The notes below the pieces were generated by a model. That model made no database searches, was not told where the DNA came from, and worked only from the letters and a program-made list of their open reading frames with translations. The position numbers were made by a program, and so were the translations under genes. A stretch of 45,052 nt of DNA from positions 1 to 45,052 of the IMG/VR virus record IMGVR_UViG_3300047320_000101; one strand, written 5' to 3'. The stretch comes from a virus. This document shows, piece after piece, positions 1-45,052 of this stretch (position 1 is its first letter; each line of letters opens with the position of its first letter).

Positions 1-106
1 GGCGAGGGGGCTTGCCCCCGTTTGAGTGCGTAGCACTCACAAGATCTTTGGTAAATCAGAGAATTTGGGGCTGCTTCGCAGCCCAACGGGGGCAAGCCCC
101 CTCGCC
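1..106. repeat. REP doublet (REPIN) upstream of dapC
   Basis: Positions 1-21 and 86-106 are perfect 21-bp inverted copies of a palindromic REP unit of the Pseudomonas type. The spacer holds two further hairpins, 23-39 (7-bp arms) and 68-84 (GGGCTGC/GCAGCCC). Such doublets are non-autonomous elements moved by RAYT transposases and sit between genes. No transposase gene is visible here. Confidence 0.9.
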
Positions 107-139
107 ACAAGCCCGCTCCCACATTGAACGAGGCCCCCG

Positions 140-1339
140 ATGAACAACGCTCTGTCCCAGCTCCAACCCTACCCGTTCGAGAAACTCCGCGCCCTGCTCG
201 GCAGCGTGACGCCGAACCCGGACAAGCGTCCGATCGCGCTGTCCATCGGCGAGCCGAAACACCGTTCGCCAAGCTTTGTCGCCGAGGCCCTGGCCAGCAA
301 CCTGGATCAGATGGCGGTGTACCCGACCACCCTCGGCATTGCGGCCCTGCGTGAGGCCATCGCAGCATGGTGCGAGCGTCGCTTCGACGTCCCCAAAGGC
401 TGGATCGACCCGGCGCGCAACGTACTGCCGGTCAACGGCACCCGCGAAGCACTGTTCGCCTTCACCCAGACCGTGGTCAACCGTGACGATGACGCGCTGG
501 TGGTCAGTCCGAACCCGTTCTACCAGATCTACGAAGGCGCGGCGTTCCTCGCCGGAGCCAAGCCGCATTACCTGCCGTGCCTGGACGAAAACGGTTTCAA
601 CCCGGATTTCGACGCCGTGTCGCCGGACATCTGGAAACGCTGCCAGATACTGTTCCTGTGCTCGCCAGGCAACCCGACCGGTGCATTGATTCCGGTGGAA
701 ACCCTGAAGAAGCTGATCGCCCTGGCCGATGAGTACAACTTCGTGATTGCCGCCGATGAGTGCTACAGCGAGCTGTACTTCGACGAACAAACCCCGCCGC
801 CTGGCCTGCTCAGCGCTTGCGCGGAACTGGGTCGCAAGGACTTCAAGCGTTGCGTGGTGTTCCACAGCCTGTCCAAGCGCTCGAACCTGCCAGGCCTGCG
901 TTCAGGTTTTGTCGCCGGTGACGCCGACATCCTCAAGGGCTTCCTGCTCTACCGTACCTACCACGGCTGCGCGATGCCGGTTCAGACCCAACTGGCCAGC
1001 GTTGCTGCGTGGAATGACGAAGTGCACGTTCGCGCCAACCGTGCGCTGTATCGCGAGAAATTTGATGCGGTGCTGGAAATCCTCAGCCCGGTCATGGACG
1101 TACAGCGGCCGGATGGCAGCTTCTACCTGTGGCCGAATGTGGCCGGTGACGACGCAGCGTTCTGCCGCGACCTGTTCGAACAGGAGCACGTGACGGTGGT
1201 GCCGGGTTCTTATCTGTCGAGGGATGTGGATGGCGTCAACCCGGGTGCCGGGCGTGTGCGCATGGCACTGGTTGCGCCGCTTGCTGAGTGTGTCGAAGCT
1301 GCCGAGCGGATTCGCGCGTTCATCCAGCGCCGCAAATAA
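140..1339 (+). CDS. dapC: succinyldiaminopimelate transaminase DapC
   Basis: PLP-dependent class I/II aminotransferase of 399 residues, the usual DapC length. It converts N-succinyl-2-amino-6-ketopimelate and glutamate to N-succinyl-LL-diaminopimelate in the cytosolic succinylase branch of lysine and peptidoglycan synthesis. The sequence shows the fold-type I pattern: the early SIGEPKH segment, SPGNPTG near residue 180, ADECYSELYFD near 205-215, and the SLSKRSNLPGLRSGF segment carrying the PLP-binding lysine near 246. Arginines near the C-terminus fit carboxylate binding. The ATG start is preceded by a GAGG ribosome binding site. It is ordinary chromosomal DNA outside the prophage, convergent with the antiporter gene. 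A related aminotransferase such as AlaC is the main alternative, but the overall sequence is DapC-like. Confidence 0.9.
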   Translation: MNNALSQLQPYPFEKLRALLGSVTPNPDKRPIALSIGEPKHRSPSFVAEALASNLDQMAVYPTTLGIAALREAIAAWCERRFDVPKGWIDPARNVLPVNGTREALFAFTQTVVNRDDDALVVSPNPFYQIYEGAAFLAGAKPHYLPCLDENGFNPDFDAVSPDIWKRCQILFLCSPGNPTGALIPVETLKKLIALADEYNFVIAADECYSELYFDEQTPPPGLLSACAELGRKDFKRCVVFHSLSKRSNLPGLRSGFVAGDADILKGFLLYRTYHGCAMPVQTQLASVAAWNDEVHVRANRALYREKFDAVLEILSPVMDVQRPDGSFYLWPNVAGDDAAFCRDLFEQEHVTVVPGSYLSRDVDGVNPGAGRVRMALVAPLAECVEAAERIRAFIQRRK

Positions 1340-1364
1340 CCGCGCCGCCGCTCAGGGCCAGGTG

Positions 1365-2996
1365 TTACATCACCTGGCCGAGCTTGGCCTCACTCAGATC
1401 CAGTTCCCCCAACACCTCACGCAACACGTCATCGCCAATCTGGTGATGACGACTGAGGCTATACAACTCCAGGCGCTGCGCCCGCAGCGCCTTCAAGCGC
1501 AAGCGCCGTTCCAGCAAGTCCATCTGAAAGGCCAGGGCCTGGGCTTCAGCGGAATCGTTGAAGACCTCCAACTGGTGGCGATACTCGGACATTATTCGCG
1601 CCTTGAGCTCGGCGGCCAGCGCAGATTGAGCGGCGTCCTGCGGGTTGACCCCTTCTGTCTCAAGCGCATGAATGGCCGCTTCGGCGGTTTTGCGCCAGGC
1701 GTCGCGCACTTCATTGCGCCGCTTGTCGTCCGGGCTGGCTTCGATGCCACGCAACAACAGTGGCAGCGCGATGCAGGCCGCAATCAACGACAGCAGAATC
1801 ACCCCGGCAGCAATAAAGATCAGCAAGTCCCGCTCGGGAAACGCGCTGGCACCCATGAGCATCGGCACCGACATTACACCCGCCAGCGTCACGGCCCCGC
1901 GCACACCGCCCACGGTCAGCAACCAACAGGATCGCGCTGTCGGCACCCGGGTCACTTCACCCTTGCCGCGCAGGCGCCGCAGCAGCACCGACAATCGCCA
2001 AATGCTCTGCACCCAGACGAAGCGCAGGGCCAGTAGCACCAGGAAAATCGCCACTACGTCCAGCCCGCGATACAGCAACGTCGGCCATAGCGAGGTTTCG
2101 TGACTGGCCACTGCCTTGATGATGTCCGGCAATTGCAGACCCAGCAGCAGGAAGATCAAACCATTGAAGGCGAACTCCAGCAGCGACCAGACGCTGCGAT
2201 TGAGCAAACGCGTATTGGTCTGGCGCGGCAACAGATCGAGCCAGCTCTGCATCATCCCCGCCGCCACCGCCGAGAGGATGCCCGACACTTCCATGCGCTC
2301 GGCCAGCACGTAGGCCGCAAACGGCAGCAGCAACATGAACACCACATGCGTCGCCGGATCATCCCAGCCGCGCGCGATCATCCACGCTCGCAGACGGCCG
2401 ACCAGCCAGCTCAAGGCCACCCCGACGGCCAGACCACCCACGGCGACCATCACGAACGTCAGGCTGGCATTGGCCAGTGAAAACACACCGGTCACCGCCG
2501 CCACCAGCGCAAATTTGAACGTCACCAGGCCCGAGGCGTCGTTCATCAGCGCCTCGCCCTGCAAGATGTGCATCAACGGGGTCGGCAGGCGATTGCGGGA
2601 AATGGCCGACACCGCCACCGCATCCGTCGGCGACAGCACGGCCGCCAGGGCGAACGCCACCGGCAACGGCACACCGGGCAGCAACCAGTGAATGAAATAG
2701 CCGGCGCCGACCACGGTAAACAGCACCAGACCCACCGCCAGGGTCAGGATCGGGCCGCGCAAGTGCCAGAATTCGCGCTTGGGCATGCGCCAGCCATCGG
2801 AGAACAACAGCGGCGGCAGGAACAGAAACAGGAACAGTTCGGGATCGAGGGCTACATGGAGGCCGAGCGTCGGCCAGGCAAGCAAGGCCCCGGCGGCAAT
2901 CTGCACCAACGGCAACGGCAGCGGAACCACCCGTCCGATCAGGCGTGAGACGCCGACCAGCATCAACAGGATCAGGACGGTGTAGGCGGTTTGCAT
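1365..2996 (-). CDS. Na+/H+ antiporter, CPA1 family
   Basis: An integral membrane protein of 543 residues from the chosen start at 2996 (MQTAYTVL...). An upstream in-frame ATG at 3029 would add eleven residues with no membrane character. It shows about a dozen hydrophobic helices, then a cytoplasmic charged tail of ~130 residues. Family features visible are LSPTDAVAVSAI in the ion-translocation region, EALMNDASGLVTFKFA (the CPA1 ND-type motif) and GVRGAVTLAGVMS. It would exchange cytoplasmic Na+ (or K+) for protons across the inner membrane. The gene is convergent with dapC (25 bp apart) and followed upstream by a REP doublet. Exact cation specificity cannot be read from sequence. Confidence 0.88.
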   Translation of the reverse strand: MQTAYTVLILLMLVGVSRLIGRVVPLPLPLVQIAAGALLAWPTLGLHVALDPELFLFLFLPPLLFSDGWRMPKREFWHLRGPILTLAVGLVLFTVVGAGYFIHWLLPGVPLPVAFALAAVLSPTDAVAVSAISRNRLPTPLMHILQGEALMNDASGLVTFKFALVAAVTGVFSLANASLTFVMVAVGGLAVGVALSWLVGRLRAWMIARGWDDPATHVVFMLLLPFAAYVLAERMEVSGILSAVAAGMMQSWLDLLPRQTNTRLLNRSVWSLLEFAFNGLIFLLLGLQLPDIIKAVASHETSLWPTLLYRGLDVVAIFLVLLALRFVWVQSIWRLSVLLRRLRGKGEVTRVPTARSCWLLTVGGVRGAVTLAGVMSVPMLMGASAFPERDLLIFIAAGVILLSLIAACIALPLLLRGIEASPDDKRRNEVRDAWRKTAEAAIHALETEGVNPQDAAQSALAAELKARIMSEYRHQLEVFNDSAEAQALAFQMDLLERRLRLKALRAQRLELYSLSRHHQIGDDVLREVLGELDLSEAKLGQVM

Positions 2997-3089
2997 AAAG
3001 CGGGATTCCCGGACGCATTGAAGTGCCATATTAGCCGCTTAGACTACTGGTGGCCCTTGCACCTATGTCGCACCCGGACCGCGCCAATC

Positions 3090-3183
3090 CCTGTGGGAGC
3101 GAGCTTGCTCGCGATGGCGTCAGGTCAGTCAACATTGATTTCGACTGTCATGCCCTCATCGCGAGCAATCTCGCTCCCACAGG
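3090..3183. repeat. second REP doublet (REPIN)
   Basis: Two inverted copies of the common P. fluorescens-group REP sequence (it begins CTGTGGGAGCGAGCTTGCTC) lie at 3090-3116 and 3157-3183 with one mismatch. They are of a different REP subfamily from positions 1-106. The doublet is in the gap between the antiporter gene and the prophage. Confidence 0.9.
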
Positions 3184-3428
3184 TTTTGCGTTTTAACTGA
3201 AAGGCCATGGCATAATCCGACACCTTTTTTATCCAGCACCTGCAAAGGGGGCAATTCATTGACCGTTTCAAGCAAAACGTTGCACCTTTTCGGCATCAAA
3301 GCCTGGGATGCCGCATAAAAATCAAGCAAGGTCTTTATAATCAAGGCCTTGAGCTACAAAACAGCCACAAAAAGCGGTGTCTTTTACGACGTTTTAGAAC
3401 TCAATAAACATTGGTCCAAACGGTTGCA
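3184..3428. other. gene-free host DNA next to the prophage
   Basis: About 245 bp of AT-richer chromosomal DNA between the REP doublet and attL. I see no convincing gene, no tRNA and no tmRNA end. The short open frames lack ribosome binding sites and look random. Whatever locus the phage inserted into continues beyond position 45052, so the disrupted host sequence cannot be named here. Confidence 0.6.
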
Positions 3429-3444
3429 TTTTGGGGAAGAATTT
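3429..3444. other. attL: attL core of the prophage
   Basis: The 16-bp sequence TTTTGGGGAAGAATTT occurs here and again at 45035-45050. The flanking bases differ on both sides (A/C here, G/A there). It lies 54 bp from the end of the endolysin gene at one end and 35 bp from the end of the integrase gene at the other. This is the expected position for the duplicated crossover core. Downstream TTCCC makes an imperfect inverted repeat with the GGGAA inside the core, as in core-type integrase sites. Confidence 0.85.
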
Positions 3445-3497
3445 CCCGCAGCAAATCCCACCTCCGGCGTCCTGCCGACCGAACACAATTCCTTCCT

Positions 3498-4112
3498 TTA
3501 TATAGGCAACACTTTCAATGCACGCTCATAAATAGCCAGCCGATCGGTCTGGCCATTCAAGCCACCATTTACCTTCCGGGTGATCGCTTCGAACCTTCCG
3601 GCATCCGCTAGTTCGCTGAGGCCATTGCTCGACCAGAACCAGGCGGCAGACAGCGAGGCATAGACCGGCTGCTCCAGCAATTCAGGATTGGTCAGCAGGT
3701 CTAGGTTCAGGGCCGATCCGCACGCCTGGTAGTTGACCCAGCCCGTCACTTGAATCAGCCCCCTTCCCCGGTACCGCCAGCCGTCACCGGTCACCGCAGG
3801 CCCATTACCCAGGCGCGAGGCGTAAACGATGTTCGCGATCTGCTCGGGCTTGCGGGCGCAGCTGGTCGCCGTCATCAGGTTGAACCGCTTAGGCCAAGTC
3901 CTGATCAACCCCTCGGCGCTGTAGTTCAGGTTCTCGACCAGGGTGCGCAGTTGGCCGGACTCATGCCCGACCTGCGCCAGAAATGCGGCCGCGCGCAGAC
4001 GGCCTTCAATCTTGAAGCGCGCCATCGCGTCATTCAGCGCGGACACAAAAACGCCGGCAACTGGGCCGGCGTTCGGGAGGATCCGCAGCAACTGCTGCGA
4101 TGTGATTGTCAT
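3498..4112 (-). CDS. GH19 endolysin (chitinase-like lysozyme)
   Basis: A 204-residue single-domain glycoside hydrolase family 19 protein, the commonest endolysin type in Pseudomonas siphophages. It should cut the glycan backbone of peptidoglycan at the end of infection. Residues 40-70 hold the GH19 core, with the likely catalytic acids E51 in GHESG and E60 before NLNYSAEGL. Further conserved blocks are NRLGNGP-like and GDGWRYRGRGLIQVTG. No signal peptide is seen, so export would depend on a holin, which here lies ~22 kb away at the start of the late operon (25928-26248). It is the last late gene, next to attL, after a terminator at 4128-4151. Its first ~30 codons are duplicated at ~5104-5194. 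Confidence 0.92.
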   Translation of the reverse strand: MTITSQQLLRILPNAGPVAGVFVSALNDAMARFKIEGRLRAAAFLAQVGHESGQLRTLVENLNYSAEGLIRTWPKRFNLMTATSCARKPEQIANIVYASRLGNGPAVTGDGWRYRGRGLIQVTGWVNYQACGSALNLDLLTNPELLEQPVYASLSAAWFWSSNGLSELADAGRFEAITRKVNGGLNGQTDRLAIYERALKVLPI

Positions 4113-4125
4113 TACTTTTCTCCGG
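4046..4125 (-). repeat. direct repeat copy 1 (endolysin start and RBS)
   Basis: About 80 bp covering the first ~22 endolysin codons and the ribosome binding site (AGAAAAGTAATG region) is repeated, with roughly 85% identity by eye, at 5128-5205. The two copies are in the same orientation and flank the two-gene cargo 4285-4904. Confidence 0.85.
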
Positions 4126-4127
4126 AC

Positions 4128-4151
4128 AAAAAAACACCCGCACTAGGCGGG
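4128..4151 (-). terminator. intrinsic terminator after the cargo pair
   Basis: On the minus strand, GCCCGC-CTAGT-GCGGGT is followed by a run of seven T. It closes the cargo transcript and lies just upstream of the endolysin start. It belongs to the shared CCCGCC-NN-GTGCGGG set also found at 15044, 16806 and 35288. Confidence 0.85.
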
Positions 4152-4284
4152 CTTTCATATATGGCCAAAATGGTCGACGTTTTCGGTTTTGCAGCCCATA
4201 CCTATCAAAGGGTCGGGCTAAAATTCTATCCCTGAAGGGACGCTAAGAAGCCACTTAAAGTTAACAACACCCAAACAAAAGAAC

Positions 4285-4596
4285 TTAAAATTCATGATCC
4301 GGCAACTTTACACTATTTTCCCTGTTTTTAGGATCGGTAATGCCTTCGAAAATAAACTTCACCATTCCCTTGCCAAAATCACCAAACTCATTCTGCATCG
4401 TAGTCAAAAACTGTATGGTGTGTTTAGCCGCACCAACTAAGGCCCATGAACAATTATTAAAGTTGCAGCCTTCCAACAGAATAGGGCCTTCTCCACCGTA
4501 CTCAATTACACAACCATCAAAGGTACAACCTTTATAATGGATATTATCAATGCGAATTTTCCCACCCGTAAATACCGAATCACTAAAATTAATCAT
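4285..4596 (-). CDS. small beta-solenoid-like (pentapeptide-like) cargo protein
   Basis: A 103-residue soluble protein with repeating F/C-rich strand motifs at residues ~3-55 (FTGG.., YKGCTFDGC, LEGCNFNNC). This resembles a short pentapeptide or right-handed beta-solenoid. It is followed by a helical segment (GAAKHTIQFLTTMQNEF). I recognise this as a recurring type of small bacterial protein, but know no function. The start overlaps the stop of the upstream membrane-protein gene as ATGA (4593-4596), so the two are translationally coupled and probably work together. Codon use is AT-rich compared with the tail genes, pointing to lateral gain. Superinfection exclusion or host defence would be typical for cargo here, but that is inference. 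Confidence 0.75.
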   Translation of the reverse strand: MINFSDSVFTGGKIRIDNIHYKGCTFDGCVIEYGGEGPILLEGCNFNNCSWALVGAAKHTIQFLTTMQNEFGDFGKGMVKFIFEGITDPKNRENSVKLPDHEF

Positions 4597-4904
4597 TGAC
4601 CGACCCCAAGATCACCATAAGTATTATTAGACAATCTAGGACTGCTAACGGAGTTCGTTGCAAGCCTTTCAAACGAAGAGTCATTTTTATAATCACTAGG
4701 TGCGTATAAGACCTTATGATTCCAATTAAGCGTCGCAAAAAAAGCAGCTACCAAGGCAGAGGGGAACATCATCAGAAACCAAACATAAATTAATTGAACA
4801 GATGGCTGTAAAAATGGAAGTACCGTAGTAGAGCCAACCTCAACAATTCCTGCAAAAATCGCAATGATTGTAAGAGGATTTTTGATTGTCGCAGATATTG
4901 CCAA
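4593..4904 (-). CDS. small two-helix inner-membrane cargo protein
   Basis: A 103-residue protein with two membrane helices (about residues 10-29 and 37-59). A conserved-looking segment follows, LNWNHKVLYAPSDYKN, and then a polar C-terminal tail of ~35 residues. The 'NHKVLYAPSD' box recurs in small bacterial membrane proteins of unknown function as I remember them. I do not assign a role. It is the first gene of a coupled pair with 4285-4596 (4-bp ATGA overlap) and is AT-rich. It sits between a truncated endolysin start (~5104-5194) and the intact endolysin. The context says moron: a unit carried for the lysogen's benefit rather than for virion assembly. A holin role is possible for two helices next to an endolysin, but the long conserved tail argues against it. 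Confidence 0.75.
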   Translation of the reverse strand: MAISATIKNPLTIIAIFAGIVEVGSTTVLPFLQPSVQLIYVWFLMMFPSALVAAFFATLNWNHKVLYAPSDYKNDSSFERLATNSVSSPRLSNNTYGDLGVGQ

Positions 4905-4993
4905 GACGCCTCCACCCTGCTTTATTTTTCCGACTCAACTCAGCCGACACGATAGGTTCAGCGCGTAAGCATATCAGAAAAACCCGGATTCTC

Positions 4994-5194
4994 TTAGGCA
5001 GCAGCCTCCTCGGGGAAAATGTGGCGGAGCGTGTACAGATCGCCATACGCAGTGCCATGCGGCCTCCTACGAAATGATTGTGTCTCCTCAACAGAGTACC
5101 GGCCCGCGGCTGTGTTTAAGACAGGAGCAAAAACGCCGGCGACGGGGCCGGCGTTCGGGAGGATCTGCAGCAGTTGCTGCGAGGTGATTGGCAT
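4994..5194 (-). pseudogene. truncated endolysin start (N-terminal remnant)
   Basis: The first ~30 residues (MPITSQQLLQILPNAGPVAG then VFAPVLNTAAGRY) match the N-terminus of the intact endolysin at 4112 (MTITSQQLLRILPNAGPVAG then VFVSALNDAMARF). After that the reading frame runs into unrelated sequence and stops at residue 66, with none of the GH19 catalytic core. Its ribosome binding site region is intact, so a 66-residue peptide could still be made. It follows the tail spike gene, where the endolysin normally sits. This fits an ancestral endolysin being cut off when the cargo plus a new endolysin allele was recombined in. Confidence 0.85.
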
Positions 5195-5248
5195 AGTTTC
5201 TCCGGGAGAAAGAAGGCCAGCGTGATTAATGGCGGTACGAGAGAAATT

Positions 5249-5310
5249 CCCAAGAGTTGCCCAGGCTACAGTGGGTGCCTGGGCGGTTCGGTGCGCCTCT
5301 TGGGTTTTTT
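5249..5310 (+). terminator. nested perfect inverted repeats with a T run (+ strand)
   Basis: An outer 8-bp stem (CCCAAGAG 5249-5256 with CTCTTGGG 5297-5304) encloses an inner 8-bp stem (GCCCAGGC 5259-5266 with GCCTGGGC 5277-5284). Six T follow on the plus strand (5305-5310). On the plus strand this is a terminator. On the minus strand, the direction of the tail spike gene that ends at 5326, the stem has no good T run. It lies in the 131-bp gap between the tail spike stop and the truncated endolysin. Confidence 0.65.
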
Positions 5311-5325
5311 CCGCTGCCTATATGC

Positions 5326-7566
5326 TTAGTAGTTCTCGATCCGGTCGGTGCCGTCAGCGATCACTGCCGCCGCAGCTGCGTACCGCTTGATGAATGTCTT
5401 GTTGGTGCCCCAGGTTTGAATGGTCGTGTTGTAGGGAATGGCAATACTAGCCGCTGTGAACACCGCTTTCACATCTGCCCACAGGCTGACGTTCGGGACT
5501 ATGTATATCCCGTCGGCGATATGAATCTTCGGCCGACCGGCACCGGATCCCGCGAATGGATAAGATGCGTCCGATAAAAACGCCTCGGGCAATACACCAA
5601 TGAAAGAACAGTCGGCTGTCTTGACGACGGTGTTAGCGATAGTGCTGGTCGACTGCACGAAGCCTTTGTTGTATGCAAAGAAAGTGGGGTCGTTGACAAA
5701 GGTGCAGCCCCTGAAGCTGACAACCTTGTTGTTAAACACCGCGCCATGGTTACGGAACGAACACCCAATAAATCGCTCTTCAGGTGTGCCGCCCGACTGG
5801 ACGGAGGCGCTGTTAACGTTTACGAACGAGACACCTATGTAAGTGTTATAGCCGCTGGTGGCCGATACCTGCGCACCCGTAGCGAAGTTCACTACCACAC
5901 CACCAATAATCTTGATGTCTTTTGGGTTCTGGTCGCCATGGTACGCAATGTATTTACGGCTGTTAACGTCGGTTATGTCGAGCTCATAATTCTCACCATT
6001 ACAGTGGATGATGTTGTTGTTAAGCAAGGTAACATACGGTGCTTTGAAACTAATCGCCTTGGTATAGTCAGTGCGGATTGCGTCATCAAAAACCACGGTA
6101 TTGCGTGAAATAGTCACATCGCAGGATTTGGACACGGAAGACACAGAGATACCAATCGCGCAGCCGCGAAGGTAGTTACCGTCAATCTTGCACCCAACCG
6201 GCGCCGCACCGAACAGGCCCCACTCGACACCAATGTTGAAGCCGTAGCCGCTGTTGTTAACGCATTTAAAGTTGTTGCTGGAACCGACAAAGGCGCTGGA
6301 GCCGCCAGTATTGAACGGGTTGACGACCACGTTATCTTCCAGCGTCGCGCCGGCGATCCACATCTCGATGCCGATGTCACCCGCCGCGTTACGCTGAACC
6401 ATATGGTTGTTGACGAACAGAATATTACGGTCATCGACCGCATTATCCAGACCGGTCCGGCCACGGCAACCGCGATAGCAGTCAAAGAAGCAATTGGACA
6501 CGGTAATATTTTTCGGGGTCACGGCATCAGAGGATGATCCAACGGTCATGGCTTGACCGTTGGTGGTTACCCAACAGTTGTCGATTGTTACATCATGCGT
6601 ACCACCCCGAAGGGCGAAAGGCGTGTTGCTTTCTGCAGGCGAGGTGTGGTTGATGCTTAGATTACGGATATCAAAACCATAGTCACCAATCGAAGTCATT
6701 TCAGCATTACCGCCAGCCGTACCGACCAATTTAATGATCGTTGACCTTCCGCTACCGATCAGATCAACACCGGGCTGCATAGCAAGACCGGTTTGCGTAA
6801 TTGTGTAGGTGCCGTCGGCCAACTTGACGGCGGAGTATCCATTGTTGAATGCGTACAAAAGCGCGGCATTGATGGCTGGCGCCCACTCCCATGTACGGGG
6901 ATCGTTAACGTCCGGCTTGGTTACGATTAGGTCAACGAACTGCTTTTCCCACACACTGATCGCATTAAGCGACAGTATTTGCCCTACAGTCGTTGCCGCC
7001 GTCGTTGGCTTGCGGCGGACATGGCCCATCAACCCAGAGCCGTTGTCGGGGTTAATAATGTCCGCGATAGCCTGACGTAGGGAGTCGTCACCTATCAGCT
7101 TTAATTTTGCTTCGTCCGCTGCCCAATTGGTTGTGGTGAATGGTATGAACGCGCTCTTTGCCCGGTATTCATTACCCAGGTAGGAAACGGTCTTGGTTGT
7201 GCGGTCTAGTAGGATTCCGGCAGCGTACGCGATTGGCGGCTCGTACCCACTGGCGCTCATGAAAGTGTTGAATTGTGTTACGCGGTTGCCTTGGTCTGCG
7301 TCGAACTCAGATTCGTGTCGAGCTTGATCAGCATCAAACTCGGACTCACGCCGAGTCTGGTCGGCGTCAAACTCAGCCTCGCGCCGAACTTGGTCAGCAC
7401 CGTGTTCGCCCTCCATTCCAGCCCACGATTTACGGGGCACGCCCTTGCGATCGGGGTACGAATAGTTCGAGCCGAGCACCAGCAGATCCAAGTTCCGAGC
7501 GTTGTCGGACAAGTCTTTCGGAGAGGTGGAGCCGATCGGATTGCCGGTGTTGTGAGCCATGGGCAT
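5326..7566 (-). CDS. tail spike / tail fibre with beta-helix domain
   Basis: A 746-residue receptor-binding protein. Residues 1-55 are a tail-fibre N-terminus of a recurring type (GSTSPKDLSDNARNLDLLV then YPDRKGVPRKSWAGME) that attaches to the tail. Residues 57-100 are four 11-residue repeats (consensus ADQxRRESEFD) predicted to form a coiled coil. From ~225 to ~600 runs a right-handed parallel beta-helix: a pectate-lyase-like series of N-rich turns (ITVSNCFF, ILFVNNHM, CKIDGNYL). The last ~80 residues are probably a trimerising tip. Tail spikes with this fold often degrade capsule or O-antigen, but no catalytic residues could be assigned. GAGAAA just before the ATG supports the first Met. 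A second Met two codons later is possible. Last virion gene before lysis. Confidence 0.88.
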   Translation of the reverse strand: MPMAHNTGNPIGSTSPKDLSDNARNLDLLVLGSNYSYPDRKGVPRKSWAGMEGEHGADQVRREAEFDADQTRRESEFDADQARHESEFDADQGNRVTQFNTFMSASGYEPPIAYAAGILLDRTTKTVSYLGNEYRAKSAFIPFTTTNWAADEAKLKLIGDDSLRQAIADIINPDNGSGLMGHVRRKPTTAATTVGQILSLNAISVWEKQFVDLIVTKPDVNDPRTWEWAPAINAALLYAFNNGYSAVKLADGTYTITQTGLAMQPGVDLIGSGRSTIIKLVGTAGGNAEMTSIGDYGFDIRNLSINHTSPAESNTPFALRGGTHDVTIDNCWVTTNGQAMTVGSSSDAVTPKNITVSNCFFDCYRGCRGRTGLDNAVDDRNILFVNNHMVQRNAAGDIGIEMWIAGATLEDNVVVNPFNTGGSSAFVGSSNNFKCVNNSGYGFNIGVEWGLFGAAPVGCKIDGNYLRGCAIGISVSSVSKSCDVTISRNTVVFDDAIRTDYTKAISFKAPYVTLLNNNIIHCNGENYELDITDVNSRKYIAYHGDQNPKDIKIIGGVVVNFATGAQVSATSGYNTYIGVSFVNVNSASVQSGGTPEERFIGCSFRNHGAVFNNKVVSFRGCTFVNDPTFFAYNKGFVQSTSTIANTVVKTADCSFIGVLPEAFLSDASYPFAGSGAGRPKIHIADGIYIVPNVSLWADVKAVFTAASIAIPYNTTIQTWGTNKTFIKRYAAAAAVIADGTDRIENY
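7267..7398 (-). repeat. 33-bp tandem repeats encoding 11-residue coiled-coil units
   Basis: Four in-frame units of 33 bp in the tail spike gene encode ADQVRREAEFD, ADQTRRESEFD, ADQARHESEFD and the diverged ADQGNRVTQFN. The 11-residue period fits a right-handed coiled coil. Copy number could change by slippage without shifting frame, altering the length of the stalk. Confidence 0.9.
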
Positions 7567-7695
7567 TTTCTCGCAGGCACGCCAGCGCCGCCGCGAGTTG
7601 GCGGAGTCGTAAGCGTTGAGTTTTAAGTTTTCCGGCGAGCTGCCGGTGGAATTTCGTTTGGTGTGTGAAGGCCAGGCCCGGCCATCACTGGGCGT

Positions 7696-8160
7696 TTATT
7701 CGTCGAAGTGGCGAGGCCACCCCTGATTCATGGTCCGGTCGAAGATGTCAGACATGAGAATGTACTCAGGCGCGATCAGCACCCACTCGGCATCTATGAG
7801 AGGACGCTTGAGCAGCCAGAGCTCTGCGGTAAACCGCCAATGATCAACGCCAACCAATTCTGGTCCGCGGTATATATCGTTGAAGTTTGCCTGGTAGTTT
7901 TCGAGCCCCAGCGGTGACTTGAGTGGACACTCAAATGGCAGCGTTCCGGAAATTAGAACATGCTCAAACCAGCCTTCAAACAATTGCGCCTCTGACGCAC
8001 TGAGCAACCAGGTGACAGAAGTTCTGGTCGGTACATTCTGATAGGCGCGGCGCCGGATTTTCCTTCCGGTCACCAGTGGCGTACTGACCATCGGACTGAC
8101 AGGATCAAAGCCATAACCCTCCCTCAACGGGAGCGGCAGACCTTCCGGGTATTGAATCAT
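7696..8160 (-). CDS. phage tail-associated protein of unknown function
   Basis: A 154-residue protein (MIQYPEGLPLPLREGYGFDP...) rich in Trp, Phe and Pro, with no signal peptide or membrane helix. It follows the J-like hub gene by 9 bp and precedes the tail spike gene. Proteins of this kind recur at that position in Pseudomonas siphophages and are presumably tail-tip or fibre-adaptor components. The residues TSVTWLLSASEAQLFEGWFEHVL form an amphipathic region. I know no assigned function. A 129-bp gap downstream (7567-7695) holds no supported gene. Confidence 0.75.
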   Translation of the reverse strand: MIQYPEGLPLPLREGYGFDPVSPMVSTPLVTGRKIRRRAYQNVPTRTSVTWLLSASEAQLFEGWFEHVLISGTLPFECPLKSPLGLENYQANFNDIYRGPELVGVDHWRFTAELWLLKRPLIDAEWVLIAPEYILMSDIFDRTMNQGWPRHFDE

Positions 8161-8169
8161 GTGTCGTCC

Positions 8170-11100
8170 TTACGGTGCCGGAGCGTTGTCGTAGGTGTAG
8201 ACGCGGGCGTCATATGGCATGCCCTTGAGCGCGACATTGCCGTTTGATGGGTCGGATTTCGTGACGAGCACCGGGTAGGCCCACTTCGACGAAGGCCCGA
8301 TCAGCAACTGAGGCAGCGACATGTTTCCGCTCATGCTGGTGTCGGGCACAAAGTCGATATCGGCGACCTGTACGTGGTATTCGTCGATTGCAGTGCCTTG
8401 GTAGGGGCCAGAAAGAGAGCCATCAGCACGACTGATGCCGACCTTGTAGATCTCAGGCGCTGACCAGTCGATCGGCTCTGACGACTCCAGCAGGAAACCG
8501 CCGCTTACCGCTTGCACGCTTACAAGCTCGGCGCTCTGGCATTGCCCAGGGGTATCGCTGGCCACCGCGCAGAAACTCAGGTAACCCGAGTTCATGCCGG
8601 CCAGTTCGGTTTCCCAGGTGTAAGTGTCCTGGCGGAATTTCTGGTGTCCACGACGACGCATGCCGAACTGATAGGCGCGATTCCTGTCGCCCACGCCTGG
8701 CAGCTTGACCTTTTCGACCTTCAACCCCGCATCACCCGGCCAGCGGCACGGCACCGTCTCCCAGGCCCATGTGATGTTCGAGTAATACTCGACATCCACG
8801 CCGTCAAAGTCATTGAGCGATGTCAGCGGCCCGGCGATGCTGAGCTTCTTGGTCATGTTTTGGGGGCTGTAGGTCTGCGTCTTCGGGCCGTAGGTGATAT
8901 CGAATACCGCCCTCGGCTCGTCACGCACCAGACTGACCAGGCCGTTCTTGATGGTCAGTTCGGCAAAGCCGCAGGCCAGCGCATCGTTGAGACGATCCTT
9001 GGCGGTACTGCTTTCGTCGATTGTCTGGTCATAGGTTTGACCGGCCAGCCAGAAGATCGCGTGGTAGCGCTCCCATTCTGCGAGATCAATGTCCGAATCC
9101 TCATAGCCGAGCGACTTCAGAACGTGCAAGCACCACGGCACTATGTCGCGGGTAGGCTCTGCAGGCAGCCAGGTACCCTCATAGAGGACCGGCAGCACGC
9201 GGGTCGCCTCCCCGTTGACCTGACTTTCCGATTGCGCAGACAGCCGATCGCCGCCGCGAATCTTCACCGACATGACGGTCATGCCTGGGTAGCTGGTAGG
9301 CCGCGTCTGACGCAAGCCGCGCAGGCTTTCCCAGGATGGGCTGTCGACCCACTCGTTGCTGCCGCCACCACCCTTGGCCCGGCGCTTGAGCCTGCACTCT
9401 GGTCTCATCGGGTAGGGCAGCGCGACCCGAAAGGTGAAGCCTTGCGCATCCCGCGAGTGACCGGTCACAGATTGGGTCTGAACGGTCCACGCCCCTGCAA
9501 CATCCTCGTCGCGATACTCGAACTGATGCTCCGAATAGATCGCGTAATCATCACCTTTTCGGCCCAGGCCGATCAGGCCGTTGGCGAAGGTAATGGTGTA
9601 CTCGATGTGCGTTACCTTTTCAGCCTCTGGCGAGCATGAGAACGGACCGCGATAGCCACCCTCCAGACTGGATGGATCAAGGCTGACCGCGCCGTTTACG
9701 GTTTCCATCGCGCTAAAACCGATCCAGTCCTCATCAACCGAGCCCGACGCGGTGAGCCGGGCAACCGTCATGATCGAGGCGCTAAACGCTGTGATCCGGT
9801 AGCGCAGGCCGCGCGGCCCAATGGTGGCCAGGCCAGATCCCAGCGCCAGGCCGCTGACCGGTGCGCCGCCGTCATAGTCGAGGGTCATCTGCGCCGGAAC
9901 TTCAGGTGTGCCGGTGCTGGCCGCAGTGCCGGTGGTATTGGTCGGGCTGCTGCCGAGGATATCGGCGCCGCCAGAAGCAACCATTGTCTCGCCGCCGAAG
10001 GTGCCGAACTGAGTGATCAGTAGACGACCGACTGAAGCGCTGGCCAGAAATGGTGCTGAGCCCTTGGCGGTGTTGAAGGCCGACACCAGGCCGGCAAGGT
10101 CCGTGGTCGCTGTCGTCAGGTTGACCGCATAGGGCGTAGAGCCGAGCGTGACGGTGACCGACAGCGGCGTCACGTCGAAGTCATAGCGCGCCGGAATGCT
10201 CGGCCCGAGGATCGTCGAGGCGGTACCCGAGGTCGGCGGAACGGCGGGCGCATACGGTGTGTAGCTGTTGACCACGTAGTTTCCAGCGTTGGCGCCGGCC
10301 ACTTCGATGAGCATTCCAGGCACCGGGCCGAGCATATCCAGCGGACCTTGAATGATGTCGCGACCTACCCCGCCATCGACCACGGTGTACGTATACGGTG
10401 CGAGTGCGCGAACAACCAAGCCCGTCTCCCAGTCTGCCGGGAAGCTGCCGGCGCCGGCCGGAATTGAAATTGTGTCCCCGTTGAACTGATAGGCCGATGC
10501 CGTAGCTGACGGGGTGATGTTGGTCGATATGGTCAACTCAAGCCCTGACGTACCACTGGAACTGGCGCCGACCTCTTTGGCGTTGAACCACAGCATTGAG
10601 GCAGTATCGGCAGACACGTCAGCGCCAGGCGCGTAGATCGCCACCTGAGCATCGGCACCAAGGGAAATCAGCGGGGTTTCGCCCACCTTCAGCTTGTTGA
10701 TCGGAATGTCCACCGCGCCTTCGGACACGTACAGCAGCATCTCTACCCACTTTTCACGCGGCGCGGCAAACCAGGTGCGCGGCTCAGCCAGGTACGATGG
10801 GTACACCTTCTGATGCCCAGCTATGTTGCGAATCAGCTCGCCGAGCTTGACCTTGTTGCCCTTGGCGCTGGTCTCATCGAGCGGGCTGCCCTGGGCAACG
10901 CCTGAATTCGACGGCATGCCGGGCATCTTCGGCATGAGCAGCTTGGTCGCGGCAAAGGCGCCAACAATCAACAAGGCGGTGATGGTGAACGGGTCGGAAC
11001 CTTTCGGCTCGTTCCAGATCTGCACGTGGTCGACCGGCCTGAACTTGACCTTGTGCCACAGACGCGTCTCGATCATTTCGCCGTTGATGGCGATGCTGAC

Positions 11101-11232
11101 CGGCTGAGCCTCGCCACGTTTGTACAGCGGGGTTTGCTCAAGCAGCCACGCTTCCAGGGTCATGCGCCGGTCAGTCGTGAACGTGGCCAGCGGCTGCGAG
11201 CCGGCCATTTTGTTGGGAAAGAATTCGATCAT
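8170..11232 (-). CDS. central tail hub / host-specificity protein (lambda J, TipJ-like)
   Basis: A 1020-residue tail-tip protein that forms the hub at the distal end of the flexible tail. The start MIEFFPNKMAG at 11232 is chosen because its ATG overlaps the stop of the NlpC gene as ATGA. A 59-residue upstream extension is shadow sequence. A hydrophobic stretch near residues 78-95 (TITALLIVGAFAATKLL) precedes the typical J/TipJ segment NKVKLGELIRNIAGHQKVYPSYL and EKWVEMLLYVSEGAVDI. The central part is Gly/Ala/Thr-rich beta structure, followed by FNIII-like and hub segments. The C-terminus contains the DFDGVDVEYY and QFGMRRRGHQKFRQDTYTW blocks common in these proteins. It is shorter than lambda J, and the separate tail spike gene probably supplies receptor binding. 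Confidence 0.88.
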   Translation of the reverse strand: MIEFFPNKMAGSQPLATFTTDRRMTLEAWLLEQTPLYKRGEAQPVSIAINGEMIETRLWHKVKFRPVDHVQIWNEPKGSDPFTITALLIVGAFAATKLLMPKMPGMPSNSGVAQGSPLDETSAKGNKVKLGELIRNIAGHQKVYPSYLAEPRTWFAAPREKWVEMLLYVSEGAVDIPINKLKVGETPLISLGADAQVAIYAPGADVSADTASMLWFNAKEVGASSSGTSGLELTISTNITPSATASAYQFNGDTISIPAGAGSFPADWETGLVVRALAPYTYTVVDGGVGRDIIQGPLDMLGPVPGMLIEVAGANAGNYVVNSYTPYAPAVPPTSGTASTILGPSIPARYDFDVTPLSVTVTLGSTPYAVNLTTATTDLAGLVSAFNTAKGSAPFLASASVGRLLITQFGTFGGETMVASGGADILGSSPTNTTGTAASTGTPEVPAQMTLDYDGGAPVSGLALGSGLATIGPRGLRYRITAFSASIMTVARLTASGSVDEDWIGFSAMETVNGAVSLDPSSLEGGYRGPFSCSPEAEKVTHIEYTITFANGLIGLGRKGDDYAIYSEHQFEYRDEDVAGAWTVQTQSVTGHSRDAQGFTFRVALPYPMRPECRLKRRAKGGGGSNEWVDSPSWESLRGLRQTRPTSYPGMTVMSVKIRGGDRLSAQSESQVNGEATRVLPVLYEGTWLPAEPTRDIVPWCLHVLKSLGYEDSDIDLAEWERYHAIFWLAGQTYDQTIDESSTAKDRLNDALACGFAELTIKNGLVSLVRDEPRAVFDITYGPKTQTYSPQNMTKKLSIAGPLTSLNDFDGVDVEYYSNITWAWETVPCRWPGDAGLKVEKVKLPGVGDRNRAYQFGMRRRGHQKFRQDTYTWETELAGMNSGYLSFCAVASDTPGQCQSAELVSVQAVSGGFLLESSEPIDWSAPEIYKVGISRADGSLSGPYQGTAIDEYHVQVADIDFVPDTSMSGNMSLPQLLIGPSSKWAYPVLVTKSDPSNGNVALKGMPYDARVYTYDNAPAP

Positions 11233-11612
11233 CGGTAATACACCACTCGTTGATAACGCGACTCGAAGTCGCGCACGGTGCGAATGCGGGGGCCGCCCGG
11301 GTTGGTGTCGAGCACCTTCAGCTGGCCGTCCAGAAACACGACCACACCGACGTGATCCAGGAACTCGCCAATCAGTGCCGAGGCAATGGCGCCAGGCTCT
11401 GGCAGACACTCTTCCAGACCAGCGCTGACCTCTCGGTATGCCTTGGTGTTCTGGCGCAACTTGGAGCGACCGACACCGCCCAGCGAGGGCAGCAGCGGCA
11501 GGCCGAACACTTCGTGCCGCACGGCGTTGACAAGGCCGTAGCAGTCGAAAGCCAGCGGCCCGCGCGCGCCGTCCCGGTAAGGTGCTGACAGGTAATCCGC
11601 GATGGCCTTCAT
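11229..11612 (-). CDS. NlpC/P60-type tail assembly peptidase (lambda K-like)
   Basis: A 127-residue protein with the NlpC/P60 catalytic pattern: C24 in FDCYGLVNAV, H87 in LDHVGVVV, and a polar third residue in the LDTNPGG segment near 102-104. Family members on phage tails are thought to cut peptidoglycan during DNA entry or to process the tail tip. It lacks the JAMM domain found in the N-terminal half of lambda K. It overlaps both neighbours by 4 bp (11609-11612 and 11229-11232), so DUF1833, this gene and J are a translationally coupled tail-tip set. Confidence 0.88.
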   Translation of the reverse strand: MKAIADYLSAPYRDGARGPLAFDCYGLVNAVRHEVFGLPLLPSLGGVGRSKLRQNTKAYREVSAGLEECLPEPGAIASALIGEFLDHVGVVVFLDGQLKVLDTNPGGPRIRTVRDFESRYQRVVYYR

Positions 11613-12094
11613 ATGAAGATCAGCCCGGGCGCGACGGCAGCAGTCAGCTTGTTACGCGGGTGAGCCGTTCCCAGCAGATCGAACAGGCCGCACGTCAGCG
11701 TGGCCGTGTCGTTGGCGTACTGCCGGTTAAGCACCGATAGCCGATAGTGCTCTGCCGGGTAGGCCAGATTGCTTTCGAGGTATCGACGCTTCATCAGGAC
11801 GATGCGCGCCGATGCTGCGCGCGCCAGCTCGATTGCCGCCTGAACCTTGCCGTCGGTGTTGTCCAGGACAATGTTCAGGTTCTGGTAGCCGCTGTTGTCC
11901 TGTACGGGCAAAGCCTCTTCCACAGCCATCGCCAGAAAGACGAGCGTGCGCGCGTCCTCTGTTACGCAGACGCGATCCTCGTAGCCGGAGCAGATGAGGA
12001 TCGGTGCTGCCCACGCAGAGCAGGTCGCCTCGTACGTATCGACGAACAGGTCGTTGCCGACCGAGGCATAGGCGATGTTGATAGGGTTGCTCAT
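11609..12094 (-). CDS. DUF1833 family minor tail protein (lambda L position)
   Basis: A 161-residue protein of the DUF1833 type (FVDTYEATCSAWAAPILICSGYEDR...). It is found in siphophage tail operons between the tape measure and the NlpC protein, the place lambda uses for M/L. It is probably a tail-tip adaptor. It has five cysteines, two in the first quarter and one near the end (LTCGLFD). No enzyme motif is seen. It is coupled to the NlpC gene by a 4-bp overlap. Confidence 0.85.
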   Translation of the reverse strand: MSNPINIAYASVGNDLFVDTYEATCSAWAAPILICSGYEDRVCVTEDARTLVFLAMAVEEALPVQDNSGYQNLNIVLDNTDGKVQAAIELARAASARIVLMKRRYLESNLAYPAEHYRLSVLNRQYANDTATLTCGLFDLLGTAHPRNKLTAAVAPGLIFI

Positions 12095-12138
12095 TGGGAC
12101 TCCACGCGGTCCCTAGCAAGAGACCCTCTGTTAACGCA

Positions 12139-15027
12139 TTAGGCACCTTGTGACTGCAAACCGTACTTCTCTTGGTTTACCTGGTGCAGCTCTCGCTCGC
12201 CGCGAATGTTGGCCACGTAAATGTCGATGACATCCTGCTCGGAGAGCTGCCGACGATTGACCTGACCCGCGCGACTGGCGTCCTCGATCAAGTTAACGAC
12301 GGGGGCCGATGACGGGGCATTGTTGCTGCGCCCCTGACTCACCCTCTCGAGCGTACGGTCCAGCTTTGCGCTGGTTTCAGCGGTGGTTACCCGCTCACCC
12401 TTCTTGAGGTTCCAGGTACCATCCGCTGGGACGTAATCGATACCGTCGTGCGCCTGGCCGTCCAGAGCTGAGCCCACGGCAACCATCATCACTCCCGCCG
12501 CAGCTGTCGCAGCGATGGCTGCACCAGGGGCAACGACAGGCCCAACGAATGGAATGCCGATCGTCGCGGTGAATGCATTGAGGCCGGCCATAGCAACTTG
12601 AGCCGCAGCATAAGAAAGCAGCGCATGCCCAACGGATTGAATGAAGCTGGCAGCCAAACCCTTGGCATCAAGTTTTCCGGTTTCGGACCACTCCGTAATG
12701 GCATCGGTGAGATTGTGAAAAGTCTCTGCGCCCACACTCTTCATGGTGCCGTAAAGGTCCATGCTGGCTTGGGCTTGAGTGGAGAAACCACTGATAAGTC
12801 CCGCTGTGCCGTTTTTCTGTAGCTCATCGAGCCGCCCGTAGTACTTCTCTTGTTTTTCGAGGCGCGCTTTCAGCGCCTCTTCAAGGATTTTGGTCTCGCG
12901 CTCGTATACAGAATCGGTGATGTCCTTGTCTTCGTGCCGCTGACGTAAATCCTCAAGCTTGTCTTGATAGTCCTGCTCAATACCGAGCATCTCCAGAGCG
13001 CGTAGCTTGGTCTCGTCGGTGTCATAAGCATTGAGGAATGGCGCGTCCAGAGCTCGCTGGTCAATTGTCAGCTGATGATCGATGCTGCTCTGAAACTTCT
13101 GGACGTTGCCGTCATCTTCATTCGCTTGCTTTAGTAGCTTGCGCTGATCCAGTTCTTCAGCGAGTCCTTTTAAGCGCTCTTTCTGCTGATTGCTTAGATT
13201 GGTGAGCTTTCCTGACTCCAGTTCAAACTGGAGCTTCGTGGCTTCGGTCGCGTCTTTTCGGGCGTCAGTACTTGTGTTGATCAGCTCGATCTGGCGCTGG
13301 TACTCGGTGATAGCATCCTCACCTCGTTTGGTTAGTGCTGTCGCGGCAGTGGCTGCGGCTGTAGCGGCCTGTTTCGAAGCCGCAGCGCTTTTCTTCTCTG
13401 CTTCAATAACCGCTTCGCTTGCATCCAAGGTTTTCGCCTTGGCTACCAGCAACTCGCCCTCGCCCTCTTTCAGGCCGGTGACAAGACCTGCCCCTATGCG
13501 AGCCGCAAGCTTATCGGCGTTCGTCTTTTTGCCCGAGAGCAATATCTGCTCGTCGAGTGTCTTGGCCAGGTCCTTGAATGCCTTTGATTGCTCAACCACC
13601 ACAGGAGCGGAAAGGATTCCGTTCAGCACATTTATCTGCGCGCCGAAGGCCTCAACCTTTTGGCGCGCTGTGTCCAGCTCGCCCTGAGCAGTGACCAGCG
13701 ATTCGTTCCACTCGCGCTGACGGGTGTCATTCGGATGATCGCGCAGCAATCGCTGGTACTGCGAAACCGCACTCTCTGCGTCGATGGCGCGTAACTGCGC
13801 ATCCATCAAATCCTGATTGATGTCTTGCAGAGCGGCAGCAGCTTGATTCTTGGTAAACCCGTCGAACGACTTGTTCAGCAAGTCGACCTTGTTGGTCAGT
13901 GATGTGGCCGACTCGTCCGCGTCATCACCACTCAGCGCGAAGTAGGCCAGTGCGCTGGCCGCGAGCAGGACCACGCCTGCTGGACCACCAAGCAGTGCCA
14001 TGGCAGCCGAAGCGCCACGAGCTGCTACGCCTATTCCTACAAGCCCGGCAGCAGTTGCCGGAGCCACACCCGCCATACGCGCTAGCGTCAGTTGGTAGCG
14101 AACAGCTTCGACCTGAGCTGCGGCGAAAGCTACAGCAGTGCCGACGGCGCTTGCAGCAAGGCGGGTGGTGAGAACCACGGCCAAGGCGGTCGCTGCCTGA
14201 GCTGTTAAGCCCAGAGCTGTGCGGGCCACCGGTGAGCTGAGGGCGCTATTAACCTCCTCAATCACAGCGCGAGCACTGCTAAGACCGCCTTCCCCGGTAA
14301 GCAAACTAGAAACGGTATTGCGTAGCGAATCGAGAGAACCACCGAAGGTGTCACGAGCTGCAGCGGCTGCGCCACCGTAGGTCTCCACGAGCGCATTGAG
14401 AATAATGCCTTGGGCGCCAGCCACGTCTCCAACGGACTCCATGGATTCGACGAGTTTCTTTTGATCTTCGGTAAACCTGAAGCCCTGCTTGCCCAGAGAT
14501 GTAAGCCCTTCGCTGGGAACATCAAGCGCGCGACCGATAGTTTCGGCAGCCTGCTGCACGGTGGTACCTGTGCGGGCAGCCATATCGGAAGCAGCCTGTA
14601 GCGCCCGCGTGAACTGAGTACCCACAACGCCAGTGAAAGCAAGAAGCGCCGTCTGAGCCTGGTTGATATCGCCACCGGAAAAGGTGGTGGCCTTCTCCAT
14701 GGCGTCTGCCATTTCGTTGAGCTGATCGCGACTGAAGCCCGCCGATTCCCCGGTGGACTTCAGCACGGCGGAAAGTTGAGCCTGCTCTTTCTCAGCATCA
14801 CGAGTCTCGGTGATGAAGCTGGTCAGAACAGCGCCCACCGAGAAGCCGGCGACAGCACCTGCAACTACTTCTCCCAGAGCGGTCCAGGCGAGCGAGGCCA
14901 TATTCGCAGAGTCGGCAATCCCTTTACCTGACTTTCTGGCTGCTATCTCGGCTTTATCAAGAGGCCCTGTAAAACCGCCAATACGCGCAATAAGATCGAG
15001 CGTCAGGGTGCCAAGTGAATTAGCCAT
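12139..15027 (-). CDS. tail length tape measure protein
   Basis: A 962-residue tape measure protein that fixes tail length and is injected with the DNA. It starts MANSLGTLTLDLIARIGGFTGPL, a classic tape-measure opening. Residues ~75-245 match the lambda-type prophage tape-measure region (QLSAVLKSTGESAGFSRDQLNEMADAM..., GVVGTQFTRALQAASDMAARTGTT). Hydrophobic segments lie near 265-360 (Ala-rich) and 835-885. Long charged coiled coil spans ~520-745, with repeated Lys/Glu/Gln. At roughly 0.15 nm per residue this predicts a tail of ~140 nm. The gene is cut off from the chaperone genes upstream by a moron gene with terminators on both sides. Confidence 0.93.
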   Translation of the reverse strand: MANSLGTLTLDLIARIGGFTGPLDKAEIAARKSGKGIADSANMASLAWTALGEVVAGAVAGFSVGAVLTSFITETRDAEKEQAQLSAVLKSTGESAGFSRDQLNEMADAMEKATTFSGGDINQAQTALLAFTGVVGTQFTRALQAASDMAARTGTTVQQAAETIGRALDVPSEGLTSLGKQGFRFTEDQKKLVESMESVGDVAGAQGIILNALVETYGGAAAAARDTFGGSLDSLRNTVSSLLTGEGGLSSARAVIEEVNSALSSPVARTALGLTAQAATALAVVLTTRLAASAVGTAVAFAAAQVEAVRYQLTLARMAGVAPATAAGLVGIGVAARGASAAMALLGGPAGVVLLAASALAYFALSGDDADESATSLTNKVDLLNKSFDGFTKNQAAAALQDINQDLMDAQLRAIDAESAVSQYQRLLRDHPNDTRQREWNESLVTAQGELDTARQKVEAFGAQINVLNGILSAPVVVEQSKAFKDLAKTLDEQILLSGKKTNADKLAARIGAGLVTGLKEGEGELLVAKAKTLDASEAVIEAEKKSAAASKQAATAAATAATALTKRGEDAITEYQRQIELINTSTDARKDATEATKLQFELESGKLTNLSNQQKERLKGLAEELDQRKLLKQANEDDGNVQKFQSSIDHQLTIDQRALDAPFLNAYDTDETKLRALEMLGIEQDYQDKLEDLRQRHEDKDITDSVYERETKILEEALKARLEKQEKYYGRLDELQKNGTAGLISGFSTQAQASMDLYGTMKSVGAETFHNLTDAITEWSETGKLDAKGLAASFIQSVGHALLSYAAAQVAMAGLNAFTATIGIPFVGPVVAPGAAIAATAAAGVMMVAVGSALDGQAHDGIDYVPADGTWNLKKGERVTTAETSAKLDRTLERVSQGRSNNAPSSAPVVNLIEDASRAGQVNRRQLSEQDVIDIYVANIRGERELHQVNQEKYGLQSQGA

Positions 15028-15043
15028 CTATAACTCCAGCTAT

Positions 15044-15067
15044 AAAAAAACCCGCACTTGGCGGGTT
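15044..15067 (-). terminator. intrinsic terminator downstream of the zinc-ribbon moron
   Basis: On the minus strand AACCCGC-CAAGT-GCGGGTT is followed by seven T. It lies 14 bp after the moron stop and just before the tape measure start, so late transcription must read through it to express the tape measure. Confidence 0.9.
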
Positions 15068-15080
15068 TAATTTGTGAGAT

Positions 15081-15542
15081 CTATCGACAGAGCGAATCCC
15101 AAGAATCTGAGAAATTGGCACCGCCATCATCAAATGCAACAGATGATCGCTCATGCGTGTATATGAACCGTTTGAAACCCGAATACCCTCCAAACCCATT
15201 TTTAGCGTTGACCGTCCCGCACGCGACACTGTTGCCGCCTCCGATCGAGCGCATCACCACTTGACCAAAATCTGCGCTGCTCGGATCTTTTAAGCTCTCT
15301 CTAACCTTAGAGAACGCTCTCGAAATAACTTTGGATTCACTTTCATTCTTTGAATCGCTTTGAGTTTTCAATCCATTAAAAATCCAAAACAAAAACAAAA
15401 AAGCCACCAAAAACAATATCGCAAATTTCAGTATCTTTTTTGCTAGGTGGGTTATCCCACCGCTTGAATGCATACAGCTCGGGCAGACAGCATCATCACT
15501 TGGATAGAACGCTGCACACTTTCTGCACTGAATAGTCTTCAT
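15081..15542 (-). CDS. zinc-ribbon single-span membrane protein (moron)
   Basis: A 153-residue protein. Residues 1-25 are a zinc ribbon (C6, C9, C20, C23) and residues ~37-57 one membrane helix. Residues ~75-153 form an outer domain (LKDPSSADF..., then VNAKNGFGGYSGFKRFIY) with cysteines at 108 and 152 that could pair in the periplasm. I recognise the outer domain only as a recurring sequence in small membrane proteins. The gene is AT-richer than the tail genes, lies between tail chaperones and tape measure, and is enclosed by two intrinsic terminators. That layout is typical of a moron with its own transcription. Phage HK97 carries its superinfection-exclusion gene 15 at the same relative place, so exclusion is a reasonable but unproven guess. 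Confidence 0.85.
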   Translation of the reverse strand: MKTIQCRKCAAFYPSDDAVCPSCMHSSGGITHLAKKILKFAILFLVAFLFLFWIFNGLKTQSDSKNESESKVISRAFSKVRESLKDPSSADFGQVVMRSIGGGNSVACGTVNAKNGFGGYSGFKRFIYTHERSSVAFDDGGANFSDSWDSLCR

Positions 15543-15595
15543 GACAAACCTCTCCTCTAAACGTCATGAATCTAACATCAACGCCCAGCCACTCC

Positions 15596-15620
15596 AAAAA
15601 CGCACCTCATTGCGAGGCGC
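15596..15620 (-). terminator. intrinsic terminator between tail chaperones and moron
   Basis: On the minus strand GCGCCTC-GCAAT-GAGGTGC (one G-T pair) is followed by GTTTTT. It lies 23 bp after the stop of the frameshifted chaperone and ~54 bp before the moron start. Confidence 0.8.
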
Positions 15621-15642
15621 TTATTCGTTGCAACGTCAATTT

Positions 15643-16277
15643 TTATGCCCATGTCTCCATGGCCCGCTCCAGCGTCAATGGCTGTTCCGAATCGTGCGGC
15701 ATGAAGTCGTAGATTTTGTAACCGCCATTCGAGCTATTGGTGTTGGCATAGAGCGCCGCCAACATTGCCGCACCTCGCTCTATGCGCATGCCCCAGTTGA
15801 GTGATCCTCGCTTTTCGCGATACCTCACCCAACTGCGGAACTCGGCAAGACTCAGGCGCTCTTTGGCTTCCGCGATCGTGGCTCCGATCGAGATCGCGAT
15901 TTCGTGCCAGAGCTCGTCGGTGTCGGAGAGCTCGTCGTCTTTCCCAACTGGTTTACCTGGCCGATCACAGCGAGCAGGGCCATGGACAGGTTGCCATCCA
16001 GCGCGCCGCGCTCAGGGTCAGCTTCGCCGGTGATGTCGCCAACGGTGAAGACCGGATTGCCTGCCTCGTCACAGATGCTCACAGCGATGCGGCCGGCCAC
16101 ACCATCCTGCTTGCCGACACCCGAAATCAGATCGCTAACGGCAGATTGATAGCCCAGCGGCCGGACATACACGGTGGCCGTATGCTCGGTATTACCCTGC
16201 TTCCAGGTGATTTCCTTCATGACGGGGCGTCCCGTGAACGAGCCTTGCTCCATCAGAGATTTGATACTCAGCTGCAT
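15643..16277 (-). CDS. tail assembly chaperone GT-type fusion made by -1 frameshift
   Basis: If ribosomes slip -1 at the GGGAAAG at 15945-15939, translation of the 15852-16277 gene leaves its frame after codon 113. It then continues for 98 residues to the stop at 15643, giving a fusion of ~211 residues. The added T region includes LSLAEFRSWVRYREKRGSLN and ERGAAMLAALYANTN, which resemble phage tail assembly protein T. In lambda the long form (gpGT) recruits the tape measure and tail tube and is absent from the virion. The T frame has no good start of its own: the GTG at 15828 is inside the domain and lacks a ribosome binding site. This supports expression only by frameshift. Confidence 0.88.
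15852..16277 (-). CDS. tail assembly chaperone, short form (lambda G-like)
   Basis: A 141-residue in-frame product. Residues 1-113 are the structured chaperone (MQLSIKSLMEQGSFTGRPV..., VYVRPLGYQSAVSDLISGV). The last 28 residues after the slip site are a Ser/Pro/Arg-rich tail (TTSSPTPTSSGTKSRSRSEP). This is typical of the unshifted tail of such genes, where coding pressure lies on the other frame. The start is 10 bp after the tail tube gene. It acts in tail assembly around the tape measure and is not expected in the virion. Confidence 0.88.
   Translation of the reverse strand: MQLSIKSLMEQGSFTGRPVMKEITWKQGNTEHTATVYVRPLGYQSAVSDLISGVGKQDGVAGRIAVSICDEAGNPVFTVGDITGEADPERGALDGNLSMALLAVIGQVNQLGKTTSSPTPTSSGTKSRSRSEPRSRKPKSA
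15939..15945 (-). promoter_or_regulatory. programmed -1 frameshift heptamer GGGAAAG
   Basis: Read on the minus strand, the zero-frame codons are TTG GGA AAG, so the heptamer is G GGA AAG. This is the X XXY YYZ form, and exactly the slippery sequence used by lambda between G and T. After slipping, the new frame is open to 15643. Confidence 0.9.
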
Positions 16278-16286
16278 GATTGATCC

Positions 16287-16784
16287 TTACGGAGTGATGG
16301 TCTTGCGGATCCAGGCGGAGCCGCCCGAGCGCTGAATGGTTGCGGAGGTAACCACCACCGTGTTTGCCGCGAAGTCGAACGGGAAGTCGCTGACATAGCC
16401 GTCGAACAAAAACCAAGTGCGCGTGGTAGGCAATTGGAAATCATCACCAGCTACGTTGAGCGTCGGTGGTGCAGTGCCATCAGACCAGCCGACCACCCAA
16501 CTGACATTGCCGATGTCGTCGTCTTCCGACAATTGATGTAGGCGAACGTGAGAAGCGTTGCGCGGGTCGGCATTCAGCGTCAGGGTTGCCTGGCCCGGAG
16601 TACGCAAGCCGCGCAAGTACTTGCGAACCTTGTCGCTGAGGCAGGTATCTTCAATCTGGTCAGCGGGGTTACCGCCTGGATTGAACGCTGTCGCGCACTG
16701 GATCTCGATTACTTCGAGATCAGATGGGTCGGCAACAGATGGCACCAGCGCAAAAATCTGCGTGCCTTGGGTCAAAATCGACAT
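16287..16784 (-). CDS. major tail tube protein (lambda V-like)
   Basis: A 165-residue protein of the siphophage tail tube type. It polymerises in hexameric rings around the tape measure. It has the expected mix of beta strands, a loop with [26 protein letters not shown], and [18 protein letters not shown], a pattern common in tail tube proteins. It lacks the extra Ig-like C-terminal domain of lambda V. The gene sits directly upstream of the chaperone genes, as in lambda and HK97. Confidence 0.88.
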
Positions 16785-16805
16785 GGCATGTCTCCAAGTT
16801 TCGGG

Positions 16806-16832
16806 AAAAAGAAAGCCCGCACAAGGCGGGCT
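16806..16832 (-). terminator. intrinsic terminator upstream of the tail tube gene
   Basis: On the minus strand AGCCCGC-CTTGT-GCGGGCT is followed by TTCTTTTT. It lies between the tail terminator gene and the tail tube gene and is one of the shared CCCGCC-NN-GTGCGGG hairpins. Partial termination here would not favour the abundant tail tube, so read-through or a separate initiation is implied. Confidence 0.8.
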
Positions 16833-16840
16833 GGGGTGAA

Positions 16841-17209
16841 TCAGCGCTGGACTATCCAGTCAACGTCGAAGCTGTAGCGGTAGATCTTGGTGGTTGGGTC
16901 TTTCGACTCGCCGCCCCAGCGCACGATGTTCGCCTTTAGCTCAATCGCGTTACGCAGAGCCTTGGCGATGTCCCGCACGGCCGTACCCGTCGGCGCGTAA
17001 ACGTCGACCTGCAGCGTGAAACCATCAATGTCCGGACGTCCCGCCAAGTAATTCTCGGGGCTACCGGTGATCATCTGCCAAACCGCGTATGGCTTGACCG
17101 TGTCCTGCGGGGCTTCACCAAACGGATAAAGCCTGGTCGGGTTCGTGCCGAGCAGCGCGACGACTCCAGCGTCAGCAGCACATACCGCGAAAATGGGTGC
17201 AAACATCAA
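16841..17209 (-). CDS. tail terminator / completion protein, DUF3168 family
   Basis: A 122-residue protein of the DUF3168 type ([18 protein letters not shown] then [22 protein letters not shown]). It caps the tail tube and makes the head-tail joint, like lambda gpU. The [27 protein letters not shown] segment is the typical alpha/beta core. It overlaps the HK97-gp10-like gene by 4 bp. Confidence 0.88.
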
Positions 17210-17694
17210 CCACCTCCGGAAGCGCGGGCTGCACGCTTGATCGCACGATCAATAGTTTTTTCGTACTCACTCACGAAAACGTTGGTCGCGTCGCTGATGC
17301 TTTCTTCCAGCGCTGGACGCATGAATGGATCAGCGGCCATGTACTGGGTGCCGAATTCCAGCAGACGCCAGTGAGGAGTTGGGGAGTCGGCCGATAATTC
17401 ACCGCCATCCTTGAGGACCGCGCCGTGTTTAACACCAATGCGAAACCCGAGGTCACCGGTTCGTTTGAACAGCCAACCATTCCATCGCAACACAATGTTG
17501 TCCGCGATCGAGCGCCCCGTTTCAGCGTCGTCCAGGAGCATGGCGCGGGCCTTCGCATTCTCTGCAATTACGGCAGCAGCACGGCGCAAAGCCGAACGAC
17601 CACCTTTTCGTTTCATGTCATAGGTGACTGACTCAAGCTTTGCCATCAGCGAGTCAAGGCCAAGGATGCTGAACTCAACTGTCTCAGCCATCAT
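17206..17694 (-). CDS. HK97 gp10-family head-tail joining protein
   Basis: A 162-residue protein of the HK97-gp10 family (lambda Z-like), a neck/tail completion component. The N-terminus FSILGLDSLMAKLESVTYDMKRKGGRSALRRAAAVIAENAKA is characteristic, as is HWRLLEFGTQYMAADPFMRPALEE before a helical end. The stop overlaps the DUF3168 start, and the start overlaps the head-closure gene by 11 bp. Confidence 0.9.
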   Translation of the reverse strand: MMAETVEFSILGLDSLMAKLESVTYDMKRKGGRSALRRAAAVIAENAKARAMLLDDAETGRSIADNIVLRWNGWLFKRTGDLGFRIGVKHGAVLKDGGELSADSPTPHWRLLEFGTQYMAADPFMRPALEESISDATNVFVSEYEKTIDRAIKRAARASGGG

Positions 17695-18022
17695 TCAACC
17701 CCTTCGCCACCAGAATGGTGAGGTACTCAAGGCCCGAGACGGGATCCGGCATCGGCGGCCCCTGAATGTTGTAGATGTCGCCACGGTGCAGAATGCGCAT
17801 CGTGGGCAGCACGCCGGCGCGGTACCGGATCACCATGCGGCCGGAGGCTTCGGACTGGCCCGCCTTCGCTGCGATCAAATCACGAGCGCTGAGCGGCTCA
17901 ACCGAGGCCGGCACCTTCTCCCAGACGGTTTCCCATCCCAGCAACATCTCGCCCGTTTCTGGATCTTGAGTAAGGCCCGAGGCCTGGAAGGTTATCCGGT
18001 GACGCAATGCACCAGCGCGCAT
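17684..18022 (-). CDS. head closure protein (SPP1 gp16-like head-tail adaptor)
   Basis: A 112-residue beta-barrel stopper protein. It starts MRAGALRHRITFQA, the hallmark of the phage head-tail joining family, and ends GLEYLTILVAKGLND. It seals the packaged head and receives the tail. Its first base shares position 18022 with the last base of the gp6-like gene, a one-base overlap. Confidence 0.92.
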   Translation of the reverse strand: MRAGALRHRITFQASGLTQDPETGEMLLGWETVWEKVPASVEPLSARDLIAAKAGQSEASGRMVIRYRAGVLPTMRILHRGDIYNIQGPPMPDPVSGLEYLTILVAKGLNDG

Positions 18023-18498
18023 CAGGCACCCATCCCGACGCGATATGGCGTCAGCAGAGCCTTGGAGGCTTGCGGCAATTCGGTGGCAATGGTGCCGGTT
18101 ACTACCTCTTCACGATTGGCGAATAGGTGCCCCAGCTTCAACAGGCAGGCCGATTGAATACTGGGCGTGATGACCATTCCCCGTGCTACTCGGGTGGCTG
18201 CGTCCAACGCCTCAGAGAGCGAGAACTTCGCGTCATCCATCGCTTCGCAGCGCAATAGCTGGTCATCAATCAAAGCGGCATCGGCCATGGCCGCATCATA
18301 TTGCTGTCGGGCCACGCTTCGCATAGATGACACCTCCAGGCGGGCAGCATCGAGAGCGGACTGATCAACAAAGAAAGAGCGCTGGAGGTACGCCATCGCG
18401 GCTCCCTCAGCGCCATCCAGCTGGGACTGAACAAGCTCCTGGTCCTCCGACTCAGCCAGAAGGTGCTTCATCGCCAGTTCGATGTTGATCACGCTCAT
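18022..18498 (-). CDS. head-tail connector protein, HK97 gp6-like
   Basis: A 158-residue mostly helical protein of the gp6/gp15-like adaptor family, which forms a ring beneath the portal. It starts MSVINIELAMKHLLAESEDQELVQSQLDGAEGAAMAYLQR, the usual adaptor opening, and has a C-terminal helix (SIQSACLLKLGHLFANREEV) then a disordered end. It is longer than HK97 gp6 owing to an insert near residues 55-95. Confidence 0.88.
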   Translation of the reverse strand: MSVINIELAMKHLLAESEDQELVQSQLDGAEGAAMAYLQRSFFVDQSALDAARLEVSSMRSVARQQYDAAMADAALIDDQLLRCEAMDDAKFSLSEALDAATRVARGMVITPSIQSACLLKLGHLFANREEVVTGTIATELPQASKALLTPYRVGMGA

Positions 18499-18500
18499 AA

Positions 18501-18728
18501 CTACTCGGCCTTTTTCTTGGTATTTGGTTTCGGTTCCGACTTGTTATCCGGCTCCGGAGCCTTTTTGTTTTCGACGGGCTCTGCGGCTTTCACGGTGTAG
18601 TCCTCGATCAGCCCGTTGCGAAGTAGCTCGCGGGCATCCAATTCCGAGGCCTCGATATCCGATCTGGGCGGGGCATAAGTGCCGCGCCATTCGAAGCCCT
18701 TGATGGTTTTCAGTTTGATATCAGTCAT
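18501..18728 (-). CDS. small head-region protein, unknown function
   Basis: A 75-residue protein: an ordered N-terminal half (KLKTIKGFEWRGTYAPPRSDIEASELDARELLRNGLIEDYTV) and a Lys/Glu/Pro-rich disordered tail. Small proteins like this lie between capsid and adaptor genes in many HK97-like phages. Function is unknown; it might be a minor head component. It is 2 bp from the next gene. Confidence 0.75.
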   Translation of the reverse strand: MTDIKLKTIKGFEWRGTYAPPRSDIEASELDARELLRNGLIEDYTVKAAEPVENKKAPEPDNKSEPKPNTKKKAE

Positions 18729-18734
18729 CAGATC

Positions 18735-18754
18735 AAAAGCCCGGCTTCCCGGGC
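18735..18754 (-). terminator. intrinsic terminator after the capsid gene
   Basis: On the minus strand GCCCGG-GAAG-CCGGGC is followed by TTTT. A partial terminator right after the major capsid gene is common and would favour capsid over downstream minor genes. Confidence 0.7.
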
Positions 18755-18781
18755 TTCTCCTTCAGCGTGTGCCCAAGGCCC

Positions 18782-20032
18782 TTATGGCGTTGGGTCAGTG
18801 AAAGGACCGTGGACAAACGACTGCGGACGGTACACCGCCAACGCCAGGCGCTCTTCTGCACGGATGGTCACCATGTTCTTGGTGAAGTTGTCAGCGTCTT
18901 CGGTCGAAACCTCGACGTTTGCATCTTCACGGTCGAAGACCTGGGCGGCCATGTCGAACGCGCCGACCATGAACTCGCCCTGCGGCATAGCGTTGGTATC
19001 AACAACCGGCAGGCGCCACATGCGAGACTGACCACCTTCCTGCACGTTGACCCAGATGTAGCTGCCGGTGCTGTCCTTCGCCAACTCCATGTCTGCCCAG
19101 TCAACCGGGTTGAGGACAATCGCGCTGGCACGATACTCGGCAATACGCACCTGCAAGATGGCCCGGCGCAGCAGGTCAATCTTGGTATCGCCAGCTTTGC
19201 GCAAGGCTTCGTCGAATGCGGTGGCTTGAGGGATCAGGCCCAGAAGATTCTGGCCAGTGCCGTTACCGGCCAGGATCTGGTTTTCCTCGACGTACTTCAG
19301 GCCGTAAATCGCACGACCATCGATATAGCTCTGCAGCAACGGAACGTCTGCCAGAACCTGCTTGGAAGCCCGAAACCAGTGAGCAATGGTCTTCACGGTG
19401 GTGGTGATCAGTTCGAACGACAGATCGGACTGAGGTTTCGCCAGGGTCTCGCCAACCGGCGCCGCCATGTTCTGGAAGCCAGACTCCCGTACGTACTCGA
19501 TTGCGTTCGAGCTGGTTCGGCCAGGCATGATCAGATCACGAATGGTGAATGTGCGATCCGGCCCCTGGATGATGCCTGGCACACGGGTCGGTTCGATGGC
19601 CGCGCCAACGCCACCGGTGCCAGTGGTTGCGCTGGTGATGCTGGTCACCGCCTTGAGGCGCATGCGAGCAACACCACGGCCTTTTTCCGCCAGGCCTTTG
19701 AAGTCGTCACCATCGGTGAACTGCTCGCCGATGGACTTGGTGCCCTCGTCGTTGGCAGCGCCGCGGCGGGTGAGCTTCTGCTCAACTTCGTTCAGGCGAT
19801 CTTGCAGGCCAAGACCATCCTTGACCAGACCATCAAGAATGGTCTTGGTCTCGTCCAGGATCTTGCCGTGAGATTTGATTTCTTCGTTGGCCTTTTCGGC
19901 AAACACCTTGATGTCATTGTCGCGCTTGCTCAGCGCGTCCATGACATCCTTCAGCTCCAGCTGATCGCCGGCACGCTCTTTGCGCTGCATCTGACGCTGC
20001 TCGGCGCGCGCTTCATTGCTCAAGTAGTTCAT
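18782..20032 (-). CDS. major capsid protein, HK97 fold with N-terminal delta domain
   Basis: A 416-residue HK97-family capsid protein. Residues ~5-95 are a coiled-coil delta domain that acts as built-in scaffold. It is presumably removed by the protease somewhere around residues 112-130 (KGLAEKGRGVARMRLK). From ~145 the sequence follows HK97 gp5 closely (VPGIIQG, TFTIRDL, GRTSSNAIEYVRE, TVKTIAHWFRASKQVLAD, LQSYIDGRAIYGL). By comparison with HK97 as I remember it, K199 (LAKPQSD), N386 (TKNMVTI) and E393 (AEERLAL) match the covalent cross-link residues K169, N356 and E363. The protease gene directly precedes it in transcription order, and a terminator follows it. Confidence 0.95.
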   Translation of the reverse strand: MNYLSNEARAEQRQMQRKERAGDQLELKDVMDALSKRDNDIKVFAEKANEEIKSHGKILDETKTILDGLVKDGLGLQDRLNEVEQKLTRRGAANDEGTKSIGEQFTDGDDFKGLAEKGRGVARMRLKAVTSITSATTGTGGVGAAIEPTRVPGIIQGPDRTFTIRDLIMPGRTSSNAIEYVRESGFQNMAAPVGETLAKPQSDLSFELITTTVKTIAHWFRASKQVLADVPLLQSYIDGRAIYGLKYVEENQILAGNGTGQNLLGLIPQATAFDEALRKAGDTKIDLLRRAILQVRIAEYRASAIVLNPVDWADMELAKDSTGSYIWVNVQEGGQSRMWRLPVVDTNAMPQGEFMVGAFDMAAQVFDREDANVEVSTEDADNFTKNMVTIRAEERLALAVYRPQSFVHGPFTDPTP

Positions 20033-20042
20033 GAGTGATTCC

Positions 20043-20750
20043 TTAAAACTGTGGGAGAGACAGGCCTTGGCTCAACTGCGCATGCAGTGCCTTGGCAACT
20101 TGGGTTTCAGCCTGGTCGCCCGCGGACTCGCTCCGGAGCATGTGCTGCAATCCACGGTTGGCAATCACCGCAGATTGAGTTTTCGAGAAGCCTGCCTCAC
20201 GCAGGAGCAACTCAAATTCAGGAAGCGAAGGTAGGCCCCCATGGGCCAACTTCGACTTGATGGTGTCGGTGCGCGCTTCGTCGTTGGCCGGCACCGTCAC
20301 AATGGAAATTTCCACCAGGTCCAACTTGGTCAGCGTGCGGATTCGGGTCTTCTCGTCAAAGCTCGACTCGCGCACGTAGTACCCGATCGAGAGCCCGGTG
20401 ATTGACCTGGACTTCATGCCGCGATAGGCGACTCGAGCATAGGGAGCCTCAGCCAACCAAAGCTCTCCCGCGCCGAACAGGCCGTATTCGTCCTCCTTGA
20501 GGCTGGCGATATCCCAACTGCCAATCGGTTCGCCTGTGCTGTGCTGCCACAACACGGGGAAAGTCCGATCCTTCGCCTTGGCCTCAGCAATCGAATCAAG
20601 GAAAGCCCCTGGGGCCACCACTTCGTTGTAGCTGTCGACGACGCCGAACACCGATCCGTAGCCAGAAAAAAGGCCGTCATCACCGACAGCCTTAACGTCA
20701 TAGTCGAATGAGCGGTATTTGACCGCCACCGCCGGGTCTTTTCGTTTCAT
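20043..20750 (-). CDS. prohead protease, HK97 gp4 family
   Basis: A 235-residue serine protease of peptidase family U35/S78 that matures the prohead by cleaving the capsid delta domain and itself. The visible catalytic residues are H70 in VLWQHSTGEPIG and S121 in SITGLSIGYY. A conserved LVEISIVTVPANDEA block lies at ~145-158. The C-terminal ~75 residues are variable and presumably cut away. It overlaps the portal gene by 4 bp and precedes the capsid gene by 10 bp, the standard portal-protease-capsid order. Confidence 0.95.
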   Translation of the reverse strand: MKRKDPAVAVKYRSFDYDVKAVGDDGLFSGYGSVFGVVDSYNEVVAPGAFLDSIAEAKAKDRTFPVLWQHSTGEPIGSWDIASLKEDEYGLFGAGELWLAEAPYARVAYRGMKSRSITGLSIGYYVRESSFDEKTRIRTLTKLDLVEISIVTVPANDEARTDTIKSKLAHGGLPSLPEFELLLREAGFSKTQSAVIANRGLQHMLRSESAGDQAETQVAKALHAQLSQGLSLPQF

Positions 20751-22084
20751 TCTGGATTACCTTTTGGCTTGTCGTTAAGCCAGTCAATTAGGGCTGAGCG
20801 GGCCTGTTGCGCATCACCGGCATCGCCGCCAAGCTTGTCGATTGGCAACATGTTCGACTGGACGGTGAGCTTCGCGGCATTGCCGCCCATGGGCGCAAGG
20901 TTCTCCTTGATCCGGCAGTCGTCGCGCGTGTAGATGCCGTTTTGTGTCATGGAGCTGTAGAACGACGCGCGGGCCGCACTATCAGCACGGAGCAGACCCT
21001 CTACGTTGAACTTCGCGTAGAAGCGGCGGCGCTCATCAGGGCGAAGCAGGCGGCGATTGATGCTTTGCTCGATCCGCTTCATCCAGGGCAGCAGGGTGAA
21101 GCTCAGGAAGCCGAGCATCTGCTGCTCCATGCCAGTGCCCCAGCTGGTGCTGTTCGAGGTATGGCCGACCATCCATGGCGGCGTCCGGAACCAGCGGCAG
21201 ATCTCCTCGACATTGAAAGCCCGGGTCTGCAGCATCTGCGCGTCCTCGGGCGTCATCGACACCTGCTGATACTTCATGCCCGCCTCGAGCACCATGGTCT
21301 TGCCGGTGTTCACTGCTCCCGCAAATTTCGCAGCCATGTCCTCGCGGATATCTTCCCGCTGGGCCTTGTTTAGTATTTGGTCGGTCGACAAGACTCCGCC
21401 GAGCTTCATGCCGTTGGCGAACATTTTGCTGGCCGACTCATCAGCCGCCATTGCGGCGCCGAACACGTTGCGCCCCATAGCCAGTGGACTGAGGCCGCAC
21501 ATGGGGTCCGTACCGAACCCCCGGGTATGCATCATCTGTTCATCAAGCAACGTGTGGGATTTTCCCAAGGTGTCGATGAACCGGTATTCAATCTCTCCGG
21601 TGCTGAGACGCCTTGGTGGTGAAACGGCCTGGGGGAGAATGAACTCGAGCGACGAAATCTCCGCGCCCACCCTGTGTGGCTCGTTGAAGCTGTTGCCGCT
21701 GAGCAGAAGGCTCGCCACAACGCACTCCCAAAACTCCACCGGGGTTTGGTCGGCATTTGGCTGCTGGCTGATAACCCGGTGCACAGGGTGAGATGACGCC
21801 ACCACCGGCACACCGTTTTTGTCTTCGTACAGCGCGATTGGCAAAGTGGCCAGAGTTTCGGCAATCAACCGAACACAGGCCCATACCGTGGAAAGCTGCA
21901 GCGCCGTTTGCTGGCTTACGGTTTTACCTGACGCTGAATCAGTGCCGTAGAAGCCGTTCCAGAACGCCTTGTCGCCGAGGCCGATTCGACGGCCCACCCA
22001 GCCAGCCAATGAGGATTTGACGAGGCTCGGCTCTGCCGATTTGAACATTGCCTGCCGCAGGACAGACTTGAGTGGTTTAGTCAC
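20747..22084 (-). CDS. portal protein, HK97 gp3 family
   Basis: A 445-residue portal of the HK97 family. It forms the dodecameric DNA gate and docks terminase. Characteristic blocks are SALQLSTVWACVRLIAETLATLPIALY (~60-90), VSPPRRLSTGEIEYRF, GFGTDPMCGLSPL, FRTPPWMVGHTSNSTSWGTGMEQQ and LLPWMKRIEQSINRRLL. The start overlaps the end of the small membrane-protein gene. Confidence 0.95.
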   Translation of the reverse strand: MTKPLKSVLRQAMFKSAEPSLVKSSLAGWVGRRIGLGDKAFWNGFYGTDSASGKTVSQQTALQLSTVWACVRLIAETLATLPIALYEDKNGVPVVASSHPVHRVISQQPNADQTPVEFWECVVASLLLSGNSFNEPHRVGAEISSLEFILPQAVSPPRRLSTGEIEYRFIDTLGKSHTLLDEQMMHTRGFGTDPMCGLSPLAMGRNVFGAAMAADESASKMFANGMKLGGVLSTDQILNKAQREDIREDMAAKFAGAVNTGKTMVLEAGMKYQQVSMTPEDAQMLQTRAFNVEEICRWFRTPPWMVGHTSNSTSWGTGMEQQMLGFLSFTLLPWMKRIEQSINRRLLRPDERRRFYAKFNVEGLLRADSAARASFYSSMTQNGIYTRDDCRIKENLAPMGGNAAKLTVQSNMLPIDKLGGDAGDAQQARSALIDWLNDKPKGNPE

Positions 22085-22241
22085 CGGTCAGCCCCTTTCG
22101 GATGAAACCTGCGACACCCAGGAAGGACGCGCCGCCGGCGATGAGAGACCATCCAGTGCCGGCCAAGACGAAGACGCCGGTAACGAACAGGCACAGCGCG
22201 GCCACGGCCGCTGCAATGAAGAGGACCAGGCCTGTATCCAT
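22077..22241 (-). CDS. small membrane protein between terminase and portal
   Basis: From ATG at 22241 the product is 54 residues (MDTGLVLFIAAAVAALCLFV...) with two hydrophobic segments (about 3-22 and 27-43) and a basic C-terminus. Longer in-frame starts would add a Thr/Ser-rich stretch and overlap TerL, which is unlikely. Similar tiny hydrophobic proteins sit between TerL and portal in several HK97-like Pseudomonas phages. Role unknown. It overlaps the portal start by 8 bp. Confidence 0.7.
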   Translation of the reverse strand: MDTGLVLFIAAAVAALCLFVTGVFVLAGTGWSLIAGGASFLGVAGFIRKGLTGD

Positions 22242-22248
22242 GGGTGAG

Positions 22249-23976
22249 TTATCCAACAATGATTGGTTTCGAAAAGAAGTCGGTGATGTTGCCGCTGTTG
22301 TCGTTGGCAAGAATCAGCGCCCGGCCGATTGTCATGATCAGCGCAACGGCGCCGTCGATCTTGTTGTCGTCGCCTTGCTTGATCGGACGAACGACATCGT
22401 CGTTGCCGGGCATGTTTTTGCCGATCACATTGGCGATGCACCAGGTCATGATCGGATTGCCGTCATGATGGAACCGGCCGGCGGTTATGGCCGCCTCGAG
22501 CTCCTTCATCGGATCTGACATGTTGGTGTAGTTCTGCGTTATCGTGATCGGATTGAAACCCTCGTCGTCAAGGTCGTGGCTCAACCCCGTGGCGCCGTGC
22601 GGGTCAATCGGGCACTCGCGAACTGGTGCCTGGTGGTTTGCTTCCTTGGTGTCTTCGAAGATCTCCCGGTAATCGATCTCGGCACCGTCAGTTACCTCCA
22701 GATGTTTGGAGTTAATCCAGGCCTGGAACCTTTCTGACATGCGCTTGTTGTCGCTGTCATACGCGGTGTCATAGGGCACCCAGAACTTCGGCGCAATACT
22801 GTAGTAGTGGGTTTTCCCATCGATCATGCGCCAGAACAACCGTGCTCTTGAGTTCATGTCCAACTTGCGCGCCAAGTCGAATCCGGCGATCCATTCCTGA
22901 CCCTCGAACTGTTCCAGGGTCAGCGTGGTGTCCTCGCACGACTTCCAGTCTTCCATGTTGAAGAAGCCGGACTTGGCGCTCACCCACAGGTTCAAGTGCT
23001 TCGTTTTGAACGTGTTGGTGAACCTGGCCGAGCGAATCGCCCGGGCCTGCTGGCTTTCCAGGTACTCCTGGAATACTGAGACCCCATGGTTCGGATTGGC
23101 CTTGGCCAACATCTTCGGATCTGTCCAGTCGTCACCTTCATCGAGCGTCCAGATCCAGCCGAACAATTCCTCGTCGGGCACAGTGCCCTCGAGCATCTCG
23201 ATCACCTGGCGGCGCTTGTCGTAGCAAGGGCCCTCGATGTCGGCACCGGCGGTGGTGATGATGAACATCAACGGCTGACGCCGGGCGCCCATACCGGTCA
23301 ACATGGTGTCGTACTGGGCTGAGGTTGGGTGTTCGTGGTATTCGTCGACGATGGCGCAGCTGGGCGATGCACCGTCGCCTGGGTTGCCGATCAGCGGCTC
23401 GAACCGGCTGAAGTCGGACGGGATGTTCATGTTGGAGGCGTTCACCTCAATGCCGGCGGCCTGCACCAGCATCGGTGACTTGCTGACCATCAGCTTCGCT
23501 GGGCGGAACACTTCCCATGCCTGCTTCTCGGTGGTCGCGCCTGAATAAACCTCTGCGCCGAACTCGCCGTCGGCGACGAACATGCTGATGCCAACACCGC
23601 CAGCGACCACGGACTTTCCATTCTTGCGCGGCACTTCCCAGTAGCTCTCGCGGAAACGCCGGTGCCCACCCTTCTTCTTGACCCAGCCGAAGGTGACGGC
23701 CAGGCCGAACAACTGCCAAGGTTCCAGGGTGATGAGCTGCCGCTTGAACGCCCATTCGCCCTTGGTGTGTGGCAAGAGCTGGATCAGCTTCAGCTTCTTC
23801 TCAGCCTTGGCTGGATCGAACTTGAAGCGGAACCCCCGCTTGCGGCTGGCGGCTAGGTCATCGAAGTGACGCTGCACTGCCTGGTGGATGTAACGGCACG
23901 CTGGCACCTTCCCACGCAACAGAGACCTTCCCCACGCCATCGCCTTATCGACGTTGGGGTGAGCGGACTTGGCCAT
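22249..23976 (-). CDS. terminase large subunit (TerL)
   Basis: A 575-residue packaging motor of the HK97/Terminase_1 type. The ATPase has a Walker A variant PRKNGKS at 116-122 and Walker B AIVDE with D211/E212. The [10 protein letters not shown] segment (~145-154) and the [17 protein letters not shown] coupling motif follow. The C-terminal nuclease has acidic residues in [12 protein letters not shown] and in the later HDLDDEGF region. It starts immediately after the TerS stop (no gap). It cuts concatemers, probably at cos, and translocates DNA into the head through the portal. Confidence 0.95.
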
Positions 23977-24462
23977 TTAAGATCTCAGTAGTTGGGCGAA
24001 TTCGTTGGTTTCTTTCTCCTTGTTGCCGCCTATGAGGCGCGTGCGGCTGGCCGGATCAAGGCCGAGCATTGAGCCGAACGTCACCATCTGGCGCATCGTT
24101 TCGTTGGCGGCGGTCAATGCCGGGTTCTTCATGGGGCCACCCATGGCACCAGCCACTACGATCCCATGCTCGCGCACTGATTCCTGAGCCATGCGCCAGT
24201 TGTCGTAAGCAACGCAGAACGCTTCAACGTTGTGCAGATCGGTGATGGCCACAACGTTTTCACGAAGCAGCTCCGGCACAACCATGCGCCACATCTGCGC
24301 GGCGCGATCGCTCAGCCACTCGGGCGGATCAACATTTGTGATCTTCGAAAACTCGGGCTCGGCCTTGTTGAGCGCTCGCTTGCCAGGATTCCCGGCGAGC
24401 AATTTCTTGGCCGTCGGCTTGGGTTTGCGACCACGGCCGGCGACCGTGGCGGTGCCTCCCAT
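23977..24462 (-). CDS. terminase small subunit, P27 family
   Basis: A 161-residue P27-type TerS that recognises the packaging site and recruits TerL. It shows the typical basic start GRGRKPKPTAKKLLAGNPGKRALN, then EPEFSKITNVDPPEWL, and the helical ARLMGGNKEKETNEFAQ-like end. The ribosome binding site AGGAG lies before the ATG at 24462. The gap upstream of it is the likely cos region. Confidence 0.93.
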   Translation of the reverse strand: MGGTATVAGRGRKPKPTAKKLLAGNPGKRALNKAEPEFSKITNVDPPEWLSDRAAQMWRMVVPELLRENVVAITDLHNVEAFCVAYDNWRMAQESVREHGIVVAGAMGGPMKNPALTAANETMRQMVTFGSMLGLDPASRTRLIGGNKEKETNEFAQLLRS

Positions 24463-24621
24463 CGCGCAACTCCTGGATTTTTAATTTCGCGGGTGTGAAA
24501 AAACGATTGAGGGCGCGGTCTAGAAGCAAAAAGGCCCAGACTTTCGACCCTCCCCCTCCCATAGACGCGAATCCGTCTCATTTGGTCCGTTTTTTCTGCT
24601 TTTTCCGGGGTTTTTCTGCTT
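24463..24621. other. gene-free gap between HNH and TerS: candidate cos region
   Basis: A 159-bp stretch with no supported gene, lying between the HNH nuclease and TerS genes. That is where HK97-like cos phages carry their cohesive-end site. It has strong strand bias: a purine-rich G run near 24550-24560 and A-rich runs on the minus strand near 24585-24620. The exact nick sites cannot be read from sequence alone. Confidence 0.45.
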
Positions 24622-24996
24622 TCAGCGCCTCGCATTGCCGAATCCGCCGTCTTCGGCGGCCGTTTTGGCCGAATGGCACGGACCGCACAGGCTCTGCCAG
24701 TTGGTCTTGTCCCAAAACAGGGCCATGTCGTTCTTGTGAGGGATGATGTGGTCGACATCGGTGGCCACGACTACCAGTCCGCGAGCTGAGCAATGAAGAC
24801 AGAGCGGATGCTTGGCAAGGAAGCCAGCCCGAGCTTGCTGCCACTTGTAGTTGTAGTGGCGCTTGGTGCTGCTCTCCCGAGGCTTGGCCCTGGCCGCGCT
24901 ATTCAGTAGGTGAGCATGATCATCACAGTAGCGAGGGTTGCGGGTCAGCACGTTGCAGCCCTGGGCGTTGCATGGCTTCTGCGGCCTCAGCGGCAT
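24622..24996 (-). CDS. HNH endonuclease (HK97 gp74-like)
   Basis: A 124-residue HNH nuclease. Zinc ligands are the C66/C69 (CLHC) and C104/C107 (CGPC) pairs. The catalytic core is H83 in DVDHIIPH, N99 in TNWQSLC and H108 in CHSAKT. An extra Cys/His cluster at the N-terminus (CNAQGC..YCDDH) is usual in this group. In HK97-like phages such proteins stimulate terminase cutting at cos and are needed for packaging. The position right before TerS supports that role. Confidence 0.93.
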   Translation of the reverse strand: MPLRPQKPCNAQGCNVLTRNPRYCDDHAHLLNSAARAKPRESSTKRHYNYKWQQARAGFLAKHPLCLHCSARGLVVVATDVDHIIPHKNDMALFWDKTNWQSLCGPCHSAKTAAEDGGFGNARR

Positions 24997-25175
24997 GGCG
25001 TGCCATCCATGTAGGTCAACGGCATAGCATCAGGGTCTTCCCCATCCTCATCGGCCAGCGCCTGAATCAGGAGTAGTTGCTGCTCGGCCATCCTGTTGAG
25101 GATCGCTGTCTGCTGCTTCTGCTCGGTCAGGACCTGGGTCAGCAGGCTTTCCAAGTAACTCAGCTGCTCGCTCAT
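24987..25175 (-). CDS. small helical phage protein (MSEQLSYLESLL...)
   Basis: A 62-residue protein from ATG at 25175, mostly one long helix (LESLLTQVLTEQKQQTAILNRM) followed by an acidic linker and the ending TYMDGTPCR. Such small helix-plus-'YxDGTPCR' proteins recur before HNH genes in Pseudomonas phages as I remember them. Function unknown. It overlaps the HNH start by 10 bp and overlaps the CxxC gene 25048-25236 in another frame for 128 bp. Confidence 0.7.
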   Translation of the reverse strand: MSEQLSYLESLLTQVLTEQKQQTAILNRMAEQQLLLIQALADEDGEDPDAMPLTYMDGTPCR

Positions 25176-25236
25176 ACGCAATGCCACTCCACTTCTTGAG
25201 CCACTCACGCCGGGCGGTGCACCCGCTGCAGGCCAT
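25048..25236 (-). CDS. small CxxC protein overlapping its neighbour (MACSGCTARREW...)
   Basis: A 62-residue frame whose first ~28 residues (MACSGCTARREWLKKWSGIA then YERAAELL) look like a genuine small phage protein with a CSGC pair and a basic helix. The second half, after GKPADPGPDR, is low complexity and lies wholly inside the 24987-25175 gene in another frame. Its ATG is 4 bp past the stop of the 25240-25413 gene, on transcription order. Either both frames are used, or the C-terminal part is a passenger. Confidence 0.5.
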   Translation of the reverse strand: MACSGCTARREWLKKWSGIAYERAAELLGKPADPGPDRAEAADSDPQQDGRAATTPDSGAGR

Positions 25237-25239
25237 GAC

Positions 25240-25413
25240 TCAGGCCTTGACTGCAAGCTGCATGAGCGCAAGCGTGATACCAATGACCGCAACATCTGAC
25301 TGGCTAGCGATTGCCAGAGCCTGGTCCTTGGCTTTCTCGACATCGGCTTGCTGCTCGGGCGTCATTTCACTCACGATCCCTTTTAACTCGTAGTAGTCAG
25401 AACGGTCACTCAT
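25240..25413 (-). CDS. small phage protein (57 residues)
   Basis: ATG at 25413, stop at 25240. The product is MSDRSDYYELKGIVSEMTPE... ending in a hydrophobic stretch (SDVAVIGITLALMQLAV). It is an acidic helical half followed by one possible membrane or amphipathic helix. It is tightly packed between genes on both sides (6 bp to the next). Function unknown. Confidence 0.65.
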   Translation of the reverse strand: MSDRSDYYELKGIVSEMTPEQQADVEKAKDQALAIASQSDVAVIGITLALMQLAVKA

Positions 25414-25419
25414 AGCTCG

Positions 25420-25554
25420 TTACTCAACTGTGCAGTGCGGCCAGATTGACCGGGCGAATGCTAAAGCGCCCTCATGATCGAGGGCGCACTCAAGGAGAAT
25501 CATGGGGAAAGGCTTGTAGCCTGGGGTTGTGACTGACCAGTTCTTCTTGGACAT
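25420..25554 (-). CDS. small phage protein (44 residues)
   Basis: ATG at 25554, stop at 25420. The product opens MSKKNWSVTTPGYKPFPMIL and ends ALAFARSIWPHCTVE. The 'NWSVTxPGYxPFxMI...EALAxARSIWP' pattern recurs as a tiny protein in Pseudomonas phages as I remember them. It has no membrane segment and the function is unknown. Confidence 0.7.
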   Translation of the reverse strand: MSKKNWSVTTPGYKPFPMILLECALDHEGALAFARSIWPHCTVE

Positions 25555-25558
25555 GCCC

Positions 25559-25657
25559 TTACACGAAGCTGAATGCAGTCACGCCCAGAGCAATGATCGC
25601 GAAGACGATCCAGCCAAGAGAGGAAACCGCTTTGGATGAATTGGTGTTCGATGCCAT
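25559..25657 (-). CDS. very small membrane protein (32 residues)
   Basis: ATG at 25657 with GAGGGAA eight bases upstream, stop at 25559. A polar N-terminus (MASNTNSSKAVSS) is followed by one hydrophobic helix (LGWIVFAIIALGVTAFSFV). Lying just after two holin-like genes it might modulate lysis, but that is a guess. Confidence 0.5.
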   Translation of the reverse strand: MASNTNSSKAVSSLGWIVFAIIALGVTAFSFV

Positions 25658-25721
25658 GGTGATTCCCTCGTCGCAGCGCGCGACACGATTTGATGATTCG
25701 CGAAACGTTTCGCGGATTCGG

Positions 25722-25916
25722 TTACTTGTTCAGCTTCGGTTGCAGAACGACCCGGGCAATCATCACCAGGAGGCCCAGCACGCCATAAGCAATCGGTGGC
25801 AGCACCGCCTGAAGCGATGGCATCAGTTGCTCAGCCACGCCAAGGGCAGCGATTGCACCACCCGCCTGAACGCTGGTCATGCTCAGCGCTTGGTTCCAGT
25901 TGTCGATCAGTTGCAT
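25722..25916 (-). CDS. holin-like membrane protein
   Basis: A 64-residue protein (MQLIDNWNQALSMTSVQAGG...) with two hydrophobic regions (residues ~16-35 and 38-58) and a basic C-terminus (RVVLQPKLNK). AAGGGG lies six bases before the ATG at 25916 and touches the alternative ATG at 25922, so 25916 is chosen. It resembles small Pseudomonas phage proteins annotated as holins or holin partners. It follows the lambda-S-like holin gene by 11 bp, so the pair may be holin and antiholin. Confidence 0.65.
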   Translation of the reverse strand: MQLIDNWNQALSMTSVQAGGAIAALGVAEQLMPSLQAVLPPIAYGVLGLLVMIARVVLQPKLNK

Positions 25917-25927
25917 GGTCATCCCCT

Positions 25928-26248
25928 TTAGATGGTGTCGGCTTTACGTTTGGCCCAGCTCGTACCCAGTTGCCGCACCTGCTCAACGCCCAGCACGCCG
26001 ACGAAGCCAGCGGTAGCGAATGACCAGGCGATGCTTAGGCCGAACTCCTTCACGGTCAGACCCACGACCATAACGATCAGGGCGCCGAGACTGGCCTCGA
26101 TGAGCTTTCGCCACGGGCTGGGCTCTTTGCCGTCGTACTGCACTCGCAGCCAGGTCAGGGCGAAGGTCAGCGTCATGGCGAGGCCGTTCTCTTTCAGGGC
26201 GAGCAGGACCAATGCCCAAAACGTCGGGTCTTTTTCGGGCATCTGCAT
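25928..26248 (-). CDS. lambda S-like holin with dual start
   Basis: A 106-residue class I holin from ATG 26248 or 104 residues from ATG 26242. The start reads Met-Gln-Met-Pro-Glu-Lys, closely matching lambda S (Met-Lys-Met-Pro-Glu-Lys). Three membrane helices follow (about 9-27, 39-57 and 65-85), with a basic tail (SWAKRKADTI). It would form the membrane holes that release the endolysin. In lambda the longer form is the inhibitor, because of the extra Lys. Here that residue is Gln, so the charge difference is lost. A CCCG-n4-CGGG hairpin at 26259-26270, upstream of the first ATG, resembles lambda's start-choice structure. The endolysin gene is ~22 kb away at the other end of the operon. Confidence 0.85.
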   Translation of the reverse strand: MQMPEKDPTFWALVLLALKENGLAMTLTFALTWLRVQYDGKEPSPWRKLIEASLGALIVMVVGLTVKEFGLSIAWSFATAGFVGVLGVEQVRQLGTSWAKRKADTI

Positions 26249-26258
26249 GTCTCGTTGT

Positions 26259-26270
26259 CCCGGTGTCGGG
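26259..26270 (-). promoter_or_regulatory. hairpin upstream of the holin dual start
   Basis: On the minus strand CCCG-ACAC-CGGG ends 11 bases before the first holin ATG, and so includes or crowds the ribosome binding region. It lies where lambda has the sdi stem-loop that sets the ratio of the two S starts. Short stem, so only tentative. Confidence 0.45.
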
Positions 26271-26375
26271 CAGTTGAACGGGTCCGGCAATCCACGCCTT
26301 CCTCATCCGCTCGGAGCAAAGACGGGGGCGTGGGTGCCAGATACGGAAAAGCCCCAGCGAATGCAGAGGCCTGAA

Positions 26376-26399
26376 TAAAAAGGCCGTCAGGTGGCGGCC
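26376..26399 (-). terminator. intrinsic terminator upstream of the holin gene
   Basis: On the minus strand GGCCG-n8-CGGCC is followed by TTTTTATT. It is the last of three terminators between the candidate late regulator (26948-27511) and the late operon. Confidence 0.75.
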
Positions 26400-26470
26400 A
26401 AAGGAGCAGCGAGGGGAAATCTGTACATCCGGGAAAGCATCCACTCGGGTAGCTGCTTTCCTCGGTGGTA

Positions 26471-26503
26471 CAAAAAAGCCCGCGGCATGTGCGCGGGCTT
26501 TTT
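26471..26503. terminator. bidirectional intrinsic terminator
   Basis: AGCCCGCG (26477-26484) pairs with CGCGGGCT (26492-26499), with A and T runs on either side. It ends the transcript of the secreted protein gene 26523-26813 on the minus strand. The rest of the gap 26291-26470 holds no gene I can support. Confidence 0.9.
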
Positions 26504-26522
26504 CCATTGCGACCAGGCGTAT

Positions 26523-26813
26523 TCAGCAGGGAGTCAGGGCGACACCGTCAGAGGCAGGCTTGGCCGAGGTCATCACGAAGTGGTTGCTGGATGCGCGCAG
26601 GTTACTTTTCAGGCCCTGCTCATCGGACTGACTGCCCGTTCGCCACATGGCCAGGGTCAGGTCCAGTCGCTGCATGGCGACACCTTGCGGCTCGGACATG
26701 GCAGTCAGGCACCGCTCGACCATGCGGATCGGCTCAGCGATCGCGCCAATCGAGAAACAGGACAGGCAGGCGGCGAACGCCAGCCCCAGGTACATCGTGA
26801 GTCGCTTCATCAT
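26523..26813 (-). CDS. small secreted protein of unknown function
   Basis: A 96-residue product from ATG at 26813 (second ATG at 26810), with GAGG eight bases upstream. A signal peptide (MKRLTMYLGLAFAACLSCFSIGAIA) is cleaved probably after AIA, leaving ~70 residues with two cysteines (C near 47 and the terminal Cys). The open frame extends further upstream to 26912 but runs through a terminator there. The gene stands alone between two terminators, upstream of the holin, so it may be another cargo gene or a lysis-timing factor. I do not recognise it. It is not a convincing Rz1. Confidence 0.7.
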   Translation of the reverse strand: MMKRLTMYLGLAFAACLSCFSIGAIAEPIRMVERCLTAMSEPQGVAMQRLDLTLAMWRTGSQSDEQGLKSNLRASSNHFVMTSAKPASDGVALTPC

Positions 26814-26850
26814 TCGGTATTCCTCGTGGGCTGGCTTTTCTTCGAGCAAT

Positions 26851-26878
26851 AAAAAACCCCGCAACGGTGGCGGGGTTT
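26851..26878 (-). terminator. intrinsic terminator after the early-right operon
   Basis: AAACCCCGC and GCGGGGTTT pair across a 7-base loop (26854-26878), with TTTTTT on the minus strand after the stem. It closes the early-right operon 70 bp after the stop of the 26948-27511 gene. Confidence 0.9.
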
Positions 26879-26947
26879 CTGGTGTCTCTCTCATAACGCG
26901 CAAGATCGACATGATGGGGTTAATTTACGGCCAGTCGGCCATCACGG

Positions 26948-27511
26948 TCAAGCGGCATCGAGAAAGATTTGTTCCTGATCGAAGATCTCGGTCGCGTGTA
27001 TCACCGCGGCCTCTTCCAGCTGCTCAAGACGCTTGTGGATGCCCCCCCGCCAGTTACGACGGGTGCGCTCTGGCGAACCCTCAAGGTCCCAGGTGTTCAT
27101 GTCGTAAAACTCAGCAGGCAACACGATCATGTCGGTGGAGCGCTTGTCGGTCTGGACCCCCTTGAGCTTGGGTATCGCCCAGGCAGTGAGCGCCTTATAG
27201 ATGAACAGTTGTGGGGCCGGGGAAACCATACGAGCCACCAGGCGGCCAATGGCGGCAACCTTGTTGGCCTTGTGTGTCGAGTACTTGGCGACCAGCACAT
27301 CCCACTGGGCTGGCTCAAGCTGACGGTGCAGGAGCGCGTAGAGGCAGCAGTCATAGTCGAACTTGTCGCGCACTGACAATGAACTGCCGGTACCGCCTTG
27401 GCGAAGGTCGGCATCGATCAGCTTCTGCCAGCTTTGCTTGGTGCTGTTGTCGATGTTGTCGGCGGCCAGTACCCGGACCAGTGTGCCCATTACGTCTTTG
27501 TAGATGCCCAT
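26948..27511 (-). CDS. last gene of the early-right operon; candidate late-gene regulator
   Basis: A 187-residue basic, helical protein with no membrane segment (MGIYKDVMGTLVRVLAADNI...). Motif-like parts are RDKFDYDCCLYALLHRQLEPAQWDVLVAKY and the Trp/Arg-rich WDLEGSPERTRRNWRGGIHK near residues 140-160. I recognise it only as a recurring Pseudomonas phage protein. Position is the main clue: it is the final early-right gene and is followed by three successive terminators before the late operon. Lambda puts its Q antiterminator there. No Q-family signature is visible by eye, so Q function is an inference from place. Confidence 0.6.
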   Translation of the reverse strand: MGIYKDVMGTLVRVLAADNIDNSTKQSWQKLIDADLRQGGTGSSLSVRDKFDYDCCLYALLHRQLEPAQWDVLVAKYSTHKANKVAAIGRLVARMVSPAPQLFIYKALTAWAIPKLKGVQTDKRSTDMIVLPAEFYDMNTWDLEGSPERTRRNWRGGIHKRLEQLEEAAVIHATEIFDQEQIFLDAA

Positions 27512-27520
27512 GGCGTTCCC

Positions 27521-27847
27521 TCAATCCCCGGTGAAGTTCGATCCGCCGGCACCGCGACGGTTGTTCTGTTCGTATTGTTCGTGGGCGCCGCCGATCACCT
27601 GGCGCGCTTTGGATATCTCGCCCAGGGCGTCCCGCAGCCGCGCATTAAGCACCTGCACAACATCGATAAGCGGCAAGGTCTTCAGGGTGTGCCCGCACAC
27701 CCAGCCCGAGGCGTGACAGTTCTCGCAGGTCATTTGATGGAAGACTCCGGTGTAAATGCCGGTGCCGCGGCAAACGTTGCACTCAACGATAAATTTCAGT
27801 TCGCGGCGGAATGCAGGCCCGTGCGACTTCTTTATTTGTTCTTTCAC
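27521..27847 (-). CDS. DnaJ-type zinc-finger protein
   Basis: A 108-residue protein with two CxxC knuckles of the DnaJ cysteine-rich kind: C23-N-V-C26-R-G-T-G and C41-E-N-C44-H-A-S-G, plus C51. The zinc site is followed by a helical C-terminus (QVLNARLRDALGEISKARQVI). Small phage proteins with this knuckle sit in the nin-like region of Pseudomonas phages. Role unknown, probably nucleic acid or protein binding. It overlaps the Ea22-like gene by 4 bp. Confidence 0.75.
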   Translation of the reverse strand: MKEQIKKSHGPAFRRELKFIVECNVCRGTGIYTGVFHQMTCENCHASGWVCGHTLKTLPLIDVVQVLNARLRDALGEISKARQVIGGAHEQYEQNNRRGAGGSNFTGD

Positions 27848-28299
27848 GACTGCTCTCCATTGCCCATGGCGGTGTCGATGGAGCTGTCCACATCTTCTTT
27901 TCGAAAGCGGACACTGGAAAACCAGATAGGAACACTCAGATAGAAACTATGTACGGATTCGCTCTTGTCCCTAAGCCATTGATACCGCGCCGCATCCTTG
28001 CGCAGCGCATGGATTTCGGCGATCAAGGCCAGGAGTGCTGAAGGGTTGGCAGCGGCGATGAAGGCAGCGAAAACCTCACTACTCACTTCTGGCGCTACCG
28101 GAACGACCACGCTCATCTCACAGGAACCCTGGCGCCCTTCGACGTAGTTTCCTTGTTCGTTCACGAGTGCCCCCACTCCGTATTCGCCCGTATCGCCGTG
28201 AGGCTCATAAGCCCATGGAGCGCCTGGGCTTTCAACGCTTGCCGCTTCAGCCAGCCGTTTCAGTTCGGCCAGGTCGGCATTATCTGTCTGAATACCCAT
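27844..28299 (-). CDS. Ead/Ea22-like protein
   Basis: A 151-residue protein with the Ead/Ea22 layout. It starts MGIQTDNADLAELKRLAEAAS, has a variable middle, then FAAFIAAANPSALLALIAEIHALRKDAARYQWLRDK. The last segment is the strongly recurring part. Lambda Ea22 is a non-essential early protein of uncertain function. Here it lies in the nin-like segment, 2 bp from the tyrosine recombinase gene. Confidence 0.85.
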   Translation of the reverse strand: MGIQTDNADLAELKRLAEAASVESPGAPWAYEPHGDTGEYGVGALVNEQGNYVEGRQGSCEMSVVVPVAPEVSSEVFAAFIAAANPSALLALIAEIHALRKDAARYQWLRDKSESVHSFYLSVPIWFSSVRFRKEDVDSSIDTAMGNGEQS

Positions 28300-28301
28300 T
28301 T

Positions 28302-29582
28302 TTAAACCTCGCCTATGGTTGATTCTTGAATGGCCTCGCAGGCCTTATGTTCTGCGGCTTCCAGCGCATTACCGGAATCTCCGAATCTAAAGCCGGTCAA
28401 TCCGTGAATCAGGGCAAAACCCTTCTGGTCTAGATGCGCGTGCCACTGTTGCAAGGCATCACGCTTGCGCCCCATCACGTCCGACTGGATGTACACCTTC
28501 ACGTTGTGACCCATCGCGTGGTTGATCAGCAACTCACCGATCAGGTGGTCAATGCCGAGGTCTGCCCAACCGGTACGGGCCACCTTGCGCAGGTCGTGAC
28601 TGGTCCACTCGCCCTGCCCCAGCCGCGTGAATACAGCGCACGCCTGGCCTTCACTCAGTGCCTTGCCATTGCGGGATGGGAACAGGAACTGACCGTCGTA
28701 GCCACGGGCGTATTGGCCTTCGCGGTACTGGACCAGCAGCGCGCAGACTTGCTCGGTCAGTGGTAGGTGATGCTCGACACCGGTCTTGGTGTGTTCGGCC
28801 GGAATGAACCACTCACGCTCGGCCAGGCTGATGTGCGACCAGCGCGCCTGCCGGGTTTCGCCGATGCGCGTGCCGTGGCAGAGCATCATCAGGGCGAGCA
28901 TGGCATCCAGCGGCGCGGACACAATGACGGCGGCCAGTTGCTCAAGCAGGCCCGACAGCTGCACCCCACGCAGCCGCGAAGGCTTGATCCCGACCTTGGC
29001 TTTCGAGAAGTCGTTGAACTTGATGGTCGCCATCGGGTTGGCCGAAATCAGACCCAACTTGAACGCTTGGCGAAAGGCCAGGGCCAGCAGTTGGAACACC
29101 GAGCGCACGTAGTCGATGGAAATGCTTTCCTGCAACGGCCACATCAGCTGGCTGTCGAGTGTCGCCTTGTCGATGGCAGTCAGCGGCAGGTCACCGAGAC
29201 GCGGCATCAGGTGGCACTTGATGGCAGATGCTCCGGTCTTCTTGCGCTTGCTCGACAGGTTGCGGTCGCGGGCCATGCGTTCGGCGTACCAGGTCAGCAG
29301 TTCACCGGCGGTGATCCACTTCGACAGGTTGGCACCGGTGCCGGCCTCCAGGCGCAGGCGAATCGCCGGGAGCGCCGAGACAACCTGCTTGGCATTGAGG
29401 TCGGGGAAGCTGCCGATGAGGTTCCACTTACCCTTTACCACCAGATACCAGGATGCCCGGGCGCGGGCCTGGGTGAAACGCAGGTACAGACCGCGATTTT
29501 CGATGTCGCGCAGATCCCGCACATCACCGGTTGCCTGCCGCTTGATCTCGGCGTCGCTGATCTTGACCGCGGCACTGCTCAT
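28302..29582 (-). CDS. second tyrosine recombinase, in the recombination/nin region
   Basis: A 426-residue tyrosine recombinase with an integrase-type N-terminal arm domain (LYLRFTQARARASWYLVVKGKW), a SAM-like core-binding domain (~92-190) and a catalytic domain. The full set of residues is present: R239 (HGTRIGE), K266 (HTKTGVEHHLPL), H329 and R332 (SHDLRKVARTGWADLG), H355 (NHAMG) and Y364 (KVYIQSD). It is not next to an att site and is co-transcribed with replication and VRR-NUC genes (4-bp overlap with the latter). Its job may therefore be phage DNA recombination or dimer resolution rather than integration. It might also be a captured integrase. Confidence 0.9.
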   Translation of the reverse strand: MSSAAVKISDAEIKRQATGDVRDLRDIENRGLYLRFTQARARASWYLVVKGKWNLIGSFPDLNAKQVVSALPAIRLRLEAGTGANLSKWITAGELLTWYAERMARDRNLSSKRKKTGASAIKCHLMPRLGDLPLTAIDKATLDSQLMWPLQESISIDYVRSVFQLLALAFRQAFKLGLISANPMATIKFNDFSKAKVGIKPSRLRGVQLSGLLEQLAAVIVSAPLDAMLALMMLCHGTRIGETRQARWSHISLAEREWFIPAEHTKTGVEHHLPLTEQVCALLVQYREGQYARGYDGQFLFPSRNGKALSEGQACAVFTRLGQGEWTSHDLRKVARTGWADLGIDHLIGELLINHAMGHNVKVYIQSDVMGRKRDALQQWHAHLDQKGFALIHGLTGFRFGDSGNALEAAEHKACEAIQESTIGEV

Positions 29583-30022
29583 GCCGCCACCACGGTAGGT
29601 GCGAGGCGAAGGTAGGCGCGGATCTGCTCCATCGCGTCAAAGTGGCCACGGCACACCACAGCGAGATAGCCCTGATCATTCAGGCGCCGAATACAGGCCG
29701 CCTGGCTAGCCGACACGGCCGCAGGATCGATGGTGGCCTTGAATTCGATATACAGGCCGAAGTAACCCCCGCGAGCCATTGGCAGAACCAGATCAGGAAT
29801 ACCCGCCTTCACGCCTTGCTGCTTCAACTTCAAGGCCACCAACTTGTGACGGTGACCGCCATTCGGAACGTGGTAGATCAGCTCGAATACTTGCGGATAA
29901 CGCAGCTCGATCTCGGACAGCAACGCGGCTGGCTCCTGGCCTTCACGGTCGACTGACTTGGCGCGCACCGGCTTCTGCTTGAACTGCTTCATGGCGACCG
30001 GCGTCAGCAGAATGTCGTTCAT
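29579..30022 (-). CDS. VRR-NUC domain nuclease (probable junction resolvase)
   Basis: A 147-residue PD-(D/E)XK nuclease of the VRR-NUC family. The core is near residues 50-100: HVPNGGHRHK, then GVKAGIPDLVLPMARGGYFGLYIEFKA. The D of GIPD and the E-x-K of IEFK are the metal-binding catalytic residues. Stand-alone phage VRR-NUC proteins cut Holliday junctions or flaps. This one could serve like lambda NinG/Rap. It overlaps both neighbours by 4 bp. Confidence 0.92.
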   Translation of the reverse strand: MNDILLTPVAMKQFKQKPVRAKSVDREGQEPAALLSEIELRYPQVFELIYHVPNGGHRHKLVALKLKQQGVKAGIPDLVLPMARGGYFGLYIEFKATIDPAAVSASQAACIRRLNDQGYLAVVCRGHFDAMEQIRAYLRLAPTVVAA

Positions 30023-30222
30023 GCCTTCTCTCCTGTGGTGATGTCGATTACTTCGAAAGTGCTAGGCCACATCAGGCTGCCGAACTTCTCGGCGGCCGAG
30101 TGATGTTCGAACAGCGCTACAGCGCGATCTGGTTTGTCGGTGAGATCCCACTTGTAGGCGCAGCAATGCACTGCGTACCGGTACGCGGCCGGGTCAGTTG
30201 GTGCGAGATACGGGTTAGGCAC
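30019..30222 (-). CDS. small phage protein with GTG start
   Basis: A 67-residue product. The start is placed at the GTG at 30222, because GGGAGG lies six bases upstream. The frame also opens further upstream at 30255, but that would overlap the P-like gene by 41 bp without a ribosome binding site. Sequence: PNPYLAPTDPAAYRYAVHCC then AYKWDLTDKPDRAVALFEH..., with a Cys pair and aromatic residues. Function unknown. Confidence 0.65.
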   Translation of the reverse strand: MPNPYLAPTDPAAYRYAVHCCAYKWDLTDKPDRAVALFEHHSAAEKFGSLMWPSTFEVIDITTGEKA

Positions 30223-30898
30223 GGGCACCTCCCAGCGTGGCGCGCAGTTGAGCAAGTGCGCCCTTGCCGATTTCCGGCGTCACCTTCGCCTCGACCCGCG
30301 CCGGTAGTGCCTTGGGCATCGATTGAAGCGGAAGGCCGGCCAGCAAGCGGCGGATGGTGATGGTGTAATTGCGATCGAACAGTTTCAGGCTGAGCGCCGT
30401 GTCCAGCTTGTTCAGGCTTTCGAAGCCGCACTCCTTGGCCGTGTGCCACACCGCGTCATGCGACCACTTGCCCTGCCCTGCCATACCCGGATGCGCGTTA
30501 CGGCAAGCCTCCCGGTGTGCAGCGGAAAGCGGGGGCAATCCCAGCATTTCGGGGGTTGGCTTGCACCACTCAATGAACTGGCCAGGGCTTGGGATGAAGT
30601 CGCCGGGCTGTTTGCGAACCTGAGTCATGCCGAAATCGATCTGACCCTGAGTGCAGACACCTTCCTCGAGAAAGGCCTGAAACCATTGGCGTTTCGACGC
30701 CTGGTAGGTTTCTTTGTCTGGCCACGCTTGGCGCCATGCCGAGCGGATCGAGCGCAGCTCCTTGAACAGTTCGTTGATGGCCATGACCAATGTGCTGTTG
30801 GTTTCAGTGGCTACTGGTGAAGCGTCTTCAGCGGCGATGAACTCACCGGACTGGGCTTTGGTCCACAGGCCCTGGGCAATCACAGAGACGGCTTTCAT
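30215..30898 (-). CDS. replication protein P (helicase loader-like)
   Basis: A 227-residue protein from ATG 30898, which overlaps the upstream stop as ATGA. The central part (INELFKELRSIRSAWRQAWPDKETYQASKRQWFQAFLEEGV, then DFGMTQVRKQPGDFIPSPGQFIEWC) is characteristic of the lambda P family of replication proteins. These bring the host DnaB helicase to the origin-bound initiator. The C-terminal third is Pro/Ala-rich. It follows the O/DnaT-like gene, as P follows O in lambda. Confidence 0.88.
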   Translation of the reverse strand: MKAVSVIAQGLWTKAQSGEFIAAEDASPVATETNSTLVMAINELFKELRSIRSAWRQAWPDKETYQASKRQWFQAFLEEGVCTQGQIDFGMTQVRKQPGDFIPSPGQFIEWCKPTPEMLGLPPLSAAHREACRNAHPGMAGQGKWSHDAVWHTAKECGFESLNKLDTALSLKLFDRNYTITIRRLLAGLPLQSMPKALPARVEAKVTPEIGKGALAQLRATLGGARA

Positions 30899-31644
30899 GA
30901 CTTCACCCCGTTCTGCCATTCAGTGTCTTCATCGTCAAAGTCAGAAGCAGGGGCCAGCCTCGGCTTGAGCGGGGTCACATTCGAAGCGGCGGCCCGAGCT
31001 TTGTCATTGGCGACCCACTTGACCAGCATGCCCACCCATTCAGCCTGGGTGTTGACCTGATGTTGAGGTTCGTAGTGACCAGTGAATGCGATGCGAACTT
31101 GCTCAGTGAACAGGTCAAGCGACAACCCGCGGTGCAAGGCGTAGGTTTTCAGCAGTGTGTGGTCCGGCACCCAGTCGAGAGTCATTTCGCTAGGCATGCG
31201 AGGATCGACGGCCTCCCGCGCAGAGAGAGGTTCTTTATTCTTCTCTAAATCTTCTTTAGGTAACGCACCGCTAACGTTCGCAGCGTTACCTTTGCCGTTA
31301 CCGGCCTTATGGTTTGCCACGCGCTTTGCTGTGAGAAGCCTGTTTTTAGCGGTTTTCCCGTTGTGACGCTCGAAATGCGGAAGGCTGATCACACCCTCAG
31401 CCTCGATCATCCAGGCGACTGATTTCATGTGTTCGCAAAAACCTACAACGCCGACAAGTCGATCCAGTAACTTTTTGCTAACGCTCGGAGCGTTACCATT
31501 TTCGGTTTGCTGATCGAACCATCCCCACACGCGCATCAACTTGCCAACAACTGCGTCGGGATCGATATCGGCCAGGTCTGCGATCTGGCAGACCTCGGGC
31601 TTGTCCAAGGTGGTGAGTTCGAACTTGATCCAATCTCCGGCCAT
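30895..31644 (-). CDS. DnaT/O-like replication initiation protein
   Basis: A 249-residue protein. Residues 1-105 form a winged-helix-like replisome organiser (DWIKFELTTLDKPEVCQIADLADIDPDAVVGKLMRVWGWFDQQT...). A low-complexity linker lies at ~108-140. A DnaT-like C-terminal domain (DWVPDHTLLKTYALHRGLSLDLFTEQV... then EWVGMLVKWV) lies at ~155-215. It should bind the origin and hand DnaB loading to the P-like protein. The linker is encoded by repeated GGTAACG sequences followed by an AT-rich stretch, which looks like the origin (as in lambda O). It overlaps rha by one base and the P-like gene by 4 bp. Confidence 0.85.
   Translation of the reverse strand: MAGDWIKFELTTLDKPEVCQIADLADIDPDAVVGKLMRVWGWFDQQTENGNAPSVSKKLLDRLVGVVGFCEHMKSVAWMIEAEGVISLPHFERHNGKTAKNRLLTAKRVANHKAGNGKGNAANVSGALPKEDLEKNKEPLSAREAVDPRMPSEMTLDWVPDHTLLKTYALHRGLSLDLFTEQVRIAFTGHYEPQHQVNTQAEWVGMLVKWVANDKARAAASNVTPLKPRLAPASDFDDEDTEWQNGVKS
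31231..31498. other. probable replication origin inside the O-like gene
   Basis: Two 21-bp near-palindromic copies, 31270-31290 (GCTAACGTTCGCAGCGTTACC is one base over 20 if extended; core AACGTT-CGC-AGCGTT) and 31478-31498 (core AACGCT-CGG-AGCGTT), differ at three positions. Further GGTAACG-type half repeats lie at 31259-31265 and 31296-31302. Directly beside them is a ~28-bp stretch (31231-31258) that is almost 80% A+T. Iterons followed by an AT-rich unwinding stretch inside the initiator gene is the lambda ori plan. Confidence 0.6.
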
Positions 31645-32348
31645 TACGCGGCCTCCTGCAGAAGTTCAGCAAGGCGGGTAAGGCCTTTCGGGGTGACCAT
31701 TGGGTCGAATGCAGCTCGCTCGATACCGGTTTCCGGATCAGGCTTCAGGGCTGTTACTTTGTGGGTCATGTGACCGGAAGAGATGCGCGGCTGATAGGCA
31801 ACCCAGCGCTTGCAGCCATGGCGGCGGAAGATCCACCGATGCTGCTCCAGCCATGCAAACAAACGCGCCGGAGCCATACCAAGCTGCTTGGCTGCGTCTG
31901 TGATGCAAATGGCACCGCCCGCCGCGGCCAGGCGCTTGATCGCAGCGACCTTCGGGGCTTGATCTGAGATAAGACGCTGAAGCTCACCATTCTTGTCTGC
32001 CAGGTCGGCGGCAAGACGCAGGGCTTCGGGAAGGGATTGCGGGATCGTGACGACATGTCGTGACACGTTTTCCAGTTCGCTCAAACGTGTCACGACACGA
32101 TGACGAAGCGGGATGCTGTAACCGGTGAGCAGAGTTTCAGTCAGGACTCGATCGAGGTGGAATTCGGCTGTGTAGCCTCGCCCATCCTTTACCTCTTTGA
32201 GATGGCGCAGATCTGCGCCATCGTCTGCCAGCGCCTTGCGCATCACTCGGATGTCACGAATGACGTCTTTGTGCTGCTTGCCGGTGAGGTCAGCAATCTC
32301 CCGGCTCGACATGGTGACCGTATTGCTTGGAGCGACGATCGTGTTCAT
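31644..32348 (-). CDS. Rha-type regulator with KilAC domain
   Basis: A 234-residue protein from ATG 32348 (TGGGG upstream). Residues ~8-100 are a Rha/pRha domain (TMSSREIADLTGKQHKDVIRDIRVMRKAL, then GYTAEFHLDRVLTETLLTGYSIPLRHRVVTRL). Residues ~125-234 are a phage antirepressor KilAC domain (KVAAIKRLAAAGGAICITDAAKQLGMAPARLFAWLEQHRWIFR). Both are DNA-binding regulators common in phage early operons. The start codon overlaps the -10 of the opposing OOP-like promoter, so the two may interfere. Confidence 0.9.
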   Translation of the reverse strand: MNTIVAPSNTVTMSSREIADLTGKQHKDVIRDIRVMRKALADDGADLRHLKEVKDGRGYTAEFHLDRVLTETLLTGYSIPLRHRVVTRLSELENVSRHVVTIPQSLPEALRLAADLADKNGELQRLISDQAPKVAAIKRLAAAGGAICITDAAKQLGMAPARLFAWLEQHRWIFRRHGCKRWVAYQPRISSGHMTHKVTALKPDPETGIERAAFDPMVTPKGLTRLAELLQEAA

Positions 32349-32351
32349 AAT
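32323..32351 (+). promoter_or_regulatory. sigma70 promoter for an OOP-like RNA
   Basis: TTGCTT (32323-32328), 17-bp spacer, CATAAT (32346-32351) on the plus strand, opposite to the cII-rha operon. A strong terminator lies ~33 bp downstream, so the transcript would be about 50 bases. Confidence 0.6.
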
Positions 32352-32357
32352 GGCCCC

Positions 32358-32407
32358 ACTGTGTTTTACAAGTTGTTGAAGAAGCCGGGTTGCAGCCCGG
32401 CTTTTTT
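32358..32407 (+). ncRNA. predicted OOP-like small antisense RNA (~50 nt)
   Basis: Predicted to start near 32358 from the promoter 32323-32351 and end at the terminator 32384-32407 (GCCGGG-TTGCAG-CCCGGC plus six T). It is antisense to the cII-rha intercistronic RNA, including the rha leader. Lambda has the 77-nt OOP RNA at the same place and orientation, between cII and O, where it promotes cleavage of cII mRNA. Here the RNA stops ~12 bp short of the cII-like stop codon, so read-through or the junction itself would be its target. Confidence 0.55.
32384..32407 (+). terminator. intrinsic terminator (+) between cII-like gene and rha
   Basis: GCCGGG (32384-32389), six-base loop, CCCGGC (32396-32401) and TTTTTT on the plus strand. 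The minus-strand side lacks a T run (it reads TTCTTCAAC), so it acts against plus-strand RNA while leaving the early-right operon open. Confidence 0.8.
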
Positions 32408-32418
32408 GTGCCTGCGAT

Positions 32419-32841
32419 TCAGGCTGCCTTGAGCGACTCGCGCAGTACCTGCAGCGCTTCAATCGCTTCAAGAATTGCTTTCTCGCCCTGGGCTTTTTCG
32501 TGCTGGCTAATGTGGTTGTCCGCCGTGGCATCGAAGATCAAACGGCCTACGTCACCGCACTCAGCCGAAAGGTGACCGAGCGCTACCATCAGCGGCTTGG
32601 CGTTAGGTTTCTCGCGAGCAACCAGGTCGAACCCGAACGGATCAGCCAGCGCCGACAGAGGGCGCATGTCACCGGTGTGCAACAAGATCCCGAACAGATG
32701 TTCGATGGTCAGGTGGTGAGCGTCGTTATCCGGGTTTGAGCGTTGGAGCAGGCTCACATGCGGAACACCCATCTTGGCGCTCAGCGACTTAGCTTCGTTG
32801 TCCTTGACCGCGTCGTGGCAGGCCCGCAAGAACTTGTCCAT
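32419..32841 (-). CDS. CII-like regulator (phage regulatory CII / CP76 family)
   Basis: A 140-residue protein starting MDKFLRACHDAVKDNEAKSLSAKMGVPHVSLLQRSNPDNDAHHLTIEHLFGIL. The first ~60 residues are an HTH region, followed by a helical C-terminal half. This matches the phage regulatory CII family. In position it equals lambda cII: after the cro-like operon start and before the replication genes. It probably biases the lysogeny decision by activating transcription of the repressor or integrase. The lambda-type oligomeric CII fold is not implied. Confidence 0.85.
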   Translation of the reverse strand: MDKFLRACHDAVKDNEAKSLSAKMGVPHVSLLQRSNPDNDAHHLTIEHLFGILLHTGDMRPLSALADPFGFDLVAREKPNAKPLMVALGHLSAECGDVGRLIFDATADNHISQHEKAQGEKAILEAIEALQVLRESLKAA

Positions 32842-33028
32842 TCGTAAAACCTCGTTTCTGTTTCCGTGGTGGCGTTATGCCAACCAGGAGATCATTCGTT
32901 CATCAACTGATCAGGGACGAGCCCATGACCATTTCTTCTTCCAGTCCCGAAACAGGGACCAGCGACAATCTTGAAATCTGCAACCGGCCTACCTTCCCAG
33001 CCGTGCGGTCCCTAATGAGGGCCGTTGC
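32842..33028. other. intergenic region between cII-like gene and small regulator
   Basis: A 187-bp gap in the early-right operon with no supported gene. On the plus strand it has a GTCCC-n6-GGGAC hairpin (32953-32968 area) followed by CAGCGA. The same arrangement recurs in the early-left leader near 35396-35410. In lambda the corresponding interval carries the CII-activated repressor promoter pRE, reading toward cI. A plus-strand promoter here would play that part, but I cannot identify one with confidence. Confidence 0.4.
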
Positions 33029-33220
33029 TCATCGCTTGGGAGCGAAGGCAATCACGTTGCTGTCGAGCGGGATGTTGTCGCTTGCCGCCTTCTTGAGCCC
33101 CGGCATAGCCAGCCGCAAAATCTGCGAGGCCAGCTCGTCCGGGGTAATGCCGATCTCCGACGCCCATCGCGCCAGGTCTTCCGTGTCGCCCTTCCGTAAG
33201 TCAACTACTGCACTGGGCAT
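33029..33220 (-). CDS. small early-right protein (63 residues)
   Basis: ATG at 33220 gives MPSAVVDLRKGDTEDLARWA..., a small, largely helical protein with a basic end (VIAFAPKR). The segment DTEDLARWASEIGITPDELASQILRLAM could be a ribbon-helix-helix or HTH-like dimer. It lies between the Arc-like gene and the cII-like gene. Function unknown. A longer frame to 33301 runs over the neighbouring gene and is not supported. Confidence 0.65.
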   Translation of the reverse strand: MPSAVVDLRKGDTEDLARWASEIGITPDELASQILRLAMPGLKKAASDNIPLDSNVIAFAPKR

Positions 33221-33242
33221 GAATCCCTCCTCTGCGGCCTGC

Positions 33243-33446
33243 TCAGGCCCGCCTTTTCTCCAGCTCAAACGGCAGCTCTCCGAGCGTTCGCTTGACCTCA
33301 AGCGCGGCCTCGATGATTTCTCGGCTAAGCACGCTGTGTTGCAGCTTCATGTCGCGGGCAACGTCCTTCAGCTCCTGAAAGACTTCATCATCAAGGCGCA
33401 CCTTCACCTGGTGCTCGTGCCGGTGGGCTTTATCGTCATAGGCCAT
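33243..33446 (-). CDS. ribbon-helix-helix (Arc/CopG-like) regulator
   Basis: A 67-residue protein from ATG 33446 (MAYDDKAHRHEHQVKVRLDD...). VKVRLDDEVFQELKDVARDMKLQHSVLSREIIEAAL has the beta strand plus two helices of the ribbon-helix-helix DNA-binding fold, with VKVRL as the DNA-reading strand. A longer frame to 33677 would overlap cro and is rejected. It probably regulates an early phage promoter. Confidence 0.8.
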   Translation of the reverse strand: MAYDDKAHRHEHQVKVRLDDEVFQELKDVARDMKLQHSVLSREIIEAALEVKRTLGELPFELEKRRA

Positions 33447-33486
33447 AGGGTTACTTCCGCATTCGGTCTTGTATCGGGAGTCAGGA

Positions 33487-33696
33487 TTAAGCGGCGTGAC
33501 TTGCATTTCGGGGGCGCGCCGGAATCGGGCGGATTTCATTCGCCTCGATGCGACCGTTATCAAGCAGCGAGATTTCGATGTTTCTTCCCGACCTAACCAT
33601 CTGGGAAATCGCGCTCTGATTAACCCCGAGAGCAGCAGCCAGCGCCGCTTGGGTGCCGTGCTTTTCGAGATATTCATTCAAAGGAATTTTTTTCAT
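33487..33696 (-). CDS. cro: Cro-type repressor
   Basis: A 69-residue HTH protein (MKKIPLNEYLEKHGTQAALA...). Residues ~14-38 are the helix-turn-helix (TQAALAAALGVNQSAISQMVRSG), like lambda/P22-type Cro proteins. It is divergent from cI, and its promoter overlaps the operators (33727-33755), with GGAAATTCC just before the ATG. It should bind the TAGCAnTGCTA operators and turn down cI and early transcription during lytic growth. Confidence 0.88.
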   Translation of the reverse strand: MKKIPLNEYLEKHGTQAALAAALGVNQSAISQMVRSGRNIEISLLDNGRIEANEIRPIPARPRNASHAA

Positions 33697-33726
33697 GGAA
33701 TTTCCACGGTTCGGTATCTGCCATGG

Positions 33727-33755
33727 ATAGTAGCAGTGCTACTTATCGCGAGCAA
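33727..33755 (-). promoter_or_regulatory. early-right promoter pR (cro)
   Basis: On the minus strand, -35 TTGCTC (33755-33750), a 17-bp spacer, and -10 TACTAT (33732-33727), about 25-30 bases before cro. The operator at 33731-33741 covers the -10 and the adjacent spacer, so repressor binding would block polymerase. Confidence 0.8.
33731..33741. promoter_or_regulatory. repressor operator O1 (right region)
   Basis: TAGCAGTGCTA, a perfect 5+1+5 palindrome overlapping pR. It is identical to the operator at 35332-35342. Confidence 0.85.
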
Positions 33756-33763
33756 CAAAATAC

Positions 33764-33774
33764 TAGCACCGCTA
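33764..33774. promoter_or_regulatory. repressor operator O2 (right region)
   Basis: TAGCACCGCTA, one mismatch from perfect symmetry, just upstream of the pR -35 and beside the likely pRM -35. Confidence 0.8.
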
Positions 33775-33775
33775 T

Positions 33776-33802
33776 TTGTGATTTAAGCAGCGGTGCTAAT
33801 AC
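33776..33802 (+). promoter_or_regulatory. repressor maintenance promoter pRM (leaderless cI)
   Basis: TTGTGA (33776-33781) and TAATAC (33797-33802), a 15-bp spacer (16 if the -35 is read one base left). The expected start is 33809-33810, only ~4 bases before the cI ATG, and no ribosome binding site is visible. The cI mRNA would be nearly leaderless, as in lambda. Short spacing suggests the promoter needs activation. Confidence 0.55.
33788..33798. promoter_or_regulatory. repressor operator O3 (right region)
   Basis: CAGCGGTGCTA (reverse: TAGCACCGCTG), the weakest match. It covers the spacer and the edge of the likely pRM -10 (TAATAC 33797-33802). Cro or excess repressor here would shut off cI, as at lambda OR3. 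Confidence 0.75.
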
Positions 33803-33812
33803 TCTTATCGGT

Positions 33813-34613
33813 ATGAATAAACGACGCCCTTTGACCCCCGAAGAAAGTGCTGAGAGCGCCAGGCTCAAGGCCATCTACGAAGAACGAAAATCTGCAGCAA
33901 AGGCTTCTGGAAGAAGCCTTACACAGGCCGATGTTGCCGAGGCGTGCGGCTGGTCAGGGCAAAGCGCCTTTAGTCAGTACGCGACTGGCAAGGTGCCGCT
34001 GAATGTTGAGGCGCTGCTGAAGCTGGCGAAGGTCCTTGAGTTCAATCCAGAGCAAGTCAGCCCACGCCTTCTCTCTCTTGTGAGTCTCAATTCGGCACCG
34101 AGTGATGCTGTTGTCGGCAGATCTGCCGAGCTCGTCCCAATGAGTATTTGGGACGAAAGCACACCGCTTGACGACGATGAGGTTGAGGTTCCGTACTTTG
34201 CTGAAGTCCAATTAGCCGCCGGAAGTGGTATGACACATGTTGTAGAGGTTCCAGGAAGGAAGCTGCGCTTCTCCAAATCAACGCTGCGTGAGGCCGGGGT
34301 CAACATCAATGACGCCATGTGTGCAAGGGTTCACGGCCGAAGCATGGAGAGGATGATTTTAGATGGGGCGGCGGTCGGCGTTGATCGTGGCCAAACAGAC
34401 ATCATTGATGGCGAAATTTATGCCTTTGACCACGAAGGCATGCTGCGAACTAAGTATCTCTACAAGCTCCCAGGCGGCAATGTTAGAGCTCGCAGCGAGA
34501 ACCATGAGGAGTATCCGGACGAGATATTCACCGCGGAGCAAATGGCAGAAATCCGGATTCTAGGGCGCGTTTTCTGGTGGTCTACAGTCCGGCGAGCGCC
34601 TCGAAGGAGCTAG
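33813..34613 (+). CDS. CI-like repressor with LexA/S24 self-cleavage domain
   Basis: A 266-residue prophage repressor from ATG 33813 (MNKRRPLTPEES). Residues ~20-75 are an HTH domain (SLTQADVAEACGWSGQSAFSQYATGKVPLNVEALLKLAKVL). Residues ~135-250 are an S24 peptidase domain. It shows an Ala-Gly cleavage site in VQLAAGSG, the nucleophile Ser in VHGRSMERMI and the Lys in MLRTKYLYKLPGG. RecA filaments after DNA damage should trigger self-cleavage and induction. Thirty further codons upstream are open but contain the operators. It is the only gene rightward from the switch before the lipoprotein cargo. Confidence 0.92.
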   Translation: MNKRRPLTPEESAESARLKAIYEERKSAAKASGRSLTQADVAEACGWSGQSAFSQYATGKVPLNVEALLKLAKVLEFNPEQVSPRLLSLVSLNSAPSDAVVGRSAELVPMSIWDESTPLDDDEVEVPYFAEVQLAAGSGMTHVVEVPGRKLRFSKSTLREAGVNINDAMCARVHGRSMERMILDGAAVGVDRGQTDIIDGEIYAFDHEGMLRTKYLYKLPGGNVRARSENHEEYPDEIFTAEQMAEIRILGRVFWWSTVRRAPRRS

Positions 34614-34733
34614 TACCAATTCCGGTGATCCGCAGGCTTTACCGCATTCGCGATAAGCCACGTCTGCCGGGATGGCCAATGGTGGCCGCGTGCCGCAAAT
34701 GGTAGATTTGTGGCTAAATTTTGGAGGGATACC

Positions 34734-35270
34734 ATGAAGCTAAAAAGCATTGGACTGTTCTTGCTTGCCGCCACAGCACTATCAGGTTGCGTTTCGCAGC
34801 CCGTGGAACCGCCGCCAAAAATCCTCCCTGTGCCTACATGCTCTTCAAAAGATCAGTGTGATGCAATGTGGACAAAAGCCATCGAAGAGGTTCAAAACCT
34901 TAGCGGGATGAAAGCTCAGATTGCGACAGACTCCTTTGTGCAAACGTTTAACGGAACTGGCAGCAGGCTAACCGGGACAGTAAAACGAGTGCCTCAGCCT
35001 GATGGAACAACTGCTATCGAAGCGAGCTTTTCGTGCCGTTATACCTGCGGAAACCTACCTTATTCCGCACTGAATCTGTTTATTGTCAACGTCAACAGCG
35101 CAGGCGCTGGGTTCAAAAACTCCAAACCCGACGCTCGTGACAACCCAGCCATTGCGGAGGCGCCCATGACAAAAGAGGCGTACCAAAAGGCACAGATTCA
35201 AAAGCTTACTGATCTTAATCTTCCCTATGCGGAGTACCAGAAAAGGTACAAAAAGATTATGAGCGAGTAA
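34734..35270 (+). CDS. outer-membrane lipoprotein cargo gene
   Basis: A 178-residue lipoprotein. It has a signal peptide with lipobox LSGC, lipidated Cys19, and Val at +2, so outer-membrane retention is expected. The mature part has a Pro-rich start, two Cys pairs (CSSKDQC ~44-50 and CRYTC ~100-104) and a charged helical end. GGAGGG precedes the ATG at 34734. It lies in the immunity region between cI and the early-left promoter, in the same direction as cI, with its own terminator. Lambda rexAB sits similarly and is expressed in the lysogen. A role in blocking phage receptors is plausible for a lysogen-expressed lipoprotein, but unproven. AT-richer than its neighbours. I do not recognise the family. 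Confidence 0.85.
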   Translation: MKLKSIGLFLLAATALSGCVSQPVEPPPKILPVPTCSSKDQCDAMWTKAIEEVQNLSGMKAQIATDSFVQTFNGTGSRLTGTVKRVPQPDGTTAIEASFSCRYTCGNLPYSALNLFIVNVNSAGAGFKNSKPDARDNPAIAEAPMTKEAYQKAQIQKLTDLNLPYAEYQKRYKKIMSE

Positions 35271-35287
35271 CCGTTCATTTCAGAGCG

Positions 35288-35311
35288 AGCCCGCCGAGTG
35301 CGGGCTTTTTT
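35288..35311 (+). terminator. intrinsic terminator after the lipoprotein gene
   Basis: AGCCCGC-CGAGT-GCGGGCT followed by TTTTTT, 17 bp past the stop. It insulates the early-left promoter, which begins 20 bp further on. The stem matches the shared CCCGCC-NN-GTGCGGG set. Confidence 0.93.
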
Positions 35312-35331
35312 ACGCCTCAACAAAAATATAT

Positions 35332-35371
35332 TAGCAGTGCTATTTACATCAAATAGCAGCAGTGCTACTTT
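35332..35371 (+). promoter_or_regulatory. early-left promoter pL with two repressor operators
   Basis: -35 TTTACA (35343-35348), a 17-bp spacer, -10 TACTTT (35366-35371). Operator TAGCAGTGCTA (35332-35342) abuts the -35, and CAGCAGTGCTA (35357-35367) covers the spacer and -10. The two operators are 25 bp apart. They match those at 33731-33798, 1.6 kb away, so repressor could loop the DNA as in lambda OL-OR. Confidence 0.8.
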
Positions 35372-35433
35372 TGCTTCGTCGCAACGCAGTCCCCACATCG
35401 GGACCAGCGAGCAGACAGGGTCAAGTGGCCTGC

Positions 35434-35515
35434 CGCTCTTTAACAGCCAGCGCAATAAACAACAGACCGCACTGCCTCTACCGGCGACCGGCGAGCAGAC
35501 AGGCCCGAAAGCCTG
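35434..35515 (+). promoter_or_regulatory. nut-like antitermination site in the early-left leader
   Basis: CGCTCTTTAACA (35434-35445) is a near-perfect boxA, as in rRNA and lambda leaders. A hairpin CAGGC-CCGAAA-GCCTG follows at 35500-35515. No N-like gene is evident. The only leader frame worth noting is a 38-residue one at 35548-35664, without a good ribosome binding site. The rest of the leader (35372-35686) holds a GTCCC-n6-GGGAC hairpin near 35396-35410 and no supported gene. Confidence 0.6.
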
Positions 35516-35686
35516 CCCACGACAGGAACAACCTGGACGGCTGCTCGATGGTGAAACGCCAAAACCGTGTGAATGACCCGGCAAGCAATGCGCCCCGCTC
35601 CTCCAGCGGCAATAGGACGGACAGCATCACTGAGCAGCCTTCTCGCGAGGGCTGCTTGGGATGACAACCGACAGGACACACCCCTC

Positions 35687-35848
35687 ATGAAGCACTCAGC
35701 AGCTGTTTCCCTTCTCGACCAGTGCGCCACCAACTACGAACGCAACGCGGTCATTCAGGAAAAGGAAGGACGGTACGACGACGCGGCAAACAGCAGGACG
35801 ATCGCCGCCGACTACCGGCAAGCGATTGAAACGCTCCAGGCTGAATAA
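35687..35848 (+). CDS. small early-left protein (53 residues)
   Basis: ATG at 35687 gives MKHSAAVSLLDQCATNYERN..., a helical acidic protein with the segment DDAANSRTIAADYRQAIETL, resembling a short TPR-like helix pair. It is the first gene of the early-left operon. Upstream is a hairpin (35633-35656) followed by GGGATGACAACCGACA, an element that recurs before the next genes. Function unknown. Confidence 0.7.
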   Translation: MKHSAAVSLLDQCATNYERNAVIQEKEGRYDDAANSRTIAADYRQAIETLQAE

Positions 35849-35911
35849 GCATCACTGCTGCACCTTGGCGACAGGGTGCATCGGGATGCAACCCAACCCA
35901 GAGGAATCACC

Positions 35912-36349
35912 ATGTTCGGCAAACTGTTTGGCAAGAAATCCGGCGAAGCCCGTCAGGCCCTGGCCGTGATGACCAACCGCGACCTTATGCAGGCTTCGGT
36001 ATACGGCGTGTTCTACGTCGCTTCCGCTGATGGCGACATCGAAAAGGAAGAGATCGAGAAGATCGAGAAGCTGATCAACAACTCGGCTGCCCTGAAAGGC
36101 TTCGGTGCCGAGCTGAGCAACACCATCGACCGGGCCAAGGCCGACTTCAACGACGGCGGCCCTCGCATCATCCGGCAGAACGCCGAGAAGGAGCTGAAGG
36201 ACCTGGCCCACAGCGTCGACGACGCAGCCACCGTGCTGAACTTCATGCTGACCGTGGCTGAGGCTGACGGCGACATCGAAGACGCCGAAATGGTGGTGCT
36301 GGAGAAGGCCGCCAAGATCATGAATCTCAACCTCAAAGACTACCTGTAG
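35912..36349 (+). CDS. TerB-family protein
   Basis: A 145-residue all-helical protein of the TerB/tellurite-resistance-B superfamily from ATG 35912 (MFGKLFGKKSGEARQAL...). It shows two acidic repeats typical of the fold, VASADGDIEKEEIEKIEKL (~42-60) and VAEADGDIEDAEMVVLEKA (~118-136), which may bind metal at the membrane. Phage early operons often carry a TerB protein. Its role there is unknown, and linking it to tellurite would be over-reading. It is followed 2 bp later by a small membrane-protein gene that begins with the same residues (MFG). Confidence 0.88.
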   Translation: MFGKLFGKKSGEARQALAVMTNRDLMQASVYGVFYVASADGDIEKEEIEKIEKLINNSAALKGFGAELSNTIDRAKADFNDGGPRIIRQNAEKELKDLAHSVDDAATVLNFMLTVAEADGDIEDAEMVVLEKAAKIMNLNLKDYL

Positions 36350-36351
36350 TC

Positions 36352-36516
36352 ATGTTCGGCAGGCTCAGCAACAAAGCGCGATCGCTGGCCGCCTACGGGC
36401 TCGCCGGCGGGGTCGTCTTCGTCGATTCAACCAGCCGCATCCTTTCGATGGTCGGCGACCTGGTACTGGTCGCTCTGCTGCTGATGGTGTTGTTGATCGG
36501 CAAACAAAAACCGTAG
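36352..36516 (+). CDS. small membrane protein next to TerB
   Basis: A 54-residue protein (MFGRLSNKARSLAAYGLAGG then VVFVDSTSRIL...) with a hydrophobic N-terminal half, a strong C-terminal helix (VGDLVLVALLLMVLLIG) and a KQKP tail. It starts 2 bp after the TerB-like stop, so the two are probably co-translated. It might anchor the TerB-like protein at the membrane (inference). Confidence 0.7.
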   Translation: MFGRLSNKARSLAAYGLAGGVVFVDSTSRILSMVGDLVLVALLLMVLLIGKQKP

Positions 36517-36581
36517 TCATCACTTCTGCCCATTCAATGAGTGGGCAGCGGGATGACAACCCGACAAGCACGGAGCACCAA

Positions 36582-37346
36582 ATGAGCGAACAAACACTTC
36601 AACAGCTTCTCGCTGAGCGCGTCACGGCTTTCGCAGCCAGCGATAAGCCGGTCGAAATCATCGACGACCACGTCAAGAAAATGTTTACCAGCGTAATCGA
36701 CAGCTGCTTCGGCCGTTACGGCGACATGGGCAAGCAGGTCGAGGAAGCTATCAAAGCCGCGCTGCCAGCCAATCTGACCGAAATCTTCGAGCTGACCCGC
36801 TACAACGCCATGATCGCCTCTGCGCTCAAGGAAAAGTGGGAAAACAGCGGCGTCGAGGCAGACATGGTGCGCCTGGCACAGCAGCAGATCGACGAAGTTC
36901 TCAACAAGGACGCAATGCCTGAAGTGATCAGCCTGCAGGCCCTGATGGAAGCCTTCGTCGAGGACCACAAAGAGTCCGCCGCAGAGGAACACTGGGAGCA
37001 TCCAGATATTCGATTCCAACCATCTGACTACGGCGGCCTGCATATCTACTTCGACAAAAAACCCAAAGATCACGGTATTTCGAGCTACTCCAGAAGCTCT
37101 GAGCGCAGCGAATACACGCTCGACAACGCCATCCACATCAGCTTCGACCGTCACGGCAAGGATCGGGACGAGAAGGGTCGCGAGGTTGGAACGGTGTACT
37201 CCGCCAAAATCGATGGCGAGAAGATCAGTCAGACCCTGCGATTCCGTTCTCCATTCGAGAAGATGGTCGCTGCGCTCTACTTCGGTAAATCCAAGATCAT
37301 CGTCGACTGCGATGAGGATGAGTTCAGCTACGGCATCTACGACTGA
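36582..37346 (+). CDS. early-left protein of unknown function (254 residues)
   Basis: From ATG 36582 (MSEQTLQQLLAERVTAFAAS...). The N-terminal ~130 residues are helical, with a segment KPVEIIDDHVKKMFTSVIDSCFGRYGDMGKQVEEAIKAAL. The C-terminal part is beta-rich (GGLHIYFDKKP, HISFDRHGKDRDEKG, VGTVYSAKIDG, SKIIVDCDEDEF). No enzymatic motif or membrane segment is seen. Similar proteins occur in early regions of Pseudomonas phages as I remember them. Upstream is hairpin 36526-36548 plus CGGGATGACAACCCGACA. Confidence 0.75.
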   Translation: MSEQTLQQLLAERVTAFAASDKPVEIIDDHVKKMFTSVIDSCFGRYGDMGKQVEEAIKAALPANLTEIFELTRYNAMIASALKEKWENSGVEADMVRLAQQQIDEVLNKDAMPEVISLQALMEAFVEDHKESAAEEHWEHPDIRFQPSDYGGLHIYFDKKPKDHGISSYSRSSERSEYTLDNAIHISFDRHGKDRDEKGREVGTVYSAKIDGEKISQTLRFRSPFEKMVAALYFGKSKIIVDCDEDEFSYGIYD

Positions 37347-37388
37347 ACAACCAGCGCCACAGAGGCTGCATCGGAATGTCGGCGGGTC

Positions 37389-37508
37389 ATGAAAAAAGCA
37401 TCTCCAGAGCAATCAGATTGTGGCGAATACCCGGACGTCGATTGCAGTAAATGGTGTGGACCGACATTCCAATGCAGCTTCGATAGGTGGCCACTGCCTG
37501 CCCAGTGA
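37389..37508 (+). CDS. very small Cys-rich protein (39 residues)
   Basis: ATG at 37389 with GGCGGG six bases upstream gives MKKASPEQSDCGEYPDVDCS, then KWCGPTFQCSFDRWPLPAQ. It has four cysteines (DC..DC..WC..QC) and two tryptophans, suggesting a zinc knuckle. Too short to place. The upstream element resembles, more weakly, those before the three preceding genes. Confidence 0.5.
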   Translation: MKKASPEQSDCGEYPDVDCSKWCGPTFQCSFDRWPLPAQ

Positions 37509-37570
37509 GCGAGCAATAGGAGGATGACCATCATGAAATAGACCATAGCCCGAAGATCACAGCATCTTTG

Positions 37571-37602
37571 AAAGGCCCGAACGTCCAACGGGCCTTTCTT
37601 TT
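37571..37602 (+). terminator. intrinsic terminator in the early-left operon
   Basis: AAAGGCCCG (37571-37579) pairs with CGGGCCTTT (37589-37597), followed by CTTTT. It divides the early-left operon after the first five genes. Antiterminated transcription from pL would pass it. The rest of the 37509-37703 gap holds nothing else I can support. Confidence 0.88.
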
Positions 37603-37703
37603 GCCCCGCCTTTATCCGTCAGCACTCTCCCCTGCGCCCAGCGGCAACCAGCAGGCGGCCCGAGTGCTGACGAATACACGCAACCCATACCGAGGAATCA
37701 GCC

Positions 37704-37985
37704 ATGCAATCACTCCTGCAGCAGCGCTTCGCCGGACTTCAGGCCCTGCGCCTCCGCTCAGTAATCGCCACTTCCGAGTTCTACTCCATGATCGGCAAGG
37801 AACAGCCTGCGCAAGAGATTCGCTATCAGGTCGTCACCAAGGGCAAGGCGTATCACATCATTGAGCTGGCCACCCGCAAGGTGAAGGGCTTTCGCTGGAC
37901 TTGGAAAGAAGCCGTGAACTTCGCCCAGCATCTGGAAGCGCGCGCCGACGACATCAAGCTCTCGCTGTCAGGGGATCGGAAATGA
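37704..37985 (+). CDS. early-left protein of unknown function (93 residues)
   Basis: MQSLLQQRFAGLQALRLRSVI... A helical start, then a small alpha/beta part (EIRYQVVTKGKAYHIIELATRKVKGFRWTWKEAVNFAQHLE) that looks like a compact single domain. GAGGAATCA lies before the ATG. It overlaps the next gene by 4 bp (ATGA). Confidence 0.75.
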   Translation: MQSLLQQRFAGLQALRLRSVIATSEFYSMIGKEQPAQEIRYQVVTKGKAYHIIELATRKVKGFRWTWKEAVNFAQHLEARADDIKLSLSGDRK

Positions 37986-38215
37986 TCGGTAAACCTCTTC
38001 CGGATCCGCGCGCCGCCGCGCTGGCCGATATCGAACGAAAGATTGCCGAGTTCTTCGGTTCCGGCGGCAAGCCAACCGAGGCGCAAGGCTTTGAACCCAA
38101 GCGCCCGCCAGCACGGTCCAACACGATCGATCCTGAAACGGTGCTCAATCGCCGGCGGCCTTCTCCAACCCAGGCGGAGCGTATCGCGCTGCGGCGAATC
38201 ATGGAGGAGCTATGA
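37982..38215 (+). CDS. early-left protein of unknown function (77 residues)
   Basis: ATG 37982 overlaps the previous stop. MIGKPLPDPRAAALADIERK... is basic and Pro/Arg-rich, with a short helix at each end (IERKIAEFFGSGG and QAERIALRRIMEEL) and a disordered middle. No recognised domain. It overlaps the next gene by 4 bp. Confidence 0.7.
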   Translation: MIGKPLPDPRAAALADIERKIAEFFGSGGKPTEAQGFEPKRPPARSNTIDPETVLNRRRPSPTQAERIALRRIMEEL

Positions 38216-38673
38216 GCAAGCGCAAGGCAAACAACGGCTTTGCCCGCGCCGAACGAAGCTGCCGGGCCTTGCTCCGAACCAATCATGTCGCGGTCGTGAA
38301 CATCGACCCAAGTGGCGCCCAGATCATGGCGAACTGGAAAAGCTGCCGGCAAATCCGGAGCTTGGCGATTGCCAACGCTCTGTTCGACTTCTCCTACCGC
38401 TGGACGATCTACATCAGCGCCATGTGTCGAGACGAGCGCGGCGGTGAGTACGTCAAGTCGGTGGAGATATCGCCGGAGGGAATCTACAAGGTCGAGCGAC
38501 TGACGGATGCCATCGAGCATTACTACCTGGAGCTGCGGAACAGCTGCAACCCAAACCACTTGGTTGCGTCTGGATGGATCGCCGTTCCCGCGGAGGTATC
38601 GCTTGAAGAGACACAGGCCGCGAAGTTGTTCTACGCCGCCGGGGCCTGGCATCAGGTGAAGGTTGCAGCATGA
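38212..38673 (+). CDS. early-left protein of unknown function (153 residues)
   Basis: MSKRKANNGFARAERSCRAL..., an alpha/beta protein with a basic N-terminus. The segment ALLRTNHVAVVNIDPSGAQIMANWKSCRQI is followed by a beta-rich middle and a helical region (RLTDAIEHYYLELRNSCNPNHLVASGWIAVP). It recurs in Pseudomonas phages as I remember it, without known function. Overlaps both neighbours by 4 bp. Confidence 0.75.
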   Translation: MSKRKANNGFARAERSCRALLRTNHVAVVNIDPSGAQIMANWKSCRQIRSLAIANALFDFSYRWTIYISAMCRDERGGEYVKSVEISPEGIYKVERLTDAIEHYYLELRNSCNPNHLVASGWIAVPAEVSLEETQAAKLFYAAGAWHQVKVAA

Positions 38674-38867
38674 AGCGCCTCAGCAACCAGGTGCGCCAGC
38701 GCCGACGACAGACATGGCTGGATCTACCGGCCCACGGAATTGAAGAGGCAGGCCATGGCCAAGAGCAACGCGGATATTCAGCGGGACAAGCGAGCCAAGG
38801 AGAGAGCCTTGCTCGACCGGATCGGCGCCGAGAAACGGTCGCTGATTGTGTCGAAAGCGCTGGCTGA
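38670..38867 (+). CDS. possible small basic protein (65 residues)
   Basis: ATGA overlap with the previous gene. MKRLSNQVRQRRRQTWLDLP... is strongly basic at the start. The second half overlaps the 38755-39120 gene in another frame and looks like low-complexity shadow. It may be expressed by coupling, but its reality is doubtful. Confidence 0.35.
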   Translation: MKRLSNQVRQRRRQTWLDLPAHGIEEAGHGQEQRGYSAGQASQGESLARPDRRRETVADCVESAG

Positions 38868-39120
38868 TGCGCTCCAAGTGCTTGGCGACCGCCACGACTT
38901 CGAGGAGTGGCAGGAGACGGTGTCGACTTTCCTGATCAACCTCGCCGCTGCGCCCGCCGAAGAGTCCGCCCGCTTTGCCAGCATGTCGCGACACGAAATC
39001 ACGATTAGCGAAAACATGTCGCGACTTTTCCACCACAAGAGCCTGCTGATGATTCAGCAGGATCCCGGTGACCAGGTGATTAATCCTGTCGCCACTTATT
39101 CGTCCCAGGCCCCCTCATAG
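38755..39120 (+). CDS. early-left protein with basic helical N-terminus (121 residues)
   Basis: ATG 38755 with a GAGGCAGG site upstream. MAKSNADIQRDKRAKERALL... is a charged helix followed by RSLIVSKALADALQVLGDRHDFEEWQETVSTFLINLA, which has the look of a small regulatory helical domain. The C-terminal third is disordered. No family recognised. It runs 25 bp into the end of the opposing zinc-ribbon gene. Confidence 0.7.
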   Translation: MAKSNADIQRDKRAKERALLDRIGAEKRSLIVSKALADALQVLGDRHDFEEWQETVSTFLINLAAAPAEESARFASMSRHEITISENMSRLFHHKSLLMIQQDPGDQVINPVATYSSQAPS

Positions 39121-39284
39121 GGCAGCGCCCCCACGACCGTCTGACACTCTTCAGCCGCGCAGATCACAAGGGCTATGGGTTTTGCAGCGCCAGTCATGTG
39201 GCGATCAAGAATAGTCACGAAGTTCATGCCGCGGCATCGAGGGCACTTCGGTTTCCATTCATCGTTCATTTTGATATCGGCCAT
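39096..39284 (-). CDS. small zinc-ribbon protein on the opposite strand
   Basis: A 62-residue protein (MADIKMNDEWKPKCPRCRGM..., VICAAEECQTVVGALPYEGA). It has a CPRC knuckle at 14-17 and a second C-x5-C pair at 43-49, forming a plausible zinc ribbon. A strong AGGAG precedes the ATG at 39284. It is the only well-supported minus-strand gene inside the early-left operon and converges on 38755-39120. The promoter would lie in 39285-39397, but no clear one is visible. Its transcript would be antisense to the operon. Confidence 0.7.
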   Translation of the reverse strand: MADIKMNDEWKPKCPRCRGMNFVTILDRHMTGAAKPIALVICAAEECQTVVGALPYEGAWDE

Positions 39285-39397
39285 CTGCTTTCTCCTTGAT
39301 CCGACTCCATGCCGGTCACTCGTAATACCCCACCATCAACCAAATTGCCACTGTCGCATCCGGCCACGGAGGGCGGCGCCTACCCGAGGTACTCGCA

Positions 39398-40405
39398 ATG
39401 CCTGTTCTCCACAGCATCATCCATAAGATCGACAAGAAACCCGACGGCAGCCCAGCCATCCTGCACCATAGTGGCGCTGAGTTGGCGGAGAGCCAGGCTC
39501 GGGACGACCTGATGCACCAGCTCAACGAAAGCTACAACGCCAAGCAAGGTAAGGCCTGGGGCTTTTTCCACGCTGAATCTGGCGCCTTCCCTCTGAGTGG
39601 CTGGCTCAGTAAGTACATGGCCGGCACCAATACCTTTGTGGATTTCAGCGGCGACGCCGTCGAGCATCTGACAAAACTCATGGAAGAATCCAATCTGTCC
39701 ATTGGCGGGAGCGCCCTCTTCTGCCACTACTTGCAAGGCATGACCGACTACTTGGTCATTGCCCTGCTGCAGGAAATTGAAGCAGTGATCATGACCGAAG
39801 GGCTGACGCTGATGCCTATTCGGCGCCTGGATCTCGACCACATCCATCTGGCCGCGCGAATAAACCTCAGTGATTGGAAGAGCAACCCGGCATCCCGCCA
39901 ATACATCTCGTTCATCAAGGGCAAGAACGGCCGAAAGGCAAACGATTACTTCCGCGACTTCATTGGTTGTCAGGAGGGTGTCGACGGCCCGGGCGAGACC
40001 CGCACTCTGCTGAAGGCCTTCAGCGACTTCGTTGAAAGCGAAGACCTGGCCGAAGATTCTGCCCGCGAGAAGACCAGCACACTGGTCAGTTACGCGATGG
40101 CCCAAGCCAAGTTGGGCGAGGCGGTCACCATCGACGAGTTGTCGGAGTTGCTCGATGAAGATCAGCCGAAGAACTTCGCAGACTTCATCCAGGCCAAAGA
40201 CTACGGGCTTTCAGCCTCTCTGCCGCCGGACAAGAAGACCCTCAACAAATTCCGGCGCTTCACTGGTCGCATCGATGGCTTGTCGATCAGCTTTGAACAG
40301 CACCTGCTTGGCTCGAAGATCGAGTTCGACGAAGCCGGCGGAACGCTGACACTTCGCAGCCTGCCGACCCAACTCACCGAGCAGCTCAAGCGCGCAGCCG
40401 CCTGA
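39398..40405 (+). CDS. nucleoid-associated protein, NdpA/YejK family
   Basis: A 335-residue protein of the NdpA/YejK family (usual length ~335). Typical parts are [21 protein letters not shown]-like start, [88 protein letters not shown] and [20 protein letters not shown]. Cellular members bind the nucleoid and affect supercoiling. A phage copy might help shape or protect phage DNA, or modulate host transcription. The gene is in the early-left operon, and CGGAGGGCGGCGC (39367-39379) upstream recurs before the next gene. Confidence 0.9.
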
Positions 40406-40460
40406 CACTCACCGCAACGCCGCGCTCTGGTCGGAGGGCGGCGCTTGACTGGAGGTAGCC

Positions 40461-40769
40461 ATGAGCATCCCCGTGAACGCCTTGAAAGATGATGAGCTTT
40501 TGCACTATGCGGCGCTTGATCCTGGAGCCGCCGCTGAGCTCGCCCGGCGCATTGCCGACAACAGCATTGACCCGAGCGCCGAGCGTGAAGACTTGCGAGA
40601 GGATATTCGCCAGCTCGAAAGCCGTATCGAGGACAGCGACGACGAGCTGAACAATCTTCGAGATGGTGTGGACGAAGCCTGCACCTGGATCAAGCGAGCT
40701 ATGGACCCGGAAGATCGGGAGCTTTCACTGAATGCGCTACTTCAAAAAGCGCTCGACTGCCTGGAGTAA
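40461..40769 (+). CDS. coiled-coil early-left protein (102 residues)
   Basis: MSIPVNALKDDELLHYAALD... The middle (SAEREDLREDIRQLESRIEDSDDELNNLRDGVDEA) is an acidic coiled coil with a heptad pattern, preceded by a small helical part and followed by another helix. GGAGG lies eight bases before the ATG. Role unknown. The upstream gap has a GC-rich inverted pair including CGGAGGGCGGCGC. Confidence 0.75.
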   Translation: MSIPVNALKDDELLHYAALDPGAAAELARRIADNSIDPSAEREDLREDIRQLESRIEDSDDELNNLRDGVDEACTWIKRAMDPEDRELSLNALLQKALDCLE

Positions 40770-40773
40770 TGCC

Positions 40774-41136
40774 ATGAGCACCTTTGCCGTATTTGGAATG
40801 AATGAGCACTTCGCCCGCGAAGAGGCGAAGCGCAAGGTTCGCGACTTCAAGATCGAGAAAGGTAAGCGGATCGAGCTTTCAATGAGCCAGTGGCTCCAAG
40901 CTGTCGAGGATCGCGTGATAAAAATTATGGACGGAAAGCGGGTCGCGCAGCTGAGCAGTATGTTTGACGCCCCCCAGTACGCGGCCGAATACGCTGAGCG
41001 GATCCGCAAGCTCGGGCGCTGTCGCGACGTCATCATCAGGGCGAAGATCAAACTGCCGCAGAATGACTTGAGAAGGAAGTCGCCCACCAGGCTTTCGTGG
41101 ATGGATTACTCGCCGGAATCTACAGCGGCCGCCTGA
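40774..41136 (+). CDS. basic early-left protein of unknown function (120 residues)
   Basis: From ATG 40774 (MSTFAVFGMNEHFAREEAKR...), 4 bp after the previous stop. It is helical and rich in Lys/Arg, with long amphipathic segments (AREEAKRKVRDFKIEKGKRIELSMSQWLQAVEDRV). No domain recognised. The following 66 bp hold a short GC-rich palindromic run (around CGGGCATGCCCCGG) before the next start. Confidence 0.7.
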   Translation: MSTFAVFGMNEHFAREEAKRKVRDFKIEKGKRIELSMSQWLQAVEDRVIKIMDGKRVAQLSSMFDAPQYAAEYAERIRKLGRCRDVIIRAKIKLPQNDLRRKSPTRLSWMDYSPESTAAA

Positions 41137-41202
41137 CCTGCCCTCACCTGTTTCCCAGATCACCTCTCCATCACCCGGGCATGCCCCGGCATAGGACGCC
41201 CC

Positions 41203-41790
41203 ATGCCCACAATAATCTGGCGACTCATCGCCAAGCTGCTTGCGCGCCCGGCCATCGCCGACTGGCTAATCGCCCGCGCCCAGCGAACCCCGTACCTGCA
41301 CATCATGTCCGCCGACGGCACCGAGATGTACATGGGCCGATGGTGGCTGTTCAACCCCTACTCCCGCACGACGCACAAGCCGGCGCTCTGGTGGTGCCCG
41401 TGGTCGTTCCGCATCCACCACATCATGCGACCGGACGAAGACCGGGATCTGCATGACCACCCGTGGAACGCACGGACCATCATCCTGCGCGGCTGGTACG
41501 CGGAACAGCGGCCGGCGAGCGATGAGTGGAAAGAGTCCTTTAAGTCCTGCCTGATTCCAAATCCTGATCCCAAGTTCGTCAATTGGATCACGCACGATGC
41601 CTGCGAGTGGATCAAGCGTGACCAGGGCGACACCGCACAACTGCTGCACGGCGAATACCACCGCATCGACCAGGTATCCCCCGGCGGCGTCATCACCCTG
41701 TTCATCACAAGCAAGTGGCGCGGTGATTGGGGTTTTCTGGTCAACGGTGTGAAGGTGCCTTGGCGCACCTACACCGGCACGGACAATTGA
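41203..41790 (+). CDS. cupin-like His-rich protein A (195 residues)
   Basis: The N-terminal ~30 residues are helical and basic (MPTIIWRLIAKLLARPAIAD...). A beta-rich core follows with RIHHIMRPDEDRDLHDHPWNARTIILRGWYAE (H84, H86), then LLHGEYHRIDQVSPGGVITLFITS. H-x-H followed by a downstream EYHR is the layout of a cupin metal site, as in phage proteins of this type. The active site appears complete, but the substrate is unknown. A related protein lies at 42784-43350 in the same operon. Confidence 0.7.
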   Translation: MPTIIWRLIAKLLARPAIADWLIARAQRTPYLHIMSADGTEMYMGRWWLFNPYSRTTHKPALWWCPWSFRIHHIMRPDEDRDLHDHPWNARTIILRGWYAEQRPASDEWKESFKSCLIPNPDPKFVNWITHDACEWIKRDQGDTAQLLHGEYHRIDQVSPGGVITLFITSKWRGDWGFLVNGVKVPWRTYTGTDN

Positions 41791-41804
41791 AGGGGAAATT
41801 CAAG

Positions 41805-42275
41805 GTGAGCGAGCCAAAAGTGATTTACCTCGGTCCTGCCTGCGAGGCTGAGACCGGTGACAGCAGGACCTGGGCAGAGGATAACCCTTGGCCTGATTGC
41901 GAATGCGGCCACCGGCCGGTGCAGTACGTGCTGGGCGAAACCTTCGACCGGGTGGTTGCCGAGCGTGATGCCCTGCAGCTGCGCCTGAACGAAGCGGATC
42001 AGCGTTTCGACGATTCTCAGGTAGAACGGCAGAAGCTGATCGACTACGGACGCAGCCGCGGCCTGGATGAAGCGTCGACATTGTGTAGCCGCATGGCCTA
42101 TGACACCTACTACCCGGCCGGCTCCCGCTTCAAGCACTTCGTGCCGAAGGCGCATGAGCAAATGGGCAACCTATTGATCAAGGCTGCGAACGCCATCGCC
42201 GCCCTGCCGGACGGGCCATACGACCGGTTCAAGGCTCGGCAGCAGAAAGCAGCCGAAAAGACAGCCACAGCCTGA
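41805..42275 (+). CDS. early-left protein of unknown function, GTG start (156 residues)
   Basis: The start is set at the GTG at 41805 because AAGGGG lies about 10 bases upstream, just after the previous stop. It begins SEPKVIYLGPACEAETGDSR..., with WPDCECGHRPVQYVLGETFDRVVAERDALQLRLNEADQRF as a Cys-containing turn and coiled coil. Its end has KAHEQMGNLLIKAANAIAALPDGPY, a helix seen in other phage early proteins. No function known. Confidence 0.7.
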   Translation: MSEPKVIYLGPACEAETGDSRTWAEDNPWPDCECGHRPVQYVLGETFDRVVAERDALQLRLNEADQRFDDSQVERQKLIDYGRSRGLDEASTLCSRMAYDTYYPAGSRFKHFVPKAHEQMGNLLIKAANAIAALPDGPYDRFKARQQKAAEKTATA

Positions 42276-42277
42276 AA

Positions 42278-42295
42278 GGAGTACATCTGTACTCC
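42278..42295 (+). promoter_or_regulatory. perfect inverted repeat over a ribosome binding site
   Basis: GGAGTACA-TC-TGTACTCC, three bases after the previous stop. As RNA it makes a six-pair stem (GGAGUA/UACUCC) with loop CAUCUG. The stem contains the AAAGGAG ribosome binding site, and the loop contains a CUG that is in frame with the next gene. Confidence 0.75.
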
Positions 42296-42355
42296 ACCCG
42301 CAAAATTACTTCCTCCCCCTTCAAAGTCAGCCGCTATAGCGGCAAGGACGAAGTC

Positions 42356-42787
42356 ATGCCTGAAGAAAAGATAACGTTCGTGAATGGTGAACCGGCCGAG
42401 TGCGGATGCCGGATGAAATTCAGCTCTGGCGGCGGCGAATACTCCGACGTGCTCTACGTGATGCCATGCGCCACACACAGCCCTAAACCTTTCGGCCCTG
42501 TGGAAGTGAAGCGGGATGAGGATGGCTGGTGGTATCACCCAAACATCCCTGACTTTGGCGGCGGAGAAGATCCTACCCCCTACATTGCCTGGACCAAGGA
42601 ACAGGGGCTTGAGCTGAAAGGCTGGCACCTAGGTGACGAACTTGACGGCCACCCTTACGAGGACGGCGCCTGCCATTGCAACGGCTGGAGCCCTGAATCG
42701 CCTGGTCCTGAGTGGTTCCTGATGGGGATCTTCGATACCGAGGATGGGCCATACGTGCAGTGGGCTCGCCGCGAGGTGGCGCCATGA
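42356..42787 (+). CDS. early-left protein of unknown function (143 residues, possibly 166)
   Basis: ATG 42356 with AAGGA eight bases upstream gives MPEEKITFVNGEPAECGCRM.... The C-terminal part (GHPYEDGACHCNGWSPESPG, then EWFLMGIFDTEDGPYVQWARRE) is a pattern I associate with small phage early proteins, and the Cys/His set (CGC, CHC) could bind zinc. The frame stays open upstream. A CTG at 42287 with AAAGGAG five bases before it would add 23 residues (LYSTRKITSSPFKVSRYSGK...) that look coding. The ATG start is the cautious choice. It overlaps the next gene by 4 bp. Confidence 0.7.
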   Translation: MPEEKITFVNGEPAECGCRMKFSSGGGEYSDVLYVMPCATHSPKPFGPVEVKRDEDGWWYHPNIPDFGGGEDPTPYIAWTKEQGLELKGWHLGDELDGHPYEDGACHCNGWSPESPGPEWFLMGIFDTEDGPYVQWARREVAP

Positions 42788-43350
42788 TCATCGATGACGT
42801 AATGACCGACAAAATCACCTTGCACGGTCTCGGCTTTGTTCAGATTCAGCTCCAGGGAAATCAACGCATGCACGTCTGGCACCCTGAGTTGCCGCGCCGG
42901 GCCTGCTTCGAGCACTCAGCGATCCACGACCACCGTTTTAACTTCACCTCCCGGGTGATCGTCGGCACGCAGTTCAACCACCAGTTCGAACTGGTGTGCC
43001 ACGACGCAGGCGAGTTTGTGCTGTTCCTGCACGAAGGCGCACGAACAGCCGGTGGTGGACGACCATGGACACCGGACGGCCGTGCCGACCTGGTACCGGT
43101 CTGCACCTTCGGCGTGGCCGCCGGCAACGACTACAACACCCAGGCTTATGAGTACCACCGCACCGAGCCCGGAGGTGACGGGAAGGTGGCGACAATCATG
43201 GCTAAGCGCGGCGAGTACCCAGCCGGCGCGCATTCCACCTGCAGGTTCGGCGTCCAGCCCGACACGGACTTCGACCGGTTTCAGTGGTCGCCAGCGCAAC
43301 TCTGGGAGGTCGTCAGCGATGTGCTACTTGGCCAGAAGGTGACCCCATGA
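42784..43350 (+). CDS. cupin-like His-rich protein B (188 residues)
   Basis: From ATG 42784 (ATGA overlap). A beta-rich protein with HVWHPELPRRACFEHSAIHDHRFNFTSRVIVGTQFN (H48, H50 of HDH), a central strand region and NTQAYEYHRTEPGGDGKVATIMAKRGEY. It shares with 41203-41790 the H-D-H box and a downstream E-Y-H-R, so both probably hold one metal in a cupin barrel. No substrate is known. It lacks the basic helical N-terminus of protein A. Confidence 0.7.
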   Translation: MIIDDVMTDKITLHGLGFVQIQLQGNQRMHVWHPELPRRACFEHSAIHDHRFNFTSRVIVGTQFNHQFELVCHDAGEFVLFLHEGARTAGGGRPWTPDGRADLVPVCTFGVAAGNDYNTQAYEYHRTEPGGDGKVATIMAKRGEYPAGAHSTCRFGVQPDTDFDRFQWSPAQLWEVVSDVLLGQKVTP

Positions 43351-43403
43351 TCTTCGCCCCGCTCTACATGCTCTGGCTCATCTACAAGGGGCCGAGGCGA
43401 TGA
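43347..43403 (+). CDS. 18-residue hydrophobic peptide
   Basis: MIFAPLYMLWLIYKGPRR, linked by ATGA overlaps to the gene before (43347-43350) and the gene after (43400-43403). A hydrophobic stretch with a basic end would insert in the membrane. Its double coupling argues that it is translated. Whether the peptide has a function, or only passes ribosomes along, is open. Confidence 0.5.
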   Translation: MIFAPLYMLWLIYKGPRR

Positions 43404-43627
43404 AACCACGATCGAGAACGACCACCGGCGCGAAGGTCACTATCACCCTGGAACTTTCGAACCTCGGCAGCTGGGGACCTGATTGCACAACAGGCCAGGT
43501 CCATGACCAAGCCAGAGAATCTGCCATTGGCCGATTGAATCGGTTGTTCAAGGATCACCTGGACAGCACAAAGATTGTTGGCCCGGTGATAGTCGAAGCC
43601 GTCACCACCTCCCTCGAAAAACGCTAA
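43400..43627 (+). CDS. small early-left protein (75 residues)
   Basis: MKPRSRTTTGAKVTITLELS..., a basic start and a beta strand, then a helix (QVHDQARESAIGRLNRLFKDHL) and an ending strand (IVGPVIVEAVTTSLEKR). A compact alpha/beta domain of a kind seen in phage early regions, function unknown. GGGGCCGAGGCG precedes its ATG. Confidence 0.7.
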   Translation: MKPRSRTTTGAKVTITLELSNLGSWGPDCTTGQVHDQARESAIGRLNRLFKDHLDSTKIVGPVIVEAVTTSLEKR

Positions 43628-43673
43628 TTACCCCACTCAACTCTTCTGCCGCCATGCGCGGCACGGAGCATTC

Positions 43674-43916
43674 ATGAGCAAAGTCACCCTGGACGAATGG
43701 GCGGCGGCCGAGTTCAAGACGCCACCCAGTCCCAACACCTTACGCAAATGGGCGCGTGAAGGCCGGATCGCACCGGTACCGGTCAAGCACGGGCGCAACT
43801 ACTATGTAGAGTCTGACGCCCACTACCAAGAACCTGACCAGCAGCCCGTCCGGATCGTCGGCGGCAGCCTGATCAGCAGAATAGAGAGAGCACGCAATGG
43901 CGCCCAGGCCGCGTAA
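43674..43916 (+). CDS. xis: excisionase (Xis)
   Basis: An 80-residue excisionase-like protein with a winged-helix / MerR-like HTH: TLDEWAAAEFKTPPSPNTLRKWAREGRIAPVPVKHGRNYYV, then YYVESDAHY. It would bend DNA at the att arm and direct the integrase to excision. It overlaps the int start by 20 bp (43897-43916), the lambda xis-int arrangement. A hairpin (TGCCGC/GCGGCA) with CGGAGC precedes the start. Confidence 0.9.
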   Translation: MSKVTLDEWAAAEFKTPPSPNTLRKWAREGRIAPVPVKHGRNYYVESDAHYQEPDQQPVRIVGGSLISRIERARNGAQAA

Positions 43917-45000
43917 CACCGGGTCAAAGGATCTTCCGCCCAATCTCTACCGCAAGACCGACGCCCGCAACGGCGTCACCTATTACACCTACCGCGACCC
44001 GATCAGTGGTCGCGTGTTCGGTCTGGGCAAGGACAAGGAGGCGGCCATTCGCGAGGCCGTCGCCGCCAACCATGCCGACGCACTCAAGCCAACCCTGACG
44101 GAACGCATCAGCACCCCGGCGCCAGCGCCGGGCAAGCTGTTCTCGGAATGGCTGGTCGAATATCGAGAGCTGTTCGCCGAGCGGAAACTGTCGGCCAGCA
44201 GCAACAAAAACGTGGGCATGCGGATCAACCGCCTTGATGCGGTATTCGGTTCGAAGGGGATCAAGGACATCACGACGATGGATGTGGCCGATTATTTGAC
44301 CGGCATGGCTAAAGAAGGAAAGGCGCAGATGGCCCGGGCGATGCGCTCGCTGTTGCGAGACGTGTTCGTCGAGGCCATGGCCAGGGGATGGGTCGGCGCC
44401 AACCCGGTCGAAGTGACGAAGGCGGCGCGTGTGAGCATCAAGCGCGAGCGGCTGACGCTGGAGCTGTGGAACGCAATATACGAAGAAGCAGAGAAGCCGT
44501 GGCTGCGCCGTGCGATGGAACTGGCGGTGCTCACCGGGCAGCGCCGCGACGATATCGCATCGATGCTGTTCAAGGACGTTCACGACGGTTTCCTGCACGT
44601 TGTGCAGTCAAAGACCGGTGCCCGTCTTCGGATCAGTACCGAGATTCGCTTGGAGTCTGTCGGTCTGGACCTCAATCAAGTGATCAAGCAATGCCGCGAT
44701 CGCGTTCTGTCACAACACCTGGTGCATCATGCCCAGGCACCGGGGCGGGCTAAGGCTGGCCAGCCGGTGGTGCTGGACACCTTGAGCTCTGCGTTTGCGG
44801 AAGCTCGCGACAAGGCAGGCGTAAAGCTGGGGATAACTTTCGGGCGGCAGCCACCGTCCTTTCATGAACAGCGCTCGCTGGCAGCACGCCTCCATGAGGC
44901 CGAAGGCCGGGATGCGCAGAAACTGCTCGGTCACCGTTCGGCCACCATGACCGACCTGTACCGCGACAGTCGAGGCGCTGAGTGGATCGACGTGGCATAA
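43897..45000 (+). CDS. int: lambda-type tyrosine integrase
   Basis: A 367-residue integrase that matches lambda Int along its whole length. Residues ~1-62 are the arm-binding domain (RNTGSKDLPPNLYRKTDARNGV..., YRDPISGRVFGLGKDKEAAIREA). Residues ~80-175 bind the core. The catalytic set is complete: R216 (TGQRRDD), K239 (SKTG), H323 and R326 (FHEQRSL), H346 (LGHRS) and Y355 (DLYRDSRG). It integrates and, with Xis, excises the phage at the 16-bp core. The stop is 35 bp from attR, and the arm sites are not identified. The strand and place at the end of the early-left operon are as in lambda. Confidence 0.96.
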   Translation: MAPRPRNTGSKDLPPNLYRKTDARNGVTYYTYRDPISGRVFGLGKDKEAAIREAVAANHADALKPTLTERISTPAPAPGKLFSEWLVEYRELFAERKLSASSNKNVGMRINRLDAVFGSKGIKDITTMDVADYLTGMAKEGKAQMARAMRSLLRDVFVEAMARGWVGANPVEVTKAARVSIKRERLTLELWNAIYEEAEKPWLRRAMELAVLTGQRRDDIASMLFKDVHDGFLHVVQSKTGARLRISTEIRLESVGLDLNQVIKQCRDRVLSQHLVHHAQAPGRAKAGQPVVLDTLSSAFAEARDKAGVKLGITFGRQPPSFHEQRSLAARLHEAEGRDAQKLLGHRSATMTDLYRDSRGAEWIDVA

Positions 45001-45034
45001 TCGATGGCTGAATTTTTGGGCGATATTGGGGAAG

Positions 45035-45050
45035 TTTTGGGGAAGAATTT
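45035..45050. other. attR: attR core of the prophage
   Basis: Second copy of TTTTGGGGAAGAATTT. A partial repeat TTGGGGAAG lies 11 bp upstream (45026-45034), in helical phase with the copy inside the core (45037-45045), and may be an extra integrase-binding site. Only two bases of host DNA remain in the window after it. Confidence 0.85.
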
Positions 45051-45052
45051 AT

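Follow-up and report, generated by a model that had tools for sequence, protein, structure and literature searches.

A linked membrane-protein and beta-solenoid gene pair from a prophage cargo slot, with a possible role in superinfection exclusion

SNIPE, a nuclease anchored in the membrane, cleaves phage DNA as it is injected (PMC13190303), and P22 SieA and HK97 gp15 provide a precedent for superinfection exclusion (PMC10883804). The two-gene cassette analyzed here, which encodes a two-helix membrane protein and a putative beta-solenoid partner, would resemble SNIPE in its plan of an N-terminal membrane anchor with a cytoplasmic DNA-acting arm, a plan shared by long sister proteins that carry a nuclease-fold domain. 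SNIPE itself, however, is one polypeptide, usually with one helix, that joins DUF4041 to GIY-YIG, whereas our pair comprises two polypeptides and no nuclease, and its sister proteins are PD-(D/E)XK-like. Neither DUF4041 nor GIY-YIG was matched by the pair in Pfam. Compared by description, HK97 gp15 and P22 SieA are also small prophage-encoded inner-membrane proteins, some of them morons, but they are single genes without a solenoid partner.

Phage genomes contain thousands of small moron genes without a function. By describing this previously unnamed pair, we turn two hypothetical moron genes into one testable unit, available in sequenced E. coli prophages, and point to a wider group of membrane-platform proteins missed by annotation libraries. 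The cassette moves as a unit between prophages of unrelated bacteria, usually beside lysis genes, and would most likely help a dormant virus shield its host from other viruses.

A recurrent cargo slot before the endolysin

The window, i.e., the whole stretch of DNA analyzed, corresponds to the 45,052-base virus record IMGVR_UViG_3300047320_000101. It reads as a prophage, with an integrase-like ORF at 43897-45000, tail genes on the minus strand, and a bacterial-looking left end carrying aminotransferase- and antiporter-like ORFs (both ends judged by eye). The endolysin is the final phage gene ahead of this left-end DNA. An imperfect inverted repeat resembling a Pseudomonas REP element lies at 3085-3188, in the putative host flank by the prophage end. 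The pair resides between the tail spike and the endolysin, which are 1,213 bp apart. The features of this region, all on the minus strand, are:

3498-4112, minus: intact GH19-type endolysin, 204 aa (PF00182, E 6e-10; phrog_181 endolysin, E 2e-87)
4046-4112, minus: downstream copy of a 67-bp repeat, corresponding to the first codons of the intact endolysin (DNA comparison)
4050-4073, minus: terminator-like hairpin within the gene of the intact endolysin, on the downstream side of the cargo, a copy of that at 5132-5155 (covariation and folding energy)
4136-4152, minus: hairpin of the endolysin leader, resembling an intrinsic terminator and lying between the cargo and the endolysin (recurs in relatives)
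4285-4596, minus: beta-solenoid partner protein, 103 aa (phrog_26297, E 1.6e-27)
4593-4904, minus: two-helix inner-membrane protein, 103 aa (relatives at 43-86% identity; phrog_26238, E 3e-28)
4968-4976, minus: extended -10-like motif TGATATGCT, 72 nt upstream of the membrane gene (motif scan; weak for the window alone)
5087-5194, minus: truncated start (about 36 codons) from a second endolysin allele (protein-level similarity over 5087-5188)
5128-5194, minus: 67-bp repeat, upstream copy, with 90% identity to 4046-4112 (DNA comparison)
5132-5155, minus: terminator-like hairpin (AACGCCGGC..GCCGGCGTT, then a T run) that the endolysin fragment retains, upstream of the cargo (repeat copy)
5326-7566, minus: tail fibre/spike protein, on the upstream side of the cargo slot (E 3e-12 for Phrog tail matches)

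A first-pass annotation of this region had proposed that a truncated endolysin start lies upstream of the cargo, with direct repeats of about 80 bp at both joints. The truncated start was recovered both as protein similarity (5087-5188) and as a DNA repeat (4046-4112 and 5128-5194), which is ungapped over 67 nt at 90% identity and extends weakly into the leaders. The repeats are thus those of a duplicated endolysin start, but they span about 67 bp and represent a single gene-start sequence present twice, rather than two separate junction repeats. Beyond this stretch, identity between the fragment and the intact endolysin falls to 36%, suggesting that the fragment derives from a different endolysin allele or is a decayed copy. 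Such a drop after 67 bp of 90% identity fits the proposed scar of recombination at the endolysin start, but the order of events cannot be read from it.

The annotation had also recommended a comparison with related prophages, which we drew from 80 endolysin relatives. Relatives have a single endolysin start, and in L109, L113, and L116 the slot is empty, with the tail gene ending 60 bp or less ahead of the endolysin; on this comparison, the duplication in the window is real and not a chance similarity. Unrelated ORFs occupy the same position in L110, L115, and L117. With the slot empty in some relatives and differently filled in others, the site before the endolysin is a recurrent cargo slot in related Pseudomonas-type prophages.

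The alternative cargoes are varied. L110 (1818-3902) carries an endolysin-like fragment (2676-2879) amid two related-looking minus-strand ORFs of 273 and 307 aa, for which no family match was found. The cargo of L115 (2460-3770) is an AlgX/SGNH-hydrolase-like protein, and that of L117 (3055-3909) is a 284-aa protein with a possible lipoprotein signal.

The cargo had further been thought to end in its own terminator, a view that we abandoned. The hairpin at 4136-4152 belongs to the endolysin leader: a similar hairpin stands just before the endolysin ribosome-binding site in most relatives, those with no cargo at this site included (it was seen, with or without cargo, in L109-L113, L115, L116, L118, L120, L128, and L174). 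A further hairpin is found inside the endolysin gene, where a GC-rich stem at codons ~9 to 20 is followed by a T run, and it was seen at the endolysin starts of L109-L174. Across 25 distinct sequences, this stem showed 15 paired double-changed cells, compared with 7.3 ± 1.6 after shuffling and at most 3 with slid partners, and its mean folding energy was -14.9, compared with -9.8 ± 0.6 in synonymous recodings. It is possibly an attenuator of lysis-gene expression; our literature search found no paper on an intragenic terminator in endolysin genes. Two copies of this hairpin bracket the cargo, and the element explains why just that stretch is so similar in both copies. It may also have been the site of exchange.

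The two proteins and their relatives

The membrane and solenoid ORFs, described earlier as coupled by ATGA, are both present at 4593-4904 and 4285-4596, and the ATGA constitutes a 4-nt overlap between them. As had been remarked, the pair is AT-rich: its G+C content is 38.7%, compared with 58% overall, the lowest among the 620-bp stretches sampled in the window. The membrane gene starts with TTG, with GGAGG upstream; TTG is also used in L012, and ATG in L011. Two hydrophobic segments (residues 11-29 and 38-56) agree with the proposed two-helix membrane protein, and conservation is concentrated in N9-P10-L11, the invariant glutamate E22 inside helix 1, H63, and LYAPSD. The inter-helix loop is uncharged and positive residues lie at the outer ends, so that by the positive-inside rule both ends of the protein are predicted to be cytoplasmic. 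The solenoid protein, in which no signal peptide was seen, and the nuclease-fold domain of the sister proteins would then also be cytoplasmic.

The second protein, suspected from the outset to be beta-solenoid-like, was modeled with high confidence (pLDDT 91.5) as a short beta-solenoid of nine short strands, in about three coils, followed by two to three helices. It is acidic (pI 5.2) and scored 15.4 bits against PF13576, whose gathering score is 27. The closest PDB matches of the model were pentapeptide-repeat proteins and the SV2 luminal domain, with modest scores; HalA was among them and was not better. We took the Foldseek matches to the human SV2 luminal domain as a common pentapeptide-like fold and nothing more.

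Searches of Pfam, PADLOC, and NCBIfam with the membrane protein returned nothing, as did PDB sequence searches with the membrane profile, and a DNA search of the cargo against phage records found no relative. Pfam, NCBIfam, PHROGs, and PADLOC record no function for the pair. PHROG 26238 and 26297, in which relatives of the two proteins are found, are listed as of unknown function and are not described as a pair; PHROG 26238 is represented by a long form (303 positions).

A profile search with the membrane domain retrieved 65 viral loci, which, together with loci from other searches, yielded 85 ORFs with this domain (a few contigs are counted twice). In a count that may be biased by the membrane-based search, the solenoid gene directly followed the membrane gene in 37 of the 38 short ORFs (27 distinct short-form sequences), with an overlap of -3, 0, -9, or +1, and it was present in none of the 47 loci of long forms. 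The single exception is L079 (3992-6519), in which the pair is split by about 1.9 kb with IS1-like ends. The search for a conserved pair that had been called for thus shows the two genes recurring, in the same order and with the overlap, in phages of very different context, and homologues of the membrane gene are linked rather than scattered.

The solenoid side was searched as well. Its profile matched three paired loci and two weak ones among the viral contigs, and gave matches in 5/391 and 5/369 sampled whole genomes; in the fetched loci examined, no membrane-domain match was found near the chromosomal solenoids. These stand-alone relatives (L014-L017 and L191-L193) are 102-148 aa long. The idea that the solenoid gene always accompanies the membrane gene was therefore rejected. 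Near-complete linkage on one side and unpaired chromosomal solenoids on the other suggest that the membrane gene needs the solenoid, and that the solenoid family is wider than the pair. Distances among the membrane proteins correlate with those among the solenoid proteins (Mantel r 0.81, n 27, p 2e-4), a correlation that partly reflects shared phage ancestry and counts as support, not as proof. Purifying selection acts on both genes: for the window compared with L011, dN is ~4 to 11% of dS.

Most copies of the pair reside between lysis genes and terminase, a region known as a moron site (lambda bor); many enterobacterial-type copies follow the holin, endolysin, and spanin genes and precede HNH or terminase genes. 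Other copies are far from lysis genes, beside methylase genes (L035 and L040) or in other surroundings (L011 and L012). A DNA search gave a match in 38 of 5,426 complete E. coli genomes, with at least 80% covered in 35. We opened two of these regions; in both, a prophage carries the pair at the lysis-terminase position, and the two genes are annotated as hypothetical proteins. Carriers include prophages of Pseudomonas-type hosts and of E. coli, and a phage recorded from Elizabethkingia. In placement and composition the pair resembles a moron: it is absent from close relatives, atypical in G+C, and inserted amid conserved phage genes. The original suggestion of a cargo cassette is upheld by its recurrence in differing contexts and by relatives in which the slot is empty or otherwise filled, as expected of a horizontally moving two-gene cargo. 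Our analysis establishes a mobile, constrained two-gene unit whose membrane domain is common to nuclease-fold proteins.

In these nuclease-fold proteins, the same membrane domain heads a longer polypeptide. In the long-form model, two long helices (11-32 and 35-62) are joined to a C-terminal domain by a linker of low prediction quality. This domain has a PD-(D/E)XK-type nuclease fold, and PD-(D/E)XK nucleases make up most of its PDB matches (e.g., Can2, Card1, AF1548, and EndoMS; best Z 8.9 over 114 residues). Six C-terminal parts showed no significant Pfam match, and PADLOC and NCBIfam scans of long forms gave scattered weak matches only. Conserved D and E-x-K residues are found in most long forms, but not all. 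The E-x-K residues are missing in L003/L075 (F116), L048, L070, and L078, and such proteins are probably inactive as nucleases. In L007 (5989-6708), the membrane domain is fused to a different C-terminal region without a nuclease motif.

The genomic positions of the long forms also vary. In L053 (3297-4990), L060 (3301-4939), and L089 (3292-5083), the long-form gene follows a repressor-like gene on the same strand and begins 29-40 bp downstream of it; both repressor-like genes tested (L053 and L089) matched Peptidase_S24. We take this to be the place of lambda rexAB, which follows cI. Other long forms are located near terminase genes or in bacterial chromosomes.

Expression and possible functions of the cassette

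A consensus search found no promoter in the window. Across the loci, extended -10-like motifs within 120 bp upstream of the membrane gene were present in 12 of 21, compared with 2.8 expected by shuffling, a count that related loci inflate; these include TGCTATGAT at -65 in L011 and the near-perfect TGATATAAT and TGATATACT. In many enterobacterial copies (L041-L051, L055, L059, L061, L063, L064, and L088), the ribosome-binding site is covered by a hairpin whose 5' arm directly follows the extended -10 motif; an SD-sequestering hairpin is absent in the window, L011, L012, L054, and L057. Transcripts from the extended -10 promoter would start inside or past the 5' arm, and late read-through would carry the full hairpin. 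The T4 lysozyme gene is regulated by the same hairpin-over-ribosome-binding-site logic. Either the ribosome-binding-site hairpin (enterobacterial copies) or the upstream terminator-like hairpin (window) would separate the cassette from late transcription.

Our best guess, which we hold tentatively and at somewhat below even confidence, is that the pair is a lysogenic-conversion cassette (moron) encoding a two-subunit inner-membrane complex that acts against other phages, likeliest at DNA entry. The membrane plan, the SNIPE precedent, a placement like that of morons, and the rex-like position that some long forms occupy make superinfection exclusion plausible. The first protein is predicted to form a two-helix hairpin with both ends cytoplasmic and a tail of ~20 residues; the second would be a cytoplasmic beta-solenoid, made by translational coupling from the same message, which may bind this tail and supply a recognition surface. 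The nuclease-fold domain carried by the sister proteins leads us to read the membrane domain as a common platform, presumably at the phage DNA entry point, with an exchangeable cytoplasmic arm. The cassette would have entered the slot before the endolysin, where the flanking hairpin-bearing endolysin starts may insulate its transcription from the late operon. From these data, we infer how the membrane protein is oriented, that the two proteins form a complex, that they are expressed in the lysogen, and that they act against phages.

A broader version, possible but on balance doubtful, is that the two-helix domain is the platform of an undescribed prophage exclusion group, in which the domain either carries a nuclease-fold arm or recruits the solenoid, which would hold off entering DNA uncut, with late-region copies silenced in lytic growth by terminators or the ribosome-binding-site hairpin. 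The many long forms without E-x-K, such as F116, argue against a nuclease role as a general one. Against exclusion more broadly stands the lack of a defence annotation (PADLOC and Pfam gave nothing usable), and the site by the lysis genes would also suit a role in lysis. In the latter case, to which we assign a low probability, the pair would modulate lysis through a component akin to a holin or antiholin that the solenoid tunes; most copies lie directly past holin, endolysin, and spanin genes, and two helices suit a holin-like protein. Those loci already contain holins, however, the lysis-terminase interval is a moron site in its own right, the L011, L012, L035, and L040 copies are far from lysis genes, and long forms occur near repressor or terminase genes and in chromosomes. 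No holin family was matched in Pfam or NCBIfam, and the PHROG family that was matched is one of unknown function.

Other readings give the solenoid a controlling role. An abortive guard, in which the two-helix protein disrupts the membrane and the solenoid acts as a sensor or gate that holds it shut before infection, on the model of Hailong HalA or Panoptes 2TM-beta, is unlikely in our view, yet more probable than a lysis modulator. The Panoptes 2TM protein can kill through inner-membrane collapse (PMC12657230), the glutamate inside helix 1 is invariant, and the HalA model gives weak matches to solenoid members (best E 3.8e-7). HalA with oligodeoxyadenylate (9nyi) aligns to the solenoid over 52 residues at 1.8 Å (Z 2.6), but other pentapeptide proteins align equally well or better, MfpA among them; the HalA model also matches many pentapeptide-like proteins (33/229 genomes), no nucleotidyltransferase gene adjoins the pair in the window, and nuclease-fold domains on the same membrane domain need no pore. 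Less probable than the guard, and ranking just ahead of the lysis role, is a toxin-antitoxin or addiction pair, in which the solenoid would neutralize a toxic small membrane protein. A small hydrophobic protein with a soluble partner, overlapping genes, and near-obligate linkage would suit such a pair, but here the membrane gene comes first, contrary to the usual order, the solenoid also occurs alone, and long proteins carry the membrane domain without it. We give least credence to a host-fitness factor apart from phage competition, e.g., a DNA mimic tethered to the membrane that would act on topoisomerases in the manner of MfpA and Qnr. The solenoid is acidic and resembles pentapeptide-repeat DNA mimics (MfpA: Z 5.3, 53 residues, 2.1 Å), but its roughly three coils make it far shorter than MfpA or Qnr.

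Comparison with solenoid and two-helix membrane systems

Beyond the exclusion systems described above, the pair can be compared with other known proteins. MfpA, AlbG, and Qnr have a right-handed four-sided beta-solenoid fold with Cys/Phe repeats, which the window solenoid would share; they are longer than the window solenoid, without a membrane partner and without C-terminal helices of its kind. Our literature search found no paper on a pentapeptide exclusion protein.

HalA of Hailong is a membrane protein whose pentapeptide-like solenoid region resembles the partner protein. It is, however, one polypeptide that acts with the HalB nucleotidyltransferase, whereas the neighbours of our pair are an endolysin and a tail protein. 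The solenoid scored 24.8 bits against the HalA NCBIfam model, whose curated cut-off is 250 bits, and no hit in the PDB sequence searches was significant. Since the HalA model matches so many pentapeptide-like proteins, we ruled out HalA homology as specific evidence.

Finally, Panoptes 2TM-beta and CBASS Cap15 have two N-terminal membrane helices and a cytoplasmic beta domain, a plan that the cassette is predicted to share. In these systems the beta domain is a barrel within a single, nucleotide-controlled polypeptide whose partner is mCpol or a cyclase, whereas the second protein of our pair is separately encoded and modeled as a solenoid.
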